Source of the DNA: Microbacterium proteolyticum
Lineage (GTDB): Bacteria > Actinomycetota > Actinomycetes > Actinomycetales > Microbacteriaceae
NCBI RefSeq assembly: GCF_014192415.1
Contig: NZ_JACHXY010000003.1
Location: forward strand, 122,227 to 186,226
Length of the DNA stretch: 64,000 nucleotides
Direction of reading: 5' to 3'
Shown: positions 1-64,000 of the stretch, piece after piece
How the letters are laid out: each line of letters starts with the position of its first letter
How positions within the stretch are numbered: position 1 is the stretch's first letter
Notes under the pieces: model-generated
What the model saw: only the letters and a program-made list of their open reading frames with translations
What the model was told of the DNA's origin: nothing
Database searches by the model: none
Translations under genes and position numbers: made by a program

Positions 1-375
1 GCGCGCCCGCGTTACCGGTTCGGGGCGGATTCCGCCGGTCGGGGCGAGAAATTCCCGCCCCAACCGGCCGCACTCGCCCCAAACCCGGTGCCGACCCCGC
101 CCCGCCCCAATCGGGGCGCGGAATGTGCACCGGGGCGGACGCCGGCCGCCCCACCGCACGAATCCCGCCCCGCGCGCCATGGCATCCGCTCCGGTCGCTG
201 CGCCCGCGCGCCCGCGTTACCGGTTCGGGGCGGATTCCGCCGGTCGGGGCGAGAAATTCCCGCCCCAACCGGCCGCACTCGCCCCAAACCCGGTGCCGAC
301 CTTGCCCCGCCCCAATCGGGGCGCGGAATGTGCACCGGGGCGGACGCCGGCCGCCCCACCGCACGAAACCCGCCC
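1..375. repeat. Tandem pair of nested-palindrome intergenic repeats
   Basis: Two direct copies with a period of 205 bp (about 1-172 and 206-377) are nearly identical. Each contains alternating GGGGCG and CGCCCC blocks that pair as nested hairpins, for example CGGTCGGGGCG against CGCCCCAACCG around an AT-rich loop (GAGAAATTC). A related nested palindrome lies at 7091-7157, so this looks like a dispersed REP/BIME-like family rather than a coding region. Open frames through it arise only from extreme GC. Positions 376-501 are C-rich and hold no gene I can support. Confidence 0.75.
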
Positions 376-501
376 CGAACGCCAGACCCCGACCACACCG
401 GCCGAGCCACCCCGCGCCCGGCCGAGCCACCCCACCCGCGGCGGAGCCACCGCAGCCAAGGCACCCCACCCCCGGCCGAGCCACCCCGGCGGAGCTGCGC
501 C

Positions 502-1497
502 TCACCGCACGACGAGACGCGGCTCCACCAGCACGTGCGCCGTGCCCGCGGCCGCCGCCCGCGGCGCGACGACCGTGCCGTCGCCCATCAGCAGGTCGAG
601 GGCTCCGGATGCCACCCGCTCGGGCAACTGCTCGACGCTCGAGAGTCCGAGGGCCTCGGCGGCGGGGGTGTTGTCGAACCCGACGACGGTGATGTCGGGG
701 CGCCCGGCGAGCGAGGTCGCGAGGTGCGCGCCGATGGCGAGGGAGTCGCTCGCGCAGACGATGCCGGTGACGCCCGGGTCGGCGACGAGGCCGGCCGCCA
801 CGACGTCGCGCGCCGCCGACACGTTCTCTTCGACGACCCAACGCGGTCCCGCGCTCGCCGTCTCGCGCCAGCCGCGCTCGCGCTCGTCCCCCGTGCCCGA
901 CCCCGAGGGCCAGCCGAGGAAAGCCACGTGTCCGCGGCCGTGCGCGAGCGCGTGCGCGGTCGCGGCCCGCGTCCCCGCCGCACCGTCGACGTCGACCCAC
1001 AGGTGCGCCGGCGCTTCGACGTCGTCTTCGCCCCACGGCCGACCGAACGACACGAACGGCAGGTTCCGCGCCGTCAGCCACCCGGTGCGGGGGTCGCCGT
1101 GGAAGGTGCCGGTGACGACGACGGCATCCACTTCTCCCCCTTCCAGCAGGTCGCCGAGGCGGGAGATCTCCTCCTCGGGTGTGCGGGCGGCGTACAGCAG
1201 CACGCGCATGTCGCGCTCGCCGGCGCGTTCGGTGAGGGCGTGCACGAACCGGTCGAGCACGACGCCCGAGATGCCGCCGGCGTACGGATCGAGGTGGATG
1301 CCGATGGTGGAGCTGCGGCGCATCCGGAGTCGACGCGCCGCGGCGTGCGGGCGATAGCCGAGCTCGGCGATCGCGGCCTCCACCCGCTGCCGTGTGGCCT
1401 CGCGGACGATGTCGGGGGTGTTCACCACGTTCGACACGGTCTGCCGAGAGACACCGGCGATACGGGCGACGTCGTCGACGGTGGGCGCCTTCGCCAT
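502..1497 (-). CDS. LacI-family transcriptional regulator (sugar ABC operon)
   Basis: 331 aa, cytoplasmic DNA-binding repressor. The N-terminal helix-turn-helix at residues 5-25 (VDDVARIAGVSRQTVSNVVN) is the canonical LacI motif, followed by the hinge region and a periplasmic-binding-protein-like effector domain ending near GFDNTPAAEALGLSSVEQ. The ATG at 1497 was chosen because the protein then begins MAKAPTVDDVARI as in relatives and a GAGGGG sequence sits just upstream; the longer open frame upstream adds only basic, unconserved residues. It is divergent from the sugar ABC importer at 1731, and a perfect palindrome with a central CG (1658-1671) lies between them. It therefore probably represses that operon and perhaps itself. 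The inducer is unknown. Confidence 0.92.
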   Translation of the reverse strand: MAKAPTVDDVARIAGVSRQTVSNVVNTPDIVREATRQRVEAAIAELGYRPHAAARRLRMRRSSTIGIHLDPYAGGISGVVLDRFVHALTERAGERDMRVLLYAARTPEEEISRLGDLLEGGEVDAVVVTGTFHGDPRTGWLTARNLPFVSFGRPWGEDDVEAPAHLWVDVDGAAGTRAATAHALAHGRGHVAFLGWPSGSGTGDERERGWRETASAGPRWVVEENVSAARDVVAAGLVADPGVTGIVCASDSLAIGAHLATSLAGRPDITVVGFDNTPAAEALGLSSVEQLPERVASGALDLLMGDGTVVAPRAAAAGTAHVLVEPRLVVR

Positions 1498-1614
1498 GTC
1501 GTCCCCTCCCGTCTCGATGCGCGCGAGCCGGTGACGAGCACCGGGTCGACGGGCCGGCCCGACGGGGTCCGGCGCGCGCGTCCAGATCGTCAGCCTAGGC
1601 CGGGCGACAACCTC

Positions 1615-1644
1615 TTGACATCCGGCGCAACGTGTTCGTACCGT
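1615..1644 (+). promoter_or_regulatory. Promoter of the sugar ABC importer operon
   Basis: TTGACA at 1615-1620 and TACCGT at 1639-1644 are separated by 18 bp, a good match to a housekeeping sigma-70 type promoter. It faces the importer genes and lies immediately upstream of the LacI-type palindrome at 1658, so a bound repressor would sit at or just after the transcription start. Confidence 0.65.
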
Positions 1645-1657
1645 GGTGGAACCGTTA

Positions 1658-1671
1658 TTTGAACGTTCAAA
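1658..1671. promoter_or_regulatory. LacI-type operator palindrome
   Basis: TTTGAACGTTCAAA is a perfect 14-bp palindrome with the central CG step typical of LacI/GalR operators. It lies between the divergent regulator (start 1497) and importer (start 1731), about 14 bp downstream of the -10 element. The adjacent LacI-family protein is the obvious candidate ligand; this is inference from position. Confidence 0.7.
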
Positions 1672-1730
1672 CTGACGGCCCTCCGACCACATGCGGAGGG
1701 GTCGCATGCCTCATCGAAGGAGAGAGACAC

Positions 1731-2981
1731 ATGACACGGCACACGCCCGTACCCCGCACACGCACGGCGCTCGCCGCCGGCGCGCTGCTGGCCACCGGAG
1801 CCCTCACGCTCACCGCCTGCGGCTCGGGCTTCAGCGACACCCCCGGCGACGGCGAGGCCTCCGGCAGCGGCAGCCTCAGCATCCTCATCGGCTCCTCGGG
1901 CGACGCCGAGACGCAGGCCGTCACCGACGCCGTCGCCGCCTGGAGCGAGCAGTCGGGCGTCGCGGCCGAGGTGCAGACCGCCAACGACCTGCCCCAGCAG
2001 CTCTCGCAGGGCTTCGCCGCCGGCTCCCCGCCCGACGTGTTCTACCTCGCGCCCGAGGCCCTCGCGGGCTACGCGGCGAACGGATCGATCGCCGCGTACG
2101 GCGACGACCTCGCGAACAAGGACGACTTCTACCCCTCCCTCGTCGACAACTTCACCGTCGACGGGTCCTTTTACTGCGCCCCCAAGGACTTCTCGACCCT
2201 GGCGCTGATCATCAACGCCGACCTCTGGACGGCCGCCGGACTCACGGATGCCGACCTCCCCACGACGTGGGACCAGCTGGCATCCGTCGCCCAGCGTCTG
2301 ACGGCCGACGGGCGCGTCGGACTCGCGTTCGGCGCCGAGTACCAGCGCGTCGGCGCCTTCATGGCCCAGGCGGGCGGCGGTCTCGTGACCGACGGGCAGG
2401 CCACGGCCGACAGCCCCGAGAACGTCGAGGCGCTGAACTACGTCAAGACCCACCTGAACGACGGCTCGTTCGCCTTCGCGTCCGATGTGGGCGCGGGATG
2501 GGGTGGAGAAGCGCTCGGCACGCAGAAGGCCGCGATGGTCATCGAAGGCAACTGGATCACCGGCGCGATGTCGGCCGACTACCCCGACGTGAACTACACC
2601 GTCGCCGAACTCCCGGCCGGCCCCGGTGGCAAGGGCACACTGCAGTTCACCAACTGCTGGGGCCTCGCAGCCGACGGCGGCAACCAGGAGCAGGCACGCT
2701 CGCTCGTGGAGTACCTCACGAGCACCGACCAGCAGCTGGCGTTCTCGGAGGCCTTCGGTCCGATGCCCTCGATCCAGTCCGCGGCCGACGCGTGGACCAG
2801 CGCCAACCCCGACCTGGGCGCCTTCCTCGCCGGGGCCGAGTACGCGCAGTTCCCGCCGAACATGGCCGGCGCCGCCGACGTCATCACCGACTTCAACGCA
2901 CAGCTCGAGTCGCTGAAGACCGGCGACCCGCAGGCGCTGCTGCAGACGGCGCAGTCCAACCTCGAGGCGATCGTCGGCTAA
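1731..2981 (+). CDS. Sugar ABC transporter substrate-binding lipoprotein (CUT1)
   Basis: 416 aa extracytoplasmic lipoprotein. The signal peptide ends in a lipobox LTAC with Cys30 as the predicted lipidated residue. The rest is a family-1 solute-binding fold, with typical blocks DVFYLAPEALAGYA, the C-terminal WG(L)AADGGNQEQA segment and VEYLTS. The ATG at 1731 follows AAGGAG at 1717-1722; the longer frame from 1632 runs through the promoter and operator. It is first in the operon with two permeases (2984, 4132) and a glycosidase (5046), so the ligand is probably an alpha-glucan oligosaccharide or related sugar. No ATPase is encoded here; CUT1 systems often share an MsiK-like ATPase encoded elsewhere. 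Confidence 0.92.
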   Translation: MTRHTPVPRTRTALAAGALLATGALTLTACGSGFSDTPGDGEASGSGSLSILIGSSGDAETQAVTDAVAAWSEQSGVAAEVQTANDLPQQLSQGFAAGSPPDVFYLAPEALAGYAANGSIAAYGDDLANKDDFYPSLVDNFTVDGSFYCAPKDFSTLALIINADLWTAAGLTDADLPTTWDQLASVAQRLTADGRVGLAFGAEYQRVGAFMAQAGGGLVTDGQATADSPENVEALNYVKTHLNDGSFAFASDVGAGWGGEALGTQKAAMVIEGNWITGAMSADYPDVNYTVAELPAGPGGKGTLQFTNCWGLAADGGNQEQARSLVEYLTSTDQQLAFSEAFGPMPSIQSAADAWTSANPDLGAFLAGAEYAQFPPNMAGAADVITDFNAQLESLKTGDPQALLQTAQSNLEAIVG

Positions 2982-2983
2982 TC

Positions 2984-4135
2984 GTGAGCGCTCTCACCAC
3001 CGCGCCGCGTCGCGCCGGGTCCCCCCCCTCGGGGATCCGGCGCGGCGAGGCCGCCGCCGGCTGGCTCTTCACCGCACCCGTCCTCGTCATCCTGGGTGTG
3101 TTCCTGCTCGTCCCCGTGCTCATGGCGCTGTGGGTGAGCTTCTCCGATTGGACCGGTCGCGGCAGCCCCTTCGCGTCGAACGTGAACTTCGTCGGCGTCG
3201 AAAACTACGCCGCCGTCACGACCGGCGGCGGACTCGCCGAACGCGACTTCGGCACGGCGCTCCGCAACAACGGGTGGTACGTGCTGCTGGTGGTGCCGCT
3301 GCAGACGGCGCTCTCGCTCTTCCTCGCGCTGCTGGTCAACCGCGCGGTCCTGCGTGGCCGCGGGTTCTTCCGCACCGCCTTCTACTTCCCATCCGTCACC
3401 AGTTCCGTGGCGATCACCGTGCTGTGGCTGTTCCTCTTCTCGGCATCCGGTGCCGTCAACGAGGTGCTGTCGTGGCTGGGCATCAACGGACCCAACTGGT
3501 TCAGCGATCCCTCGGGGGTCGTCCACAACCTCCTGGGCGCGGTCGGCATCACCAGCGGGCCGGCGTTGCTCACCGGCAACACCCTGCTGGGCGTCTCGTG
3601 GTGGGACTGGCTGGCAGGTCCCTCGGTCGCCATGTCGGCGTTCATCCTCATGGCCGTGTTCACCACGTCGGGAACGTTCATGCTGCTGTTCATCGCGGGC
3701 CTGCAGAACATCGGCGGCGACGTGCAGGAGGCCGCCATGATGGACGGCGCCACCGGCTGGCAGCGCTTCTGGCGGGTCACCCTGCCGCAGCTCAAGCCCG
3801 TGCTGTTCACGGTGCTGACCCTGGGCCTCATCGGCACGTGGCAGGTGTTCGACCAGATCTACACCGGTACGCAGGGCGGGCCCGGCAAGACCACACTGAC
3901 CCCGGCGTACCTCAGCTACTCCTCGGCGTTCCTGTCGCAGCAGTGGGGTCAGGGTGCGGCGATCGCGTTCGTGCTCTTCCTCATCATCGTCGTGCTGACG
4001 ATCCTGCAGCGCTTCGTGCTGCGCGATCGACCGGTCTCGCGCCGGCGCATCCGCGAGTACGAAGTGCGCGGCACGGCAGCGACCCCCACCGGCCCCGAAC
4101 GCCCTGGCACGGGCTCGATGGGAGGTTCGCGATGA
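2984..4135 (+). CDS. Sugar ABC transporter permease (MalF/UgpA-like)
   Basis: 383 aa integral membrane subunit of the CUT1 importer. The GTG at 2984 lies 3 bp after the preceding stop and begins VSALTTAPRR. About six hydrophobic segments are visible, the first near residues 25-48. The binding-protein-dependent permease (EAA) loop appears as EAAMMDGATGWQRFWRVTLP near residue 249 and contacts the ATPase. The Gly- and Trp-rich loop between the middle helices is larger than usual. It overlaps the next permease by ATGA, consistent with translational coupling. Confidence 0.92.
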   Translation: MSALTTAPRRAGSPPSGIRRGEAAAGWLFTAPVLVILGVFLLVPVLMALWVSFSDWTGRGSPFASNVNFVGVENYAAVTTGGGLAERDFGTALRNNGWYVLLVVPLQTALSLFLALLVNRAVLRGRGFFRTAFYFPSVTSSVAITVLWLFLFSASGAVNEVLSWLGINGPNWFSDPSGVVHNLLGAVGITSGPALLTGNTLLGVSWWDWLAGPSVAMSAFILMAVFTTSGTFMLLFIAGLQNIGGDVQEAAMMDGATGWQRFWRVTLPQLKPVLFTVLTLGLIGTWQVFDQIYTGTQGGPGKTTLTPAYLSYSSAFLSQQWGQGAAIAFVLFLIIVVLTILQRFVLRDRPVSRRRIREYEVRGTAATPTGPERPGTGSMGGSR

Positions 4136-5049
4136 CCGCCACGGCATCCCCCCAGACCACCGTTCTGGCCGAGCAGCGTCTCGACGGGCCCGGCCGCCGC
4201 CGAGCGAAGCACCGCATGTCGCGCAAGGCGCTCGGATGGCAGATCGGCCTGTACGCCCTGCTGATCGTGCTCGCGCTGATCTACATCTATCCGTTCCTCG
4301 TGCAGGTGGCGACCTCCTTCAAGACGGATGCCGCAGCCGCGGCCGATCCCATCTCCCTCCTGCCGCAGACCTTCACGTGGGCGGCCTACGAGCGGCTCTT
4401 CGTCAACTCCGACTTCCCGGTGTGGTTCGCCAACTCCGCGGTGGTGACGGTGTTCGTGACGGCGGGCCGGGTGTTCTTCAACTCCCTGGCCGGATACGCC
4501 CTCGCGCGCCTGCAGTTCCGGGGGCGCGGTCTGGTGTTCGCGGGCCTCATCGCGGTGATGGCCGTGCCGACGGTCGTGCTGTTGATCCCGAAGTTCCTCG
4601 TCATCAACCAGCTCGGCATCTACGACTCCTACGCGGGCATGATCCTGCCGCTCCTCGTCGATGCCGCGGGCGTGTTCATCATGAAGAACTTCTTCGAGTC
4701 GATCCCGCCGTCCGTCGAGGAGCAGGCGCGTATCGACGGCGCCGGCACCTTCCGCATCTTCTGGTCGGTCGTCCTGCCGATGGCGCGCCCCGCCCTCATC
4801 ACGATCGTGATCCTGTCGTTCCAGGGATCGTGGAACGAGCTGAGCCACTTCGTCGTCTCCACGCAGTCCCCCGAGCTCACCACCCTGACCAAGGGCGTCG
4901 CGGCGCTTGCGAGCGGACAGCTCAGTCAGGGCAGCCAATTCCCCCTCAAACTCGCGGCCGCAGCCATCATGACGATTCCGGTCGCCGTGGTGTTCTTCAT
5001 CTTTCAACGCCGCATCATGAACGCCAGTGAAGGAGCCGTCAAAGAATGA
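4132..5049 (+). CDS. Sugar ABC transporter permease (MalG-like)
   Basis: 305 aa second permease of the CUT1 importer. The first membrane helix follows a basic N-terminal tail (GRRRAKHRMSRKALGW). The EAA motif EEQARIDGAGTFRIFWSVVL is near residue 197. The protein ends with the short basic tail typical of MalG-type subunits. The start codon overlaps the stop of the upstream permease and its own stop overlaps the start of the glycosidase gene, so the three genes form one translationally coupled unit. Confidence 0.92.
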   Translation: MTATASPQTTVLAEQRLDGPGRRRAKHRMSRKALGWQIGLYALLIVLALIYIYPFLVQVATSFKTDAAAAADPISLLPQTFTWAAYERLFVNSDFPVWFANSAVVTVFVTAGRVFFNSLAGYALARLQFRGRGLVFAGLIAVMAVPTVVLLIPKFLVINQLGIYDSYAGMILPLLVDAAGVFIMKNFFESIPPSVEEQARIDGAGTFRIFWSVVLPMARPALITIVILSFQGSWNELSHFVVSTQSPELTTLTKGVAALASGQLSQGSQFPLKLAAAAIMTIPVAVVFFIFQRRIMNASEGAVKE

Positions 5050-6989
5050 CCACCGCCCCCACCGCCTCTCCGGCGGCCGTGACGGATGCCGTGACCGCCC
5101 CGCTCCAACCCCTCTTGAACGACGCGGTCATCGTGCTGCGCGCCCCCACGCAGGTGTGGTCCGACGCCACGGGCGACATGGGCACGGCCTCCGTCCACGG
5201 CGTGTACCACGGTGACGTCCGACACGTGCGTACCCTCGCACTCGTCTGCGACGGCTCGCCCGTCGAGTGGATCTCAACCGCACCCGACGGCGCGTCGCGT
5301 CTCGTGCTCGGGGGCCTGCTGCGCGGACTCGACGACACCACGCCCGACCCGAAGGTGCGGGTGCTGCGCGACCGGCGCGTCGCCGACGGGGTGGTCAGCG
5401 AGACCTGGACGCTGCACTCGCGCGTCGACCGGCCGATCTCGACGACCCTGCGGCTGGCGTTGTCGCCCGAGTTCGCGCAGCTGCACGAGGTGAAGTCCGG
5501 CCACTCACATCCCCGGGAGATCACGACCGACGTCGACGGCGACCGCGCGATCGTGGATGCCGGGGCTCAGGGCCTCGAACTCGTCGCTCCCGGCGCCCGG
5601 GTGGCATTCGGAGCCGACGGGCTCGAGGCGAGCTGGAGCGTCGAGGTCCCCGCCACCGGCTGCGTCGAGGTCGCCTGGACGCTGACGTTGCGTGACGACA
5701 CCCTCGTCGTCGGATCGGCCGCGGCGGCTCCGCGGTGGGATGCCGCCGCCCTCGCCGCCCAGGCACCCGATCCGCGCCTCGCGCGCTGGCTGCGCACCGC
5801 CCTCGACGATCTCGACGCGCTCCGCCTCGTGCTGCCCGAGCACCCCGACGACGAGTTCTTCGCCGCCGGCGCGCCCTGGTTCTTCACGCTGTTCGGGCGC
5901 GACTCGATCTGGGCCGCGCGCCTGGCCCTTCCGCTGGACCGCGAGATCGCGGCATCCACTCTCCGCGTGCTCGCGCGGCTGCAGGGTGTCGACGACGACG
6001 CGCAGACCGCGCAGGAGCCGGGCAAGATCCTGCATGAGCTGCGGGCCTCAGCGCTCGAGATCCCCGGCGAGGGCATCGTGCTGCCGCCGAAGTACTACGG
6101 CAGCGTCGACTCGACACCGCTGTGGATCTGCCTGCTCGCCGACGCCTGGCGCGCGGGAATGCCCGAGGCCGAGGTGCGCGAGCTCCTGCCCACGCTGCGC
6201 GCCGCGCTCGGCTGGATCCGCGACAGCGGCGACAGCGACGGCGACGGCTTCCTCGACTACATCGACCGCCTGGGCACCGGGCTGTCGAACCAGGGGTGGA
6301 AGGATTCCGGCGACTCGATCCAGTGGCGCGACGGCCGCCTCGCCGAGGGCCCGATCGCCCTCTGCGAGGTGCAGGCGTACGCCTACGAGGCCGCCCTCGC
6401 CGGTGCCGAGCTGCTCGAGGAGTTCGGCACGGTCACGGATGCCGCCGACATCGTCTTCTGGCGCGCCTGGGCCGACGACCTCCGCACGCGCTTCGCCGAG
6501 ACCTACTGGGTCGAGACGCCGGAGGGCCGCTACCCCGCGGTGGCGCTCGACAACGCCAAGCGTCCCGTCGACACGCTCACGAGCAACATCGGGCACCTGC
6601 TCGGCACCGGTCTGCTCACCGGCGACGAGGAGGCGCACGTCGCGTCGCTGCTGCTCGGTGAGAGCATGTCGAGCGGATACGGCATCCGCACGATGTCGAC
6701 CGGGGCGGCGGGGTATTGGCCGCTGTCGTACCACGGCGGGAGCGTCTGGGTGCACGACACCGCGATCGCGGTGCACGGCATGCTGCGCGCGGGCCTGGGC
6801 GAGCAGGCGCGCAGGGTCGTCGCCGGACTCCTGGATGCCGCCGAGGGCTTCGCCTACCGCGTGCCCGAGCTGCACGCCGGCGATCCGCGCACCCACTCGT
6901 CGGTGCCGACGCCCTACCCCGCCGCCTGCCGGCCCCAGGCCTGGTCGGCCGCCGCCGCGGTGGTCTGCCTGACCGCGCTCACGCCCTGA
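5046..6989 (+). CDS. Amylo-alpha-1,6-glucosidase-like (glycogen debranching family) protein
   Basis: 647 aa, no signal peptide, so probably cytoplasmic. Residues about 20-235 form the N-terminal glycogen-debranching-type beta domain (start LLNDAVIVLRAPTQVWSDATGDMGT). From about 255 onward is an (alpha/alpha)6 toroid with conserved blocks WFFTLFGRDSIW (about 278-289) and NQGWKDSGDS (about 415). The family hydrolyses alpha-glucosidic or related linkages in imported oligosaccharides. The gene is ATGA-coupled to the importer permease, so it most likely processes the transported sugar; exact specificity cannot be read from sequence. Length and domain order are normal for the family. Confidence 0.85.
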   Translation: MTTAPTASPAAVTDAVTAPLQPLLNDAVIVLRAPTQVWSDATGDMGTASVHGVYHGDVRHVRTLALVCDGSPVEWISTAPDGASRLVLGGLLRGLDDTTPDPKVRVLRDRRVADGVVSETWTLHSRVDRPISTTLRLALSPEFAQLHEVKSGHSHPREITTDVDGDRAIVDAGAQGLELVAPGARVAFGADGLEASWSVEVPATGCVEVAWTLTLRDDTLVVGSAAAAPRWDAAALAAQAPDPRLARWLRTALDDLDALRLVLPEHPDDEFFAAGAPWFFTLFGRDSIWAARLALPLDREIAASTLRVLARLQGVDDDAQTAQEPGKILHELRASALEIPGEGIVLPPKYYGSVDSTPLWICLLADAWRAGMPEAEVRELLPTLRAALGWIRDSGDSDGDGFLDYIDRLGTGLSNQGWKDSGDSIQWRDGRLAEGPIALCEVQAYAYEAALAGAELLEEFGTVTDAADIVFWRAWADDLRTRFAETYWVETPEGRYPAVALDNAKRPVDTLTSNIGHLLGTGLLTGDEEAHVASLLLGESMSSGYGIRTMSTGAAGYWPLSYHGGSVWVHDTAIAVHGMLRAGLGEQARRVVAGLLDAAEGFAYRVPELHAGDPRTHSSVPTPYPAACRPQAWSAAAAVVCLTALTP

Positions 6990-7018
6990 GCCGCCGCGCC
7001 CTTCCCCGATTCACGCGT

Positions 7019-7160
7019 GCGGGACGGTCCCCGCCGTTGGGGGCCGTTCCCGCCGTTCAGGCACTCGGGGCCGTTCGGGGCGTTCACGGCGTTCGGGGCG
7101 GATCTTGCCGTTCGGGGCGCGATTCTCCCGCCCCAACGCGCAGATCCCGCCCCGAACCCT
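7019..7160. repeat. Nested-palindrome (REP-like) intergenic repeat
   Basis: Lies between the stop of the glycosidase (6989) and the convergent YbaK-like gene (7190). The outer arms at 7091-7105 and 7142-7157 (GTTCGGGGCGGATCT and its near-perfect complement with one extra C) enclose an inner hairpin CGTTCGGGGCG / CGCCCCAACG at 7109-7138. The left part (7019-7090) repeats GCCGTT-GGGG units. The architecture matches the repeats at 1-375. It may also act as a bidirectional terminator for the flanking convergent genes. Confidence 0.65.
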
Positions 7161-7189
7161 GTACGCCGGCGTCCGGTGGCAGCGCCCGC

Positions 7190-7666
7190 TCACGCCACGC
7201 GCACGACCGCGCCGCTGGTCAGGCGCACCAGCTCGTCGAAGGTCAGCGGAAAGACCGTGTGCGGCGTGCCCCCCGCGGCCCAGATCTCGTCGAACGCCGC
7301 GAGGTCCTCGTCGACGATCGTCGTCAGAGGCGCCGGGTGCCCGGTCGGCGCCACTCCCCCGATGGGCTGTCCGGTCGCGGCCAGCACCTGATCCGGCGTG
7401 GCCCGTCGGATGCCGCCGCGCCCGAGCCGCTCGGCCAGAGCCGCCGTGTCCACGCGGTGCGCGCCGCTGGTCATCACCAGCAGCGGCTCGTCGTCGCTCC
7501 AGAACACGAGGCTGTTCGCGATGGCCCCGACCTCGATGCCGAGGGCCGCCGCCGCGAGCGCGGCCGTCGACGCGGCATCCGGAAGCACGACGATCCCGCC
7601 GTCGATACCGGCCTCCCGGAGGGAGGCGGCGACGAGACGACTACGGGCGGGCAGGGCGTCGGTCAT
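7190..7666 (-). CDS. YbaK/EbsC-family aminoacyl-tRNA deacylase
   Basis: 158 aa, small cytoplasmic protein of the YbaK/ProX editing fold, which hydrolyses mischarged aminoacyl-tRNAs such as Cys- or Ala-tRNA(Pro). Visible family blocks are the AAAALGIEVGAIANSLVFW segment, LLVMTSGAHRVD, and the glycine-rich GQPIGGVAPTGHP followed by TIVDEDLAAFDEIWAAGGTPHTVFPLTFDELVRLT. The ATG at 7666 gives the usual family length; the longer frame upstream is arginine-rich and unconserved. It is monocistronic, convergent with the glycosidase and divergent from the amino-acid dehydrogenase. Which mischarged tRNA it edits is not determinable. Confidence 0.85.
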   Translation of the reverse strand: MTDALPARSRLVAASLREAGIDGGIVVLPDAASTAALAAAALGIEVGAIANSLVFWSDDEPLLVMTSGAHRVDTAALAERLGRGGIRRATPDQVLAATGQPIGGVAPTGHPAPLTTIVDEDLAAFDEIWAAGGTPHTVFPLTFDELVRLTSGAVVRVA

Positions 7667-7978
7667 GCCCGCCAGCCTAGAACGACGCCGCGCCGACCCG
7701 CCTTTATCTCCGCGATGCGCCCAACCTCCGCCCGAGACCCGCCACCGCGACCGACCCCGCGTGCATCGCTGGGGTGGCGCGACCCCGCCCCGGACACGCG
7801 CCACCGATCGCGGGGTCCGCGCGACCCCGACCCGACCGGCCACCCCCCACGGCTCATCGAGACCATGCCGCGCGCCCCTCGCGTCCGTCGACGACGCGCG
7901 TCACAATGGGGGTGGATGCCACGACGCTGCGGCATCCGAGAAGTGCCGCTCACAAGGCGGCCGACGACAAGGAACGCG
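7667..7978. other. Divergent intergenic region with GGATGCC/GGCATCC hairpin
   Basis: Holds no gene I can support. It is GC-rich, with repeated GCGCGACCCC blocks around 7775-7835. CACAAT near 7901 is a possible -10 for the dehydrogenase gene. Just after it, GGATGCC (7914-7920) and GGCATCC (7931-7937) form a 7-bp inverted repeat in the presumed 5' leader. A purine-rich AAGGA at 7969-7973 is the ribosome binding site for the gene at 7979. Confidence 0.45.
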
Positions 7979-9052
7979 ATGACCAACGCCCTGCCCCTGC
8001 CCGATTTCACGCACGAGCGCGTGGAGGTGATCACGGGGCGGCGCAGCGGTCTGCTCGTCGCCGTGGCGCTTCACTCCTCCGTGCTCGGCTCCGCCCTCGG
8101 CGGCGCCCGCCTGTGGACCTACCCGTCGTGGACCGATGCCCTCGGCGATGCCCTGCGCCTGTCGGCGGCGATGACGCTGAAGAACGCCGCCGCCGGACTC
8201 GACGCGGGTGGAGGCAAGAGCGTCATCGGCCTGCCCGAGGGCACCGTCCTCGACGCCGACCGTCGCCGCGCGGCGTTCCTCGACCTCGGCGATGCCGTCG
8301 AGAGCCTCGGCGGGCTGTACCGCACCGCCGAAGACGTGGGCTCGACGACCGACGACATGCTGGTCGTGAGCGAGCGCACCGCGCACGTGGTCGGACTCCC
8401 CGACTCAGTGGGTGGCTCCGGCGAACCCGCGGGCCCCACCAGCCTCGGCGTCTACGCCTCGCTCGTCGCGACGCTCGAGCGCGCCGTCGGCACCGGCGAC
8501 GTCGCCGGGCGCCGCATCACCGTCGCCGGTCTCGGCCAGGTCGGCGGTCGTCTCGCCGAACGTCTGGCATCCGAGCACGCCGTCCTGACCGTCACCGACG
8601 TCAACCCGGCGAAGCGGGCAGTGGCCGACGAGCTCGGCGCCGCGTGGGTCGAGCCGAGCGAGGCGCACCTCATCCCCGCCGATGTGTTCGTCCCCGCCGG
8701 CATCGGTGGCGTGCTCACCGATGAGATCATCGACGCCCTCGACGCGCGGGCGGTCTGCGGGCCGGCCAACAACCCGCTGGCCGAGCGGAGCGGCGCCGAA
8801 CGTCTGGCGCAGCGCGGCATCCTGTACGCCCCCGACTTCGTCGTCAACGCCGGCGGCGTGATCTACCTCGACCTGGTCGCCAAACAGCGCGGGACGATGG
8901 ATCAGATCATGGGCCGTGTCGCCGGAATCGGCGACACGATCCGCCGCGTCTTCGACGAAGCGGCCGCGCGGGGCGTCACCCCGCTCGCCGCGGCCGAGGG
9001 CTTGGCCGCCGAGCGGCTCTCCGCCGGTGCGCGGAGCACCGCCCTCGTCTGA
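7979..9052 (+). CDS. Glu/Leu/Phe/Val dehydrogenase (leucine/valine type)
   Basis: 357 aa NAD(P)-dependent oxidative deaminase of branched-chain amino acids, giving the 2-oxo acid and ammonia. The catalytic region MTLKNAAAGLDAGGGKSVIG carries both conserved lysines (KNAAAG and GGGK). The Rossmann nucleotide-binding motif is VAGLGQVGGRLAERL, and the C-terminal block NAGGVIYLDL is conserved. Length fits actinobacterial leucine/valine dehydrogenases (about 360 aa). The ATG at 7979 is preceded by AAGGA. Such enzymes feed 2-oxo acids into branched-chain fatty acid primers. The gene stands alone and is followed by a strong palindromic terminator at 9119-9160. Confidence 0.88.
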   Translation: MTNALPLPDFTHERVEVITGRRSGLLVAVALHSSVLGSALGGARLWTYPSWTDALGDALRLSAAMTLKNAAAGLDAGGGKSVIGLPEGTVLDADRRRAAFLDLGDAVESLGGLYRTAEDVGSTTDDMLVVSERTAHVVGLPDSVGGSGEPAGPTSLGVYASLVATLERAVGTGDVAGRRITVAGLGQVGGRLAERLASEHAVLTVTDVNPAKRAVADELGAAWVEPSEAHLIPADVFVPAGIGGVLTDEIIDALDARAVCGPANNPLAERSGAERLAQRGILYAPDFVVNAGGVIYLDLVAKQRGTMDQIMGRVAGIGDTIRRVFDEAAARGVTPLAAAEGLAAERLSAGARSTALV

Positions 9053-9118
9053 CCCGCTCCGTCGCGAACGCCGGAAGACCCGAGCTCGCCGTCGGGTCTG
9101 ACCCCGCCGCGCGATGCA

Positions 9119-9160
9119 GACAGAACCGGATGCCACGAGCTCGTGGCATCCGGTTCTGTC
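9119..9160. terminator. 42-bp perfect palindrome, bidirectional terminator
   Basis: A perfect self-complementary sequence runs from GACAGAACCGGATGCC to GGCATCCGGTTCTGTC with no spacer (centre at GAGCTC). It lies between the stop of the dehydrogenase (9052, +) and the stop of lsr2 (9170, -). It would fold into a 20-bp hairpin on either strand and probably terminates both transcripts. It contains the window-wide GGATGCC/GGCATCC motif in both arms. No U-tract is evident. Confidence 0.7.
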
Positions 9161-9169
9161 GTCGGGTGA

Positions 9170-9508
9170 TCAGTGAGCGGCGTCGTAGGCGTCGAGGACC
9201 GAGGAAGAGATGCGTCCGCGCGTGTTGATCGCGTGACCGTTCTTCACGGCCCAGGAGCGCACGTCGGCGAGGTCTCTCGTGGGGATCGCTCGACCGCGGG
9301 GAGTTCGTCGTGGCGAGGAGTGCGGAGAATTCGCCGCGCGGCTCGCGGAAATGTACGGCCGGAGCGCATCGCGCATCTTCTCGGCATTGTGTACCGACAG
9401 ATCGATCTCGTACGCACGTCCCTCGAAGGAGAACTGCACGGTCGTACCGTCGTCGATCACCGAACCGTCGAGATCATCGATCACCTGTGTGATGTGCTTT
9501 TTCGCCAT
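9170..9508 (-). CDS. lsr2: Lsr2-type nucleoid-associated protein (copy 1)
   Basis: 112 aa DNA-bridging xenogeneic silencer typical of actinobacteria. The N-terminal dimerisation domain starts MAKKHITQVIDDLDGSVIDD and continues [14 protein letters not shown] basic linker rich in R, P and S spans about 57-77. The C-terminal DNA-binding helix pair ends with the AT-hook-like RGR in NTRGRISSSVLDAYDAAH. A TAGGGT -10-like element at 9515-9520 lies 6 nt before the ATG, suggesting a leaderless transcript. A second Lsr2 lies 860 bp upstream with an acetolactate decarboxylase between. Lsr2 proteins silence AT-rich DNA; having two copies side by side is unusual. Confidence 0.92.
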   Translation of the reverse strand: MAKKHITQVIDDLDGSVIDDGTTVQFSFEGRAYEIDLSVHNAEKMRDALRPYISASRAANSPHSSPRRTPRGRAIPTRDLADVRSWAVKNGHAINTRGRISSSVLDAYDAAH

Positions 9509-9514
9509 GCGCCG

Positions 9515-9520
9515 ACCCTA
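9515..9520 (-). promoter_or_regulatory. Leaderless -10 element of lsr2 copy 1
   Basis: On the minus strand TAGGGT ends 6 nt before the ATG at 9508, with no Shine-Dalgarno between. That places the predicted transcription start on the start codon. No clear -35 is visible. Confidence 0.5.
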
Positions 9521-9603
9521 AACCGCCGATGTCCGCCGTTTCGGCGAATGCAATACGAATTCACCCGCATGTTCGCCCCAATTGCGACCAATGGCCGCAT
9601 CTT

Positions 9604-10344
9604 TCACGATGTGGAAGACGAGATGCCGCGACTCTCGACGGTGACGATTCGATGGTCGTCATCGTGGGTGAGCTCGGTCGAGAGGAATCTCCCGTCGTGG
9701 GGAAGCCGCAGGCGGAAATCGGCGAATGCCGACATACGCAGTCCGCCCTCACGCACACGGGCGTCCAGGACATGGCCCCCGACCGACCGATCGTCGCTGA
9801 GGAAATGCAGGTGGAGACCCGCCACCGTGATGCCCTGATAGATGCGGGGCATCCAGAAGCCCACGAGCGTACCCGCGCATTCACGCGTCGTGGTCTCGAT
9901 CTGTTCCGCGGCGACCTCGGCGAGAGGACGCAACGGCGGCTCCTGTCGGCGCGTGACGCGCGTGAGAACGTGCGCGAGGACGCCGTCGACCCGCACCGCG
10001 TGGAAGAGGTTCCTGCTCAGCAGCCGATCCTCCACCGCCGACTCCAGGCCCGGCAGATCGAGGTCGACGACGGCGGACGCGGTGGCCTCCCCCAGAGAGC
10101 AGACGTCGACGAACGGCAACGACTCGTCGTCCGTCATCACCCGCGGGGGCCCGTCGGAGGTGCACTCGTAGAGCTCGCCGTCGAGGATGACGACCTCTCC
10201 GCCGAGCCCCTCGCAGCACCCCACGCCGGTGTCGCCCGACGCGCGCACGGCATTGACCGACGCACCCTGCGAATACACGCCCGCCAGCAGGGCGTCCAGG
10301 ACGGCGAACTGCGTCACCGCACCGGGTGCCAGGAGCGCAGTCAC
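9604..10344 (-). CDS. budA: Alpha-acetolactate decarboxylase
   Basis: 246 aa, the normal family length. The enzyme converts 2-acetolactate to acetoin, with zinc held by conserved histidines; the diagnostic segment GLHLHFLSDDRSVGGHVLD (two His in HLH, a third in GGH) is intact. The N-terminal ITQFAVLDALLAGVY-like start and DGELYE block are also typical. The GTG at 10344 has GGAG 7 nt upstream. It lies 28 bp downstream of lsr2 copy 2, so it is probably cotranscribed with it. No acetolactate synthase or butanediol dehydrogenase is nearby. Being sandwiched between two lsr2 genes suggests either silencing of a xenogenic insert or a functional link not previously obvious. Confidence 0.9.
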   Translation of the reverse strand: MTALLAPGAVTQFAVLDALLAGVYSQGASVNAVRASGDTGVGCCEGLGGEVVILDGELYECTSDGPPRVMTDDESLPFVDVCSLGEATASAVVDLDLPGLESAVEDRLLSRNLFHAVRVDGVLAHVLTRVTRRQEPPLRPLAEVAAEQIETTTRECAGTLVGFWMPRIYQGITVAGLHLHFLSDDRSVGGHVLDARVREGGLRMSAFADFRLRLPHDGRFLSTELTHDDDHRIVTVESRGISSSTS

Positions 10345-10372
10345 GTCTACGCTCCGCCGCCTCGCCGCTCGA

Positions 10373-10720
10373 TCAGGACGTCGCTTCGGTGTAGGCGTCG
10401 AGGATCGTCGCGGGCACGCGACCGCGGTCGCTCACGGTGTGCCCGTTGGCGCGCGCCCATTCGCGCACGGCGCCCAGGTCCACGTCGTTCGACCGGCGTG
10501 CCGGACGCCCGCGACGCGCCGCGGTGTTGCCGCGCGAGACCGAGCGGGCGGCATCGACGAAGGGGGCGATGGCCGAATAGAACTTGTCGGCATTGCGGTC
10601 GGAAAGGTCGATCTCATACGCTCGACCCTCCACCGAGAAAGTGATCTGCTTTCCCTGGCCGTCTTCGAGGACGGTACCGTCGAGGTCATCGACGAGGTGC
10701 GTGATGTGCTTCATAGCCAT
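10373..10720 (-). CDS. lsr2: Lsr2-type nucleoid-associated protein (copy 2)
   Basis: 115 aa paralogue of the Lsr2 at 9170, starting [20 protein letters not shown] and ending [19 protein letters not shown], with the RGR DNA-binding motif intact. The central linker [10 protein letters not shown] carries an extra RGRP AT-hook-like element not present in copy 1. The ATG at 10720 (or 10714) is preceded by AT-rich DNA with TATTCT at 10730-10735 and no Shine-Dalgarno, so translation may be leaderless or nearly so. Upstream is an 8-bp inverted repeat (10756-10780). budA follows 28 bp downstream. Confidence 0.92.
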
Positions 10721-10755
10721 AATGCGTAAAGAATACACCCGCGAGAATTGATTTA

Positions 10756-10780
10756 CATGACACCTCAATTCCGTGTCATG
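10756..10780. promoter_or_regulatory. Inverted repeat upstream of lsr2 copy 2
   Basis: CATGACAC (10756-10763) and GTGTCATG (10773-10780) are perfect complements around a 9-bp AT-rich spacer, in an unusually AT-rich stretch upstream of the lsr2 start at 10720. Position suggests an operator, or an autoregulatory Lsr2 target because of the AT content; neither is shown. Confidence 0.45.
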
Positions 10781-10887
10781 ATGCGCTTCGCCCGTCCGAG
10801 GACGGATAGTCAGCGAGCGCGGATGGGACTATCCTCCCTGGGTGGTGTCCGCTCCCTGGGCATCGCCTGAGACAGAGGAAGCACAGC

Positions 10888-12378
10888 GTGAGCCTTTTCC
10901 GCACCAAGTCGGTGGAGCAGTCCATCGCAGACACCGACGAACCGGAGTTTCGACTCAAGAAGTCCTTGACCGCGGTCGACCTGACCGTCTTCGGCGTCGG
11001 CGTCGTCATCGGCGCCGGTATCTTCACGTTGACCGGCCGCGCCGCCCACGACGTCGCCGGACCCGCCGTCGTGATCAGCTTCATCATCGCGGCCATCGCG
11101 TGCGGTCTCGCCGCCATGTGTTACGCCGAATTCGCCTCGACCGTGCCCGTTTCCGGCTCGGCCTACACCTTCTCCTATGCCTCGCTCGGCGAGCTGTTCG
11201 CGTGGATCATCGGATGGGATCTCATCCTCGAGATGTTCCTCGGCGCCAGCGTCGTCGCGCAGGGGTGGAGCGCCTACCTCGGTACCTTCCTGCAACAGAT
11301 CGGCATCGTGCTGCCGGAGGCGATCTCGTACGGCGGCGTGGTCGATCTGCCCGCGATCCTGCTGGTGCTCGTGCTCGGCGGTCTGATGACCCTCGGCATC
11401 AAGGAATCGCTGCGCGTCAACCTCGTGCTCGTGGCGGTGAAGCTGTTCATCGTCCTGTTCGTCATCATCGCCGGCATCCTGTTCATCAACCCCGCCAACT
11501 ACTCGCCGTTCGTGCCCGAATCGGTCCCCACCGAGTCGGCATCCGGTCTCACCCAGCCGCTGCTGCAGTTCCTGTCGGGCCTCGAACCCGCCACGTTCGG
11601 CGTCGGCGGCATCCTCGCGGGAGCGGCGCTGGTGTTCTTCGCCTACATCGGCTTCGACGTCGTCGCCACCACCGCGGAGGAGACGAAGAACCCGCAGCGC
11701 GACCTGCCGATCGGCATCATCGCCTCGCTCGTCATCTGCACGATCCTCTACTGCGCCGTCGCGATCGTCGTCACCGGCATGGTGCCGTACGGCGAGCTGA
11801 ACCCCTCGGCGGCGCTCGCGAACGCCTTCGCCTTCCACGGTCAGACCTGGATGGCCACGGTCATCGCCGCCGGCGCCGTCGCCGGTCTGACGACGGTGGT
11901 CCTCACCCTCATGATCGGCGCGACCCGCATCATCTTCGCGATGTCGCGCGACCGGCTCCTGCCGGGGACCCTCGCCAAGGTGCACCCGCGGCTTCGCACC
12001 CCGTGGGTCATCTCGATCCTCGTCACCGCGATCGTCGCGGTCGTCGCCGGCTTCACCCCCATCGGCGTGCTCGAGGAGATGGTCAACATCGGCACCCTCT
12101 CGGCGTTCGTGCTCGTCTCGGTGGGCGTGCTCGTGCTGCGACGCAAGCGCCCCGACCTCAAGCGCGGCTTCCGCGTGCCGTGGAGCCCGGTGCTGCCGAT
12201 CCTCTCGGCCCTGATCTGCACGTATCTGATGCTCAACCTCTCGGTCGAGACGTGGCTGCGCTTCCTGATCTGGCTGGCCCTCGGCTTCGCCATCTACTTC
12301 GCCTACTCGCGCCGCCATTCGCGGGTCGGCACGGGTGACTTCATCGCCCCGACGGTGGTCGCTCCCCCGAAGAAGTAA
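10888..12378 (+). CDS. APC-family amino acid permease
   Basis: 496 aa integral membrane transporter. After a short cytoplasmic N terminus the first helix carries the substrate-binding signature VGVVIGAGIFTLTGRAA. About twelve helices follow, with the conserved GFDVVATTAEETKNPQRDLP loop (about residues 255-275) typical of the cationic/amino-acid (CAT/YfnA-like) branch. The GTG at 10888 has an AGAGGAAG ribosome binding site at about 10875-10882. It is monocistronic, with a GGATGCC-containing hairpin just after the stop. It probably imports amino acids by proton symport; the substrate is not resolved. Confidence 0.88.
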   Translation: MSLFRTKSVEQSIADTDEPEFRLKKSLTAVDLTVFGVGVVIGAGIFTLTGRAAHDVAGPAVVISFIIAAIACGLAAMCYAEFASTVPVSGSAYTFSYASLGELFAWIIGWDLILEMFLGASVVAQGWSAYLGTFLQQIGIVLPEAISYGGVVDLPAILLVLVLGGLMTLGIKESLRVNLVLVAVKLFIVLFVIIAGILFINPANYSPFVPESVPTESASGLTQPLLQFLSGLEPATFGVGGILAGAALVFFAYIGFDVVATTAEETKNPQRDLPIGIIASLVICTILYCAVAIVVTGMVPYGELNPSAALANAFAFHGQTWMATVIAAGAVAGLTTVVLTLMIGATRIIFAMSRDRLLPGTLAKVHPRLRTPWVISILVTAIVAVVAGFTPIGVLEEMVNIGTLSAFVLVSVGVLVLRRKRPDLKRGFRVPWSPVLPILSALICTYLMLNLSVETWLRFLIWLALGFAIYFAYSRRHSRVGTGDFIAPTVVAPPKK

Positions 12379-12387
12379 CCTGCGCAC

Positions 12388-12434
12388 CGGATGCCACGAC
12401 CTCGCCGCCCCGCGCGGCCGGGCCGTGGCATCCG
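12388..12434 (+). terminator. Hairpin terminator after the permease gene
   Basis: CGGATGCCACG (12388-12398) and CGTGGCATCCG (12424-12434) form an 11-bp perfect stem with a GC-rich 25-nt loop, starting 10 bp after the permease stop. Both arms again contain the GGATGCC/GGCATCC motif. There is no U-run. Confidence 0.5.
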
Positions 12435-12503
12435 TCGTTCCCGGATGCCACGGCGACCCGCTTCACCCGGCCGGGCGATGCGGGGAGCGTCATCCGACCC
12501 CCC

Positions 12504-12536
12504 TAGGGTGGAAATCGTTCGATGACGACGATTTCC
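12504..12536 (+). promoter_or_regulatory. Promoter-proximal inverted repeat upstream of MacAB-like operon
   Basis: TAGGGT at 12504-12509 is a possible -10. It is followed directly by GGAAATCGT (12510-12518), nine bases, and ACGATTTCC (12528-12536), a perfect 9-bp inverted repeat. It ends 16 bp before the start codon at 12553. It could be a repressor site at the transcription start or a 5' UTR hairpin. Confidence 0.45.
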
Positions 12537-12552
12537 GTTCCGGGGGGGTTTC

Positions 12553-13611
12553 ATGGGGATCGCACGCACGTGGGTCTTTCCGATTCTGCGTATTCTTCTG
12601 GTCGCCCTCGTGGCGGCCGCACTCATCAAGCTCGCGTTCTTTCCCGACCGCCCTGTCGACGCCTCGCCGGCCGTGCCCACGGGCGCGATCGTCGAGCCGC
12701 GCACGGTCGCGACGCTGGGCACCATCACGAACGACGTCGTGCTGACGGCCTCCGTCTCGGCCGACGCCGCCGTTCCGATGAAGTCGACGGCCGCGGGCAC
12801 GGTGAACAAGATCTTCGTGGCCCAGGGCGCCACGGTCGCGCAGGGCGACGTGGTCTTCGACGTGAAGGTGCCGATCGAGCGGGACCCCGCCGACAGCGTG
12901 GATGCCGAGGGCAAGCCCAAGCCGGCGATCTTCCGCTACGTGGAGGTTTCCGCACCCGCCGCGGGCACGCTCAGCTCCCTCTCGGTGATCGCGGACCAGG
13001 ACGTCACGATCGGCGCGACCACCGGCACCGTGGCACCGCCCACCTTCTCGGTGACGGGCACGCTCGAACCGTCCCAGCAGTACCGTCTGCTCGATCGCCC
13101 CACCGAGGCGACGGTGACGATCACCGGGGGGCCCGCGGCCTTCACGTGCGGCGACCTGCGCATCACCACACCGCTCGCCGGCAGCACCGGTGGCGACACC
13201 GCCGGCACCGGTGCCGTCGACGGGGGCGGGGGCGGCACGGCCGCGGGCGCCGCCGGCTCGGGCACGACCGCCACCTGCGTGGTACCGGGCGAGGTCACCG
13301 TCTTCGCCGGCCTCGCCGCGGAGATGACGATCGCCGGCGGACGAGCGGAGAACGTGCTGGTCGTGCCGACGACCGCCGTGCGCGGGGCCGCGCAGAGCGG
13401 CACCGTGTGGGTGACGACAGCCGACGGATCCACCGAGGAGCGTGCCGTCGCCCTCGGTCTCACCGACGGCACGCAGGTGCAGGTCACCGAGGGCCTCGCC
13501 GAGGGCGAGGAGATCCTGGAGTTCGCCCCGGGTGCCATGTCGGTGCCCGACGACGGATGCACCGTCTACCCCGACGGCGGGATGTACTGCGAACAGGCTC
13601 CCGCGCCGTGA
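12553..13611 (+). CDS. HlyD/MFP-type efflux adaptor subunit
   Basis: 352 aa membrane-anchored adaptor. A single N-terminal helix (about residues 8-28) anchors it. A lipoyl/biotinyl-like hairpin domain follows (GTVNKIFVAQGATVAQGDVVFDVKV, repeated at VEVSAPAAGTLSSL). Then come a Gly/Thr-rich low-complexity stretch (about 212-238) and a C-terminal beta domain with VVPTTAVRG, a standard periplasmic adaptor signature. Gram-positive relatives sit outside the membrane and dock on MacB-like transporters. Its stop overlaps the ATPase start (GTGA). It is the first gene of a three-gene MacAB-like exporter. Confidence 0.85.
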   Translation: MGIARTWVFPILRILLVALVAAALIKLAFFPDRPVDASPAVPTGAIVEPRTVATLGTITNDVVLTASVSADAAVPMKSTAAGTVNKIFVAQGATVAQGDVVFDVKVPIERDPADSVDAEGKPKPAIFRYVEVSAPAAGTLSSLSVIADQDVTIGATTGTVAPPTFSVTGTLEPSQQYRLLDRPTEATVTITGGPAAFTCGDLRITTPLAGSTGGDTAGTGAVDGGGGGTAAGAAGSGTTATCVVPGEVTVFAGLAAEMTIAGGRAENVLVVPTTAVRGAAQSGTVWVTTADGSTEERAVALGLTDGTQVQVTEGLAEGEEILEFAPGAMSVPDDGCTVYPDGGMYCEQAPAP

Positions 13612-14474
13612 GCCTGCTCACCCTGAGCGAGGTCACCCGCACGGTGATCCCGCCGGACCAACCTGCGCTGACGATCCTCTCGGGGGTCGATCTGACGATC
13701 GAGCCCGGCGACCACGTGTCGATCGTGGGCCGCTCCGGCTCGGGCAAATCGACGCTGCTCAACATGCTCGGCTTGCTCGATCTGCCCACCAGCGGCGAGA
13801 TCACCTTCGACGATCGACCGGTGAAGGCGTACTCCGCGGCGAAGCGCGACCGTCTGCGCGGTGCCGCCATCGGCTTCGTCTTCCAGCAGTTCAACCTGCT
13901 GCCGGGACGCACGGCGCTCGAGAACGTCACGATGCCGCTGCTGTACTCGACGGGGCGCACGTTCTGGCACCGCAAGAGGATCGCCGCCGAGATGCTCGAG
14001 CTCGTGGGTCTCGAACACCGCCTGAGCAGCATGCCCGACCGTCTGTCCGGCGGCGAGCAGCAGCGCGTCGCGATCGCGCGCTCCCTGGTGCGAGGACCGC
14101 GCCTGATCCTCGCCGACGAACCCACGGGCGCGCTCGACCTCGACACCGGACAGAGTGTGATGGAGCTCATCGACGAGGTCGCCGTCCGCACGGGGGCAGC
14201 GCAAGTGACGATCACGCACGACCCCACGATCGCCCGGCGTGCGCGCCGCCACTTTCGACTCGACCGCGGCGTGCTGACACCCGTCGACGACCCGAGCCTC
14301 GAACCGCTCACGCGCCGCGACCGGCGTGAGATGGCCCCGGATGCCGAGCCGGCCGCGGCCACCGACTCTCGCGACGCGGACTCCGACTCCACCCTCGAGC
14401 GCCTTGGTCTGCGCGAGCCGTCGACCTCGCCCCACGGCGCGGCTCCCGTGAGCACCGAGCGGACGGACCCCTGA
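13608..14474 (+). CDS. ABC transporter ATP-binding protein (MacB/LolD type)
   Basis: 288 aa nucleotide-binding subunit. Walker A GRSGSGKST is near residue 41, the signature LSGGEQQRVAIARSL near 147 and Walker B LILADEPTGALD near 165, followed by the H-loop ITHD. This is the MacB/LolD/FtsE class (FQQFNLLPGRTALENV). The C-terminal 60 residues are an acidic, Ala/Ser-rich tail absent from typical members. The GTG start overlaps the adaptor stop, and its own stop overlaps the permease start by one base. Confidence 0.92.
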   Translation: MSLLTLSEVTRTVIPPDQPALTILSGVDLTIEPGDHVSIVGRSGSGKSTLLNMLGLLDLPTSGEITFDDRPVKAYSAAKRDRLRGAAIGFVFQQFNLLPGRTALENVTMPLLYSTGRTFWHRKRIAAEMLELVGLEHRLSSMPDRLSGGEQQRVAIARSLVRGPRLILADEPTGALDLDTGQSVMELIDEVAVRTGAAQVTITHDPTIARRARRHFRLDRGVLTPVDDPSLEPLTRRDRREMAPDAEPAAATDSRDADSDSTLERLGLREPSTSPHGAAPVSTERTDP

Positions 14475-15769
14475 TGCGCGCCCTGACCGCCCTCGTCGGC
14501 GCCCTGCTCGAGGCGTGGCAGGAGGTGCGGGTGCACCGCACCCGCGTGCTCCTCTCGCTCGTCGGCGTCGCCGTCGCCGTCTGCTCGCTCACCACCGTCG
14601 TCGCCCTGGGCGCGATCGTGCAGCAGTCGAACCAGGAGCTCAGCGAGCGCAGCTCGGGCCGCCCCGCCACGCTGTTCGTCTCGGCCTTTCCGAGCGGGGG
14701 CGAACCGCTGGATTCCGAGCGAATGGATGCCGCGTGGGCCGAGGTCGTGGAGCGCTACGACGTGACCTACGCCAGCCGCCTGCAGAACACGACGAACCTC
14801 GTGCCGTTCGCCGACGGAAACGTGGAGGTGGGCACCCAGGCGGTGGACCAACCGTACGGCGAGATGCATCGCGTGCAGATGAGCGAGGGTGAGTGGTTCA
14901 CCGCCCTCGACGCGCAGCAGCTCGCGCCGCAGGTCATCGTCAACGAGATCTTCTGGGACCGGATGGGCCGACCGCCGCTGGAGAGCCACCCGGTCGTCGC
15001 ACTGGGTGGACAGGGCGTGCCGAACTCGGCATCCGGAATCCCGTCCGGCGGCGTGCGCGCTGTCGTGGTCGGTGTCACCCCGTCGTCGACGTGGGATACC
15101 GCCCCGTCGATGTTCATGCTCGTCGATCACGTGACCGCGATGCAGGACGCGGCCGCCGGCGAGCGCGGAGCGAGCGCGGCGGCCCCGGTCGATCCGTACG
15201 GGGGCGGCGCCCCCCAGACGCAGTACGAGATGTGGGTGCCGCCGGAGCTGTCCGACCAGCTGGCCACGCTCGTCGAGCGCGACCTCGCCGGGGCCCTCGG
15301 CGACGGCGTCGAAGTCAGTATCAACCGACAGGACTGGGCGACCTCTGGTGAGGACCCGTTCGCCGTCACCCGCACCGTCGTCACCGGCATCGCGGTACTC
15401 GTGCTGCTGCTCGGCGCCCTGGGGCTGGTGAACATCGCCCTCGTCACGGTGAAGCAGCGCGTGCGCGAGATCGGGATCCGCCGGAGCTTCGGTGCGACGG
15501 CGAGCCGGGTGTTCTTCGCGGTGATGATGGAGAGCGTCGTCGCCACGGTCGTGGCGGGCGGGGTGGGCGTGATCATCTCGATCCTGGTCGTGCAGTCCCC
15601 CGCGGTGCGCGATCTCATCGGCCAGGGCATGGTCAGCGACTTCCCACCCTTCCCCGCGGATGCCGCCATCACCGGCCTCGTCGCCGCGACCGCCGTCGGC
15701 GCCCTCGCAGGCCTTCTCCCTGCACTCGTCGCGGTGCGGGTCAAGGTGATCGACGCGATCCGCTATTGA
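14474..15769 (+). CDS. ABC transporter permease, MacB/FtsX family
   Basis: 431 aa. The layout is the MacB one: one N-terminal helix (about 24-48), a large extracellular MacB periplasmic-core-like domain (about 50-300), then three helices of the FtsX domain (about 305-425). The FtsX region includes VKQRVREIGIRRSFGATASRVFFAVMM, the cytoplasmic coupling segment conserved in the family. With the adaptor and ATPase it would export peptides, antibiotics or lipoproteins; the substrate is not predictable. Confidence 0.9.
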   Translation: MRALTALVGALLEAWQEVRVHRTRVLLSLVGVAVAVCSLTTVVALGAIVQQSNQELSERSSGRPATLFVSAFPSGGEPLDSERMDAAWAEVVERYDVTYASRLQNTTNLVPFADGNVEVGTQAVDQPYGEMHRVQMSEGEWFTALDAQQLAPQVIVNEIFWDRMGRPPLESHPVVALGGQGVPNSASGIPSGGVRAVVVGVTPSSTWDTAPSMFMLVDHVTAMQDAAAGERGASAAAPVDPYGGGAPQTQYEMWVPPELSDQLATLVERDLAGALGDGVEVSINRQDWATSGEDPFAVTRTVVTGIAVLVLLLGALGLVNIALVTVKQRVREIGIRRSFGATASRVFFAVMMESVVATVVAGGVGVIISILVVQSPAVRDLIGQGMVSDFPPFPADAAITGLVAATAVGALAGLLPALVAVRVKVIDAIRY

Positions 15770-15830
15770 GCACGGCCGATTCCCGCGCGGGTCTGGGAAT
15801 GACCCGCACCACCCACATAGGTTGAAAACC

Positions 15831-16691
15831 GTGACCGACGCCCCCCGCGAGACACCTCCGCCGCCCGTGCTCCCCGAGACCGTCGCCCCGCCGACGTCAC
15901 TCCCCGATGCGGTGGTTCCCACCGCGGGCACCGACCACCTGCCCGCGATGCAGCTGAACGGCCTGATCAAACGCTTCGGCGAGAAGGCCGCCGTCGCGGG
16001 TCTCGACCTGACCGTGCCGACCGGGTCGTTCTACGGTCTCGTCGGACCCAACGGTGCGGGCAAGACCACGACGCTGTCCGTGGCCACCGGGCTGCTGCGT
16101 CCCGACGCGGGAACCGCTCGTATCCACGGAGTCGACGTCTGGGCGCAGCCCGTCGAGGCCAAGAGACTGATCGGCAATCTCGCCGACGGTGTGCGTCTGT
16201 TCGACCGGCTCACCGGTGAGCAGCTGGTGACCTACACCGGCATGATGTTCGGTCTCCCCCGCGACGAAGTCGTCTCCCGCACCGCCGACCTCCTGCGCAT
16301 CATGGATCTCGGCGACGCCGCCGGGACGCCCGTGGTGGACTACTCAGCCGGCATGACGAAGAAGGTCGCCCTGGCCTGCGCCCTCGTGCACGCCCCGCGC
16401 GTGCTCGTGCTCGACGAGCCGTTCGAATCGGTCGATCCCGTCTCGGCGGCCAACATCGACGACATCCTGCGCGGCTACACCGCCTCGGGCGGCACCGTCA
16501 TCGTGTCGAGCCACTCGATGGATCTCGTGCAGCGCATGTGCGACCACGTCGCGGTCATCGCGCAGGGGCGGCTGCTGGCATCCGGAACCGTCGACGAGGT
16601 GCGCGGCACGCGGACCCTCCAGGACCGCTTCGTCGACCTGGTGGGCGGTCGTCACCACTCGGAGGGACCGCAGTGGTTGCGACAGTCCTGA
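15831..16691 (+). CDS. ABC exporter ATP-binding protein
   Basis: 286 aa. After about 35 Pro-rich residues the nucleotide-binding domain has Walker A GPNGAGKTT near residue 73, a shortened signature YSAGMTKKVALACAL near 170 and Walker B VLVLDEPFESVD. SAGM instead of SGGQ/E is known among exporter ATPases. The GTG at 15831 was chosen because an AGG lies 9 nt upstream; the in-frame TTG at 15822 would overlap that site. It overlaps the permease gene by 19 bp and forms a two-gene exporter with it. Related pairs include the CcmA/Nod and drug-export ATPases. Confidence 0.85.
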   Translation: MTDAPRETPPPPVLPETVAPPTSLPDAVVPTAGTDHLPAMQLNGLIKRFGEKAAVAGLDLTVPTGSFYGLVGPNGAGKTTTLSVATGLLRPDAGTARIHGVDVWAQPVEAKRLIGNLADGVRLFDRLTGEQLVTYTGMMFGLPRDEVVSRTADLLRIMDLGDAAGTPVVDYSAGMTKKVALACALVHAPRVLVLDEPFESVDPVSAANIDDILRGYTASGGTVIVSSHSMDLVQRMCDHVAVIAQGRLLASGTVDEVRGTRTLQDRFVDLVGGRHHSEGPQWLRQS

Positions 16692-18259
16692 GGATCCGGT
16701 TCCGCGTGCTGGGCAACACCCTCATGCGGAGTCCGATGCAGCTCGTCGGCTTCATCTTCGGCGTGCTCGGCGCGCTGTGGATGCTCCTGCTGGTGGGGGT
16801 GGGGCTGTTCTTCGTCGGCACCCTCGATGTCGACATCGCACGCGCCGCGGTGACGGCCGCGGGGGCGATTCTGACCCTCGGGTGGGTCATCGGGCCCGTG
16901 TTCGCCGCGGGGATCGACACCACCCTCGACCCGGCGAAACTCGCACCCTTCCCGATGACGACGCGCCAGATGATGATCGCGATCACCGCCGGAGGACTCA
17001 CCGGCGTGCCCGGCATCGTCACCACCCTCGGCGCGCTCGCGACGTTCCTCGTGTGGGCGCGCCATCCGGTGGCCGCGATCGCGGCCATCGTCTGCGTCCC
17101 GCTCGGTGTGCTCATCTGCGTCGTGGCGTCGCGAGCCGTCGCCGCCCTGGCCGGAGGGTTGGGCAGCGGGCGTCGAACACGCGAGATCGTGGGGCTCGTC
17201 GGCTTCCTCGCGCTGATCTTCGCCAGTCCCCTTCTGATCGGCATCATGAACGGGCTGCGCGTCGCCACCGACCAGGGCGTGCAGCTGCAGACCATCGTCG
17301 AGGCCCTGTCGTGGACACCGATCGGTGCCGCGTGGGCCGTGCCCGGCGACCTCGCCACGGGCGCGTGGCTCACGGGCAGCCTCCGCCTGCTCATCGCCGC
17401 GGCCACCCTGGCGCTGCTGTGGCTCCTGTGGTGGCGGAGCCTGTCGGCATCCGTCGTCGCTCCGCCCTCCCGCTCGGCCTCGCGGAGCCGCACCGGCTCG
17501 CTCGGGTGGTTCGGCGTCATGCCCTCGAGCCCCGTCGGCGCGACGTGGGCGCGTTCGCTCACGTCGTGGACGCGCGACATGCGCTATCTGCGTCAGCTGC
17601 TGATCCTGCCTCTGCTTCCCGTGCTGATGCTGGTGTACTCCGGCGGTGACGTGACGGGTCCCCTGTTCGCGATCTCGGGCCTGTTGGTCGGCTTCTTCGC
17701 CGGTGTACTGGCGTACTCCGACGTCTCCTACGACGGCACCGCGTTCGCGACCGTGCTGCAGACCGGCATCCGGGGTCGCGACGACCGACTCGGGCGCATG
17801 CTCGGCGCGGGAACGGTGATCGTCCCCCTCGTCGTGCTGGTCGACGTCGCCACGCTCGCGATCGCCGACCGGTGGGACGCCCTCCCCGCCGTGCTGGGCG
17901 CCTCTCTCGCGCTGGTCCTCGTGGGTCTCGGGGTGAGCGCGGTGAGCTCGGCTCTTCTGGTCATCCCGACGCCGGCGCCGGGCGATTCGCCGTTCAAGCG
18001 CGTGCCGGGCTCCTCGTTCGTGATGTTCCTCGCGTTCCTGCTGTGCTGGGTACTCGTCGCCGTGCTGTCCCTTCCTGCGGTCATCCCCGCGGCGATCGCA
18101 ATGATCACCGGCCCGGGGCTCGCGGGATGGCTCGCCCTCGCCATCGGCCCGGTGTGGGGGGTCCTCGTCTTCGCTATCGGAGTGATCGTGGGTGGCCGAC
18201 GCTTCGACGCCGGAGCGCCCGCCCTTCTCGCGCAGCTGCGCTCGTTCAGGGGCGCCTGA
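16673..18259 (+). CDS. Polytopic ABC exporter permease
   Basis: 528 aa with roughly twelve hydrophobic segments spread along the protein and short loops. A basic cytoplasmic stretch falls in the middle (SRSASRSRTGSLGW, about 282-295), separating two halves. The GTG at 16673 has GGAGGG at 16661-16666, inside the end of the ATPase gene, so the two are translationally coupled. It resembles the large actinobacterial ABC-2-like permeases that pair with single ATPases. Substrate unknown. Confidence 0.78.
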   Translation: MVATVLRIRFRVLGNTLMRSPMQLVGFIFGVLGALWMLLLVGVGLFFVGTLDVDIARAAVTAAGAILTLGWVIGPVFAAGIDTTLDPAKLAPFPMTTRQMMIAITAGGLTGVPGIVTTLGALATFLVWARHPVAAIAAIVCVPLGVLICVVASRAVAALAGGLGSGRRTREIVGLVGFLALIFASPLLIGIMNGLRVATDQGVQLQTIVEALSWTPIGAAWAVPGDLATGAWLTGSLRLLIAAATLALLWLLWWRSLSASVVAPPSRSASRSRTGSLGWFGVMPSSPVGATWARSLTSWTRDMRYLRQLLILPLLPVLMLVYSGGDVTGPLFAISGLLVGFFAGVLAYSDVSYDGTAFATVLQTGIRGRDDRLGRMLGAGTVIVPLVVLVDVATLAIADRWDALPAVLGASLALVLVGLGVSAVSSALLVIPTPAPGDSPFKRVPGSSFVMFLAFLLCWVLVAVLSLPAVIPAAIAMITGPGLAGWLALAIGPVWGVLVFAIGVIVGGRRFDAGAPALLAQLRSFRGA

Positions 18260-18330
18260 GCCGGGCCTTCCCCCTCATCGCCGCCGGGTCTAGGGTGAGG
18301 GCCACTCACTCAGGAGAGGAAGGATGCCGC

Positions 18331-18768
18331 ATGGCCACCTCACTCGTCGTGTACATCTCGTTCGCCGGCGCCGCCCGTGAGGCGATGGCGTTCTACCAGT
18401 CGGTGTTCGGCGGCGACCTGACGATCACCACGTTCGCTGAGTTCGGCATCCCGGACGCCCCCGCCGACGGCGTGATGCACTCGGAGTTGCGCGCTGAGGG
18501 ATTCACCGTGATGGGCGCCGACGGGTTCGATGAGCCCGCGCAGGGACGGGGCACCAGCCGCACCCATGCCGCGTTCATGAGTGACGAGTTCGACCGCGTG
18601 CGGGGCTTCTACAACCGTTTCGTCGAGGGCGGTTCCGAGGTGACGCAGCCACTCGAGAAGCAGGTCTGGGGCGACTTCTACGGCGAGCTCACCGACCCGT
18701 GGGGCGTGGCATGGATGTTCAACGTCGCAGCCCCGGGCGGCTGGGCCGAAGGCGGCGGGGCCGGCTGA
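18331..18768 (+). CDS. VOC/PhnB-like glyoxalase-fold protein
   Basis: 145 aa, cytoplasmic, starting VVYISFAGAAREAMAFYQSVFGGDL, the hallmark of PhnB/3-demethylubiquinone methyltransferase-like VOC proteins. The end WGDFYGELTDPWGVAWMFNV supplies the second half of the beta-alpha-beta-beta-beta fold. The ATG at 18331 is preceded by GGAGAGGAAGG. It is monocistronic, after the exporter and convergent with the LacI gene. Enzymatic function is not assigned; PhnB-type proteins often lack known activity. Confidence 0.82.
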   Translation: MATSLVVYISFAGAAREAMAFYQSVFGGDLTITTFAEFGIPDAPADGVMHSELRAEGFTVMGADGFDEPAQGRGTSRTHAAFMSDEFDRVRGFYNRFVEGGSEVTQPLEKQVWGDFYGELTDPWGVAWMFNVAAPGGWAEGGGAG

Positions 18769-18861
18769 CTTCGTCGGGCACCGGCTCCCGCGGAGTTCGT
18801 GTGCCCGAAGAGCTCGTCGATCGTATGCTCTCGGAGCGCTGCGCCTCCGATTCAGATCGGC

Positions 18862-19941
18862 TCACACAGAAGTGCAGCCACAGCTCTCCCGTACGAGCAG
18901 TCGAGTCGGAAGAACGATCGCTTCGTTGGGCAGGTCGATGTCCGCGCTTCGAGCGATCAGAAGGTCGGCGGCTATCCGGCCGATCTCGCTCATGGGTTGT
19001 CGGACGGTAGTGAGTCGGGGTCGTGAAATGGCGCCGGCGAGGATGCCGTCGAAGCCGGCGACGGCGATGTCTTGCGGTACGTCGAGCCCGAGTCGGTGGA
19101 GGATGTCGAGGGCTTCGAGTGCGACTTGATCGGAGGCGCACACGAGAGCGTCGGGGAGATCGCCGTTCTCGTGGAGTGCGGTCAGTTGTCCGGCGAAGTC
19201 AGTGGACTGCCGCAGCGGCGGCAGGGCGGGGAGACCGGCCCGTTCGATCGCGGCGTCGTAGGCGAGGGAGCGAGCGGCACTGTCGGCGTTGTCGTCGGAT
19301 ACGACGAACCGGAGGGTGCGGTGGCCGTGCTCCTGATGGAGGTGCTCGACGAGTAGGGCGATACCGCCCGCGTTATCGACGTCGATTCTGCTGCACACAT
19401 CGGTAGCTCCGCGGGAGGCGAGTTCCACGACGGGTATGCGGCGGGCGATGTGGTGAAGGGTGGGGGAAGTGACTCGGCGTGGGAACACGGCGAGTCCGTC
19501 GACTCGTCCTGCGAATTCGTTGATCGCGGAGTCTTCGGCGGCGCCTCGCCGTCCGCTGATGATGATCTCGAAGCCTCGGCGCCAGCATTCGAGTTCGAAC
19601 CCGCGCTGGACTTCATCGAGGTAGACGGGGAACAGACGGAACTCGTCGTACGGCTCTCCCGACGGCTCGGAGCCGTCGGGAAGGGCCCCTTCGACGGTAG
19701 TGCGTCGATCGGGCGCCTCCCACAGGAAGTCGTACGCGAAGAGGCCCAGAACGCCCGTGCGGCCCCGTGCGAGGTTGCGGGCGCTGGCGTTCGGGACGTA
19801 CCCCAGGCGTTGCGCCACACCGAGGACGAGCTCGCGCGTCGATTCCTTCACCCGGGAGGGGTTGCGGAACGTGTACGAGACGGTCGCCGTCGACACCCCT
19901 GCGGCGTGCGCGACGTCGTAGACGGTGGGGATCCTGGTCAT
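18862..19941 (-). CDS. LacI-family transcriptional regulator (GH1/ABC regulon)
   Basis: 359 aa. The N-terminal helix-turn-helix reads TVYDVAHAAGVSTATVSYTF, followed by the hinge region ARNLARGRTGVLGLFAYDFLW and the effector-binding domain (VDGLAVFPRR, VSDDNADSAARSLAYDAAIE, PDALVCASDQVALEALDI, VAGFDGILAGAISRPRLTTVRQP). An insertion of about 25 residues after the first strand (TTVEGALPDGSEPSGEPYDEF) is longer than usual. The start overlaps the stop of the HAD gene (ATGA). It is therefore the last gene of the ABC operon and probably autoregulated through the operators at 24218 and 24281. The same operator sequence precedes the GH1 gene, which makes this the likely regulator of both. Confidence 0.9.
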   Translation of the reverse strand: MTRIPTVYDVAHAAGVSTATVSYTFRNPSRVKESTRELVLGVAQRLGYVPNASARNLARGRTGVLGLFAYDFLWEAPDRRTTVEGALPDGSEPSGEPYDEFRLFPVYLDEVQRGFELECWRRGFEIIISGRRGAAEDSAINEFAGRVDGLAVFPRRVTSPTLHHIARRIPVVELASRGATDVCSRIDVDNAGGIALLVEHLHQEHGHRTLRFVVSDDNADSAARSLAYDAAIERAGLPALPPLRQSTDFAGQLTALHENGDLPDALVCASDQVALEALDILHRLGLDVPQDIAVAGFDGILAGAISRPRLTTVRQPMSEIGRIAADLLIARSADIDLPNEAIVLPTRLLVRESCGCTSV

Positions 19942-20777
19942 CGGTCTGACTCCTCGGGTGGTGCGCCGATGTCGTCGATCGTGGCGAGAACGCCGGCGGC
20001 ACCGTCGTCCTCCACGCTACCGCCGGTCTCCGTGGCCACCGCGCGGAGCTCGTCGGGTGCATGCGCCAGGGCTACCCCTCGCCCCTGCTCACCAGCCCAG
20101 AGGAGCATCTCGATGTCGTTGAGGCCGTCCCCGACCGCCACGACTCGGGAACGCTTCACCCCGAGGAGTGTCCGCACGCGTTCGAGCGCTCGTGCCTTGT
20201 GAATCCCCTCCGGCGCGATGTCCAACCACATGGTGTTCTCCACGGCGTACAGCACGGGTTTCAGGCCCAGGATCGGCAGCTGATCGAAGAGGGCCGTGGA
20301 TCTGATCTCGTCGGAGACGATGATGATGCGCAGGGCTCGCGTCGTCAGCAAGTCATCGAAGGGGACCACCCGGGAGGTGCTCTGCGTGCCGAAATCGGCC
20401 ACGCGTCGGGTCAGCAGGAAGTCACCCCCCTCCTCCTCGACCGCGAACATCGCCTCGGGGGCGGCGAGGCGTAAGAGACGCAGAGCCGCCGCAGGAGAGA
20501 ACACCTCAGCCGAATGGACGTCGTAACCTCCGCCCGAAGCCCGCCGGACGATGACGGCTCCGTTGCTGCAGACCGCGTACTCGGGGCTCAGTCCGAGATC
20601 GTGCAGGAGTGCGATCACGCTCGCGGCGGGTCGCCCGGTCGCGAGCGTGATCGTGTGGCCTCGACTTTGCAACCGGAGTATCTGCTCCCGCACTGTCGGG
20701 CTGATGGTCCCGTCGTCGCGCATGAGCGTCCCATCGACGTCGAGTGCGATGAGATGAGAGGGCGAGAGCGAGGGCAT
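19938..20777 (-). CDS. HAD-family (Cof-type) sugar/vitamin phosphatase-like hydrolase
   Basis: 279 aa. The HAD motifs are intact: motif I LIALDVDGTLM with nucleophile Asp13 and Asp15, motif II TLATGRP, and motif IV VVAVGDGLNDIEMLLWAGEQG. A Cof-type C2 cap lies between. Cof-like HADs dephosphorylate hexose phosphates, PLP or flavin and thiamine intermediates. It sits 12 bp after the substrate-binding protein gene and overlaps the LacI gene, so it presumably acts on the compound brought in by the importer after phosphorylation, or on an intermediate of it. Precise substrate unknown. Confidence 0.85.
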   Translation of the reverse strand: MPSLSPSHLIALDVDGTLMRDDGTISPTVREQILRLQSRGHTITLATGRPAASVIALLHDLGLSPEYAVCSNGAVIVRRASGGGYDVHSAEVFSPAAALRLLRLAAPEAMFAVEEEGGDFLLTRRVADFGTQSTSRVVPFDDLLTTRALRIIIVSDEIRSTALFDQLPILGLKPVLYAVENTMWLDIAPEGIHKARALERVRTLLGVKRSRVVAVGDGLNDIEMLLWAGEQGRGVALAHAPDELRAVATETGGSVEDDGAAGVLATIDDIGAPPEESDR

Positions 20778-20789
20778 CGGGGTGGTCTG

Positions 20790-21869
20790 TTACAGGGTCG
20801 ACGCGCCGTTGTAGGCCTTGGTGATATAGCTCAGGTCGACGATGCCGTCGACGTCCGCGGGCACCGGTTCCTGTCCAGCCGCCTTCATCGCGGGGAGCAT
20901 CTTCGCGGTCAGCAACTCGGTGTCCATGTTCAAGAGGCCATGGGTCGCGGTGAAGTCGCTCTGAAGGAGGGGGATCTGCAACTCGTTCTGGCGGATCTGC
21001 TGATCGAGGTCGAGGCCGAGATCTGCACCGTACTTCTCGACGCAGAGTTTCGCGGCGATGGTCGGGTCGCTGACGTTGTCCTGCCACCCGCGGATGCTCG
21101 CTCGCAGGAACTTGACGATCGTCTCCTCGTTCGCCTTCGCGAAGGCCCCGGTGGTGACGATGACGTCGGCATACGACGGGAGGCCCAGTTCGCTGTAGGT
21201 GACCGTCACGTAGTCCTTGCCTTTCACCAGCCCGAATTTGGCCTCGAGAGTGGTGGGCTGGTTCGTGACGTAGCAGGTGTAGGCGTCGCCCTGCCCGTCG
21301 ACGAGGGGGGACGGGTCGAAGCCGGCCGGAACGAAGTCGTAGGTGGCGGGTGGCAGGTCTGCGAGCTCGAGGATCGCATCGAGGTACGGCTGCGTGCCGG
21401 TCTGACCGAGCACCTTGGCGCTGGCCAGTTTCTGCGGTGTGGTGATGGGCTTCTTCGTGAGTGAGACGATGCCGCCGGGGCTGTCCTGGAAGACCGCTCC
21501 CAGGATCTTGAGGTCGTTGCCCTTGGCCGCGGCGACGATGGTGTCGCTCATGGACGGAGACAGGCCGATGTCAGCGTTTCCGGCCGCCAGGCTCTGCGAG
21601 GCGGACGGTGCGTTCGCACCCCCGGGGAGGAATTCGATCTCGAGTCCTTCTTCTGCGTAGTAGCCGCGGGCGTCGGCGATGAAATATCCGCCGAACTCGA
21701 CGTTCGAGATCCAACCGAGGGTGATTCTGAGCTTCGTCGTCGTCCCGGTCGCCGAGGAGGTGCCGGGGCCCGGCGCGCACGAGGTGAGAACGCCGGATGC
21801 GAGAACACCGAGGCTGAGGCCGGCGCCCGCGAGCAGGGTGCGGCGGGAGATGGGGGCAGAACTGATCAT
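20790..21869 (-). CDS. NMT1/THI5-type ABC transporter substrate-binding lipoprotein
   Basis: 359 aa. The N terminus has an SRRTLLAGAG twin-arginine-like motif and a lipobox LTSC with Cys31, so it may be a Tat-exported lipoprotein. The mature part follows the NMT1/SsuA-like pattern: ITLGWISNVEFGGYFIADARGYYAEEGL, then GNADIGLSPS, and a C-terminal alpha region. Families with this fold bind thiamine-pyrimidine precursors, riboflavin, sulfonates, nitrate or taurine rather than sugars. The ATG at 21869 has GGAG 8 nt upstream. It lies in an operon with two SsuC-type permeases and an SsuB-type ATPase. Confidence 0.85.
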   Translation of the reverse strand: MISSAPISRRTLLAGAGLSLGVLASGVLTSCAPGPGTSSATGTTTKLRITLGWISNVEFGGYFIADARGYYAEEGLEIEFLPGGANAPSASQSLAAGNADIGLSPSMSDTIVAAAKGNDLKILGAVFQDSPGGIVSLTKKPITTPQKLASAKVLGQTGTQPYLDAILELADLPPATYDFVPAGFDPSPLVDGQGDAYTCYVTNQPTTLEAKFGLVKGKDYVTVTYSELGLPSYADVIVTTGAFAKANEETIVKFLRASIRGWQDNVSDPTIAAKLCVEKYGADLGLDLDQQIRQNELQIPLLQSDFTATHGLLNMDTELLTAKMLPAMKAAGQEPVPADVDGIVDLSYITKAYNGASTL

Positions 21870-21906
21870 GGTCGGGCTCCGATTCGGATGGGGTGGGACT
21901 GACAAG

Positions 21907-22671
21907 TCAAAGGAACCGCGTGCTGACGCGGTCTTCGAGCATCTTCGTGAGAGCGAAGACGAGGATCGCGACAAATGTGGTGATGCAGGCGATGGCCCAC
22001 ACGGCGACCGTGTCGCTACGGACCACCGAGTCGGTGATCAGCTGCCCGAGCCCGCCGATCGCAAGGAGGTACTGAGCGAGGATCACGGCCCCGATGGAGA
22101 ACGGGGCTGTCATACGGATCGCCGCCATCAGTCCGGGTACCGCTTGGGGCAGGAGGAGCCTCACGAGTGTCGTGCGACGATCGGCACCGAAGACGCGGAA
22201 GACGTCTTCGGTGGACCCGTTGGGCTGGCGCAGGCGGCCCAGCACCAACACGAAAGTCGGGAAGAACGACAAGAGCATCACGACGACGATGATGGTGATC
22301 TCGTTGTAGCCGACCAGGCGACCGATCACCGGGAGCATCGCGACGACGGGGATGGCCTGCAGGACGTTCGTCGTGGGAGTGATGAGGCCGTCGAGAACGC
22401 TGGAGTACCAGACCAGGATGGCCAGACCCGAACCCAGGGCGAGTCCGAGGAGCGCCCCGGGAACGGCGAGCGCGATGGTCGTCAGGGTAGGTCCCGCGTA
22501 CTTGTCGAGATGGAGCAGGATCTCCATCGCGACGACGCCGGGACGAGGGAGGAGGAGGTCGGTGTAGCCGTTGACGGCGACGACGAGCTCCCACGCGACC
22601 AGGATCACGACGACGGGCCAGACGAGGGAGGCGATCCGACGGGTGAGGACGGAGGCGTTGGACGAGACCAT
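21907..22671 (-). CDS. ABC transporter permease (SsuC/ThiX type), subunit 2
   Basis: 254 aa with about six membrane segments. The BPD_transp_1 EAA-like loop reads DVFRVFGADRRTTLVRLLLPQAVPGL. The ATG at 22671 overlaps the stop of the upstream permease. It presumably forms a heterodimer with the 22671-23423 product, an arrangement less common than the homodimer of SsuC-type systems. Alternative in-frame upstream sequence is arginine- and proline-rich and was not used. Confidence 0.88.
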   Translation of the reverse strand: MVSSNASVLTRRIASLVWPVVVILVAWELVVAVNGYTDLLLPRPGVVAMEILLHLDKYAGPTLTTIALAVPGALLGLALGSGLAILVWYSSVLDGLITPTTNVLQAIPVVAMLPVIGRLVGYNEITIIVVVMLLSFFPTFVLVLGRLRQPNGSTEDVFRVFGADRRTTLVRLLLPQAVPGLMAAIRMTAPFSIGAVILAQYLLAIGGLGQLITDSVVRSDTVAVWAIACITTFVAILVFALTKMLEDRVSTRFL

Positions 22672-23423
22672 CAGACGAACCTCTTTCCGATCACGGCCTG
22701 GAGGGCGACCATGCTGTAGAACGCGGCGAGGGAGACCAGGGCCGCGGTGAGGGCGACGACGAAGAGGAGCTCGACCTGGAAGTTCTGCATCGAGCTGATC
22801 ATCAAGACCCCGAGACCGACCGGGGCGCCGAACCACTCCCCGAGCACCGCTCCGAGCACCGCACCGGATGCAGCGAGCGTGAGCCCGTTGAGCAGGCTGG
22901 GCACGGCACTGGGGAGACTGAGGCGCAGGATGCGCTGGGGCCGAGAGGCTCCCGCGACGCTGAAGAGGTCGGCGAGGGCGGGTGGTGTCGAAACGAGGCC
23001 GGACGCGGTCGCGACGAACATCGCGAACCCCGCACCGAGGGAAGCGGTCAAGGTCGCCATCCCCTGGGGGCCGACGAGGGCGATCAGCAGCGGAGCGAGG
23101 GCGATCAGCGGAACCGTGTTCAGGATCGACGCCGTCTGGTCCAGGCCCGCTCGGAGTGCGGGGATCAAGAATCCGAGGAAACCGACCGCGATGCCGACGA
23201 GTGAGCCGAGGACGAGCCCGGTCCCGGCTGACACCAGAGTGGCACCCAGAGCGCGCAGGAGGAGAGAGCGGGAAAGCTCGGTCTGCAAAACGGTGGCGAA
23301 CGCCTCGATGGGCGCCGGCCAGGCCCGACCTGCGAGTCCCAGCCTGCCGATGACCTCCGCCACGCCCAGCAGGACGGCAGCACCGAGAAGGCCCAGGAGC
23401 ATCTTCTTCGTGCGCGGGCTCAT
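22671..23423 (-). CDS. ABC transporter permease (SsuC/ThiX type), subunit 1
   Basis: 250 aa, about six membrane helices, with the EAA-like loop DLFSVAGASRPQRILRLSLPSAVPSLLNGL. The C-terminal helix pair ends in a short basic tail. It overlaps the ATPase stop and the next permease start by ATGA, so the transport genes are tightly coupled. The two permeases are clearly paralogous in pattern but not close copies. Confidence 0.88.
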   Translation of the reverse strand: MSPRTKKMLLGLLGAAVLLGVAEVIGRLGLAGRAWPAPIEAFATVLQTELSRSLLLRALGATLVSAGTGLVLGSLVGIAVGFLGFLIPALRAGLDQTASILNTVPLIALAPLLIALVGPQGMATLTASLGAGFAMFVATASGLVSTPPALADLFSVAGASRPQRILRLSLPSAVPSLLNGLTLAASGAVLGAVLGEWFGAPVGLGVLMISSMQNFQVELLFVVALTAALVSLAAFYSMVALQAVIGKRFV

Positions 23424-24184
23424 CAGGCGTCCAGCATCCGGGTGAGGCGGTCGACCACGTGGTGGAATTCATCGCTGCGGTCGAGGCCGTCGGCGCGGTC
23501 CACCGAGAACGTCAGAGCCTCCTCGTGCCGCACCCGGCCGGGGTTCGCCGCGAGCACGATGACGCGCTGGGCGAGGAAGACCGCCTCCTCGACGTCGTGG
23601 GTCACCAGGACGGTCGTGGTGCGCTCCTCCTCCCAGATGCGGGCGAGTTCGAGGTTCATCCGCCGTCTGGTGACCGCGTCGAGTGCTCCGAAGGGCTCGT
23701 CGAGCAGGAGCACTTCCGGACGCAGCGCGAGCGCCCGGGCGATGGAGGCGCGCTGCCGCATGCCGCCGGAGAGCTGTCGCGGGTGAGCGTCGCGGAACGC
23801 CGCTAGCCCGACCAGTTCGATCAGCTCGCTGATTCGGGATCTGTCGACCGGGCGCTTCGCAAGCTGGAACGGTAGCGCGATGTTTTGAGCGACCGTCAGC
23901 CAGGGCAGGAGCGCGTGATCCTGGAACGCGACGCCGAGTCGATGATCGCTCACGAGATCGGCGGGCTTTCGTCCGTTCACCTGCAGCGTTCCCGCTGTCG
24001 GCAGCTCCAGTCCCGCGATCATCCGCAGGATGGTGGACTTGCCGCAGCCGGAGGGGCCGAGGAGAGCGACGAACTCGCCCGCTCCGACCTCGAGGCTGAC
24101 GTCCTGCAGCGCAGTGAAGGACGCGCGCCTCTTTATGGCGAAGGTCTTTTCGACGCGGTCGAGCGTGATGCCGTTTGCACTCAT
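23423..24184 (-). CDS. ABC transporter ATP-binding protein (SsuB/TauB type)
   Basis: 253 aa. Walker A GPSGCGKST, Q-loop AFQDHALLPWLTV, signature LSGGMRQRASIARALALRPEVLLLDEPFGALD and the H-loop VTHDVEEAVFLAQRVIVL are all canonical for nitrate/sulfonate/thiamine-precursor importers. The ATG at 24184 (MSANGITLDRVEK) has GAAAGG about 9 nt upstream. It is the first gene of the five-gene unit ATPase-permease-permease-lipoprotein-HAD plus LacI. Two identical 21-bp operator-bearing repeats lie 32 and 95 bp upstream. Confidence 0.92.
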   Translation of the reverse strand: MSANGITLDRVEKTFAIKRRASFTALQDVSLEVGAGEFVALLGPSGCGKSTILRMIAGLELPTAGTLQVNGRKPADLVSDHRLGVAFQDHALLPWLTVAQNIALPFQLAKRPVDRSRISELIELVGLAAFRDAHPRQLSGGMRQRASIARALALRPEVLLLDEPFGALDAVTRRRMNLELARIWEEERTTTVLVTHDVEEAVFLAQRVIVLAANPGRVRHEEALTFSVDRADGLDRSDEFHHVVDRLTRMLDA

Positions 24185-24217
24185 GACCGGGGCCTTTCGA
24201 GCGGGGTTGGAAGAACT

Positions 24218-24233
24218 TGTTATGCGCTTCACA
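24218..24233. promoter_or_regulatory. LacI-type operator A upstream of the ABC operon
   Basis: On the minus strand the 16-mer is TGTGAAGCGCATAACA, an imperfect palindrome TGTnA-N2-CG-N2-TAACA with a central CG. It is part of a 21-bp block (24216-24236) repeated exactly at 24279-24299. The centre-to-centre distance is 63 bp, six helical turns. Confidence 0.75.
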
Positions 24234-24280
24234 CGCTACCGACGAGCTGTTTCCTGCGAGTTACGGAAATCGGACGACCT

Positions 24281-24296
24281 TGTTATGCGCTTCACA
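24281..24296. promoter_or_regulatory. LacI-type operator B upstream of the ABC operon
   Basis: Identical to operator A. Both lie between the GH1 stop (24439) and the ATPase start (24184). The 63-bp phasing puts both sites on the same DNA face, as expected for cooperative or looped LacI binding. The remaining sequence in this 254-bp gap holds no gene. Confidence 0.75.
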
Positions 24297-24438
24297 CGCC
24301 GCGTCTCGGGACGCGTCGGCGCAGGCGGTTGCTATGCAGCTGGGAGGGACCTCCGGCCGGACGGCGCATCGCGGCGATCGCGTCCCACCGCACTTCCGGC
24401 GATCTGGCGGACCGCTGCGCCGCACCGCCACGATGCGC

Positions 24439-25866
24439 TCACGATCCCGCCGCCTCGATGAGCGCAGCGAACGCGAGAGCCGACTGCTTCGGCGTCCGCT
24501 CGAATGTCTCGTAGTCGACGTGGATGATGCCGAAGCGCTTGTCGTAGCCCCACGCCCATTCGAAGTTGTCCAATAACGACCAGACGAAGTAGCCGCGGAC
24601 GTCCGCTCCGCCGTCGATGGCGTCGGCGACAGCCGCGACGTGGTCGAGGAGGAAGTCCGTGCGCTCGTCGTCCTGGACAGCACCGTCGACGAGAACATCG
24701 TCGAAGGCAGCGCCGTTCTCGGTCAGATAGAGCGGTGGGAGCATCGGATACTTCGCCGTCAGACGAAGCAGGAGTGCGCGCAATCCATCGGGATGGATCT
24801 CCCAATCCATGCCGGTCCGCGGCAACCCGCGACCTCGGAACGTGACGTGTTCGGAACCGACATAGGGAGATGCGATGAGTCGATCGGTCGCAGCAGCGAA
24901 CTGTGCGTCGGCAACCGGATGCCCGGACACGACGTCGTCGTGGTAGTAGTTCACGCCGAGGAAGTCCAGTGGGGCGGAGATCACTTCGAGATCGCCGTCC
25001 TGGATCAGGTCCTCGAACCGCAGAGGAGCGACGTCCTCGAGGAAGTCCGCCGGGTAGCTTCCCCGAACGAGCGGTTCGAGGAAGATGCGATTGGCCAATG
25101 CATCGAATCGCCGCGCCGCATCCTGATCGACCGCGTCCTCCGGGTCGGCGGGGAGCGCGGTAGTGAGGTTCAGGGTTATCCCGAGCTGCTCGACGCCCCG
25201 GGAGCGCAGAGCCGAGACAGCACGGCCATGAGCGACATGCTGGTGGTGCACGGCAGCGAGTGCCGCCCGCGGCTCCCGCCGACCGGGTGCGTGCAGGCCT
25301 GCAGCATAGGAGAGGAGCGACGAGCAGAAGGGTTCGTTGAACGTCGTCCAATGGTCCACCCGGTCGCCCACCACATCGTGCACCGCCTCGGCGTAGTCGA
25401 CGAAACGATGTGCGGTGTCGCGAGCGGCCCATCCGCCCCCGTCTTCGAGCGCCTGGGGGAGGTCCCAATGGTACAGAGTCAGCCATGGGAGGATCCCTGC
25501 TTGGAGCAGTTCGTCGACCAGGCGAGAGTAGAAATCGAGACCGCGGCTGTTCGTCGAACGGCCGTCGGGTACGACACGTGCCCAGCTCGTCGAAAACCGG
25601 TATGACGTGAGACCCAGGTCCTTCATCAGCCGAACGTCCGCCGGCACGCGGTGGTAGTGGTCGACGGCACGCTCCGGGGTGTCACCGTGAGCGACCGCGC
25701 CGGGAATGCGCGCGAATGCATCCCAGATACTGTCGCCCTTCCCGTCGGCCCGGGCGGCACCCTCGATCTGCAGGGCCGCGGTCGCGCTCCCCCACAGAAA
25801 CTCAGACGGCCATCGGCGCTTGCCGAGCCCGTCAATTCGTTCGAGCAGTCGTGAGTGCAACGGCAT
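24439..25866 (-). CDS. GH1 beta-glucosidase
   Basis: 475 aa, no signal peptide, so intracellular. It is a full-length GH1 TIM barrel: N-terminal FLWGSATAALQIEGAARADGKGDSIWD, acid/base Glu178 in TTFNEP and nucleophile Glu383 in YLTENG, with the C-terminal SLLDNFEWAWGYDKRFGIIHVDYE aglycone/glucose-binding block. It hydrolyses beta-glucosides by the retaining mechanism. The ATG at 25866 has AGGAGG 6 nt upstream; the longer frame would cross the operator at 25885. It lies upstream of, and in the same direction as, the NMT1-type importer and shares its operator sequence, so the substrate may be a glucosylated compound taken up by that importer. Confidence 0.93.
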   Translation of the reverse strand: MPLHSRLLERIDGLGKRRWPSEFLWGSATAALQIEGAARADGKGDSIWDAFARIPGAVAHGDTPERAVDHYHRVPADVRLMKDLGLTSYRFSTSWARVVPDGRSTNSRGLDFYSRLVDELLQAGILPWLTLYHWDLPQALEDGGGWAARDTAHRFVDYAEAVHDVVGDRVDHWTTFNEPFCSSLLSYAAGLHAPGRREPRAALAAVHHQHVAHGRAVSALRSRGVEQLGITLNLTTALPADPEDAVDQDAARRFDALANRIFLEPLVRGSYPADFLEDVAPLRFEDLIQDGDLEVISAPLDFLGVNYYHDDVVSGHPVADAQFAAATDRLIASPYVGSEHVTFRGRGLPRTGMDWEIHPDGLRALLLRLTAKYPMLPPLYLTENGAAFDDVLVDGAVQDDERTDFLLDHVAAVADAIDGGADVRGYFVWSLLDNFEWAWGYDKRFGIIHVDYETFERTPKQSALAFAALIEAAGS

Positions 25867-25884
25867 CGGGGCCTCCTCGTCAAT

Positions 25885-25900
25885 TGTTATGCGGTTAACA
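25885..25900. promoter_or_regulatory. LacI-type operator C upstream of the GH1 gene
   Basis: On the minus strand TGTTAACCGCATAACA is the most symmetric of the three sites (TGTTA-N2-CG-N2-TAACA). It shares GCATAACA and the central CG with operators A and B and ends 18 bp before the GH1 start. It probably binds the LacI protein encoded at 18862. Confidence 0.75.
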
Positions 25901-26025
25901 TACGGTGCCGACATTTCCGGGGAATTACGGCGCACGACACCACCGGACGGGAGTGGGGTCTGCGTACGGAGGGGCTCACAGAACGCGCAGAATCGTCCGC
26001 CACTCTGATTGCCACGGCGAATACA

Positions 26026-26063
26026 GACAACGGCGCCCCACCCGAAGGTGAGGCGCCGTTGTC
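26026..26063 (-). terminator. Terminator after tRNA-Ala
   Basis: GACAACGGCGCC (26026-26037) and GGCGCCGTTGTC (26052-26063) form a perfect 12-bp stem, extended inside by CCACCC/GGTG pairing. It lies 41 bp downstream of the 3' end of the tRNA on the minus strand. Confidence 0.65.
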
Positions 26064-26104
26064 ATGGCTCTCGCAACATCATGTGTTCTCGCGAGACCGG
26101 TGTT

Positions 26105-26180
26105 TGGTGGACCTGAGGGGATTCGAACCCCTGACCTCCTCGATGCGAACGAGGCGCGCTACCAACTGCGCCACAGGCCC
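26105..26180 (-). tRNA. tRNA-Ala (anticodon CGC)
   Basis: The 76-nt cloverleaf on the minus strand begins GGGCCTGTGGCGCAGTTGG and has acceptor pairing GGGCCTG/CAGGTCC. The anticodon loop TTCGCAT gives anticodon CGC, the T-arm is GGGGTTCGAATCCCC, and the discriminator is A with an encoded CCA. It reads GCG, a heavily used Ala codon here. Confidence 0.95.
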
Positions 26181-26221
26181 GGAAACCTCGTAAACACTAT
26201 CACGGCACCCCAGCGCCACCG

Positions 26222-26246
26222 GACGCGCCCACACGTCGGGCGCGTC
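26222..26246. terminator. GC-rich hairpin upstream of tRNA-Ala
   Basis: GACGCGCCC (26222-26230) and GGGCGCGTC (26238-26246) are perfect complements with a 7-nt loop, between the stop of the coiled-coil protein gene (26377, minus) and the tRNA. It probably ends the upstream transcript. There is no U-run. Confidence 0.4.
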
Positions 26247-26376
26247 GCGCCGCGGGAGCTCGGCCGCCGAACGCCATCCCCACGGCAGCCGCCGCCGCGA
26301 GCGGCATGTACGGCGGAATGTCGGGAGCGAGCGTCAGCGCCGAAGCGCCGCGTCGCGGCCGCGCCGAGGCAATCCC

Positions 26377-27462
26377 TTACTGACCCGACGCCCGACGTTC
26401 GAGAAGGTGGCGCACGTGGTTCTCGATCTCGGTGTCGTCGACGTAGCCCATCGCCGCGTAGGGCGAGGGAGCGACGGCGGCGGGACGCACTGTCTCGATC
26501 GGGGTCGGCGCCTGCTCGGCGGCGATCTCACGAGCTGCTTCCTCACGGGCGGCTGCGCGCAGCGCCTCGCGCGCCATCTGCTCGTCGACGACGGCGGCGG
26601 CACGTGAGCCGGCGGAGGCGACGAGCGGTCGGGGCAGTTCTCGGGGCGTCCACGTGGGGCGCGGCGTCGGCACGAGCGGGACATCCTGCAGTTCGGAGGC
26701 GACGGCGCGCGTGACGGAAGCCTCGGCGGGGCGCACCGTGCCGCGCGCGGCGACGACCGTGACCCGCCGGAGGACGACGAGGGATGCCACGACGACCGCG
26801 GCACCCGTCACGAGGAGCAGCGGGGCTGCTCCCCCGACGACCTGCGCGATGCCGATCACGGCCGCGACGAGTCCGACGAGAGCGACGGAAGCGACGAAGA
26901 GGCGGAAGCGGCGGCGAGCCTGCGCGCGCCGGGACTCCGGCCGGACCTCGACCGCCTGACGTTTCGCGTGAGCACGTTCGAGCGCGGCGGCCTTCTGCGC
27001 CCGCGTCTTCTCGATGGCCGCGGCCTGCTCGGCGCGGGCGACCTCCAGGGCCGCGGCACGCTCGGCGCGAGCGACCTCGACCGCAGCGGCCCGCTCGACG
27101 CGGGCCACCTCGAGCGCCGCAGCGCGCTGCTCCTTGACCAGATCGCGCTCGCGCGCGCCCTCGAGGCGGGCGACCTCGAGACGTGCTTTCGCCGCCACGA
27201 GTTCCGTGCGCGCCTTGTCGGCCTGCACCTGCCGGGCGAGCTTCTGCTGCTGATGGGCCGTGCGGGCGGTCAGCTCGAGCTGCACCTCACGCGGCGTCTC
27301 GGCCGTCTCGGCGAGCACGCGCAGAGCCTGGTTCAGGCGGACGGCGTTGCGCTCGGCGGACGTGAAACGATGACGGCTCTGCCAGGACGGGAGCAGGTAC
27401 ACCAACCACAGCGCGACCGCGACGAAGACGATCACGCCACCGCTCAGAACCTGCCCACCCAT
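26377..27462 (-). CDS. Membrane-anchored hendecad coiled-coil protein, unknown function
   Basis: 361 aa. One N-terminal helix (about 8-24, GGVIVFVAVALWLVYLLPSW) is followed by a long basic/acidic alpha-helical region (about 30-185). Two membrane segments (about 188-211 and 213-232) and a cytoplasmic Pro/Ala-rich C-terminal tail complete it. Residues 114-168 are five consecutive 11-residue repeats of the type AAALEVARAER, indicating a right-handed or straight coiled coil. The protein type recurs in Microbacteriaceae as a hypothetical or 'exoprotein'. It is not obviously in an operon; the GNAT gene lies 86 bp upstream in the same direction. Function not recognised. Confidence 0.8.
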   Translation of the reverse strand: MGGQVLSGGVIVFVAVALWLVYLLPSWQSRHRFTSAERNAVRLNQALRVLAETAETPREVQLELTARTAHQQQKLARQVQADKARTELVAAKARLEVARLEGARERDLVKEQRAAALEVARVERAAAVEVARAERAAALEVARAEQAAAIEKTRAQKAAALERAHAKRQAVEVRPESRRAQARRRFRLFVASVALVGLVAAVIGIAQVVGGAAPLLLVTGAAVVVASLVVLRRVTVVAARGTVRPAEASVTRAVASELQDVPLVPTPRPTWTPRELPRPLVASAGSRAAAVVDEQMAREALRAAAREEAAREIAAEQAPTPIETVRPAAVAPSPYAAMGYVDDTEIENHVRHLLERRASGQ

Positions 27463-27548
27463 GGGTCAAAGGTAGGTCACCGAGAGATCACACTGCGGCA
27501 TCCCTCCGCGTGTCGTCGCGACGTTCGGCCGCAATCGCCCAGGGACGC

Positions 27549-28172
27549 TCAGATGCGGTCAGCCGGGGGCACGCGCGCCGCGTCGGGCGGCACCTGGCCA
27601 CGGTGCCAACGATCGAGCACGCCATAGGGCACTTCGTCGCGCACGAGCGCGAACGAGTAGTGATCGCGCCAGTCCCCGTCGATGTGGATGTACTTGCGAC
27701 GCAGACCCTCGTACCGGAAACCGAGCTTCTCGACCACGCGAAGACTCGCGTGGTTCTCGGGCCGGATGCAGATCTCGACCCGATGCAGGTTGAGGGCGGT
27801 GAAGCAGACGTCCGTCGCCATCGCGACGGAGACCGTGGTGATGCCGCGTCCGGCGTACGCCTCGGCCACCCAGTAACCGATCGTGGCCGAGGCGAGGGAT
27901 CCGCGCGAGACCCCCCAGACGTTCAGCTGACCGGCGACCTCGTCGTCCCACTCCATGACGAAGGGGACGCCGAGGCCGTCTCGGTACTGCTGCAGAAGCC
28001 GCCGGATCCCGAGGCGCATGTCGAACGACACCGGGCCGTCGGGGCTGGTCGCCTCCCACCGACGCAACCACGAGCGGTTGTCGATCAGCTGCTGCTGAAG
28101 GACGCGCGCGTCGCGGTTGCGGATGAGGCGTATCGACACCTCGCCGTGCCGCCGTGGGACGGAGAGATCCAT
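27549..28172 (-). CDS. GNAT acetyltransferase, RimJ/RimL type
   Basis: 207 aa cytoplasmic N-acetyltransferase. The fold is recognisable from SIRLIRNRDARVLQQQL at the N terminus, VAEAYAGRGITTVSVAMATDVCF (acetyl-CoA loop) and the RIM-type end ENHASLRVVEKLGFRYEGLRRKYIHIDGDWRDHYSFAL. Such proteins acetylate N-terminal residues of ribosomal proteins or other amines. The ATG at 28172 is 14 bp after the galU stop, so it is cotranscribed with galU; the longer frame overlapping galU was rejected. Confidence 0.88.
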   Translation of the reverse strand: MDLSVPRRHGEVSIRLIRNRDARVLQQQLIDNRSWLRRWEATSPDGPVSFDMRLGIRRLLQQYRDGLGVPFVMEWDDEVAGQLNVWGVSRGSLASATIGYWVAEAYAGRGITTVSVAMATDVCFTALNLHRVEICIRPENHASLRVVEKLGFRYEGLRRKYIHIDGDWRDHYSFALVRDEVPYGVLDRWHRGQVPPDAARVPPADRI

Positions 28173-28186
28173 GGAAGCCGGCGGGG

Positions 28187-29077
28187 TCACAGACCCTGCG
28201 CGAACTCCTTGAACCACGGACGCAAAGCGGGCCCGAGGTCGTCGCGGTCGGCCGCGAGCTGGACGATCGCCTTGATGTAGTCGACGCGGTCACCCGTGTC
28301 GTAGCGACGGCCGCGGAACACGACGCCGTAGACGCCGCCACCGTCGCCGCCGCCGGTCGCGAGCTCTTCGAGGGCGTCGGTCAGCTGAATCTCGCCGCCC
28401 TTGCCGGGCTCGGTGTGCTCCAGGATGCCGAACACGTCGGGGCCGAGCACGTAGCGACCGATGATCGCGAGGTTGGAGGGGGCTTCTTCGGCCTTGGGCT
28501 TCTCGACGAGCTTCGTGACCCTGACCACACCGTCTTCGTCGGTGGGCTCGACCGCGGCGACACCGTAGAGGTGGATGTGCTCGGGGTCGACCTCCATCAG
28601 CGCGATGACGGTGGCGCCGCGCTTGTCGTACTCCTCCATCATCTTGGTGAGGAGGGGGTCGCGCTCGTCGATGAGGTCGTCGCCGAGGAGCACGGCGAAC
28701 GGGTGATCGCCGACGTGGCTGCGCGCACGGAGCACGGCGTGACCGAGACCGCGCGGCTCACCCTGACGGACCAGGTGGATGTCGGCCAGGTCGGACGAGT
28801 GCTCGACCTTGGCGAGCTTGTCGTCGTCGCCCTTCTCGCGCAGTTTCGCCTCGAGCTCCGGCATGGAGTCGAAGTGGTTGGCGATGTTGTTCTTGTTGCG
28901 GCCGATGATGATCAGGACATCATCGATGCCGGCAGCGGTGGCCTCTTCGACGACGTACTGGATCGCCGGCTTGTCGACGACCGGGAGCATCTCTTTGGGC
29001 ATTGCCTTCGTGGCGGGAAGGAAGCGAGTACCGAGACCGGCGGCCGGGATGACGGCCTTGAAGGGCTTATGAGGCAT
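28187..29077 (-). CDS. galU: UTP-glucose-1-phosphate uridylyltransferase
   Basis: 296 aa. It makes UDP-glucose from UTP and glucose-1-phosphate for cell-envelope and trehalose synthesis. The nucleotide-binding signature AVIPAAGLGTRFLPATKAMP and PVVDKPAIQYVVEEA are intact, as are GEPRGLGHAVL, FAVLLGDDLI and LVEKPK. Two start codons compete, ATG 29083 and ATG 29077. The second was preferred because a TAAGGT -10 element (29084-29089) ends exactly 6 nt before it, giving a leaderless mRNA; the first ATG would abut the -10. Confidence 0.93.
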   Translation of the reverse strand: MPHKPFKAVIPAAGLGTRFLPATKAMPKEMLPVVDKPAIQYVVEEATAAGIDDVLIIIGRNKNNIANHFDSMPELEAKLREKGDDDKLAKVEHSSDLADIHLVRQGEPRGLGHAVLRARSHVGDHPFAVLLGDDLIDERDPLLTKMMEEYDKRGATVIALMEVDPEHIHLYGVAAVEPTDEDGVVRVTKLVEKPKAEEAPSNLAIIGRYVLGPDVFGILEHTEPGKGGEIQLTDALEELATGGGDGGGVYGVVFRGRRYDTGDRVDYIKAIVQLAADRDDLGPALRPWFKEFAQGL

Positions 29078-29083
29078 GGGCAT

Positions 29084-29132
29084 ACCTTAGCGGGGACCGA
29101 TGACGCTGCTGTAACACGCGCGCACGTAGACT
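29084..29132. promoter_or_regulatory. Divergent leaderless promoters for galU and 5-FTHF cyclo-ligase
   Basis: On the minus strand TAAGGT (29084-29089) lies 6 nt before galU ATG 29077. On the plus strand TAGACT (29127-29132) lies 7 nt before ATG 29140. Neither gene has a Shine-Dalgarno sequence, so both are predicted to be leaderless. The 62 bp between the start codons therefore holds both promoters. -35 boxes are weak. Confidence 0.5.
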
Positions 29133-29139
29133 GAGCGGC

Positions 29140-29736
29140 ATGGCGGACCGCATCGAGCAGGCCAAGCGCGCGCTTCGCGCCGACCTGCGCGAACGTCGGC
29201 AAGCGGTCTCCGCACACGCCCGTGAGGTTGCCGAGGCAGGAGTGAAAGCTCAGCTCGACGCCCTCGTCGGCCGTCTCGGCGCCCGCAGCATCTCCTGCTT
29301 CCTCTCGACGCCGACCGAGCCCGGCACCCACGCCTTCGTCGCCGGCGCGGTCGCCCGCGGCATCCGGGTGCTCCTTCCCATCACGCGCGAGGACGGCCTG
29401 CTCGACTGGACCGTGGCCACCCCCGAGGCCGAGATCGCCGAGGGCCTGTTCGGCCTGCCCGAACCCGTCGGCGACGTGCTCGGGCCCATCGCGGTGAACG
29501 ACGTCGATCTGCTCGTCATCCCCGCCGCCGCCGTCGACCAGCGCGGGATGCGACTGGGCTGGGGACGCGGCTACTTCGACAAGACCCTCGGCTCGATGGA
29601 GAAGTGCCCGCCGGTCTACGCCGTCATCTTCGATTCCGAGTACATCGACGACGTGCCCCGCGACGTGCACGACCAGCCCGTGACGGGTGTGGTCACCCCC
29701 ACGCGGACGCTGGCGATCGCCGCCCCCACCGCCTGA
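29140..29736 (+). CDS. 5-formyltetrahydrofolate cyclo-ligase
   Basis: 198 aa. It converts 5-formyl-THF and ATP to 5,10-methenyl-THF. The N-terminal helix KRALRADLRERRQAVS and the diagnostic C-terminal GMRLGWGRGYFDKTL are present, followed by the VTPTRTL end. The ATG at 29140 has no ribosome binding site but a close upstream TAGACT, as in leaderless genes. It is followed 17 bp later by an FmdB-like gene and mscL, a gene order I associate with actinobacteria. Confidence 0.9.
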   Translation: MADRIEQAKRALRADLRERRQAVSAHAREVAEAGVKAQLDALVGRLGARSISCFLSTPTEPGTHAFVAGAVARGIRVLLPITREDGLLDWTVATPEAEIAEGLFGLPEPVGDVLGPIAVNDVDLLVIPAAAVDQRGMRLGWGRGYFDKTLGSMEKCPPVYAVIFDSEYIDDVPRDVHDQPVTGVVTPTRTLAIAAPTA

Positions 29737-29753
29737 ACACCCGAAGGAACCCG

Positions 29754-30035
29754 ATGCCCACCTACTCCTATGCCTGCAAGCAGTGCGGTCACCGCTTCGA
29801 CACCGTGCAGTCCTTCTCGGACGCCGCTCTCACCGAGTGCCCGGAATGCGGCGGCGAGGTGCGCAAGCAGTACGGATCGATCGGGGTCACCTTCAACGGG
29901 TCGGGCTTCTACCGCACCGACTCGCGCACGTCGTCGTCGTCGAGCGCGTCGGGCGCAAGCGGTGGCGACTCGTCCTCATCCACGACATCATCGAAGTCGG
30001 AAACGAAGACGTCCGCCCCGTCCTCGGCCTCCTGA
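29754..30035 (+). CDS. FmdB-family zinc-ribbon protein
   Basis: 93 aa. The N-terminal 55 residues are the FmdB/CxxC_CxxC_SSSS domain: [20 protein letters not shown] then ECPECGG, giving two CxxC zinc knuckles, and [15 protein letters not shown]. The rest is a low-complexity Ser/Thr/Ala tail, from which the family takes its name. Function is unknown; it is named after a regulator of formamidase genes. The ATG at 29754 follows GAAGGA. Confidence 0.88.
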
Positions 30036-30069
30036 GCCGCGGTCGGCGCGGCAGAAGGAGAGCCAGCGC

Positions 30070-30489
30070 ATGATCAAAGGATTCAAGGAGTTCATTCTCC
30101 GCGGGAACGTCATCGACCTCGCGGTCGCGGTCGTCATCGGCGCCGCGTTCACCGCGGTCGTCAACGCGATCGTCACGGCGCTCATCAACCCGTTGATCGA
30201 GATCTTCTACGTGCCGAACGAGAACGGTGAGTTCGGACCGAGCTTCACCGGCATCTACGGCCAAGAGGTGGTGTTCCCGCTCGGCGGTCTGCTCACCGCC
30301 GTCATCAGCTTCCTCGCCGTTGCGGTGGTGGTCTACTTCGTGTTCGTCTACCCGATGAACCACTGGAAGGCCCGCGCCGCCGCACGCGCCGGGGTGGCCG
30401 CCGCGGCATCCGATGAGCCCAAGCTGCCGACCGAGCAGGAACTGCTGGTGCAGATCCGCGATCTGCTGGAGCGCCAGAACAAGCAGTGA
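30070..30489 (+). CDS. mscL: Large-conductance mechanosensitive channel
   Basis: 139 aa, the normal MscL length. The N-terminal amphipathic helix [27 protein letters not shown] leads into TM1 with the pore-lining pattern. An extracellular loop ([18 protein letters not shown]), TM2 ([20 protein letters not shown]) and a cytoplasmic bundle helix ([17 protein letters not shown]) follow. It is an osmotic emergency valve in the plasma membrane. The ATG at 30070 follows GAAGGAGAG. It is the last gene of the cyclo-ligase-fmdB-mscL run; a hairpin terminator follows. Confidence 0.95.
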
Positions 30490-30492
30490 TGT

Positions 30493-30547
30493 CGACGGCG
30501 TCCGCGGCCGGAGTCCTCTCCACCGCGGGCGCCGTCGCTCCGTGACG
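30493..30547. terminator. Convergent terminator after mscL
   Basis: CGACGGCGTCCGCGG (30493-30507) and CCGCGGGCGCCGTCG (30533-30547) pair over 14 of 15 positions with a 25-nt loop, between the mscL stop and the convergent gene ending at 30550. It probably serves both directions. Confidence 0.55.
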
Positions 30548-30549
30548 CC

Positions 30550-30912
30550 TCAGTAGTGGGGCGGGACGTCGCCGAGCATGCGGTCGTCGTTCGGACCGGA
30601 TGCCGCGGGCTTCGACCCCCGACCCCGTTCGCGGTCGTCGGCGGGCGCAGGCTCGGCCGTCGTTCCCGGCGCGGGAAGCAGCCGAGCGCGCCGCGATCCG
30701 CGCACGCGGACGACGGGCTGACGCGCGGGCGACGCCGTGGGGGTACTTGAGGCGTCGATCGGCTCAGCCATCTGAGGCGTACCCGGGGTGCCGGCGGCGT
30801 CGACGAACTCCTTCTTCCCCGACGCGGGCACGGCAACGGCCTCTGAGCCCGTCGACGGGACCGGGACGACACGTTGGACGTCGCCCCCGGCGGCATCCGG
30901 AGTATCGGTCAT
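30550..30912 (-). CDS. Small hypothetical protein downstream of the helicase-like gene
   Basis: 120 aa, Pro/Ala/Ser-rich and mostly disordered, with no membrane segment. It starts MTDTPDAAGGDVQRVVPVP, contains a basic patch VVRVRGSRRARLLP near the middle and ends with DDRMLGDVPPHY, which looks like a conserved C-terminal tail. The ATG at 30912 is 7 bp after the stop of the helicase-like gene, so it is probably its cotranscribed partner. Function unknown. Confidence 0.6.
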   Translation of the reverse strand: MTDTPDAAGGDVQRVVPVPSTGSEAVAVPASGKKEFVDAAGTPGTPQMAEPIDASSTPTASPARQPVVRVRGSRRARLLPAPGTTAEPAPADDRERGRGSKPAASGPNDDRMLGDVPPHY

Positions 30913-30919
30913 CGGGCGA

Positions 30920-33900
30920 TCAACCGGGCAGGTCGAGGGGCTCGGTCGTCGACTCGGGCGCACCGGCTTCGGGCACCGCTCCCAGCAGTTCGGCGATCCG
31001 CGACGCGACCCCCGCGGGGTCGCTGTACAGGTCGAACGCGTGCACGCGGACGTAGTGCCAGCCCAGGCGTCGGAGGATCTGCGGGCGCAGCCGGAGCGTC
31101 TCGCGCAGCGACTCCCCGATCGTCTCGGGATCGCTCTCGGCGACGACGGCCTTGCCCTTGTAGCGCGCGACGAGCGGCAGCAGACCGCGGTAATCGACGT
31201 CGACCTCGACACCGAGGCGGCGGAGCTCGCGCGCCAGGGCGCGGGTGAGGGGGTCGGCGAGGTCTTCGAGGCGGCTCTCGCGGCCGCGCGACGCGACGTT
31301 GCCGAGGATGCCCATGAGGGTGGCCGCACCGTGCTCGAGGCGGCCGTCGTCGAACGCCGACGGCCGGATCGACGACACGATCACCATCGAGCGGCGCGCG
31401 CGGGTCATGCCGACCGTCAGCAGGCGCTCCCCGTCGGGCGTGGACAGGTCGCCGAAGTCGCTGAGCACGCGGCCATGGCGGGTGAGGCCGAAGCCGAGCG
31501 AGAACACCACGCGGTCGCGGCTCTCGGCCACCGACTCTTCGAGGGTGAGCACGGCGAAGGGCTCCGCGGCATCCCGCGAGACGAACTCCGCCACGTCGGA
31601 CCGGCCCGCCAGCGCGGCCACGACCGAGGCGCGCACGCGCTCGGCGTGGCGACGGCTGGCGGTGACGACCATGAGCGACTCGGACGCGCGGTTGACCGCG
31701 TGCTCCACGACGAGCGTGACGACGCGGGCGACTTCGGCGTCGGGACTCTCGACCGCACCGCTCACGGGATCGGGTGCACCGACGCCACCCTCGACGTAGT
31801 CGACGCTGAGGCTGCCGCGTCCGAGGTACGAACCGGCCCACGGCAGCGACACGATCTCGCCGCCGTAGAACGCGTCGTTCACCAGCTGCGAGAGGTCTTC
31901 GCCACCGGCGCGGTAGCTGCGGGTGAGCGTCTCGACCGGCAGCAGCTCGGCGATGCGCTCGAAGACGGAGATCTCGTCGAACGGCACCTCGTCGGTGTCC
32001 TCGGGTGCCGGGGCGATCGACGCACTCACGCGGAACGGCGTGGGCTTCTGCACCACGGGGTCGCCGAAGAGCACGACCTGGCGCGCCCGACGCAGGGCCG
32101 GCGCCGCTTCGGCGAGGCAGAGGGCCGCGGCATCCGCGATGACCACCACGTCGAAGGCCAGATCCTGCGGCACGTCGGGGACCTCGTAGGGCGAGGCGAG
32201 CCACACGGGCGCCAGCGTGCGCAGCAAGATGGGCGCGGCATCCGAAATCTCGTGCGCGGTGTGGAGTCCGTCCTTGAGGGCGCGCTTGAGGGCGGCGGCC
32301 TCGTCGGCGTGATCGACGATGCCGATGCGCCACTGCGTCGCCAGGTGCGCGGCGAGCAGCGGCCCCGCAGCCGCGGCGTGCGCCTCGTCGACGAGGCGGA
32401 AGTCGCGCTCGAGGCGGTCGACCACGCTCGTGTTCGCGCCCAGCAGCGCGCGATCGGTGCGCAGCAGGTGCTCGAGCGCGGACTGCCACCACGCGAACTC
32501 CAGCTCGGCTCCGACCCGCTCCTCGGGCACGTGGCGCACCGAGAGCTCGACGAGCAGCTGCTCGAGGCCGAGACGGGCGAGCTCGGAGCGCAACTGCGCG
32601 CGCTCGACGAGGTTGTCGAAGAAGGTGGACTCGGCGGCGAGTCCCGCCAGCGTCCGCACGAGGCGCTGCACCGGCAGCGTCGCCAGGCGCTCGGAGCCCT
32701 GACGGCCGAGGATCTGGTCGAGTTCGCCGAGGAGGGCGTCGGTGCGCTGCCACGCGACGTGGACGTCGGCCAGCCCCAGGGGCACCTCCGGCGCGACACC
32801 GGCTTCGACCACGCGCTGCCACTCGGTGCGCTGCTGCTGGATGCGCACGAGCGCCTCGTACATGTCGGGCACGTGCACGCCGGGGCGCACATACTCTTTC
32901 GACAGGCGCTTGAGGCGACGGCGGTTGGGCCCGCTCATCGGCGACGCGTCGCGGCGCGGCGAGTGCGCGTCGATCAGCTCGCCGAGCGGACGCTCGAAGA
33001 CCGTGGGACTGAAGCGGTCGAGCGACTCGCGGATGCCCTGCAGAAGCTTCAGATAGGCGCCCAGCTCCGACACGGTCTGGAAGGGACGCATCCGCGTCTT
33101 GGCGATCAACTCGTATCCGCGCTCGAGCAGACGCGGCACCTCGTGGGCGTGGAGCTTTCCGGCGAGGTCGTGCGCCGCACGCGCATCTTCGGTGCGTGTG
33201 AAGCTGACGCCGTACCAGGGCGAATCGTCGGGCCCGAAGCGGAACTCCCCGAGACGAGCGGCCATCGCGAGGGCCCGGGCCGCCGCATCGCGCCGCCCGG
33301 CGAGCTTCTCGAGCGTGGCGAGATCGAACCGCGCCTCGGTCGAGGGGGCGGGAGAGACGGATGCCAGCGAGGTGAGGGCGCGCAGCACGTCGAGAGCCGA
33401 GACGCCCAGGGCCAGGTGCGGCTCGGTCACCGCCGAGCGGTAGTCGCGAAGCACCGTGCGCAGCCGTACCAGCGCGTCGTCGATCTCGGCGACCTTCGGC
33501 TGCTCGGCCTTCTCGTTGCGGCTGATGGCACGGATGAGATCCCGGCGCACGTGGTTCGGCGAGACGGCGAGACCGGTGAGGCCGACCCCGGCGAGGCGGT
33601 GGCGGATGCCGTCGAGCGTCGACCGGCGCGCACTCACGACGAGAACGCGCTTGTTGTCGCGGACGAGCTGGCCGACGGCATTGATCACGGTCTGGGTGCC
33701 GCCCGTGCCGGGCAGGGTGTGCACGGCGAGCGAGTGACCGGCACCGATGCGGGCGAGCACGCGCTCCTGCTCGGCGTCGGCATCGAGCAGCAGCGTGTCG
33801 GCCGCGGGGGTCCGCTCATCGGGGCTGACGATCACGGGGTCGTCGCGGCGCACCGTGACCCGCGCCCGGTCGTCGTGGTGCCCGGCGAGAGCGTTCAACA

Positions 33901-34624
33901 GCGGGTCGTCCAGGTGCTGGGTGTCGCGGGCCATGCCCGACGCGACATCGGCGAACGACGAGATCACCAGGCGCGGGTGCACGACGAAGGTCGGCACGTG
34001 CGTGGTCAGACGGCGGATGTGGTCGATGACCGGCTGCGGCTTGAAGACGCCCTGGTCGTAGGCGAGGCCGGCCAGGGCCGCGCTGTCGATCTGGATGCCG
34101 AGGTGCGTACGGAATGCGCGGGCGAGCTCGGGGTTCATCACGAACGCGCCGTGCAGCTTCAACTCGAAGTCGCCGTGGTGGCGACGGATGGCGAGCGGGC
34201 GCAGCAGCACGGGGGCCGACCACTCCACTCCCCCGATCTTCCAGGCCGACAGACCCACGGCCAGGTGCACCGGCTCGAGACCGCGCGCGGTGCGCAACTC
34301 GACGTTCTTCGCGGTGATGCGCTCGGCTGCCAGGCGCGCCGTGCGCAACGCCACCTCGTCGCGGAAGAGATTGGACAGCATGGTGGCGCGCCCCGTGATG
34401 AACTGCGGGAGCGAGCCCGGGTGCGCCTTGGTGATGTCGATCCCGGCGTCGCGCGCGTCGTCGAAACGCAGCAGGGTCGACCGTCCCCCCAGGGCCGCCG
34501 CCTCCGCCCGGATGCGGTCGCGCTCGGGGTCGGCGACGTGGCGGACCACGATGCCGGGCTCCGACAATCGCAGCTCGCCCGGATCGACGGATGAACCCGT
34601 CTCGTCTCCGTCGGTACCGCTCAC
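30920..34624 (-). CDS. Large superfamily-1 helicase-like protein with degenerate ATPase sites (MTES_1575 type)
   Basis: 1234 aa. The layout follows Dna2/NAM7 (Upf1-like) helicases fused to a C-terminal REase_MTES_1575-type fold. The P-loop near residue 305 reads LPGTGGTQTVIN: the Walker A lysine is Gly. The DEAx box near residue 830 reads VVIADAAAL instead of IIDEAS. Later motifs survive: GDPVVQKPTPF, SYRAGGEDLSQLVNDAFYGG, and the motif VI region LLTVGMTRARRSMVIVSS. The nuclease-like tail (GWHYVRVHAFDLYSDP, about 1190-1210) lacks the usual IECDG. It may therefore be a conserved non-catalytic nucleic-acid-binding protein. GTG 34624 has GAGG upstream; a 120-aa gene follows 7 bp later. Confidence 0.8.
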   Translation of the reverse strand: MSGTDGDETGSSVDPGELRLSEPGIVVRHVADPERDRIRAEAAALGGRSTLLRFDDARDAGIDITKAHPGSLPQFITGRATMLSNLFRDEVALRTARLAAERITAKNVELRTARGLEPVHLAVGLSAWKIGGVEWSAPVLLRPLAIRRHHGDFELKLHGAFVMNPELARAFRTHLGIQIDSAALAGLAYDQGVFKPQPVIDHIRRLTTHVPTFVVHPRLVISSFADVASGMARDTQHLDDPLLNALAGHHDDRARVTVRRDDPVIVSPDERTPAADTLLLDADAEQERVLARIGAGHSLAVHTLPGTGGTQTVINAVGQLVRDNKRVLVVSARRSTLDGIRHRLAGVGLTGLAVSPNHVRRDLIRAISRNEKAEQPKVAEIDDALVRLRTVLRDYRSAVTEPHLALGVSALDVLRALTSLASVSPAPSTEARFDLATLEKLAGRRDAAARALAMAARLGEFRFGPDDSPWYGVSFTRTEDARAAHDLAGKLHAHEVPRLLERGYELIAKTRMRPFQTVSELGAYLKLLQGIRESLDRFSPTVFERPLGELIDAHSPRRDASPMSGPNRRRLKRLSKEYVRPGVHVPDMYEALVRIQQQRTEWQRVVEAGVAPEVPLGLADVHVAWQRTDALLGELDQILGRQGSERLATLPVQRLVRTLAGLAAESTFFDNLVERAQLRSELARLGLEQLLVELSVRHVPEERVGAELEFAWWQSALEHLLRTDRALLGANTSVVDRLERDFRLVDEAHAAAAGPLLAAHLATQWRIGIVDHADEAAALKRALKDGLHTAHEISDAAPILLRTLAPVWLASPYEVPDVPQDLAFDVVVIADAAALCLAEAAPALRRARQVVLFGDPVVQKPTPFRVSASIAPAPEDTDEVPFDEISVFERIAELLPVETLTRSYRAGGEDLSQLVNDAFYGGEIVSLPWAGSYLGRGSLSVDYVEGGVGAPDPVSGAVESPDAEVARVVTLVVEHAVNRASESLMVVTASRRHAERVRASVVAALAGRSDVAEFVSRDAAEPFAVLTLEESVAESRDRVVFSLGFGLTRHGRVLSDFGDLSTPDGERLLTVGMTRARRSMVIVSSIRPSAFDDGRLEHGAATLMGILGNVASRGRESRLEDLADPLTRALARELRRLGVEVDVDYRGLLPLVARYKGKAVVAESDPETIGESLRETLRLRPQILRRLGWHYVRVHAFDLYSDPAGVASRIAELLGAVPEAGAPESTTEPLDLPG

Positions 34625-34824
34625 GGCACCGTCCTCAGCTCGCCACACACCTGCCAGACTAAGCCGGGCACCTGTGGATCGCTTGCAGTGGGGGCGAGTT
34701 TCGCGGTAATCAGCGACACGCCGCCCCACCGGCGGTTCCTCCCCAGTGGGCAGGTCACCGGCATCCTCCCCCGATTGCCCGGACGCCCCGGGCGTCGGCG
34801 TTCGCGCCTCGTGAAGATGGGCCC

Positions 34825-35364
34825 ATGAACAGAGTCACCAGCACCGAATACGACAGCCCCGTCGGGCCGGTCCTCCTCACCTTCGTCGACGACGCCCTCG
34901 TGCGCCTGCACGTCGCCCACGACGGCATCGACATCGCCCGTGCGGAGATCGCCCAGCGACTGGGGGTGCTGCCCGACCCCGACCCCTCTCCCGGCTCCCA
35001 CCTCGCCCGTCAACTCGACGAGTACTTCGACGGCGCGCGTCGGTCGTTCGAGGTGCCGCTCGATTGGCGTCTGGTGCGCGGGTTCACGCGCGACGCGCTC
35101 GAAGCGTCGCAACAGATCCCGTACGGAGAGGTCGCCTCGTACGGGGAGGTCGCCGCCCTCGCCGGGGCGCCGCGCGCGGCCCGGGCCGTGGGCACCGCGT
35201 GCGCGTCGAGTCCGTTCTCGATCGTCGTGCCGGTGCATCGGGTGGTGCGTGCCGACGGATCCATCGGAGAGTACGGCGGTCATCCCGAGGTGAAGGATTT
35301 CCTGCTCTCGCTCGAGAACGACACCGTGCTCGGAGAAGGGCTGCGGATCGGCGCGGGGACGTGA
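34825..35364 (+). CDS. Alkyltransferase-like protein (MGMT homologue, active-site Cys replaced by Val)
   Basis: 179 aa with both the N-terminal Ada/Ogt domain and the C-terminal DNA-binding domain of methylated-DNA-protein cysteine methyltransferases. The helix-turn-helix region PYGEVASYGEVAALAGAPRAARAVG carries the Arg-finger position. The catalytic PCHR motif reads PVHR, with Val137 encoded by GTG at 35233-35235. GSIGEYGGHPEVKDFLLSLE follows normally. It cannot transfer alkyl groups to itself by the usual mechanism. By analogy with alkyltransferase-like proteins (PWHR), it may flag O6-alkylguanine for nucleotide excision repair. It is monocistronic and divergent from the helicase-like gene. 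Confidence 0.85.
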   Translation: MNRVTSTEYDSPVGPVLLTFVDDALVRLHVAHDGIDIARAEIAQRLGVLPDPDPSPGSHLARQLDEYFDGARRSFEVPLDWRLVRGFTRDALEASQQIPYGEVASYGEVAALAGAPRAARAVGTACASSPFSIVVPVHRVVRADGSIGEYGGHPEVKDFLLSLENDTVLGEGLRIGAGT

Positions 35365-35365
35365 A

Positions 35366-35399
35366 GGTGCCCGGCCCCGCGGACGCGGAGCCGGGCACC
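35366..35399. terminator. Convergent terminator
   Basis: GGTGCCCGGC (35366-35375) and GCCGGGCACC (35390-35399) form a perfect 10-bp stem with a 14-nt loop, between the stop of the alkyltransferase-like gene (35364) and the convergent symporter stop (35408). It serves both transcripts. Confidence 0.7.
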
Positions 35400-35407
35400 G
35401 GGTGTCG

Positions 35408-37024
35408 TCAGTGGTTCGACGCCTTCTCCGCACCGAACCCGGTGAGCGAGCGCACCTCCATCTCGGCGGCCTTGCGCGGGTCCTCCGCGGTGCGAGAGGT
35501 GACCGAGCCGAGCCAGCCGAGGAAGAACCCGAGCGGGATCGACACGATCCCGGGGTTGTTCAGCGGCCAGATCGCCACCCCCGTGTCGGCGAACACGCTC
35601 GTGGGCGTGCCCCAGAACACGGGCGAGAGGAAGATGAGCACGAGGGCCGAACCGAGGCCGCCGTACATGCTCCAGACCGCGCCGCGGGTGGTGAACTTGC
35701 GCCAGAACAGCGAGAACAGGATGGTCGGGAGGTTCGCCGATGCCGCCACCGCGAAGGCGAGGGCCACGAGGAACGCCACGTTCTGCCCCTGCACGCCGAT
35801 GCCGCCGAGGATCGCCAGCACACCGATGACGATCACCGTGCGACGGGCGACCTTGACCTCTCCGTCGGGCGGGACGTCGCCCTTCTTCACCACGTTGGCG
35901 TAGATGTCGTGCGCGAAGGAGGCCGCGGCGGTGATCGTGAGACCCGCCACCACCGCGAGGATGGTCGCGAAAGCCACCGCCGAGATGAAGCCGAGCAGCA
36001 GCGGACCGCCGAGGGCGAGGGCGAGCAGGGGTGCCGCCGCGTTGACGCCGCCGGGAGCGGCGAGGATCGTCTCCGACCCCACGAGGGCACCGGCACCGTA
36101 GCCCAGCACCAGGGTGAGGATGTAGAAGAGCCCGATGAGCCAGATCGCCCACACGACCGAGCGACGCGCCTCCTTGGCGGTCGGGACGGTGTAGAAGCGC
36201 ATCAGCACGTGCGGAAGACCCGCAGTGCCGAGCACGAGCGCGAGGGCGAGCGAGATGAAGTCCCACGGATTCTTGCCGTACTGCAGTCCCGGCGCCAGAA
36301 TGGCATCCCCCTTCGGCGATGCCGCGACCGCGCTCTCGAGGAGCGTGTTGAGGTTGAAGCCGTTGATGGCCAGCACCCAGACCGTCATGACCAGCGCGCC
36401 GCCGATGAGCAGGAACGCCTTGACGATCTGCACCCAGGTCGTCCCCTTCATGCCGCCGATGAGCACGTACACGATCATCAGGATGCCGACCACGCCGACG
36501 ACGATCGACTGACCCACGCGTTCGGTGATGCCCAGGAGCAGCGACACCAGACCACCGGCACCGGCCATCTGCGCGAGGAGATAGAAGAAGCACACCGCCA
36601 GGGTCGTGATGGCGGCGGCCATGCGCACCGGCCGCTCCTTGAGGCGGAACGACAGCACATCGGCCATCGTGAACTTGCCGGTGTTACGCATGAGCTCCGC
36701 CACCAGCAGCAGCGCGACCAGCCACGCCACCAGGAACCCGATGGAGTACAGGAACCCGTCGTAGCCGTTGATCGCGATCGCCCCGACGATGCCGAGGAAC
36801 GACGCCGCCGAAAGGTAGTCTCCGGCGATCGCGAAGCCGTTCTGCGGACCGGTGAACGACCGGCCGGCGGCGTAGTAGTCGGCGGCGGTCTTACTGTTGC
36901 GGCTGGCCCGGATGACTATGAACAACGTCACGGCGACGAACGCGCCGAAGATCGAGATGTTCAGCACCGGGTTGTTCTCGACCGTCTGCGCGGCCGCGTC
37001 GAGCTGGGCGAGGACGTCGTTCAC
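35408..37024 (-). CDS. Sodium:solute symporter, acetate/monocarboxylate (ActP/MctC) type
   Basis: 538 aa, about 13 membrane helices. The SSS family is clear from AADYYAAGRSFTGPQNGFAIAGDYLSAASFLGI, GGMKGTTWVQIVKAFLL, AGLPHVLMRFYTVPTAKEARRSV and TITAAASFAHDIY. The ActP/MctC branch takes up acetate, propionate and pyruvate with sodium or protons. The GTG start at 37024 overlaps the stop of the DUF485 gene (GTGA), the classical yjcH-actP coupling. A RamA-like LuxR regulator is divergent upstream, in keeping with acetate or monocarboxylate control. Confidence 0.9.
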   Translation of the reverse strand: MNDVLAQLDAAAQTVENNPVLNISIFGAFVAVTLFIVIRASRNSKTAADYYAAGRSFTGPQNGFAIAGDYLSAASFLGIVGAIAINGYDGFLYSIGFLVAWLVALLLVAELMRNTGKFTMADVLSFRLKERPVRMAAAITTLAVCFFYLLAQMAGAGGLVSLLLGITERVGQSIVVGVVGILMIVYVLIGGMKGTTWVQIVKAFLLIGGALVMTVWVLAINGFNLNTLLESAVAASPKGDAILAPGLQYGKNPWDFISLALALVLGTAGLPHVLMRFYTVPTAKEARRSVVWAIWLIGLFYILTLVLGYGAGALVGSETILAAPGGVNAAAPLLALALGGPLLLGFISAVAFATILAVVAGLTITAAASFAHDIYANVVKKGDVPPDGEVKVARRTVIVIGVLAILGGIGVQGQNVAFLVALAFAVAASANLPTILFSLFWRKFTTRGAVWSMYGGLGSALVLIFLSPVFWGTPTSVFADTGVAIWPLNNPGIVSIPLGFFLGWLGSVTSRTAEDPRKAAEMEVRSLTGFGAEKASNH

Positions 37025-37374
37025 GACCGACCCCCCTCAGTGCGCTCGAGCTCCTCGCGCAGCTGCTCGGCTCCGGGGTCGAGGCGCCGGTTGGCGTACG
37101 CGACGTAGCCCATGGTGATGGCGAAGGTCGTGACGAACTGCCCGAGCCCGAGCAGCAGCCCGACGGTGATCGCGCCCGACACCGGCTGGGCCATGAATTC
37201 CGGCGCGAACGACGAGAGCAGAACGTAGACGAAGTACCAGACGAGGAACGCCACCGCCAACGGGAAGACGAAGCTGCGCTGCCGCCGCTTCAACTCCCGG
37301 AACGGGGCGGACTCCTCGACCGCGATGTAGTCGACGCCGCCCGTGGGGGCGTCGTCGATGCGACGATCCGTCAT
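37021..37374 (-). CDS. DUF485 small membrane protein, symporter partner
   Basis: 117 aa with two membrane helices (about 36-58 FVFPLAVAFLVWYFVYVLLSSF and 70-95), the DUF485/YjcH pattern that always accompanies ActP/MctC-type symporters. RELKRRQRSFVFP before the first helix is the conserved family entry. The ATG at 37374 follows AAGGAGG by 4 nt. It is cotranscribed and coupled with the symporter; it probably assists assembly or regulation of the transporter. Confidence 0.88.
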   Translation of the reverse strand: MTDRRIDDAPTGGVDYIAVEESAPFRELKRRQRSFVFPLAVAFLVWYFVYVLLSSFAPEFMAQPVSGAITVGLLLGLGQFVTTFAITMGYVAYANRRLDPGAEQLREELERTEGGRS

Positions 37375-37512
37375 GTGGCCTCCTTGCCTCATGAGTCCGG
37401 CGCTGCACTGCGCCGAAGGGGGATGTGACCGGGCTGTGGAAACGCTCCCGGTGATAAGGTCGACGCTACGAAACGCGGCGACGAGGCCGTCACCCCCGGA
37501 AGTAGGTAGTGC
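37375..37512. promoter_or_regulatory. Divergent control region between DUF485-symporter and LuxR regulator
   Basis: 138 bp with both promoters. TAAGGT at 37455-37460 is a possible plus-strand -10. G- and C-runs resembling RamA sites (A/G-C4-6-A/G/T and its complement) occur at 37492-37498 (ACCCCCG) and near 37418-37423 (GGGGGA, less exact). Corynebacterium RamA binds such motifs to activate acetate genes; its use here is inference. Confidence 0.4.
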
Positions 37513-38364
37513 GTGGGAGCACCATCCGCTCTTCGAGACGACACGAGCCTGATCTCGCACGCCGTGGTCGAGCTCGCCCGACGCACGCACTTCCCCGTCG
37601 CCTTCGGCGGCCTCGAGCACGACGGCGCCGTTCACGTCACGACCATCGTGGGTGCGCGCACGCGGAGCATCGAGGGTCTCGTGGTGCACGAGTCCCGCGG
37701 CCTCGGGGGGCGCGCGCTGATCGAACGTCGTCCGCGGATGACGCTGGACTACCGCACCTCGCGCACGATCACGCACGACTACGACCGCGCCATCCTCGGC
37801 GAGGGCATCGCGACGCTGTTCGCCGTCCCCGTGCTCGTCGGAGGGGCGGCCCGCGGCGTGCTCTACTGCGGGTCGTGGGCGCAGACGCCGATCGGCGACG
37901 CGCAGGCGCGTCCGGCGTTCGACGTCGCCGGCGAGCTCGGCACCGAGCTGCGCGTGCGCGCGGAGGTGGAACGACGGCTCTCGGCGGCTCCGACCGTCGA
38001 GGGCGGCCTCGGCGCCGGAGCGCGCGAGGAGATCCGCGAGAGCTACGCTCAGCTGCGCAGCGTCGCCGCGACCGTCGGCGACGCGGACGTCCGCCGCCGC
38101 CTCGAAGACATCGAGGCGCGTCTCGCCGCGCTCACGGGCGACGCACCCGCTGCCGCCGTGGATTCCGATCTGCACCTCTCCCGACGGGAGATCGACGTGC
38201 TGGCGTGCGCGGCGGTCGGCTCGACGAACGGTGAGATCGCGGCGTCCCTGGGTCTTCGTGAGACCACGGTGAAGTCGTACCTGGCCTCGGCGATGTCGAA
38301 GCTCGACGCCTCCACCCGACACGCCGCGGTGACTCGCGCGCGGCGTGCGGGTCTGCTTCCCTGA
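37513..38364 (+). CDS. GAF-LuxR transcriptional regulator, RamA-like
   Basis: 283 aa. A GAF-like sensor domain occupies about residues 10-150 (TLFAVPVLVGGAARGVLYCG), a helical linker follows, and the C-terminal LuxR/GerE helix-turn-helix (LSRREIDVLACAAVGSTNGEIAASLGLRETTVKSYL) spans about 217-270. Size and layout match Corynebacterium RamA (about 282 aa), a regulator of acetate metabolism including the MctC transporter. Here it is divergent from a MctC-like symporter, which supports the same role. The GTG at 37513 is weakly preceded by AGGTAG. Its effector is unknown. Confidence 0.82.
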   Translation: MGAPSALRDDTSLISHAVVELARRTHFPVAFGGLEHDGAVHVTTIVGARTRSIEGLVVHESRGLGGRALIERRPRMTLDYRTSRTITHDYDRAILGEGIATLFAVPVLVGGAARGVLYCGSWAQTPIGDAQARPAFDVAGELGTELRVRAEVERRLSAAPTVEGGLGAGAREEIRESYAQLRSVAATVGDADVRRRLEDIEARLAALTGDAPAAAVDSDLHLSRREIDVLACAAVGSTNGEIAASLGLRETTVKSYLASAMSKLDASTRHAAVTRARRAGLLP

Positions 38365-38477
38365 CGCCTGAACGGCCGGTGGGAAGCCCCTGACAATGAC
38401 CGCGAGAAGTTGAGAGCCGCCGCGATTCTCGGCATCGTGGCTGACTCCTGTCGTCGATCAGAGAAGGAGAGTCACCC

Positions 38478-38762
38478 ATGCTGACACTCACCGAAGAGGC
38501 CACGACCGCCGTCAAGACCATCACCGCGCAGTTCCCGGATGCCGCCGAGGGCGGCGTGCGCATCGCCGGAGCCGGATCGCCCGAGTCGCAGTTCGCGCTC
38601 TCGGTCGTCGGTGCACCCGAGCCCGCCGACACCGTCGTGGAGAACGCCGGCGCGCGCGTCTTCCTCGACACCGATGCCGCGGCCGTCCTCGACGATCGCG
38701 TGCTGGACGCGCAGATCGATCCCCAGGGCTCCGTGCAGTTCGCGGTGACGAACACCGCCTGA
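38478..38762 (+). CDS. HesB/IscA-fold small protein lacking cysteines
   Basis: 94 aa. The start MLTLTEEATTAVKTITAQF and overall length are those of HesB/IscA-type Fe-S assembly proteins, and VFLDTDAAAVLDDRVLDAQ fits the usual beta-sheet core. No Cys is present, so it cannot bind a cluster through the canonical three cysteines. Actinobacteria commonly carry such Cys-free HesB-like (adhesin-annotated) proteins of unknown role. The ATG at 38478 is preceded by AAGGAGAG. A strong hairpin terminator follows. Confidence 0.75.
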   Translation: MLTLTEEATTAVKTITAQFPDAAEGGVRIAGAGSPESQFALSVVGAPEPADTVVENAGARVFLDTDAAAVLDDRVLDAQIDPQGSVQFAVTNTA

Positions 38763-38780
38763 CGCCCTCGCTGTGCCGAC

Positions 38781-38809
38781 CGATGCCCCGGCCGCGTGCC
38801 GGGGCATCG
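38781..38809 (+). terminator. Terminator after the HesB-like gene
   Basis: CGATGCCCCGGC (38781-38792) and GCCGGGGCATCG (38798-38809) make a perfect 12-bp stem with a 5-nt loop, 18 bp after the stop codon. T-rich bases follow weakly (CGTCGTGTCT). Confidence 0.75.
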
Positions 38810-38910
38810 TCGTGTCTCCGGGGTCTCCGCACCGCGACAAGTCATCTCGCCGACGAGTCGGTTGCACGCGGCGATCGAGGTGTCAGCCGGGCGCAGCCGC
38901 GGAGGCATCG

Positions 38911-39065
38911 GGCGAACGGCCGCGGGGCGGGCGAGCACCAGCGGAGCGGGCGAGAACCCGCGGGGCGGGCGAGAACCCGCGGGGCGGGCGAGAACCAGCG
39001 GAGCGGGCGAGCACCAGCGGAGCGGGCGAGAACCCGCGGGGCGGGCGAACGGCAGCGGAGCGGCA
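38911..39065. repeat. 19-bp tandem repeat array, about eight copies
   Basis: Between the HesB-like gene and the membrane protein at 39139, a unit close to GCGGGCGAGAACCCGCGGG (or GCGGGCGAGCACCAGCGGA) recurs every 19 bp, with alternating variants. The full 376-bp gap otherwise holds only the terminator at 38781 and GC-rich sequence without a credible gene. Each unit can form a small GCGGG...CCCGC hairpin. It is not a CRISPR because there are no spacers. Confidence 0.75.
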
Positions 39066-39138
39066 CGCACCCTCGCGGCCGGCGAACGGCTGCGGGCGAG
39101 CGGCCGCAGGGCGAGCAGCCCCAAGGCGAGCGACGGGG

Positions 39139-39867
39139 TCAGCCGCGGAAGACGACGATCTCGTCGTTCTGCTCGTCGTACACGAACTGCAGGGCGGTGC
39201 CCGCAGGGAAGCTCGTCTGCTCGCGCTCGGGTGATTCCTCACGAAGCAGCATCGTCGAGGTCGGCGGAAAGACACCGGCGCCACAGACGCTCAGCACGGG
39301 GTAATCCCCGGTGTAGGAGAAGCCGACCCCGCCGCTCGTGTCGAGCAGCGCGGGCTGCCAGAGGGTCATGCAGCGCGCCGTGCCCCCCGGATCCTGATAC
39401 GAGGGCAGAGTCAGCGCCCGGAAACCCTCGAACTCCTCATAGGCGGTGACCTCGCCGATGACGCCCCGCGCCAGCGTCGAGGGGACGTCGAAAGCCGGAT
39501 CGGCCGACAGCCGTGCGATCTGCGTCGCACCGGTCTGCAGGGGATCGGTCTGCACCCGTTGGACGAGGGTGAGCGCCGTGGCCAGGGTTGCGACGACGAG
39601 GGCCGCCGCTCCCAGGAGCAGCACCGTCGATCGACGCGGGTGCGGCAGGGAGAATCGCGGCGGAGCGGGAGCGGCATCCGGTGCCGGCTCACTCGTGGGG
39701 ATGAGGGGTTCTCTCTCGACGGGAGCGGGTTCCGTTTCCGCCAAGACCGGCCGCGCCTCGAGCTCGATCAGTCGTCGCAGGGCGTTCGGGTCTGACGCGA
39801 TGTCAGCCGTCGGAGAATAGGCCCGGCGACGCAACTGAGCGAGTTCGTCTTGTTCATCGATCGGCAT
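39139..39867 (-). CDS. Single-pass membrane protein of unknown function
   Basis: 242 aa. The cytoplasmic N-terminal half is acidic and Pro-rich (MPIDEQDELAQLRRRAYSP, then an Asp/Glu/Pro linker). A basic stop-transfer HPRRST precedes one membrane helix (about 80-103, VLLLGAAALVVATLATALTLV). The extracellular C-terminal domain (about 105-242) includes two Cys (RCMTLWQPALLD and LSVCGAGVFPP) that may form a disulfide. It resembles actinobacterial membrane proteins of unknown role that begin with a DEQDELAQLRRRAYGP-like segment. No operon partners. Confidence 0.7.
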   Translation of the reverse strand: MPIDEQDELAQLRRRAYSPTADIASDPNALRRLIELEARPVLAETEPAPVEREPLIPTSEPAPDAAPAPPRFSLPHPRRSTVLLLGAAALVVATLATALTLVQRVQTDPLQTGATQIARLSADPAFDVPSTLARGVIGEVTAYEEFEGFRALTLPSYQDPGGTARCMTLWQPALLDTSGGVGFSYTGDYPVLSVCGAGVFPPTSTMLLREESPEREQTSFPAGTALQFVYDEQNDEIVVFRG

Positions 39868-39939
39868 GAGGCGATCTCACCATCAACAACGGCCGGGGGT
39901 CGTGCGGCGAACCGGGCCTCGCGCAGATCGGAGGGCCGG

Positions 39940-40162
39940 TCGGCTCGTGTCCCGCGCCGCGCACCCCCGACGTTGCTCTGCCGCACGACTCGGGACCGGA
40001 ACCGATGGGGGCGGTGCGACGACGTGTCCCCGTTCGTGCGGCCCCCGTACCGATCTGCCGCACGAAGTGGGACCTGGGCTGAGGGGGACGGTACGACATG
40101 TCCCCGTTCGTGCAGCCCCGGCCCCCGGAATCCGCACGCCAGGGGGACATGTCCCGCGCCGT
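39940..40162. repeat. 77-bp imperfect direct repeats in intergenic DNA
   Basis: The 300-bp gap between 39867 and 40168 holds no gene. CTGCCGCACGA starts a repeat at 39978 and again at 40055 (period 77). Each copy contains a G-run, a GACATGTCC- or GACGTGTCC-like box and CCCGTTCGTGC. Partial copies flank them (GTGTCCCGCGCCG at about 39948 and about 40150). The boxes form inverted repeats with GGGGGACATGTCCC near 40142. The region may also terminate the converging or adjacent transcripts. Confidence 0.6.
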
Positions 40163-40167
40163 CGACC

Positions 40168-40938
40168 TCACCGCCCCGTGAAGTCCGGCGCGCGCTTCGC
40201 CTGGAACGCCGCGAACCCCTCGCGGTAGTCGTCGGTGCCGGCGAGGGCCGCTTGCGCGCGGTTCTCGAGCGCCATCGCCTCCCAGAGCCCCAGCCGCTCG
40301 TCACGCACAGCCGTCACGATGCGCTTGCTGGCACGGAACGCCTCGGTGGGCCCGGCCGCCGCGCGACGGGCGGCGAGCGCGGTGGCATCCCGGATCTCGG
40401 ATGCCGGAACCGTCCGCGAGAAGAGCCCGGCGCGTACCGCCTCCTCACCGGTCAGCATGCGGCCGGTGTAGATGAGATCGAGCGTGGCGTGCGTGCCGAG
40501 GCGCTCGACGAACAATGCGTGGCCACCGGAGTCGAGGGTCGCGCCGAGGGCGGCGAAGGGTGAGCCGATCTTGGCGTCGTCGGCGACATAGACCACGTCG
40601 GTGGCGATGAGCAGGCCGAGGCCCACGCCGAGGCACGCCCCGTGGGCGGCGGCGAAGGTCGGCGCCGGGAATGCCGACATGCGACGGAGCAGGGGCGCGA
40701 GTGTGTCGTCGAGGTACCCCGCGACGTCGTCGGTGGCCGGATCGACGTCCGAGATGTCGCGCCCGGCGCAGAACGAGGGTCCCTCGCCGCGCAGGAGCAG
40801 GGCGCGCGCTCCGTCGGCCTCGGCGCGGTCGTAGGCCTCGGCGAGCGCGCGCAGGTCGTCGATACCGAGGGCGTTTCGGCGCGACGGCGCGTTCAGGGTG
40901 ATCTCGGCGAGACCGTCGGCGACGGTGTAGTCGATCAC
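40168..40938 (-). CDS. paaG: Enoyl-CoA hydratase/isomerase family, PaaG-like
   Basis: 256 aa crotonase fold. In the paa pathway PaaG isomerises the ring-1,2-epoxide to the oxepin-CoA. The oxyanion-hole GRDISD loop, AAHGACLGVGLGLLIATDVVYVADDAKIG and an Asp at the catalytic position (ATLDSGGHALFVERLG, as in PaaG) are visible. The C terminus DDYREGFAAFQAKRAPDFTGR closely resembles E. coli PaaG. The GTG at 40938 with AGAGGG 6 nt upstream was chosen because it starts 10 bp after the paaE stop; the longer frame overlaps paaE. It is last in the paaABCDE unit. Confidence 0.85.
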   Translation of the reverse strand: MIDYTVADGLAEITLNAPSRRNALGIDDLRALAEAYDRAEADGARALLLRGEGPSFCAGRDISDVDPATDDVAGYLDDTLAPLLRRMSAFPAPTFAAAHGACLGVGLGLLIATDVVYVADDAKIGSPFAALGATLDSGGHALFVERLGTHATLDLIYTGRMLTGEEAVRAGLFSRTVPASEIRDATALAARRAAAGPTEAFRASKRIVTAVRDERLGLWEAMALENRAQAALAGTDDYREGFAAFQAKRAPDFTGR

Positions 40939-40948
40939 GGCATCCCTC

Positions 40949-42100
40949 TCATCCGTCGTAATCGACGCGGACGACGTCGGTGCGCGGGTGCGACTGGCAG
41001 GTGAGGACATAGCCGCGCTCGATCTCGTCGGGCTCGAGCGCGTAGTTCTCCGTCATCGACACCGCCCCCTCGATCACGCGGGCGCGGCAGGTGCCGCACA
41101 CACCCCCGGCGCAGGCGAAGGGCACGTCGGGGCGCACGCGGAGGGCGGCGGCGAGGATCGTCTCGTTCGCGGCGACCGGGCTCTCGACCGCGGCGGACTG
41201 CCCGTCGAGTGTGAACGCGATGCGGCGCACCGCCTCGTCGGCGCGCACGCGCACGGGGCGCGCGCCGCCGGTCTGCGCGGGCGCGTCGCCGGAGCCTGCG
41301 GTGAACATCTCGAACCGCACGCGCTCCCGCGGCACGCCCATCTCGCCCAGCACCCCGCGGCACAGCTCGACCAGCGCGTACGGTCCGCAGAGGAACCACT
41401 CGTCGACGGAAGCCGTATCGATGAGCCGCGACAGGATCACGCGCAGACGCTCCTCGTCGATGCGACCCGAGAACACCGGTGCGGTGCGCTGCTCGCGCGA
41501 GAGCACGTGGTGAAGGGTCAGCCGAGCCGGGTAGCGGTCCTTCAGGTCGGCGAGCTCGTCGACGAACATCACGTCGGTCGACGAGCGATTGGCGTACACG
41601 ATCGTCATGCGCGTCTCGGCGGATCGTTCGAGCACGCCCGCGGCGAGCGCCATGATCGGAGTGATCCCCGATCCCGCGGCGATCGCGACGACGTGGCCGG
41701 TGGCCGTCGAGGCCCGGGAGACGAAGGTGCCCTGGGGGCTCATCACGTCGATCTCGTCGCCGGGGCGCAGGCCGTCGTGCGCCCAGGATGAGAATCGACC
41801 CTCGGGGTCGCGTTTGATGCCCACGCTGAGGGAGCCGTGCGCGGGCGGGCGGCACAGGGAGTAGGAACGACGAAGCTCCTCCCCGTCGACGCGGGCACGC
41901 AGCGCGACGTATTGACCCGGGGCGTAGTCGAACGCGTCGTCGAGATCGTCGGGAACGGTGAAGGTCACCTCGATCGCCGTCGGCGTGAGCGGGCGCACGT
42001 CGGCGACGCGAAGGGTGTGGAATCGGGCGCGGGCGGTGTCGGCACGCGCATCGGCGGCGACTCCCGCGGGGCCCGGGGGCACGGCATCCATCGTCGTCAT
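40949..42100 (-). CDS. paaE: Phenylacetyl-CoA epoxygenase reductase subunit PaaE
   Basis: 383 aa. The ferredoxin-NADP reductase-like half shows RRSYSLCRPP (FAD binding) and AAGSGITPIMALA (NAD(P)H binding), with WFLCGPYALVE. The C-terminal plant-type 2Fe-2S ferredoxin domain reads FACAGGVCGTCRARVIEGA...LTCQSHP with the four Cys. It passes electrons from NADPH to the PaaA di-iron centre. The ATG at 42100 overlaps the paaD stop. Length is typical; a Pro/Ala-rich leader of about 25 residues precedes the reductase domain. Confidence 0.93.
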   Translation of the reverse strand: MTTMDAVPPGPAGVAADARADTARARFHTLRVADVRPLTPTAIEVTFTVPDDLDDAFDYAPGQYVALRARVDGEELRRSYSLCRPPAHGSLSVGIKRDPEGRFSSWAHDGLRPGDEIDVMSPQGTFVSRASTATGHVVAIAAGSGITPIMALAAGVLERSAETRMTIVYANRSSTDVMFVDELADLKDRYPARLTLHHVLSREQRTAPVFSGRIDEERLRVILSRLIDTASVDEWFLCGPYALVELCRGVLGEMGVPRERVRFEMFTAGSGDAPAQTGGARPVRVRADEAVRRIAFTLDGQSAAVESPVAANETILAAALRVRPDVPFACAGGVCGTCRARVIEGAVSMTENYALEPDEIERGYVLTCQSHPRTDVVRVDYDG

Positions 42101-42582
42101 CAGAGCGCCTTGAAGTGGTCGAACGGCTCGAGGCACGCGCGGCACTCCCAGTGCGCCTTGCACGAGGTGGAGCCGAAGCGGGAGACTTCGCGCGTGTCGA
42201 GGGAGCCGCAGCGCGGGCAGGCGACGCTGAGCGTGAGGCGGATGGGTCCGGCGGGTGCGCGTCCGGTGGGCGGGGCGATGCCGTAGGCGATGAGTTTGCG
42301 CTTCCCGGCGTCGCTCATCCAGTCGGTCGTCCACGCGGGCGCGAGGGTGGTCTTCACCACGACACGCTCGAAGCCGGCCGAGGTGAGCGCCAGCACGATG
42401 TCGTCGCGGATGGCGTCGACGGCGGGGCACCCCGAGTACGTGGGCGTGATCGTGACCGTGACCGTGTCGTCGTCGAGGCGCACGTCGCGGAGCACTCCCA
42501 GGTCGTCGATCGTGAGCACCGGGACCTCGGGATCGACGACCGCAGCGACCACCTCGCGCGCACGATCGAGCGTGGCGATCAC
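42100..42582 (-). CDS. paaD: Phenylacetyl-CoA epoxygenase subunit PaaD
   Basis: 160 aa. The N-terminal MIP18/SufT-like domain includes DPEVPVLTIDDLGVLRDV and PTYSGCPAVDAI; the C-terminal zinc-ribbon part includes CPRCGS and CKAHWECRACLEPF. PaaD is needed for maturation or Fe-S delivery in the epoxygenase complex. The GTG at 42582 overlaps the paaC stop (GTGA), so the gene is translationally coupled. Confidence 0.92.
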   Translation of the reverse strand: MIATLDRAREVVAAVVDPEVPVLTIDDLGVLRDVRLDDDTVTVTITPTYSGCPAVDAIRDDIVLALTSAGFERVVVKTTLAPAWTTDWMSDAGKRKLIAYGIAPPTGRAPAGPIRLTLSVACPRCGSLDTREVSRFGSTSCKAHWECRACLEPFDHFKAL

Positions 42583-43472
42583 CAGGTCGCCCCCGGGTGG
42601 CGGCGGGCCAGCACCTGCATCTCGGCGAGGAGCGGCCCGAAGGCGGGGTGGTGGATGCCGCGGCGTCCGCCGGCCGACGATGCGGGGATCGTGGGAACCG
42701 GCACGTCCTCCTCTGCGAGCACCGCCGCCAGCACGTCGTCGACGCGCCCGCGCAGCGTCGAGGGACGCACCGCCACGTCGCCGAGACGGTCGTGCAGGGG
42801 CTCGTCACGGAAGAGCTCGTCGAGGAACGGCCAGGTGTCGTCGAGCGCGACGAGGAAGCGCCGTCGTGACTCGTCGGTTCCCCCGGCCAGACGCAGCGTC
42901 CACTGCACGGCGTGGTCGCGGTGGTAGTCCACCTCTTTCTCCGCCTTGGCCGCGACGGCGGCGAGAACGGGATCGGTGGAGGCCGTGAGCTCGCGGTACA
43001 GCTCGAGAAGGTGGGCCGAGGCGAGGAGCTGGCGCACGATCGTGTGCGCGAAGTCGCCGCTCGGGAGCTCGAACAGCCAGGCGCAGCGGAACTCGTGCTC
43101 GTCGCGCCCGTAGGCGAGGTCGTCTTCGCTGCGACCGTCGTGGCTGCCGGCGTAGCGCAGGAGCGGACGGGCGTGGCCGAGCAGATCGAGGGCGATGTTC
43201 GCGAGGGCCACGTCCTCTTCGAGCTCGGGCGCACGGGCGACCCAGCCGCACAGGTTCTGCGCGAGCACGAGCGCGTCGTCGCCGAGGCGCATCGCGTAGG
43301 CGGCGACGTCGGGGCCCGCGGCGCGCTCCTGCCCCCCGGCGAACTCGGCGGAGAGCTCGCGTGCGTCGAGCGAGACGTCGCCGTGCGGGTCGTCGACGTG
43401 ATGTCCCGCGTCGACGCCAGGTCGCTGAGCCCGTCGAAAGGACCGGGAGTCGCGGTCGGTCGCGGTGCTCAC
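42579..43472 (-). CDS. paaC: Phenylacetyl-CoA epoxygenase structural subunit PaaC
   Basis: 297 aa ferritin-like four-helix protein. Core blocks are YAMRLGDDALVLAQNLCGWVARAPELEEDVALANIALDLLGHARPLL, FELPSGDFAHTIVRQLL and AEKEVDYHRDHAVQWTLRLAGGTDES. PaaC pairs with PaaA as the structural, non-catalytic subunit. The first 50 residues (GTG at 43472) are poorly conserved, so the mature start may be a little downstream. Both ends overlap neighbours by 4 bp. Confidence 0.92.
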   Translation of the reverse strand: MSTATDRDSRSFRRAQRPGVDAGHHVDDPHGDVSLDARELSAEFAGGQERAAGPDVAAYAMRLGDDALVLAQNLCGWVARAPELEEDVALANIALDLLGHARPLLRYAGSHDGRSEDDLAYGRDEHEFRCAWLFELPSGDFAHTIVRQLLASAHLLELYRELTASTDPVLAAVAAKAEKEVDYHRDHAVQWTLRLAGGTDESRRRFLVALDDTWPFLDELFRDEPLHDRLGDVAVRPSTLRGRVDDVLAAVLAEEDVPVPTIPASSAGGRRGIHHPAFGPLLAEMQVLARRHPGATW

Positions 43473-43774
43473 AGGTGAGGCACCCCCTCGGATGCGGTGT
43501 AGTACACCGCATGGCGGTAGTTCTTCCCCGCCGGCGACTCGAAGAAGGCGCCCTTCGCTCCCGGGTCGCTGGTGGTCACGGCATCCGAGGGCACGACCCA
43601 CACCGACACGCCCTCTCCGCGGCGGGTGTACAGGTCGCGGGCGTTGCGCACGGCGAGCTCGGCGTCGGGCGCGTGGAGCGAGCCGACGTGAACGTGGCTG
43701 AGGCCGCGGCTGGCGCGCACGAACACCTCCCACAGGGGCCAGGTCTCGTCGGGGCTTCCCCCGGGCGTGACCAT
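43469..43774 (-). CDS. paaB: Phenylacetyl-CoA epoxygenase subunit PaaB
   Basis: 101 aa. The family signature WPLWEVFVRASRGLSHVHVGSLHAPDAELAVRNARDLYTRRGEGVSVWVV is nearly complete, followed by SPAGKNYRHAVYY. PaaB bridges PaaAC heterodimers in the multicomponent epoxygenase. The ATG at 43774 overlaps the paaA stop. No fusion or truncation. Confidence 0.94.
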   Translation of the reverse strand: MVTPGGSPDETWPLWEVFVRASRGLSHVHVGSLHAPDAELAVRNARDLYTRRGEGVSVWVVPSDAVTTSDPGAKGAFFESPAGKNYRHAVYYTASEGVPHL

Positions 43775-44736
43775 CAGGCGGCCTCTCCCGCGGTGCGACG
43801 CTGCTTCTTCAGCGCGTACGCCGCGGCGGCTTCGCGTACCCATGCGCCCTCTTCGTGGGCGTCGCGGCGGTGCCGGCGACGGGTGGTGTTGAGCGGTCCA
43901 CGCCCGGCGAGCACCTCGTGGAACTCGGTCCAGTCGATCTCGCCCGTCTCGTACCGCCCGGTCTCGTCGTCGAAGCGCAGCTCCGGATCGGGAAGAGTGA
44001 CGCCCAGCACGGCTGCCTGCGGAACCAGCATCGACACGAACCGCTGGCGCAGTTCGTCGTTGCTGAACCGCTTGATGTTCCACGCCATCGACTGCGCCGA
44101 GTTGGGCGAGTCGTCGTCGGGCGGCCCGAACATCATGAGGCTCGGCCAGTACCAGCGGTCCACGGCATCCTGAGCCATCTCCCGCTGCGCCTCGGTGCCC
44201 TGCATCAGGGTGAGCAGGATCTCGAAACCCTGCCGCTGGTGGAACGACTCCTCCTTGCAGATGCGCACCATGGCGCGGCCGTAGGGTCCGTAGGACGCCC
44301 GGCACAGTGGCACCTGGTTGCAGATCGCGGCGCCGTCGACGAGCCACCCGATCGCGCCCATGTCGGCCCAGGTCGGGGCGGGGTAGTTGAAGATCGACGA
44401 GTAGCGCGCCTTCCCGTCGACGAGCTGCTGCGTCATCTCGTCGCGGGTGATGCCGAGGGTCTGCGCGGCGGAGTAGAGGTAGAGACCGTGGCCGGCTTCG
44501 TCCTGCACCTTGGCGAGAAGGATCGCCTTGCGCGCGAGGCTCGGGGCGCGGGTGATCCACGCCCCCTCGGGCTGCATACCGATGATCTCGGAGTGCGCGT
44601 GCTGCGAGATCTGGCGGATGAGCGTGCGGCGGTAGCCGTCCGGCATCCAGTCGCGGGGTTCGATGCGGCCGTCGGCTTCGATGAGCGCGTCGAACATCGC
44701 CTCGCCGTCGTGGACGTCGGGTGCGGTCATCGTCAT
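43774..44736 (-). CDS. paaA: Phenylacetyl-CoA epoxygenase catalytic subunit PaaA
   Basis: 320 aa. The di-iron ligands are in the typical ferritin-like spacing: Glu in [18 protein letters not shown] (E and H), and [15 protein letters not shown] (E and H). It introduces one oxygen atom into the ring of phenylacetyl-CoA. The ATG at 44736 ([11 protein letters not shown]) has AAGGAG 6 nt upstream. It is first gene of paaABCDE-paaG, with a promoter and a 17-bp operator immediately upstream. Confidence 0.95.
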
Positions 44737-44753
44737 CGTCGACTCCTTTAACA

Positions 44754-44770
44754 GACCGATCGTTCAGTAA
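44754..44770. promoter_or_regulatory. TetR-type (PaaR-like) operator upstream of paaA
   Basis: GACCGATCGTTCAGTAA, an imperfect palindrome (ACYGA-N-CG-W-TCRGT core), occurs here and, base for base, at 48616-48632 before paaF. It follows the -10 directly, so a repressor bound there would cover the transcription start. A TetR-family PaaR is the expected ligand in actinobacteria, but no such gene is in the window. Confidence 0.75.
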
Positions 44771-44799
44771 AGTGTATCCCCGGGGTTGTCGCTCCGCAA
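44771..44799 (-). promoter_or_regulatory. Promoter of paaABCDE-paaG
   Basis: On the minus strand TTGCGG (44794-44799), 17 bp, then TACACT (44771-44776): a good housekeeping-type promoter, followed immediately by the operator at 44754-44770. Confidence 0.65.
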
Positions 44800-44810
44800 C
44801 GGCCGCACGC

Positions 44811-46850
44811 TCACGCCGGCATCGGCTGCCAGGTCTTCGCCACGAGCGTCAGCACGTCGTACTGCGCGACGATCTCGTCGTCCTGATTCCGGATCACGGC
44901 ATCCCACCGCACCTCGCCGTACTCGTCGGTCTCGCGCGGGGTGATCTGCTTGGCCGTGAGGGCGACGCGAATGCGATCGCCGGGTGAGACAGGGGTGACG
45001 AACCGGAGGTTCTCCAGGCCCGAATTCGCCAGCACCGGCCCCGGCGCGGGGTCGACGAAGAGCCCTGCCGCCCACGACACGAGCAGGTATCCGTGCGCGA
45101 CGCGCCCCGGGAAGAAGGGGTTCGCCGCGGCCGACTCCTCGTCCATGTGGGCGTAGAAGGTGTCACCGGTGAAGGTCGCGAACACCTCGATGTCGTCGAG
45201 GGCGACTTCGCGTTCGCCCGACTCCACGGCATCCCCGATCTTCAGATCCGAGAGGGCTTTGCGGAAGGGATGGATGCCGCCGGTATCGGTGTCGGCACCC
45301 GGATGCCACACTCCGGTGAGCGCGGTGAGCATGCGGGGAGAGCCTTGGATCGCCGTCCGCTGCATGTGATGAAGCACGGAGCGGATGCCGCCGAGCTCCT
45401 CGCCGCCGCCGGCGCGTCCGGGGCCGCCGTGCACGAGATGCGGCACGGGGGCGCCGTGGCCGGTCGAGGTGCGGGCGTCGTCGCGGTCGAGGAAGAGTAC
45501 GCGTCCGTTCATCGCCCCCATGCGCGTGAGCAGCTCGGTCGCGACGTCGGGGTCGTGGGTGGCGACGCTGGTGACGAGCGAGCCGCCGCCCCGGCTGACG
45601 ATGGTCGCCGCGTCGGCGACGTCGGTGTACTCCACGATGCTGGCGACGGGTCCGAAGGCCTCGACGTCGTTGACCGCCGGGGTCGCGGCATCCGCGAAGG
45701 CGAGCAGCATGGGCTGGAGGAAGGCGCCGTTGGCGGACACCCCCGGCGGCGTCTCGGCCGAGCCGACCACGAACCGCCCGCCGGCTTCTTCGAGGACGCG
45801 CACCTGCCGCAGTACGTCGTCGCGCTGCGCGAGGGAGACGACCGGGCCCATCGTCACGCCCTCGGCACGCGGGTCGCCGATGACGACGCGCTCCGCGATC
45901 TTGCGCCGCAGCGCCTCGGCCACGGCGTCCGTCATCCCCGCCGGGACGATCGCACGGCGGATCGCGGTGCACTTCTGCCCCGCCTTGGTGGTGAGCTCGA
46001 CGAGCAGCTGCTTCACGTACGCGTCGAATTCCGGGGTGCCGGGCACAGCGTCGGGGCCGAGGATCGAGGCGTTGATCGAGTCGGTCTCGCTCGTGAAACG
46101 GACGCCCGGTTTCGCCCGGGCGCGCAGCCGCTCGGCGGTGGAGGCGCTGCCGGTGAAGCCGACGGTGTCGCCGAGATCGAGCAGGTCGAACAGGCCGGGA
46201 ACGCTTCCGCTGACCAACTGCAGCGAGCCCTCGGGCAGCAGCCCCGACTCGACGACGATGCGCACCCACGCCTCGGCGACGTACGAGGTGGGGGTCGCCG
46301 GCTTGACGATGGTGGGGAGTCCGGCGAGAAAGGCCGGCGCGAACTTCTCGAGCGCGCCCCACATCGGGAAGTTGAAGGCGTTGATCTGCACCGCAACGCC
46401 CGTCAGGCGCGTGTACACGTGCCGGCCGAGGAAGGATCCGTCCTTCGACAGCGGCTCGATCGGTCCATCGAGCACGACCGTGCCCGCGGGAAGCTCGCGG
46501 CGCGCCTTCGACGAGAAGGTGAACAGCACGCCGATGCCGCCGTCGACGTCGCTCAGCGAATCGCGGCGCGTCGAGCCGGAGCGCTCCGACAGGGCGTAGA
46601 GCTCTTCGCGGCGGTCGTTCAAGGCGATCGCGAGGTTCTTCAGCACCATCGCGCGCTGGGGGAAGGCGAGTGCGCCGAGGCTCTTCCGCCCCGCGGTGCG
46701 GGCGTGGGAGACGGCGCCCGCGAGGTCGAGGTCCCGTGTGCTGACCCGGACGATCTCGTCGCCCGTCGACGCGTCGCGCACGATCGCGGCATCCGGATCG
46801 CTCTCCGGCGTCCACCAGGCGCCGTTCACGTAACTCGGCAGATACGTCAT
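44811..46850 (-). CDS. paaZ: Bifunctional oxepin-CoA hydrolase / aldehyde dehydrogenase PaaZ
   Basis: 679 aa fusion, as in the family. The N-terminal aldehyde dehydrogenase domain (about 1-520) has NAFNFPMWGALEKFAPAFLAGLPTIVKPA and the catalytic GQKCTAIRR Cys near residue 295. The C-terminal MaoC-like R-hydratase domain (about 540-679) has TFTGDTFYAHMDEESAAANPFFPGRVAHGYLLVSWAAGLFV. It opens the oxepin ring and oxidises the aldehyde to 3-oxo-5,6-dehydrosuberyl-CoA. The ATG at 46850 overlaps the paaH stop. It closes the first paa unit. Confidence 0.94.
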   Translation of the reverse strand: MTYLPSYVNGAWWTPESDPDAAIVRDASTGDEIVRVSTRDLDLAGAVSHARTAGRKSLGALAFPQRAMVLKNLAIALNDRREELYALSERSGSTRRDSLSDVDGGIGVLFTFSSKARRELPAGTVVLDGPIEPLSKDGSFLGRHVYTRLTGVAVQINAFNFPMWGALEKFAPAFLAGLPTIVKPATPTSYVAEAWVRIVVESGLLPEGSLQLVSGSVPGLFDLLDLGDTVGFTGSASTAERLRARAKPGVRFTSETDSINASILGPDAVPGTPEFDAYVKQLLVELTTKAGQKCTAIRRAIVPAGMTDAVAEALRRKIAERVVIGDPRAEGVTMGPVVSLAQRDDVLRQVRVLEEAGGRFVVGSAETPPGVSANGAFLQPMLLAFADAATPAVNDVEAFGPVASIVEYTDVADAATIVSRGGGSLVTSVATHDPDVATELLTRMGAMNGRVLFLDRDDARTSTGHGAPVPHLVHGGPGRAGGGEELGGIRSVLHHMQRTAIQGSPRMLTALTGVWHPGADTDTGGIHPFRKALSDLKIGDAVESGEREVALDDIEVFATFTGDTFYAHMDEESAAANPFFPGRVAHGYLLVSWAAGLFVDPAPGPVLANSGLENLRFVTPVSPGDRIRVALTAKQITPRETDEYGEVRWDAVIRNQDDEIVAQYDVLTLVAKTWQPMPA

Positions 46851-47773
46851 CGATCGCTCCATTCGTAGAAGCCGCGGCCGGTCTTCCGACCCAGATGCCC
46901 CTCGGCGACGAGCTGCCTCAGCAGCGCGGGCGGGGTGAAGCGCGCGCCGAACGCACGCTCGAGCTCTTCGGCGATGCCCAGTCGCACGTCCAGTCCCACG
47001 ATGTCGGTCGTGCGGAGGGGACCCATCGGATGCCGATACCCCCGCTCCATCGCCGTGTCGATGTCGTGCGCCGAGGCGACCCCCTCCTCGAGCATGCGGA
47101 TCGCCTCGAGCCCCAGCGCCACCCCGAGTCGGCTCGACGCGAACCCCGGCGCATCGCGCACGACGACGGCGGTCTTGCCGATGGCGCCCACCCAATTCAG
47201 GGCTGCCTGCACGACCTCCGGAACGGTGGCGGCGCCGGTCACGACTTCGACCAGCGCCGATGCCGGCACGGGGTTGAAGAAATGCAGGCCGAGGAAGCGC
47301 TCGGGGCGACGCAGAGAGGCGGCGAGCGCGTCGATCGAGATCGAGGAGGTGTTGGATGCCACCACCGCGGCGTCGTCGACGACCTCCTCGATCCGCGCGA
47401 GGGCGTCGACCTTCACGACGCGGTCCTCCGGGACGGCCTCGACGACCAGCCCCGCACCGGCGAAAGCGGTGAGGTCGGTGCCGGCGGTGAGCGTGTCGGC
47501 ATCCGGGACCGTCCTCCCCCGCGCCGCGGACCGCTCCAGGTCGGCGTCGACCCGGGCCCGGGCGTGGCCGGCGGCGGCGTCGTCGCGCTCGACGATGTGC
47601 ACGCGGCAGCCGGCGAGCAGGAAGGCATGCGCGATGCCGGCGCCCATGCGACCCCCGCCGAGCACGCCGACGGTGGCGGGAAGGGATGCCGGAGGTGCGG
47701 ATCGGGTCGTTGCGCCGGCGCTCGGGTCGGCGGGGTGGGTGGTCGTGACGGCGCGGGTGCCGGGAGGGGTCAC
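46847..47773 (-). CDS. paaH: 3-hydroxyacyl-CoA dehydrogenase, PaaH-like
   Basis: 308 aa. After about 30 low-complexity residues, the NAD-binding motif VGVLGGGRMGAGIAHAFLLAGCRVHIVE opens the Rossmann domain. ASNTSSISIDALA, GLHFFNPVPASALVEVV and RDAPGFASSRLGVALGLEA are the conserved family blocks. In paa catabolism it oxidises 3-hydroxyadipyl-CoA. The GTG at 47773 overlaps the paaF stop; a further in-frame GTG about 8 codons on is an alternative start. Confidence 0.88.
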   Translation of the reverse strand: MTPPGTRAVTTTHPADPSAGATTRSAPPASLPATVGVLGGGRMGAGIAHAFLLAGCRVHIVERDDAAAGHARARVDADLERSAARGRTVPDADTLTAGTDLTAFAGAGLVVEAVPEDRVVKVDALARIEEVVDDAAVVASNTSSISIDALAASLRRPERFLGLHFFNPVPASALVEVVTGAATVPEVVQAALNWVGAIGKTAVVVRDAPGFASSRLGVALGLEAIRMLEEGVASAHDIDTAMERGYRHPMGPLRTTDIVGLDVRLGIAEELERAFGARFTPPALLRQLVAEGHLGRKTGRGFYEWSDR

Positions 47774-48555
47774 GGCTTCTTCCTCTCCAGGAACGCGGTC
47801 ATGCGCCGGCGCTTGTCGACGCTGTCGAAGAGTTCGGCCTGCAACTCGCCGTCGATGGCGGGGTGCGCCGCGCGCGGCGCCCGCAGAGCGCGTTTGGTGA
47901 GCACCGTGGCGCGGGCGGAGTTCGCCGCGATCCGGTCGGCGATCGCGTGCGCGGCGGCGAGCAGGTCGTCGGGCTCGTGCACGCTCGACACCAGCCCCCA
48001 GGCGAGAGCCTCGTCGGCGTCGATGACGCGCCCGGTGAGCAGCAGCGCGCTCGCGCGCGCGTGCCCCACGATCTCGGGCAGGCGCCATGATGCTCCCGCC
48101 GCGGCGATGATGCCCAGCCCCGGCTCGGGGTTGCCGAAGCGCGCGCGGGGCGTTCCGATGCGGATGTCGGCCGCGTACGCGAGCTCGGCGCCACCGCCCA
48201 GGGCGAAGCCGTCGACGGCGGCGATCACGGGCATCGGCAGGTGGCGGATGCGGTCGAACACGGCGGCATTGATGCCGCGGCGGGCGTCGTCGCCGGTGCG
48301 TTCGCGCAGTTCGGCGATGTCTGCTCCGGCGGCGAAGATCCCGTCCGTCCCCGTCACGATGAGGGTACGGGGCTGCTCCTCGAGCAGCGCGCACAGGGCG
48401 TGCAGCTCGTCGACCATCGCCTGGTCGATCGCATTTCGCCGGTCGGGGCGGTCGAGGGTCGCGATGACGCGGTCGTCCGTCGGCTCGATCCGCAGGCGCG
48501 GCGTCTCCTGCTCTACGGGTGTGCGCGCTCCGCCGGCGAGAATCGCGTCCGACAT
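47770..48555 (-). CDS. paaF: Enoyl-CoA hydratase, PaaF-like
   Basis: 261 aa crotonase. AAVDGFALGGGAELAYAADIRIGTPRARFGNPEPGLGIIAAAGASWRL supplies both catalytic Glu regions of a true hydratase, and the C terminus FLERKKP is short but typical. In the pathway PaaF hydrates 2,3-dehydroadipyl-CoA. The ATG at 48555 was preferred over ATG 48561 because GGAGAGG lies 6 nt before it and abuts the other. It is first gene of paaF-paaH-paaZ behind the second copy of the paa operator. Confidence 0.87.
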   Translation of the reverse strand: MSDAILAGGARTPVEQETPRLRIEPTDDRVIATLDRPDRRNAIDQAMVDELHALCALLEEQPRTLIVTGTDGIFAAGADIAELRERTGDDARRGINAAVFDRIRHLPMPVIAAVDGFALGGGAELAYAADIRIGTPRARFGNPEPGLGIIAAAGASWRLPEIVGHARASALLLTGRVIDADEALAWGLVSSVHEPDDLLAAAHAIADRIAANSARATVLTKRALRAPRAAHPAIDGELQAELFDSVDKRRRMTAFLERKKP

Positions 48556-48615
48556 CGCCATCCTCTCCCCCGCCTGCTCTGGCGGGGTTGCCAGGCCTCG
48601 ACTCCGAGGTTTTAC

Positions 48616-48632
48616 GACCGATCGTTCAGTAA
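48616..48632. promoter_or_regulatory. TetR-type (PaaR-like) operator upstream of paaF
   Basis: The 17-mer is identical to that at 44754-44770 and sits 61 bp before the paaF start. It overlaps the last base of the -10 element of its promoter, which implies common repression of both paa units. Confidence 0.75.
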
Positions 48633-48660
48633 TCATGCCAGGCGAACACGCCGACGGCAA
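48632..48660 (-). promoter_or_regulatory. Promoter of paaF-paaH-paaZ
   Basis: On the minus strand TTGCCG (48655-48660), 17 bp, CATGAT (48632-48637). Geometry and operator position mirror the paaA promoter. Confidence 0.55.
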
Positions 48661-48801
48661 TGCGCACCTGGAATCCCCCGACCGTGCCGAGCGCACGCGG
48701 CTCGAAGATGTCGGGTCACCGGTCTCGTCAGACGTGCGGTCTCGCGAGGGTGGCGCCGACGGTCGCTCGCGGCGCCGCCGGCGATGACGAAAGGAGAAGG
48801 G

Positions 48802-48874
48802 TGCCCCCGACAGGATTCGAACCTGCGACGCCCGCGTTAGGAGTGCGGCGCTCTATCCCCTGAGCTACGAAGGC
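48802..48874 (-). tRNA. tRNA-Arg (anticodon CCT)
   Basis: The 73-nt cloverleaf on the minus strand begins GCCTTCGTAGCTCAGGGGA and has acceptor pairing GCCTTCG/CGGGGGC with two G-T pairs. The anticodon loop CTCCTAA gives anticodon CCT, and the T-arm is CAGGTTCGAATCCTG. CCA is not encoded. It reads the rare AGG codon. The 202 bp to the next gene (49077) hold no gene I can support. Confidence 0.95.
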
Positions 48875-49076
48875 GGGATGCGACCAGTTTAGTGCGCGGC
48901 GATCGGCGGATCGGATGCGTGTCCACGGGCCGCCTCGGTCGGGATGCCAGGGGCGGGGACGCGGCGGCCGGGACGGTGTGCTATCGGTGCCGGGCGTCGC
49001 GACGCTCCGGTCGGGGACGGTGGTCGGGAACGCCGCAGTCACGACACCGCGGTCGGCATGCGGTGGTCGAGACGTC

Positions 49077-49817
49077 TCAGCCGGCGACGTCCGGGGCGGC
49101 GATGCGACGGCGCAGCCCCGGGATGAGCCCGTCATCCCAGCGGCCGGGCTCGGCGGGGGCCGCCTGACGCACGTCGACTCCCTCCGATCCGATGCTCGCG
49201 ACGCACACCAGCAACGACTCGAGCACGTGACCGTCGTGGGCGTCTCGCCGTAGCACCGACGCCGATGGAACGCCGGTGGCGTGCGCGACGACGTCGAGCC
49301 ACGGCATCCACCAGTCCTCCCCCGGGCCGATGCCGGCACGACGGAAGTCCTCGAGCCACCGCCCGATGCGCGGGGTGACCGGGTCGTCGATCGCGTGGTG
49401 AGCGATCATGTGGGTGCCGGGCGCGATCCGTGAGCGACGCACGACGAGGCCGTCCCATTCCACGAGGTGGGCACCGTCGGCATCCACCTCCACGAGATTG
49501 AACCCCCGCGTGGTCGGACGGGCCGCGATGCCGGCCCCCACCGCGTCGAGCGGAATGCCACCGCGGCTGACGACCTCGTCGTCGGAGCGGTCGGACAGGT
49601 CCTCCCTGTTGAGCAGCACGGCCAGTCGTCGCGCGTCAGGGTCGACGGCCAGCCAGGCACCGCCCGCGCGATCGTCGCGAACGCCCAGGACACCACCGCG
49701 CTCCGGCCACCACGGCCCGAGGCCGCGCCAGGGTCGGTCGCGCTCCTCATCACGGACGGCGAGCAGGCGAACGGGCTCGCCCGCGGTCTCCGGAACGTCG
49801 ATCACGACCGTGCACAT
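49077..49817 (-). CDS. NRDE/TANGO2-family protein
   Basis: 246 aa. The start MCTVVIDVPE puts Cys2 at the N terminus, the Ntn-hydrolase-like nucleophile position of NRDE/TANGO2 proteins, and the NRDE motif region is represented by AVRDEERDRPWRG. GVLGVRDDRAGGAWLAVD and the NREDLSD block follow the family pattern. Function is unknown; eukaryotic relatives affect heme or lipid handling. The ATG at 49817 was preferred because it exposes Met-Cys; a GTG 9 bp upstream would bury it. It is divergent from coaBC. Confidence 0.82.
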   Translation of the reverse strand: MCTVVIDVPETAGEPVRLLAVRDEERDRPWRGLGPWWPERGGVLGVRDDRAGGAWLAVDPDARRLAVLLNREDLSDRSDDEVVSRGGIPLDAVGAGIAARPTTRGFNLVEVDADGAHLVEWDGLVVRRSRIAPGTHMIAHHAIDDPVTPRIGRWLEDFRRAGIGPGEDWWMPWLDVVAHATGVPSASVLRRDAHDGHVLESLLVCVASIGSEGVDVRQAAPAEPGRWDDGLIPGLRRRIAAPDVAG

Positions 49818-49930
49818 TCCGTCCACGCTACCGGCGCGCGGTGCGGTGGGGTCTCCCCTTCTCGCGACACCTTCTCGCTCCGATGGGACTGACCGCCCCG
49901 CTTCGGCAGCCGACCTGGAAGACTGGGGCG

Positions 49931-51142
49931 ATGTTCGTCGTCGTGGGAGTGACCGGGGGCATCGCGGCCTACAAGACCGTCAGCCTCGTGCGACTGCTGG
50001 TGAAGGCGGGGCACGATGTCCACGTCGTGCCGACAGACGACGCGTTGCGGTTCGTCGGTCTGCCGACGTGGGAGTCGCTCAGCCGCAACCCCGTCACGAC
50101 ATCGGTGCACGACGACGTCGCCAGCGTGCGCCACGTCGCCCTGGGACAATCCGCCGACCTCGTCATCGTCGCCCCGGCCACCGCCAACACCCTCGCCGCC
50201 ATGGCCGCGGGCCTGGCATCCGACCTCCTCGGTACGACGCTGCTCGCCACGACCGCGCCGGTGGTCGTCGCCCCGGCGATGCACACCGAGATGTGGCGGC
50301 ATCCCGCGACCACGCACAACATGGAGGTGCTCCGCACTCGCGGGGTGCACGTGGTCGGTCCCGCCGACGGCGTGCTGACGGGCGGGGACTCCGGGCCCGG
50401 GCGCATGTCGGAGCCCGAAGAGATCGCCGCCGCCGCCCTCGCCCTCGTCGAGCGCCCGCAAGACCTTCGGGGTCTGTCGATCGTCGTGAGCGCCGGTGGC
50501 ACCCGTGAGCCGATCGATCCGGTGCGCTACCTCGGCAACCGTTCCAGCGGACGGCAGGGAGTCGCCATCGCCCGAGCCGCCGCCGACCGCGGCGCCGACG
50601 TCACCCTGGTCGCCGCGCACCTCGACGCCGACGTACGGCCGGATCCGCGGGTCGACGTCATCGCCGTCGGTACGGCCGAGGAGCTCGGACGGACGATGGA
50701 TGCCGTCGCCGCCGGCGCGGACGTCATCGTCATGGCCGCGGCGGTCGCTGATTACTCGGTTGCGTCGATCGCCGAGGGCAAGCTCCGCAAACAGGACTTC
50801 CCCGGCGCGCTGACGCTGGAGCTCGTCGAGAACCGTGACATCGTCGCGGGCCTCGTGGGGCGTCGCCGCCCGGGGCAGACCATCGTCGCCTTCGCCGCCG
50901 AGACGGTCAGCGGCGAAGACGAACTGCGCGAGCGTGCCCGCGCGAAGGTGATCCGCAAGGGCGTCGACCTTCTCGCCGCGAACGCGGTCGGGTGGACGCA
51001 GGGCTTCGAAGTCGTCGACAATTCGCTCACGATCGTCGACCGGGAGGGGGAGGTCGTGGCCACGGCATCCGGCTCGAAGGACGACACCGCGCACGCGCTG
51101 CTCGACGCGGTCGTGGCGGCGCGGCGAACGACCGCGACGTGA
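49931..51142 (+). CDS. coaBC: Bifunctional phosphopantothenoylcysteine decarboxylase / phosphopantothenate-cysteine ligase
   Basis: 403 aa, coenzyme A biosynthesis. The N-terminal FMN-dependent CoaC domain (about 1-180) starts VVGVTGGIAAYKTVSLVRLL and has the catalytic His in VRHVALGQSADLVIVAPATANT and PAMHTEMW. The CoaB domain (about 190-403) has IVVSAGGTREPIDPVRYLGNRSSGRQG and LLAANAVG. The His in PAMH in place of the E. coli Asn also occurs in mycobacterial enzymes as I recall them, so I do not read it as a defect. The ATG at 49931 lacks a strong ribosome binding site. Confidence 0.94.
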   Translation: MFVVVGVTGGIAAYKTVSLVRLLVKAGHDVHVVPTDDALRFVGLPTWESLSRNPVTTSVHDDVASVRHVALGQSADLVIVAPATANTLAAMAAGLASDLLGTTLLATTAPVVVAPAMHTEMWRHPATTHNMEVLRTRGVHVVGPADGVLTGGDSGPGRMSEPEEIAAAALALVERPQDLRGLSIVVSAGGTREPIDPVRYLGNRSSGRQGVAIARAAADRGADVTLVAAHLDADVRPDPRVDVIAVGTAEELGRTMDAVAAGADVIVMAAAVADYSVASIAEGKLRKQDFPGALTLELVENRDIVAGLVGRRRPGQTIVAFAAETVSGEDELRERARAKVIRKGVDLLAANAVGWTQGFEVVDNSLTIVDREGEVVATASGSKDDTAHALLDAVVAARRTTAT

Positions 51143-51147
51143 ACGTG

Positions 51148-51167
51148 CGACGAGGCGACTCTCGTCG
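51148..51167. terminator. Convergent hairpin between coaBC and peroxiredoxin
   Basis: CGACGAG (51148-51154) and CTCGTCG (51161-51167) form a 7-bp stem with a 6-nt loop, 6 bp after the coaBC stop and 30 bp from the convergent peroxiredoxin stop. Confidence 0.45.
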
Positions 51168-51196
51168 GCGACGCGCGACGGAACCGCGCGCCTGAG

Positions 51197-51862
51197 CTAC
51201 CGACCGCGGAGCCGGTCGAGGACGTCGACGATCTGTTCGGGCTCGGTGCGGGAGGTGTAGTCGACGTGCACGTCGGCGAAGCGCACGACACCCGCCTCGT
51301 CGATGACGTAGACGGACGGGAATGGCACCCGTGCGGTGGCGTCGGCGTTGCTGTCGGCCACGTCGAATCCGAGGTCGGTGTGGGCCGCCCGCGCGGCGAC
51401 GCTGGGCTCGGTGACGATACCGAACTGTTCCGCGAGGCGGTTGGCGGGATCGGACCGCACCGTGAATTCGAGGGACCCGTTCGTCGCGCTCTGCGACGAC
51501 CCGTCGGGCGTCTGCGGCGACACGGCGATCAGCCTCATGCCGCGCTCGCGCAGCGCCGGAAGGAGCTTCTCCTGGTACGAGCGCAAGGTGATGTTGCAGT
51601 ACGGGCACCACGCGCCGCGATAGAACACGACGACGGATACCTCTTCACCCCGCGCCGACGAGAACGACGACGCCGTCCCGTCGACCTCGACGAGGACGGC
51701 ATCGGGAGCCGCATCGCCGATGCCGAGAGCCGCGTCCGGCACCCCGGCGTTGCGCAGATCGGCCTGCTCACCGGCGAAGACACCGGCGAGGCGATCGCCG
51801 ATCTGCGCCTCGAAACCCGACGTGAAGTCGGTGACCTGCTGAGCGATGGACGGTGCGGACAT
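51197..51862 (-). CDS. Peroxiredoxin-like AhpC/TSA-family protein
   Basis: 221 aa thioredoxin-fold protein. The active site FYRGAWCPYCNITLRSYQE carries a CPYC motif, one residue off the thioredoxin CGPC and typical of the peroxiredoxin-like branch. AVSPQTPDGSSQSA and the C-terminal PSVYVIDEAGVVRFADVHVDYTSRTEP follow the AhpC/TSA layout. A helical extension of about 45 residues precedes it. It probably reduces peroxides at the expense of thiols. No signal peptide; monocistronic. Confidence 0.85.
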   Translation of the reverse strand: MSAPSIAQQVTDFTSGFEAQIGDRLAGVFAGEQADLRNAGVPDAALGIGDAAPDAVLVEVDGTASSFSSARGEEVSVVVFYRGAWCPYCNITLRSYQEKLLPALRERGMRLIAVSPQTPDGSSQSATNGSLEFTVRSDPANRLAEQFGIVTEPSVAARAAHTDLGFDVADSNADATARVPFPSVYVIDEAGVVRFADVHVDYTSRTEPEQIVDVLDRLRGR

Positions 51863-52064
51863 GAGGGGCCTCCCCGGGCGTCGTCGGCGTCGGGCGCCGG
51901 TCCCAGGAGCGTACGTTCGCCCGCGGACGACACGGCCGATTCTGTCACGCAGGGAGACACGGCGTCACCGGACGTCACGTCAGGCCAACCCCCTGGCGCC
52001 GCGCGCCGAACCCCGCAGCGAAGGGACGAGGTGCCCCTCGGCCGCAGGCCTCGGCGCGCTGCGC

Positions 52065-53363
52065 TCAGTAGCCGTAGGTGTACTGCAGCTCCTGCACGAG
52101 AGAGAAGACCTGCGTCAGCAGCAAGACGATCCACACGATCGCGATGATCCACGTCACCACGGTCACACCGATCGCCGCCCAGAGCGGGGCGAGCCCCTTA
52201 CCGGTGTGACGGCGCACGATCACGCTGCGCCCGATGATGTAGACGAGGCCGCTCCCGATCGCGAGCACGAAGAAGCTCCACGCCCAGTGGAAGGGCCGCG
52301 CGATTCCGCGGGCACGCAACTGCCGCCAGTCCAGGAACGCGAACAGCACGGTGGCGGCCGCCAGCACGAGGCTCAGGATCGACGACACCACCGTGAGGAG
52401 CGTGCCGGCCATCGACGGGCCCGCCAGGGACTCGGAGTACAGGTCGTTGTACACGGACTCGCGCATGAACGAACCCCAGTCGAACGCGAACAGACTCAGG
52501 ACGCCCACCAGCGGCAGAGCGACCAGAAGCCAGATCCACACGGTGTTCGTGTTGATGTCACGCTGTGGCGCGGCGCCGTATCCGACCGGCGGCGCTGAGG
52601 CGTACCCCGTGGTGCCCGCGGTGGGCGCTCCCGGGTACGTCGGTGCGCCGGCGGAGGCGGCTCCCGGGTACGCGGGCGCTCCCGGGTATGCGGGCGCCTC
52701 CGGATACGTCGACGCCGCGGGGAAGGCGGGAGCCGGAGCGACGGGAGGGGTGATCGACGATGCCGCGGGAGCAGCCGCGGCGGCCGCGGCAGCGACGGCG
52801 CCGGCGCCCGCGGCGGGAGCGGCGTGCGGGTCGTGGGCAGCGGGCGGGTCCTGGGCTGCGGGCGGGTCCTGAGCGGCGAGCGGCTCGTGCGCGTCGGGCG
52901 GATCCGGGACCGCGAGCGACTCTCGGGCAGCGGGCGGCTCCTGCACGGTGGGCGAATCAATCGCCGCGGTCGACTCACCCGACGTCGACGGGGTGACAGC
53001 GGGGGTGTCGTCGTGCCAGGTGGGATCGTCTTCGGTCGAGCCGTGATCCTCGTGCGGGGCGACCGCGTCGGAGGCGAACGGTGAGGATCCACCCTCTCCG
53101 TCGGAGGACTCGCTCGACGTCTCTTCGGCGGCGCGGTGGTCGTCGGACGTCGTGGTGACCGCGTCGGGGTCGGAGGCGGCGACACGCGACGCGTCGTCAT
53201 CGGTCGGCCCCGTGGCATCCTCTCCCCCTCCGGAAGCGGACGGGGTGCTCCCGTCGACCGCGCGCACCTCGTCGGTCCACGACGCGCCGTTCCAGCGGCG
53301 GAGGCCGCCACCACCGGCGGGATCGGGGTGCCAGCCGTCGGGCGGAGTGGGTGTGTCGGTCAT
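52065..53363 (-). CDS. DUF2510-containing multi-pass membrane protein
   Basis: 432 aa. Residues about 7-35 are a DUF2510 motif (PPDGWHPDPAGGGGLRRWNGASWTDEV). A long disordered stretch follows, acidic then rich in Pro/Ala with YPGAPAYPGA-type repeats (about 40-275). The C terminus has four membrane helices (about 283-302, 318-345, 352-378, 390-420). DUF2510 domains recur in actinobacterial surface and secretion-linked proteins; function is unknown. The ATG at 53363 follows GGAGCG. The 202 bp between this gene and the peroxiredoxin start hold no gene. Confidence 0.78.
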   Translation of the reverse strand: MTDTPTPPDGWHPDPAGGGGLRRWNGASWTDEVRAVDGSTPSASGGGEDATGPTDDDASRVAASDPDAVTTTSDDHRAAEETSSESSDGEGGSSPFASDAVAPHEDHGSTEDDPTWHDDTPAVTPSTSGESTAAIDSPTVQEPPAARESLAVPDPPDAHEPLAAQDPPAAQDPPAAHDPHAAPAAGAGAVAAAAAAAAPAASSITPPVAPAPAFPAASTYPEAPAYPGAPAYPGAASAGAPTYPGAPTAGTTGYASAPPVGYGAAPQRDINTNTVWIWLLVALPLVGVLSLFAFDWGSFMRESVYNDLYSESLAGPSMAGTLLTVVSSILSLVLAAATVLFAFLDWRQLRARGIARPFHWAWSFFVLAIGSGLVYIIGRSVIVRRHTGKGLAPLWAAIGVTVVTWIIAIVWIVLLLTQVFSLVQELQYTYGY

Positions 53364-53529
53364 GGCGCTCCCTGTCTGATGCGGAACCGGCGGGATGGCC
53401 CGAGTCTAGTGAGGGCACGAGGATGCTGTGAGGTCTGTTCCCAGGGCCGCGCGCGTCGAGGGCGGGGCGAGGTCGTGCGTCCGTCGGATCCTGGCGTTCC
53501 GTCCGAGATCGCTCCCCCGCGGTCTTCGG

Positions 53530-53668
53530 CGGGGGCGTGCGACGCGAGCACGGCCGGACACCCGTTCGTCAGGGCACGGCGCGACGCCGGCGCGCGGCGC
53601 GAGCAGGGACTCCCGTTCGTCAGGGCGGGGCGGGGCTGCGGTGTGCGGCGCGATCAGGTACGACACCG

Positions 53669-53690
<22 letters not shown>
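53530..53690. repeat. Degenerate short repeats in a 305-bp intergenic gap
   Basis: Between 53363 and 53669 no gene is supported. CCCGTTCGTCAGGGC appears at about 53561 and about 53613, and a weaker ACACCGTCAGGGCACGAC form runs into the end of the next gene. Each is preceded by a GCGGCGCGAGCA- or GCGATCAGG-like segment. This is a third intergenic repeat type, distinct from those at 1-375 and 39940-40162. Confidence 0.5.
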
Positions 53691-55273
<1,583 letters not shown>

Positions 55274-55430
55274 CGTGCGGCTCCTCCGTCGCGAGACGTG
55301 CGCGGCCGCGGAAGACGGAAGGCGCCCCCCAGGCCTGTCACCCCATCATGCCGCTCGCCCTGCCCGCGTCGATGGGCGAGCCCCTGAAGTTGCGCACACC
55401 GGCCGGACGCTGCGCCACGCCTCTGCCTAC

Positions 55431-58400
55431 TCACCGGAAGTCTCGCGACGCGTGGGCCACTCCCACACGCAGATCGGTGAATCCGTCGGCGACCACGTTG
55501 GTCACGCCCTCGATCGAACGTTCGAGCATGCCGCGCACGATCAGCGCGGGCGACTCGCGGGCGACCCGGCGATACCTGTTCCACACCCCGACCGAACAGA
55601 TGATGTTCATGAGTCCGTGCTCGTCTTCGAGGTTGAGGAACGTGATGCCGGATGCCGTGGCCGGTCGCTGCCGATGGGTGACGAGCCCCGCCACCTCGAT
55701 GCGCCGGTCGGTCTCGAACGTGCGGAGTTCGCGCGAGGTCAGCACGCCGCGCGCATCGAGCGCCGACCGGAAGTGGGTGAGCGGGTGGTCGTCGGCCGAG
55801 AGACCCGTCGCCCAGAGGTCGGATGCGAGGATCTCGTAGCTCGACGGGTCGGTGAACAACGGTGGCTGCACGGCGACGAGGGAATCGGGAAGGAATTCGG
55901 CGCGGTCCAGTGCCGCCGAACCCGACAACCAGATCGCCTCGCGCCGCGTGTGCCCGAAGCACTCGAACGCCCCCGCCGTCGCGAGCGCCTCGAGCTGCGC
56001 CGTGACCAGTCCGGTGCGACGCACCAGGTCGCGGAGGTCGCGGTATGTGCCGCCGCGCTCGCGTTCGGAGACGATGCGCGCAGCCACTTTCGTGCCGATA
56101 CCGGTGACTCCGGCGAGGCCGAGGCGCACGGCGAACCCGCCGTCACGACGGTGCGCCAGGGTCTCGTCGGGCTCCGACGGGTCGAAGTCGCCGGTCGGAG
56201 GCTGCCGTGCGTGCGCGCACGCGTCGAGCCCGGTCGGTGGCCCCATGCCCCGGGGCTGCCGCGGCGCCGCACCACTCGCAGCCGCTCCGCCCGCGCCCTC
56301 GCCGCTGGATCCCGCCCCGCCCGCGCCCGCGCCGCTCGTTTCTGTGCCGCGCGATGCCTCGGCGGTATCCCTCCCCCCGGCATGCACCCCCGCGGCGCCC
56401 CTCCCCCCGGCATCCGTCTGCGCAGCCTTCGCCCCTCCGTCGACCGCCTCGAGCGTCGCTTCGACCCCCGACCGCGACAGGTCGGGCCGGCGCACCACCA
56501 CGCCGTGCCGCCGCGCATCGGCGGTCAGGGTCGCGGGCGAGTAGAACCCCATGGGCTGTGCGCGCAGCAACCCCGCGAGGAACGCCGCCGGATAGTGCAG
56601 CTTGATCCACGAGCTCGCGTAGACCAGCAGCGCGAACGACAGCGAGTGCGACTCGGCGAAGCCGAAGTTCGCGAACGCCTGGATCTTGGCGTACAGCTCG
56701 TCGGCGACCTGACCGACGAGGCCGTTCTCGGCCATGCCGGCGTACAGCGTCTCGCGGAGTGAGTCGATGCGCTCCAGGCCCCGTTTGGACCCCATGGCCC
56801 GACGCAGCAGGTCGGCGTCTTCGGCGGAGCAGTTGCCGATGGCGACGGCCATCTGCATCAGCTGCTCCTGGAACACCGGCACCCCCATCGTGCGTTCCAG
56901 CACCGGCTCGAGCTTGGGGTGTACGTAGGTGACCTTCTCTTGGCCGAGTTTGCGCCGCACGAACGGGTGCACGGCTCCGCCTTGGATGGGTCCGGGACGG
57001 ATCAGGGCGATCTGCACGACCAGGTCGTAGAACTTGCGCGGCTGCAGGCGGGGCAGCAACCCCATCTGCGCGCGTGACTCCACCTGGAACACCCCGATCG
57101 AGTCGGCCCGGCACAGCATGTCGTACACGGCCTTCTCTTCTTTCGGCAGGGTCGACAGCTCCCACTGCTCGCCGGTGGCATCCCGGATCAGGTCGAAGCA
57201 GTACTGCAGGGCCGCGAGCATGCCGAGTCCCAGCAGGTCGAACTTCACCAGCCCCATCCACGCGGCGTCGTCTTTGTCCCACTGGATGACCGTGCGGTCC
57301 TCCATGCGCGCGTGCTCGATGGGCACGACTTCGCCCACCGGCCGATCGGTGAGCACCATGCCCCCGGAATGGATGCCGAGGTGCCGCGGCGCTTTCAGCA
57401 GCTCCGACGCGAACTCGATGACCTGATCGGGGATGTCGTGGTCGCCTCCGGTCTCGAGCGTCGCCCCCCAGCGCTCGACCTGCTTCGACCAGGCATCCTG
57501 CTGACCGGGTGAATGTCCGAGGGCCCGGGCCATGTCGCGCACGGCGTTCTTGGGGCGGTACTGGATGACGTTGGCCACCTGCGCCGCCCGTTCACGCCCG
57601 TACTCCCGGTAGACCCACTGGATGATCTCTTCCCGGCGGTCGGAGTCGAAATCGACGTCGATGTCGGGCTCCTCGTCGCGCAGGCTCGACAGGAACCGCT
57701 CGAACGGCAGCTTGTAGAAGATGGAGTCGACCGCGGTGATGTCGAGCAGGTAGCAGACCGCGCTGTTGGCGGCCGACCCGCGACCCTGGCACAGGATGCC
57801 GCGACGGCGGGCCTCGGCCACGATGCCGTAGACGATGAGGAAGTACCCCGGGAAGTCCTTCATCTCGATGACGCCGAGCTCGCGTTCGATGCGGCGGCGG
57901 TCGTCGTCGGAGAGATCCGGGTACTTGCGGGGCACGGCCTCCCACACCAGGTGTCGCAGCCACGACATGGGCGTGTGCCCCTCGGGGACCTTCTGTTTCG
58001 GAAGCGCGGGCTTGGCGCGGCGCAGCGGAAAGGCGATCTCGTCTGCCAGAGTCACGGTGCGCGCGACCGCGCCCGGGTAACGCGCGAACCGCGCCGACAT
58101 CTCGACACCCGAGCGCAGGTGCGCGCCGGCGTGCGCGGGCAACCACCCGTCGAGCTCGTCGAGACCCCGGTTCGCCCGTACCGCAGCCACGGCGGCGGCG
58201 AGCAGTTCCTTCTGCGGAGCGGCGTAATGCACGTTGTTCGTGGCGAGGGTCGGCAGCCCGCGCTCGGCGGCGAGCGCCGCCAACACGTCGTTGCGACGGG
58301 AATCGAGGGGGTCGCCCTGGTCCATCAGTTCGACGTAGACGGCCTGCGCACCGAAAAGGTCGACGAGGGTGTCGAGTTCACGCGCGGCCCCTGCCGGTCC

Positions 58401-59027
58401 CTCGGATGCCAGCGCCTGCCGGACCGCTCCCTTACGGCATCCGGTGAGCACGGCCCAGTGCGGATCGCGGGGACCGCCCGCCCGCTCGGCGAGATCGGCG
58501 AGGTCGTAGACGGGGCGCCCCTTCTCGGCGCCGGTCAGTTGCGCGTGGGTGATCGCGGCGGCGAGACGGTGGTACCCCTCTTCTCGCCGCGCGAGGACGA
58601 GCAGGTGCGAACCCTCGGGATCGGCCGTGCCGCTCTGCGGACCGCCGAGTCCCAGCGACAATTCCGCCCCGAACACGGTCTTCACCGTGCGGGCCTCGGC
58701 CGCCTCGGCGAAGCGCACGATGCCGTAGAAACCGTCGTGGTCGGTGAGGGCGAGGGCGTGCAGGCCCAGGCGCTCGGCCTCTTCTACGAGCTCTTCGGGC
58801 GAGGAGGCGCCGTCGAGGAACGAGTACGACGAGTGCGCGTGCAGTTCGGCGTACGGGATCGTGTCGTCGGGGCGTTCGATCGACGGCGGCACATACGCCC
58901 CGCGCTTGTGCGACCAGGCCGGGCTGTCGCCGCCGTCGCCGTTCGGCGGCGTGCCGGTCGGCCGACGCGCGTCGCTGAGCAGGCGCTCCAGCTCCGACCA
59001 CTTCACCGGGGGGTTGGTCCATCCCAT
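55431..59027 (-). CDS. dnaE2: Error-prone DNA polymerase III alpha subunit DnaE2 (ImuC)
   Basis: 1198 aa. The N-terminal PHP domain starts PYAELHAHSSYSFLDGASSPEELVEEAERLGLHALALTDHDGFYG (about 57-101). The polymerase core has EEPDIDVDFDSDRREEIIQWVYREYGRERAAQV with the catalytic Asp pair, and GRGSAANS. Helix-hairpin-helix (GVTGIGTKVAARIV) and OB (IEVAGLVTHRQRPATASGITFLNLEDEHG) domains end the protein. Residues about 862-945 are a Gly/Ala/Ser-rich insertion not expected in the family. It performs mutagenic lesion bypass with ImuA' and ImuB. The gene is 99 bp after imuB in the same direction and probably cotranscribed. Confidence 0.94.
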   Translation of the reverse strand: MGWTNPPVKWSELERLLSDARRPTGTPPNGDGGDSPAWSHKRGAYVPPSIERPDDTIPYAELHAHSSYSFLDGASSPEELVEEAERLGLHALALTDHDGFYGIVRFAEAAEARTVKTVFGAELSLGLGGPQSGTADPEGSHLLVLARREEGYHRLAAAITHAQLTGAEKGRPVYDLADLAERAGGPRDPHWAVLTGCRKGAVRQALASEGPAGAARELDTLVDLFGAQAVYVELMDQGDPLDSRRNDVLAALAAERGLPTLATNNVHYAAPQKELLAAAVAAVRANRGLDELDGWLPAHAGAHLRSGVEMSARFARYPGAVARTVTLADEIAFPLRRAKPALPKQKVPEGHTPMSWLRHLVWEAVPRKYPDLSDDDRRRIERELGVIEMKDFPGYFLIVYGIVAEARRRGILCQGRGSAANSAVCYLLDITAVDSIFYKLPFERFLSSLRDEEPDIDVDFDSDRREEIIQWVYREYGRERAAQVANVIQYRPKNAVRDMARALGHSPGQQDAWSKQVERWGATLETGGDHDIPDQVIEFASELLKAPRHLGIHSGGMVLTDRPVGEVVPIEHARMEDRTVIQWDKDDAAWMGLVKFDLLGLGMLAALQYCFDLIRDATGEQWELSTLPKEEKAVYDMLCRADSIGVFQVESRAQMGLLPRLQPRKFYDLVVQIALIRPGPIQGGAVHPFVRRKLGQEKVTYVHPKLEPVLERTMGVPVFQEQLMQMAVAIGNCSAEDADLLRRAMGSKRGLERIDSLRETLYAGMAENGLVGQVADELYAKIQAFANFGFAESHSLSFALLVYASSWIKLHYPAAFLAGLLRAQPMGFYSPATLTADARRHGVVVRRPDLSRSGVEATLEAVDGGAKAAQTDAGGRGAAGVHAGGRDTAEASRGTETSGAGAGGAGSSGEGAGGAAASGAAPRQPRGMGPPTGLDACAHARQPPTGDFDPSEPDETLAHRRDGGFAVRLGLAGVTGIGTKVAARIVSERERGGTYRDLRDLVRRTGLVTAQLEALATAGAFECFGHTRREAIWLSGSAALDRAEFLPDSLVAVQPPLFTDPSSYEILASDLWATGLSADDHPLTHFRSALDARGVLTSRELRTFETDRRIEVAGLVTHRQRPATASGITFLNLEDEHGLMNIICSVGVWNRYRRVARESPALIVRGMLERSIEGVTNVVADGFTDLRVGVAHASRDFR

Positions 59028-59126
59028 CAGCGCACCCCCGCCTCGTTGCGTGACGCCGGCACCCCGCCGGCCCCCGCACTCGGATGGAGCACACCCACGG
59101 CCCGGGCGACTCGGATGCTCTCGCGC

Positions 59127-60671
59127 TCAGTCATATCGCCCCTCCGCCCGCCACTCGCCCTCTTCGACCACGAGCAGCCAGGCGCCGCCATCGGCGTCGA
59201 TCACCTGGAATCGGTGCGCCCGGCGTGCCCGCAACGGGTCCCACCCGCGCTCGCTGATCGGCCAGGGTCCCGCCCATTCGTGGATGCGACGACGCTGCCC
59301 CGCCGTCTCGAGCACTGCGGGCGGGGCGCTCAGCACGTCTCGCTCCCCCACCGTCACGGGGGCGCCCCCGACGTCCGTCACGCCGACCAGGCGTGGTTCG
59401 GGGTAGACCGTGGCCGGCAGGGGGTCGGGAAGGCTGCCGGGCCAGGGCCGCGCCCGATCTTTCGCCGTGACGGCTCGATCGCCCCACGGCACGTTCACCT
59501 GGCGTTCGGCGAGCCATCGCCCGCCGCCGACGACCGGCGTCACCACGGCACGATGACCGAGCATGGCCTGCACGCGCGACAACGCGTGATGCACGCGTTC
59601 GTCGGGGCCGGCGCCGAAGAGTCCTTTGGCGTGGTGGGCTGCGGCATCCACCGCTTCGGGTTCGATGTGCACACCGGCCACACCGCTGCCGAAGATGCCC
59701 TGCGCGTCTTCGGCGAGTTGCCACCGCACCCGGTCGACCACGGCGGCGGCGTCGAACGACCCCGGATGCAACCAGACGCGTTCGCTGCGCTCGGCTCGTT
59801 CGCCGGTGAGGACGACGCGCAGTTCGGTGCACACGAGGTCGTGCGCCCCCAACCCGGCGATGAACTCCTCGGCCGCCACGCGCATGCCGAAGGCGATCTG
59901 ATCGGCGAGCTCGAGCGGGGGTTCGAAGGCGACGTCGCGGTGCAGTTCGGGTGGAGGCGTCCGCGGCTGCACCGGCTGCGAGTCGAGCCCTCCCGACAGG
60001 GCGTGCAGCCGCACCCCACGGCCACCGAAACGCTCCCGTACCCGCTCGACCGGAAGCGCGGCCAGGTCACCGAGCGTGTGCACGCCCAGGCGTGAGAGCA
60101 GGCTCCCGAACTCGTCGTCGTCGAGCGTCGCGACGGACAGGGGCGCCAGGAACGCGCCGGCTTCTCCCGATGCGACGATCCGCACCGGGTCGTCGACGCG
60201 CGCTGATCGCGCCGCCTGCTCGGCGGTGAAGACGCCGTCGGCGACACTCGCCCGCACGTCGCTGAAACCGACGTCGTCGAGCAGACGGATCAGCGTGCGA
60301 GCCGCCTCGCGTTCGCCGCCGTAGTACCGGGCCGGTCCTCGCGCTTTCAGCGCGCACAGCCCGGGTCGCACGACCTGCACTCCGGGGGCGTACTCCTCGA
60401 CGCGCGCGACGACGGGGGCGAAGGCGCGCGCGTCGCGCACGGGGTCGGCGGGCACGACCTGCAGCACCGGGCACAGGGCCTGTGCGTCGCGGCGCTTCTG
60501 GCCCCGACGCACTCCCTGCGCCCGGGCCGCCCACGAGCACGCCACGACGATGTTGTTCGCGAACACCGCGACGGCGGCATCCGGCTGCGGGGGCGAGACG
60601 GCCTCGTGGGCGAACGCCGTGATCGGCCAGTCGGGAAACCACAGCACGAGGCTGCGCGTGGGCGCCTGCAT
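59127..60671 (-). CDS. imuB: ImuB, inactive Y-family polymerase subunit of the mutasome
   Basis: 514 aa. The Y-family fold is present (LVLWFPDWPITAFAHEAV, ARFAPVVARVEEYAPGVQVV-like segment, LGVHTLGDLAALPVERVRERFGGRGVRLHALSGG). The catalytic carboxylates are missing: the usual DxD position is PDWP and SxDE is SVADGVF. ImuB acts as a hub linking DnaE2 and the clamp. The ATG at 60671 (MQAPTRS) overlaps the imuA stop as TGATG; a GTG one codon earlier is possible. Confidence 0.92.
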   Translation of the reverse strand: MQAPTRSLVLWFPDWPITAFAHEAVSPPQPDAAVAVFANNIVVACSWAARAQGVRRGQKRRDAQALCPVLQVVPADPVRDARAFAPVVARVEEYAPGVQVVRPGLCALKARGPARYYGGEREAARTLIRLLDDVGFSDVRASVADGVFTAEQAARSARVDDPVRIVASGEAGAFLAPLSVATLDDDEFGSLLSRLGVHTLGDLAALPVERVRERFGGRGVRLHALSGGLDSQPVQPRTPPPELHRDVAFEPPLELADQIAFGMRVAAEEFIAGLGAHDLVCTELRVVLTGERAERSERVWLHPGSFDAAAVVDRVRWQLAEDAQGIFGSGVAGVHIEPEAVDAAAHHAKGLFGAGPDERVHHALSRVQAMLGHRAVVTPVVGGGRWLAERQVNVPWGDRAVTAKDRARPWPGSLPDPLPATVYPEPRLVGVTDVGGAPVTVGERDVLSAPPAVLETAGQRRRIHEWAGPWPISERGWDPLRARRAHRFQVIDADGGAWLLVVEEGEWRAEGRYD

Positions 60672-61402
60672 CACCCCACCGCCCGTACGGGGTAAGCCGG
60701 CACCGAATACGCGTCGAGTTCGCGTGGCATGAGACGTTCGGCGGGTGCGCCCAGCAGCTCGATCGACCCGTCGGCGGCCGGCAGCAGCATGCGTGCGCGG
60801 CGGGCGTTGGGCGAACGCCGGCTGCTGACCGAGACCGTCAGTTCACGACCGGCGAGATACCCGTTGCCCTGACCGAGCCCCGACCACTGCGGGTCGGCCA
60901 CGTCGATCACCGCTTCGGCCTGCGGCCAGGCGCCCTGCACGAGCAGCACCGACCCGCGGTCGCGCAGGCGCGCGGCCAGGCGCGTGGTCTCGGCACCCCC
61001 GCGAGCCGCCGTGGAACCGGCCGGCGGGCGCACGGCCACCACCGGCAGCACCTCGGTGATCGTCGCGGTCACCGCGAGCCACCGCGGCCCCGGATCGGGG
61101 ATGAAGACGAGCCGGTCGAGATCGAGACCGTACTTCTCAGCGGCTTCGGCACCCAGTTCGGGCATGCCGATCACTCCGCACCACGCCCCGTCTTGCGAGG
61201 GTCGGGCCATGAGCGCGAGCAGCAGCGAGGACGAGCGGGCGAGGGCGTAGGCCGAGCCCGGACGCAAACCGCCTCCGGGCAGCAGCGGCGAGAACGCGGG
61301 ATGCGTCGGGAGCACCGGGGCGTCCATACGACGGCCCTGCATGCGCTCGAGGCGATCACGCAGCGCATGGATGTCGGGTACGGCCTGTACCTGGTCTCTC
61401 AT
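60671..61402 (-). CDS. imuA: ImuA', RecA-like mutasome component
   Basis: 243 aa. RecA-fold protein of the actinobacterial ImuA' type: ALRDRLERMQGRR start, PGGGLRPGSAYALARSSSLLLALMA in the P-loop position without a proper GxxxxGKT, and VVAVRPP, VLLVQGAWPQAEAVIDV core strands. It is needed for DnaE2-dependent mutagenesis. The ATG at 61402 was preferred because GAGGG lies 5 nt upstream; the GTG at 61420 has none. A LexA box begins 25 bp before the start, so the cassette is SOS-controlled. Confidence 0.85.
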   Translation of the reverse strand: MRDQVQAVPDIHALRDRLERMQGRRMDAPVLPTHPAFSPLLPGGGLRPGSAYALARSSSLLLALMARPSQDGAWCGVIGMPELGAEAAEKYGLDLDRLVFIPDPGPRWLAVTATITEVLPVVAVRPPAGSTAARGGAETTRLAARLRDRGSVLLVQGAWPQAEAVIDVADPQWSGLGQGNGYLAGRELTVSVSSRRSPNARRARMLLPAADGSIELLGAPAERLMPRELDAYSVPAYPVRAVG

Positions 61403-61426
61403 GATCGCCCTCACTCCCACAGGTTA

Positions 61427-61438
61427 GAACATGTGTTC
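61427..61438. promoter_or_regulatory. LexA (SOS) box upstream of imuA-imuB-dnaE2
   Basis: GAACATGTGTTC matches the actinobacterial SOS consensus GAAC-N4-GTTC exactly, flanked by A/T (AGAAC...GTTCT). It is 25 bp before the imuA start and would control the whole mutasome cassette. lexA is not in the window. Confidence 0.85.
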
Positions 61439-61589
61439 TATTCCCTCAATCCCTGTGGGTCGAAGATACGATCGACCTCCGACATCGGCGGAGGAGGTCG
61501 GCTGCAGCGCCCCGAACATGACGCGGATCCCCGAAGGCCCCGGCCGGGCGCACCGAGGAGCCCGGCGAGCCGGGGCGGGCGGAGCAGCG

Positions 61590-62087
61590 TCAGGCCGCGA
61601 GGGCCAGGTACGGCTCCCACCGCGGGTCGCTCTTGTCGACGCCACGGACGGTCCATGACGAGCCGTGCGGCGGGGCGGGCACGAGCCGCAGCTCCCACCG
61701 CATCTCCTGCGGTGTGCGATCGCCCTTGATGTTGTTGCACGCGAGGCAGCACGCCACGAGGTTCTCCCACGTGTCCTTGCCGCCACGCGAGCGCGGCATC
61801 ACGTGATCGATCGTCGAGGCCGCCTTGCCGCAGTACCCGCAACGGTGCCCATCGCGGCGGAGGACGCCGCGCCTCGTCACCGGCACACGCCGTGCGCCCG
61901 GCACGCGCACATAGCGGGTCAGGATGATCACCGCCGGGCGATCGTACGTGCCGGCCGAGGCCCAGACGGGATCCTCCTCGACGCGTTCGACGACGACGGC
62001 CTTCTCGTTCATCACCAGCACGAGCGCTCGCTTGAACGACACGACGGCGAGGGGCTCGTAGCCCGCGTTGAGCACCAGTGTGCGCAT
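61590..62087 (-). CDS. HNH endonuclease family protein
   Basis: 165 aa. The N-terminal half MRTLVLNAGYEPLAVVSFKRALVLVMNEKAVVV is the conserved entry of a widespread actinobacterial HNH family. The nuclease site is HRCGYCGKAASTIDHVMPRSRGGKDTWENLVACCLACNNIKGD, with two CxxC zinc pairs, DH and the final N. The ATG at 62087 follows GAGGAG by 7 nt; the longer frame crosses the terminator at 62168. It is monocistronic. Its role is unknown despite wide conservation. Confidence 0.9.
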   Translation of the reverse strand: MRTLVLNAGYEPLAVVSFKRALVLVMNEKAVVVERVEEDPVWASAGTYDRPAVIILTRYVRVPGARRVPVTRRGVLRRDGHRCGYCGKAASTIDHVMPRSRGGKDTWENLVACCLACNNIKGDRTPQEMRWELRLVPAPPHGSSWTVRGVDKSDPRWEPYLALAA

Positions 62088-62167
62088 GTACGTCTCCTCT
62101 CGAATGGCCGAGACGGCTTCTCGGATGTTCGACTCGCGACGACGACAGGCGCGGAAGGGCATGAAAA

Positions 62168-62194
62168 AAGGCGCTGTCAGGCAGACAGCGCCTT
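62168..62194 (-). terminator. Rho-independent terminator overlapping the small ORF's stop
   Basis: On the minus strand AAGGCGCTGTC, five bases (TGCCT), GACAGCGCCTT and then a further run of T: an 11-bp perfect stem with a T-tract, the most canonical terminator in the window. Its 5' arm encodes the last residues (KALSA and stop) of the small ORF ending at 62177. Confidence 0.85.
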
Positions 62195-62290
62195 CGGACG
62201 CGCGGCGAGGCCACGGCATCCGAACTCACGATGCCGAAGAACGAGCAGCCCGAGCGCATCCATGGTGCGGATGCGCGGACTGGCGTTCAT
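62177..62290 (-). CDS. Small ORF, 37 aa, basic, unknown function
   Basis: The peptide starts MNASPRIRTMDALGLLVLRH, is basic and contains one Cys (FGCRG). The ATG at 62290 is preceded by GGAGGG 7 nt upstream, a near-ideal ribosome binding site. The ORF ends inside a canonical rho-independent terminator, so the transcript boundary fits the ORF. It lies between the M23 peptidase and the HNH gene. I do not recognise it; it could be a small protein or a leader peptide. Conservation of the frame in relatives would settle it. Confidence 0.5.
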   Translation of the reverse strand: MNASPRIRTMDALGLLVLRHREFGCRGLAARPKALSA

Positions 62291-62373
62291 CGGCGTTCCC
62301 TCCGGTTCTTCCGACGTCGAGGAAAGGCTAACCCACCACGACACGCCCGGGGTCGGGCGGGAGGGGAAACAGA

Positions 62374-62414
62374 AGACGGCGTGTCGGAGAACGATGGTCT
62401 CCGACACGCCGTCT
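62374..62414 (-). terminator. Terminator after the M23 peptidase gene
   Basis: AGACGGCGTGTCGGAGA (62374-62390) and its exact complement at 62398-62414 form a 17-bp perfect stem with a 7-nt loop, 14 bp past the peptidase stop. The T-rich tail (TCTTCTGTTTC) on the minus strand is moderate. Confidence 0.8.
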
Positions 62415-62428
62415 CGCGCAGGGAAAAA

Positions 62429-63364
62429 TCAGCCTGCGTTCTGCTGCAGCCAGGCGTAGGGGTCGACCACCGAGTTGTTGATGTGCACCTCGAAGTGCAG
62501 GTGGTTGGCGGTCGAGCTGCCGGTCGAACCGACGAGGCCGATGAGCTGACCGGCGGCGACCGACTGCCCCGCCTGCACCTGACGGCTGCCGTAGGTCATG
62601 TGACCGTAGGTGGTGCGCACCTTCTGGCCGTTGATGACGTGCTCGATCTCGATACCGACGCCGTACCCGCCGTAGCTCTCCTGCGAGACGCTCACGACGC
62701 CGGCGGCCGCGGCGAAGATCGGCTGCCCACCGGGGGCGAGCAGGTCGACACCCTGGTGGTATCCGGAGTCCCACAGGCCGCGTCCGAGGACGTAGCTGGT
62801 GAGCGGCCACCGGACCTCACCCGACCCGGGCGCGGTCATGGACAGGTCGACCGACGAGACGGAGGCGTTCGCGGTGGATGCCGTCAGACGGGCGCGCTCA
62901 GCCGCGGCCGCGGCGGCAGCGGCAGCGGCCTCTTCGTCTTTCTTCTTCTTGATCTCGTCCGCGGTCGTGGCGGAGTAGCTGCTGCGGTCGAGAGACTCGG
63001 CCGTGGCGTCGGATGCGACGACCAGCGACTGGTTGTCGGCCGCCGACATCTGCTGCAGCGTCATCGTCTCGGCCGCGGGCATGGTGGCCGCGTACGCCGG
63101 GATGGCGACCGTGGCGACGAGACCCGCCACCATCGACAGGATGACGGCGCTGCGCAACGGCTTACCGATGCGACGCGTCGATGAGGGGCGGGGAGCGGGG
63201 ATGGCACGCACGGCCGGTGCGGCCGCGGCGCGGGCGACCGGTACGGCCGCGATGCGAGCGGGACGCTTCGTCGTTCGGGCGACGGCTGCGCGCGTGCTCT
63301 TTCGGGTGGGTCCCGTCGAGGGGACCTCGGGTAGGTCCGCAGCGGGATCGTTGTGTTCAGCCAA
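62429..63364 (-). CDS. Secreted M23-family (LytM) peptidoglycan endopeptidase
   Basis: 311 aa. The N-terminal 70 residues are cytoplasmic, Arg/Pro-rich; then one signal-anchor or signal sequence (about 75-95, SAVILSMVAGLVATVAIPAYA). A helical KKKKDEE-poly-Ala segment follows (about 137-156). The C-terminal M23 domain has the zinc ligands HQGVD (H and D) and HLHFEVH. TYGHM lies between them. It cleaves cell-wall cross-links or activates other hydrolases. The start is TTG at 63364 because GGAGG lies 5 nt upstream; the GTG at 63412 has no such site. Confidence 0.85.
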   Translation of the reverse strand: MAEHNDPAADLPEVPSTGPTRKSTRAAVARTTKRPARIAAVPVARAAAAPAVRAIPAPRPSSTRRIGKPLRSAVILSMVAGLVATVAIPAYAATMPAAETMTLQQMSAADNQSLVVASDATAESLDRSSYSATTADEIKKKKDEEAAAAAAAAAAERARLTASTANASVSSVDLSMTAPGSGEVRWPLTSYVLGRGLWDSGYHQGVDLLAPGGQPIFAAAAGVVSVSQESYGGYGVGIEIEHVINGQKVRTTYGHMTYGSRQVQAGQSVAAGQLIGLVGSTGSSTANHLHFEVHINNSVVDPYAWLQQNAG

Positions 63365-63424
63365 AGTTCCTCCGGCGCCTCTGCGTCTTCGGGGACGCTG
63401 GCTCGTCAGCACTCGATCATTGGG

Positions 63425-63535
63425 GGCACGATGTGCGGGCTTAGCCCTCTGCAGACGACGAGCCGATGAGGCAAACCGCGAGGGGTCCGACGGCGGGCTT
63501 CCAGCCTGTGGACCCTCTGAGGCTACCTGAAGATA
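63425..63535 (-). promoter_or_regulatory. Structured 5' leader of the M23 peptidase gene
   Basis: On the minus strand GAGGGTCC (63510-63517) pairs with GGACCCCTC (63480-63488). The inner hairpin GGCTGGAAGCC is at 63496-63506, and a further GC-rich element, GAGGGCTAAGCCCGC, lies around 63436-63450. Long structured leaders (c-di-AMP riboswitches) commonly precede actinobacterial cell-wall hydrolase genes, but the hallmark ydaO blocks are not recognisable here, so only a generic structured leader is claimed. Confidence 0.35.
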
Positions 63536-63598
63536 ACGAACAAGTCACGCTTCGGTCAGGTGGCCCCGGCGAATACCCGGGTGAAATCGCGCCGACGT

Positions 63599-64000
63599 TC
63601 AGTCGCCGGCGACCAGGAAGATGTGCGAAGCCACTTCGACGGGCAGCTCCAGCCCCTCGTCGACGCCCTCCATCTGCAGGAGCACGTAGCCCTCGTTGAA
63701 GCGGTAGTCGCCGCGCTTTCCGGGCAGGACGCCGGCGGCCTTCAGCTGCTGCAGCAGTTCGGGGTCGACCTGCGCGGGTTCGGCGAGGCGCCGGATCGTG
63801 CCGCTGATGGGGCCACCGGCATCGGTCAGCTTTCGCACGAGACCGACCACGCCGTCGTCGAAGGTGGCGCTGGTGGCGTCGCCGAGCTGGTCGAGACCGG
63901 GGATCGGGTTGCCGTACGGGGACTCGGTCGGGTGGCCGAGCAGTTCGACGAGGCGTCGCTCGACCTGCTCGCTCATGACGTGCTCCCACCGGCACGCCTC
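63599..64000 (-). CDS. DtxR/IdeR-family metal-dependent repressor (C-terminal part, cut by window edge)
   Basis: The last 133 residues are in the window; the N-terminal winged helix lies beyond position 64000. The visible part begins EACRWEHVMSEQVERRLVELLGHPTESPYGNPIPGLDQLG, the dimerisation and metal-binding domain of DtxR/IdeR/MntR (the EACRWEH helix carries metal ligands). A C-terminal SH3-like FeoA domain follows (GVLPGKRGDYRFNEGYVLLQ... ASHIFL). It represses iron or manganese uptake genes when metal is bound. IdeR versus MntR cannot be decided from this part. The 234 bp to the M23 start contain that gene's leader. Confidence 0.88.
   Translation of the reverse strand, partial: EACRWEHVMSEQVERRLVELLGHPTESPYGNPIPGLDQLGDATSATFDDGVVGLVRKLTDAGGPISGTIRRLAEPAQVDPELLQQLKAAGVLPGKRGDYRFNEGYVLLQMEGVDEGLELPVEVASHIFLVAGD

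Follow-up and report, generated by a model that had tools for sequence, protein, structure and literature searches.

The window, a 64,000-nt stretch of the Microbacterium proteolyticum contig NZ_JACHXY010000003.1 (positions 122,227 to 186,226), carries a large pseudo-helicase gene at 30920..34624 on the minus strand, a strand that the original prediction had not given. The open reading frame runs from a GTG at 34624 to a stop at 30920 without any frameshift and encodes 1234 amino acids, with a predicted UPF1-like SF1B fold followed by a Vsr/REase_MTES_1575-like C-terminal domain. The start is not settled, because the longest open frame begins at a GTG at 34729. A small partner gene (30550..30912, minus strand) follows, its ATG lying 7 nt past the end of the helicase stop codon. 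Next to this pair are four genes that served as syntenic markers: MscL (30070..30489, plus strand, a Pfam match inside the ORF 29770-30489); a zinc-ribbon protein identified by synteny (29754..30035, plus strand), which we take to be FmdB-like; 5-formyltetrahydrofolate cyclo-ligase (29140..29736, plus strand); and a nucleotidyl transferase (28187..29083, minus strand), presumably GalU. The last two were identified by the ORF family scan and synteny.

SF1 helicases carry GxGK[ST] at the P-loop (Walker A) and DExx at Walker B. In the window protein the P-loop reads LPGTGGTQT (33689..33715, minus strand; residues 304-312). Since GTGG spans residues 306-309, the lysine position is Gly309, as had been predicted. 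The Walker B segment FDVVVIADAAA (32123..32155, minus strand; residues 824-834) places Ala830 by alignment at the Asp position and Asp831 at the Glu position, which bears out the earlier reading of a lost DEAx box near residue 830; across Microbacteriaceae the pair is a hydrophobic residue followed by Asp. Translation of the minus-strand frame also confirmed the full length and the later helicase motifs GDP..Q, SYRAGG and TRARR. The last of these (31391..31405, minus strand; residues 1074-1078) provides the motif VI arginines and is present in 30 of 30 aligned genus loci. Motif V is changed too, reading VAESRD versus QGDERD in intact orthologues. Judged by these motifs, the Microbacteriaceae protein probably does not hydrolyse ATP. 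Throughout, "intact" and "dead" refer to the motif content of a helicase alone.

The C-terminal domain (30986..31132, minus strand; residues 1165-1213) matched REase_MTES_1575 (PF18741) with 21.4 bits, below the Pfam gathering score of 38.2. The catalytic acids D...E-x-D were defined from intact relatives, and the position of the first Asp sits just upstream of the Pfam match. The window protein lacks the complete triad: it has a Pro in place of the upstream Asp, which intact relatives carry within IDLAV, and the G and Y after E-x-D are lost, but E-x-D itself is retained as AESD. The original prediction that the nuclease motif was missing was thus right for the first Asp, G and Y and wrong for E-x-D, and a loss of the whole motif is unsupported as worded. 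Among the Microbacteriaceae rows, window included, the first Asp was lost in 23/23, while E was kept in 21/23 and D in 23/23. Of 30 Micrococcaceae rows, 22 retained all three acids, and cutting activity may thus persist in that branch.

The predicted model of the window protein (pLDDT 87.7) contained two RecA-like domains in the UPF1/IGHMBP2 arrangement. Its structural matches included 4b3g (Z 20.4, rmsd 4.0, 488 aligned residues) and UPF1 (2wjy, Z 19.5), which points to a UPF1/IGHMBP2-like helicase fold. The anti-phage helicase-nucleases PDC-S37 (PADLOC), ProA (NF058533) and Hhe (NF042953) share homology with it over both its helicase and its REase parts. For P0002, the intact orthologue at locus L107, the scores were 820 bits against PDC-S37, 801 against ProA, and 554 (NCBIfam) or 400 (PADLOC) against Hhe. 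The window protein scored 280, 278, and 130 (NCBIfam) or 99 (PADLOC), respectively. PADLOC displays no cut-off for PDC-S37, and both proteins fell below the curated NCBIfam cut-offs of 1500 bits for ProA and 2000 bits for Hhe. The window protein differs from these families in scoring far lower, in lacking ATPase motifs, and in being the product of a core-fixed gene that comes with a PPHW partner. The literature search returned no match for PDC-S37 or ProA as antiphage systems.

The altered P-loop was a property of the whole family. GTGGTQT was found in 30/30 aligned genus loci, taken from the 39 genomes where the gene was found, and the P-loop lysine in 0 of 148 readable Microbacteriaceae genomes of 150 sampled; the two left unread were G132 (no match) and G161 (a weak fragment). 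This orthologue alignment rules out a sequencing error or a local loss. The pseudo-helicase was matched in 149/150 family genomes, the sole exception (G132) being itself small (1.7 Mb, 82% complete). The gene was single-copy in nearly all genus genomes. Several small genomes of 0.9-1.8 Mb retain it, among them G053, G119, G048 and G051, and few of the matches listed had an internal stop (G065, G087, G095, G168 and G252). The dN/dS against six close relatives was 0.024 to 0.085, which shows purifying selection. Together with the family-wide motif loss, this supports the proposal that selection maintains a protein lacking a functional motor. Ranked by conservation within Microbacteriaceae, the lysine-less P-loop comes fourth among the protein's 12-aa stretches. 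The PGxGxTQTxxN frame is almost invariant there, as is the Asp at the Walker B Glu position, while the Lys position itself is variable. The P-loop outscored 99.7% of windows in Microbacteriaceae and 99.1% of those in Micrococcaceae, although both have lost the lysine; in the Cellulomonadaceae-type branch it reached only the 69th percentile.

The hint at the 120-aa downstream product proved to be the most productive lead. The ORF encodes a conserved partner of low complexity with PPH[WYF] at its C-terminus, a new finding of this analysis. The window copy ends GPNDDRMLGDVPPHY, with a C-terminal PPHY (30553..30564, minus strand) that is PPHW in most relatives, and had no match in Pfam or NCBIfam. 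Of 100 syntenic loci, 96 had a PPHW unit adjoining the helicase or fused with it, whether the motifs were intact or not, compared with 1 of 19 non-syntenic intact relatives; none was detected in the other four syntenic loci (L091, L110, L242 and L243), nor within the stretch read (L249) of the 0.9-Mb genome G053. Fusion occurred in 25/129 loci. A search of 148 class genomes for the strict DNA pattern W[LF]x[DE]xRPPHW found it in 3, which all belong to the order; the sample had 10 such members. Because the pattern misses the remaining 7, it is a poor guide to other orders, and PPHW does occur in f38 genomes that lie outside the order. In a random-window check the motif occurred in 160/6400 windows, which is an upper bound rather than a clean background because the windows were drawn from the same loci, true genes included. 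A naturally fused protein (L194, from Arthrobacter sp. H41) was modelled over its last 1200 residues, leaving out the N-terminal part. The tail was not placed confidently, its last two ten-residue blocks having a pLDDT of 53 and 59. The literature search gave no biological match for the PPHW motif.

Gene order showed that intact and dead forms are orthologous. Intact-motif orthologues occupy the same locus in Intrasporangiaceae-type genomes, and other families show differing inactivations there; Pedococcus and Knoellia have such a syntenic intact form. In Micrococcaceae the Lys position is mostly Gln in an otherwise frozen P-loop; in the Cellulomonadaceae-type branch the P-loop is dismantled (GSDVAGT and similar), with the locus and the PPHW unit retained. 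The named loci are the best 80 of at least 571 confirmed, and some appear twice under two collections with identical tree rows (L126 = L170, L128 = L185), so the number of loci cannot be read as a number of independent species. The tree, which omits L109 and L146 (5' end cut), needed three changes of motif state, all forced by starred branches. We read these as losses, probably in the direction from intact to dead; support is weak at the root and at some deep branches, and one gain plus two losses may also account for the three changes.

The best explanation, to which as a whole we give a probability of about one half, is that a defence-derived helicase-nuclease was domesticated and is now a non-hydrolysing scaffold with a PPHW partner. 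The ancestor would have been an SF1B helicase-nuclease of defence type, like PDC-S37, ProA or Hhe, an ancestry that the family scores make probable. Its gene would have settled beside MscL-FmdB-5FCL-GalU and become a core gene together with the small low-complexity partner. ATP-hydrolysis residues would then have been lost in most lineages, at least three times on the tree, with the fold, locus and PPHW unit persisting. These three were kept despite the loss of motor residues, so the selected function is not motor activity, which suggests that the protein is now a binding platform instead of a motor. By analogy, its body most likely acts as a passive nucleic-acid clamp or scanner that binds RNA or DNA, and the PPHW tail would recruit a further partner to it. 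The analogy is with RecC, whose helicase-like and nuclease-like domains work without catalysis as a DNA scanner or hoop in the available part of its description (PMC1185551), and with the helicase-like domain of AddB, given the same role in the part seen of PMC4824097. Both are UvrD-type subunits of a motor complex according to these partial sources, whereas the best structural matches of the window protein are UPF1-like. Among the points against a non-hydrolysing scaffold, unusual ATPases can function without the canonical lysine, and the retention of TRARR in Microbacteriaceae is odd for a site without ATP. A bolder version, which we hold only tentatively, is that a defence helicase-nuclease became a near-universal, order-wide housekeeping factor whose motor was repeatedly switched off, whose P-loop, lacking the lysine, became fixed in two families as a ligand site, and whose PPHW peptide, in cis or trans, is an adaptor to an important machine.

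The frozen frame around a variable Lys position would also suit a nucleotide switch without hydrolysis, in which the protein would serve as a ligand-gated sensor whose P-loop still binds a nucleotide or some other phosphate ligand. The equally frozen Micrococcaceae P-loop, mostly with Gln, agrees with this, but the Cellulomonadaceae-type branch dismantled its P-loop and kept the locus and PPHW unit, and we consider a switch unlikely. That the nearest named families are defence proteins raises another reading, an ATP-independent anti-phage decoy or sensor with the PPHW tail perhaps as trigger. Defence genes are usually patchy in distribution, however, while this gene is syntenic, occurs once in nearly all genomes of the genus and is almost universal across the family, which makes such a role rather doubtful. 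The same kinship and the missing catalytic motifs could mark a silent defence relic decaying slowly; presence in 149 of 150 family genomes, a dN/dS of 0.02-0.09, retention in small genomes and the scarcity of internal stops among the matches listed leave this very improbable.

A partner elsewhere in the cell was considered in two forms. The protein might be a subunit of a larger repair complex whose motor is another protein, and its degenerate helicase and nuclease folds resemble those of RecC (PMC1185551) and AddB (PMC4824097), as far as these sources were available. No helicase or nuclease family was found among the ten neighbouring window ORFs scanned, an argument that is weak because the flanks of other loci were searched for the window's synteny markers only; we regard a repair subunit as improbable. 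The original prediction also suggested that it might inhibit, or act together with, an active helicase-nuclease of MTES_1575 type. This idea found no support: a query with intact motifs detected no second homologue in the own genome at E ≤ 0.001, and another homologue occurred in 1 of 39 genus genomes (query P0001; G007, 28% and 26% identity, 2196-aa frame). A second match in G016 (93% identical) came from the same gene, its other end lying on a different contig. A distant intact relative may occur in other genomes. The own genome had three further REase_MTES_1575-like matches below the Pfam cut-off, in frames of 333-453 aa.

To our knowledge, pseudohelicases have been known singly. Here, motif-intact, recently altered and long-dead states occur at one syntenic locus across many families, so a non-catalytic role is separable from catalysis by comparing natural variants. 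The dead helicase and its tiny partner are present in nearly every sampled Microbacteriaceae genome and many relatives, and retention in genomes of about 1 Mb suggests an important function in these actinobacteria. The PPHW partner, matching no Pfam or NCBIfam family, is a handle for finding the machine served.

Among the literature matches listed, no title or abstract start concerns the pseudo-helicase gene. MTES_1575 of Microbacterium testaceum appears in the available text of PMC3710099 as a giant HEPN-transglutaminase-SF1 helicase-Vsr REase-wHTH protein. It shares with the window protein an SF1 helicase followed by a Vsr-type REase domain; compared with that partial description, the window protein is much shorter, its REase match is sub-cut-off and its Pfam result has no HEPN or transglutaminase. 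Deinococcus PriA (PMC4504706) and Utp25 (PMC9539457) are called pseudohelicases in the accessible parts of these papers and are conserved helicase relatives that belong to other helicase families. In the portion available of PMC10250203, a Pseudomonas aeruginosa defence hotspot contains a core DUF4011 gene and a conserved small gene; as described there, and by description instead of homology, both loci pair a large core-fixed gene with a small hypothetical one located on that same side.

The pseudo-helicase ORF runs on the minus strand from the GTG at 34624 to the stop at 30920 and encodes 1234 amino acids, and a longer frame from the GTG at 34729 is possible. Orthologues which kept their motifs (GPPGTGKSQT, FDVVIFDEASQ, GDERQLPPT, QGDERD, and TR[AS][RK]) were used as the reference. 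In the alignment to these orthologues, the P-loop LPGTGGTQT (residues 304-312) has Gly309 at the Lys position, the Walker B region FDVVVIADAAA (residues 824-834) has Ala830 and Asp831 at the Asp and Glu positions, and the QGDE of motif V is missing, so both the Lys to Gly change and the altered DEAx box of the original prediction were confirmed. The Pfam domains AAA_11, AAA_12, and REase_MTES_1575 were all sub-threshold, with one further match at chance level. For anti-phage helicase-nuclease families, the protein scored 278 bits (ProA) and 130 bits (Hhe) in NCBIfam, both far below the cut-offs, and 280 bits (PDC-S37) and 99 bits (Hhe) in PADLOC. AlphaFold2, run on residues 36-1234 with 36 rows, predicted a helicase fold (pLDDT 87.7, pTM 0.76), and its top structural relatives were IGHMBP2 (4b3g; Z 20.4, rmsd 4.0, 488 aligned), then UPF1 (Z 19.5), Dna2, and Sen1. 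A divergent 6-O-methylguanine-DNA methyltransferase gene (34825-35364, plus strand) adjoins the ORF.

The pseudo-helicase had a match in all 39 genomes of the genus and in 149 of the 150 sampled from the family; at order level, where any homologue with E ≤ 0.001 was counted, 193 of 198 genomes had one. All 30 genus loci that were aligned, out of 39, read GTGGTQT. The DNA pattern for PGTGGTQT was present in 101 of the 150 family genomes; 100 of these sites fall within the listed protein matches, and the 101st (G092) lies on a contig without a match among the matches listed. Lys was also absent from all 47 loci read from the 49 family genomes without the pattern, whose residue there was Ala, Ser, Leu, Arg, Val, Tyr, Ile, or Thr, or Gly where the loop itself was altered; this census leaves out G132 (no match) and G161 (weak fragment only). 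Across 131 Microbacteriaceae rows, with the window counted twice, the position was G in 83, A in 20, Y, V, S, and L in 6 each, I in 2, R and T in 1 each, and K in none, while the Walker B Glu position was Asp in 129. In the same rows, LPGTGGTQTVIN ranked fourth by conservation among non-overlapping 12-residue stretches. The dN/dS of the window gene was 0.024 to 0.085 against six close relatives (dS 0.24 to 0.69), in keeping with purifying selection, and 0.22 to 0.29 against four more distant genus members (dS 0.60 to 0.81), where we suspect saturated dS behind the higher values. The gene persists in several genomes between 0.9 and 1.8 Mb in size, although the sole family genome that gave no match, at 1.7 Mb and 82% completeness, is small as well.

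A class-level search with the N-terminal part of P0002, an orthologue with intact motifs, as query (E ≤ 1e-5) matched 22 of 148 genomes: all 10 that belong to the order and 12 of the remaining 138; ten of these twelve were all the sampled genomes of f38, a family outside the order. We then surveyed 128 loci: 40 from other families of the order, picked from order-wide search matches, 80 named loci (the 80 best among at least 571 confirmed), and 8 at class level. A locus was called intact on the Walker A Lys and Walker B DE only, and syntenic when the sequence retrieved around it, in most cases reaching as far as some 8 kb per side, contained at least one of MscL, FmdB, 5-formyltetrahydrofolate cyclo-ligase, and GalU. 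A marker was found at 100 loci, of which 15 were intact, 83 were not, and 2 had a cut 5' end; the syntenic intact orthologues came from Knoellia, Pedococcus, Flexivirga, Humibacillus, Intrasporangium, and relatives. The residue at the Lys position differed by lineage. It was Gly in roughly two thirds of the Microbacteriaceae, with Ala, Leu, Ser, Val, Tyr, or another residue in the remainder. Micrococcaceae (Arthrobacter, Sinomonas, Nesterenkonia, Tersicoccus) usually had Gln, and Arg stood in all six f38 loci read (L236-L238 and L241-L243), which had MscL or FmdB nearby in 6/6 and PPHW in 4/6. At the syntenic locus, Nostocoides sp. Soil756 and Phycicoccus sp. (L143, L192) combine GTGASQT and EEAS, and both branch inside intact Intrasporangiaceae. 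The 19 intact relatives without a marker included copies in Herbiconiux, Arthrobacter, and Microbacterium (L175, L177, L178), which also lack PPHW and may be separate copies with a role in defence; the sequence of L178 stops 29 nt past the gene.

In a FastTree tree (135 rows, motif columns left out, midpoint root, several long branches unsure), the window and the named Microbacteriaceae loci fell in one starred clade. Family codes such as f6 and f14 were named after identical or near-identical named rows, as L096 beside Arthrobacter globiformis L150 and L126 identical to Occultella L170. The distribution of the intact state needs three changes, all three forced by starred branches. These changes are also compatible with one gain and two losses; all three were probably losses, because distant relatives, including Dehalococcoidia, Chlorobiales, and Candidatus Uabimicrobium rows, have intact motifs. 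The conservation of the Lys-less P-loop was above that of 99.7% of protein windows in Microbacteriaceae and 99.1% in Micrococcaceae, and that of the P-loop in 17 intact rows above 98.6%. Such a frozen loop suggests a retained ligand or structural role. In the Cellulomonadaceae-type branch the figure was only 69%, the loop is not frozen, and it is dismantled in Cellulomonadaceae, Promicromonosporaceae, Jonesiaceae, and Ruaniaceae, which shows that the locus persists there without a P-loop.

Of the intact rows, 16 of 17 in the Intrasporangiaceae-type clade and 15 of the 16 others kept all three nuclease acids D...E-x-D. In Microbacteriaceae the first Asp was lost in 23/23, whereas E (21/23) and D (23/23) were mostly kept, so the earlier statement that the nuclease motif is missing holds only in part. 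In the Cellulomonadaceae-type rows P replaced D and L replaced E in 17/17, and all three acids were present in none of six f38 rows. All three are present in 22 of 30 Micrococcaceae rows, and nuclease activity may persist in that family. Counted by clade, the nuclease residues and the motor were thus lost separately.

The 120-residue downstream product (30912..30550, minus strand) starts with an ATG 7 nt past the helicase stop codon and had no match in Pfam or NCBIfam. A script searched for frames ending PPH[WYHF] near the helicase stop in 129 loci (the window, 8 genus or family, 40 order, and the best 80 named loci). In 81 loci the unit was a separate ORF and in 25 it was fused C-terminally to the helicase; none was found in the other 23. 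A simple rule for choosing starts gave the separate proteins lengths of 50-158 residues (median 79), and 30 of the 81 genes overlapped the helicase gene by 4 nt. PPH being preset by the search, the next residue in the 106 tails was W in 92, Y in 13, and F in 1. In the 128-locus set, the unit was present at 96 of 100 marker-bearing loci. Among unmarked loci it accompanied 4 of 9 altered helicases and a single one of the 19 intact ones (L134, from the Intrasporangiaceae-type clade); four of the other 23 (L123, L133, L178, L199) end less than 100 nt past the helicase stop, too early for it to show. Two Intrasporangiaceae PPHW proteins (L135:11947-12321 and L136:12061-12441) have a different, more regular-looking N-terminal part. 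Because the unit accompanies intact and altered helicases alike, we infer that the function common to both forms belongs to the helicase-PPHW pair and not to ATP hydrolysis. The predicted fold of a natural helicase-tail fusion (mean pLDDT 82) gave no confident docking place for the tail, whose last two ten-residue blocks scored 53 and 59.

By analogy to AddB and RecC, whose dead SF1 helicase domains are described as proposed to recognise Chi (PMC4824097), and to the dead nuclease domain of RecC, described as a hoop for ssDNA (PMC1185551), we propose that the helicase-like body would act as a nucleic-acid clamp or scanner with the PPHW tail as a putative recruiting element. MTES_1575, a giant Microbacterium testaceum protein, differs from the window protein in being larger and HEPN-containing, as described in PMC3710099. 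The genome of the pseudo-helicase itself gave no support to the earlier idea that the protein pairs with an active MTES_1575-type enzyme. Elsewhere in the window, Pfam identified a DNA polymerase III alpha type protein of 1198 residues (55431-59027, minus strand) adjoining a 515-residue ORF (59127-60674), a pair which we take to be perhaps a DnaE2/ImuB-type cassette.
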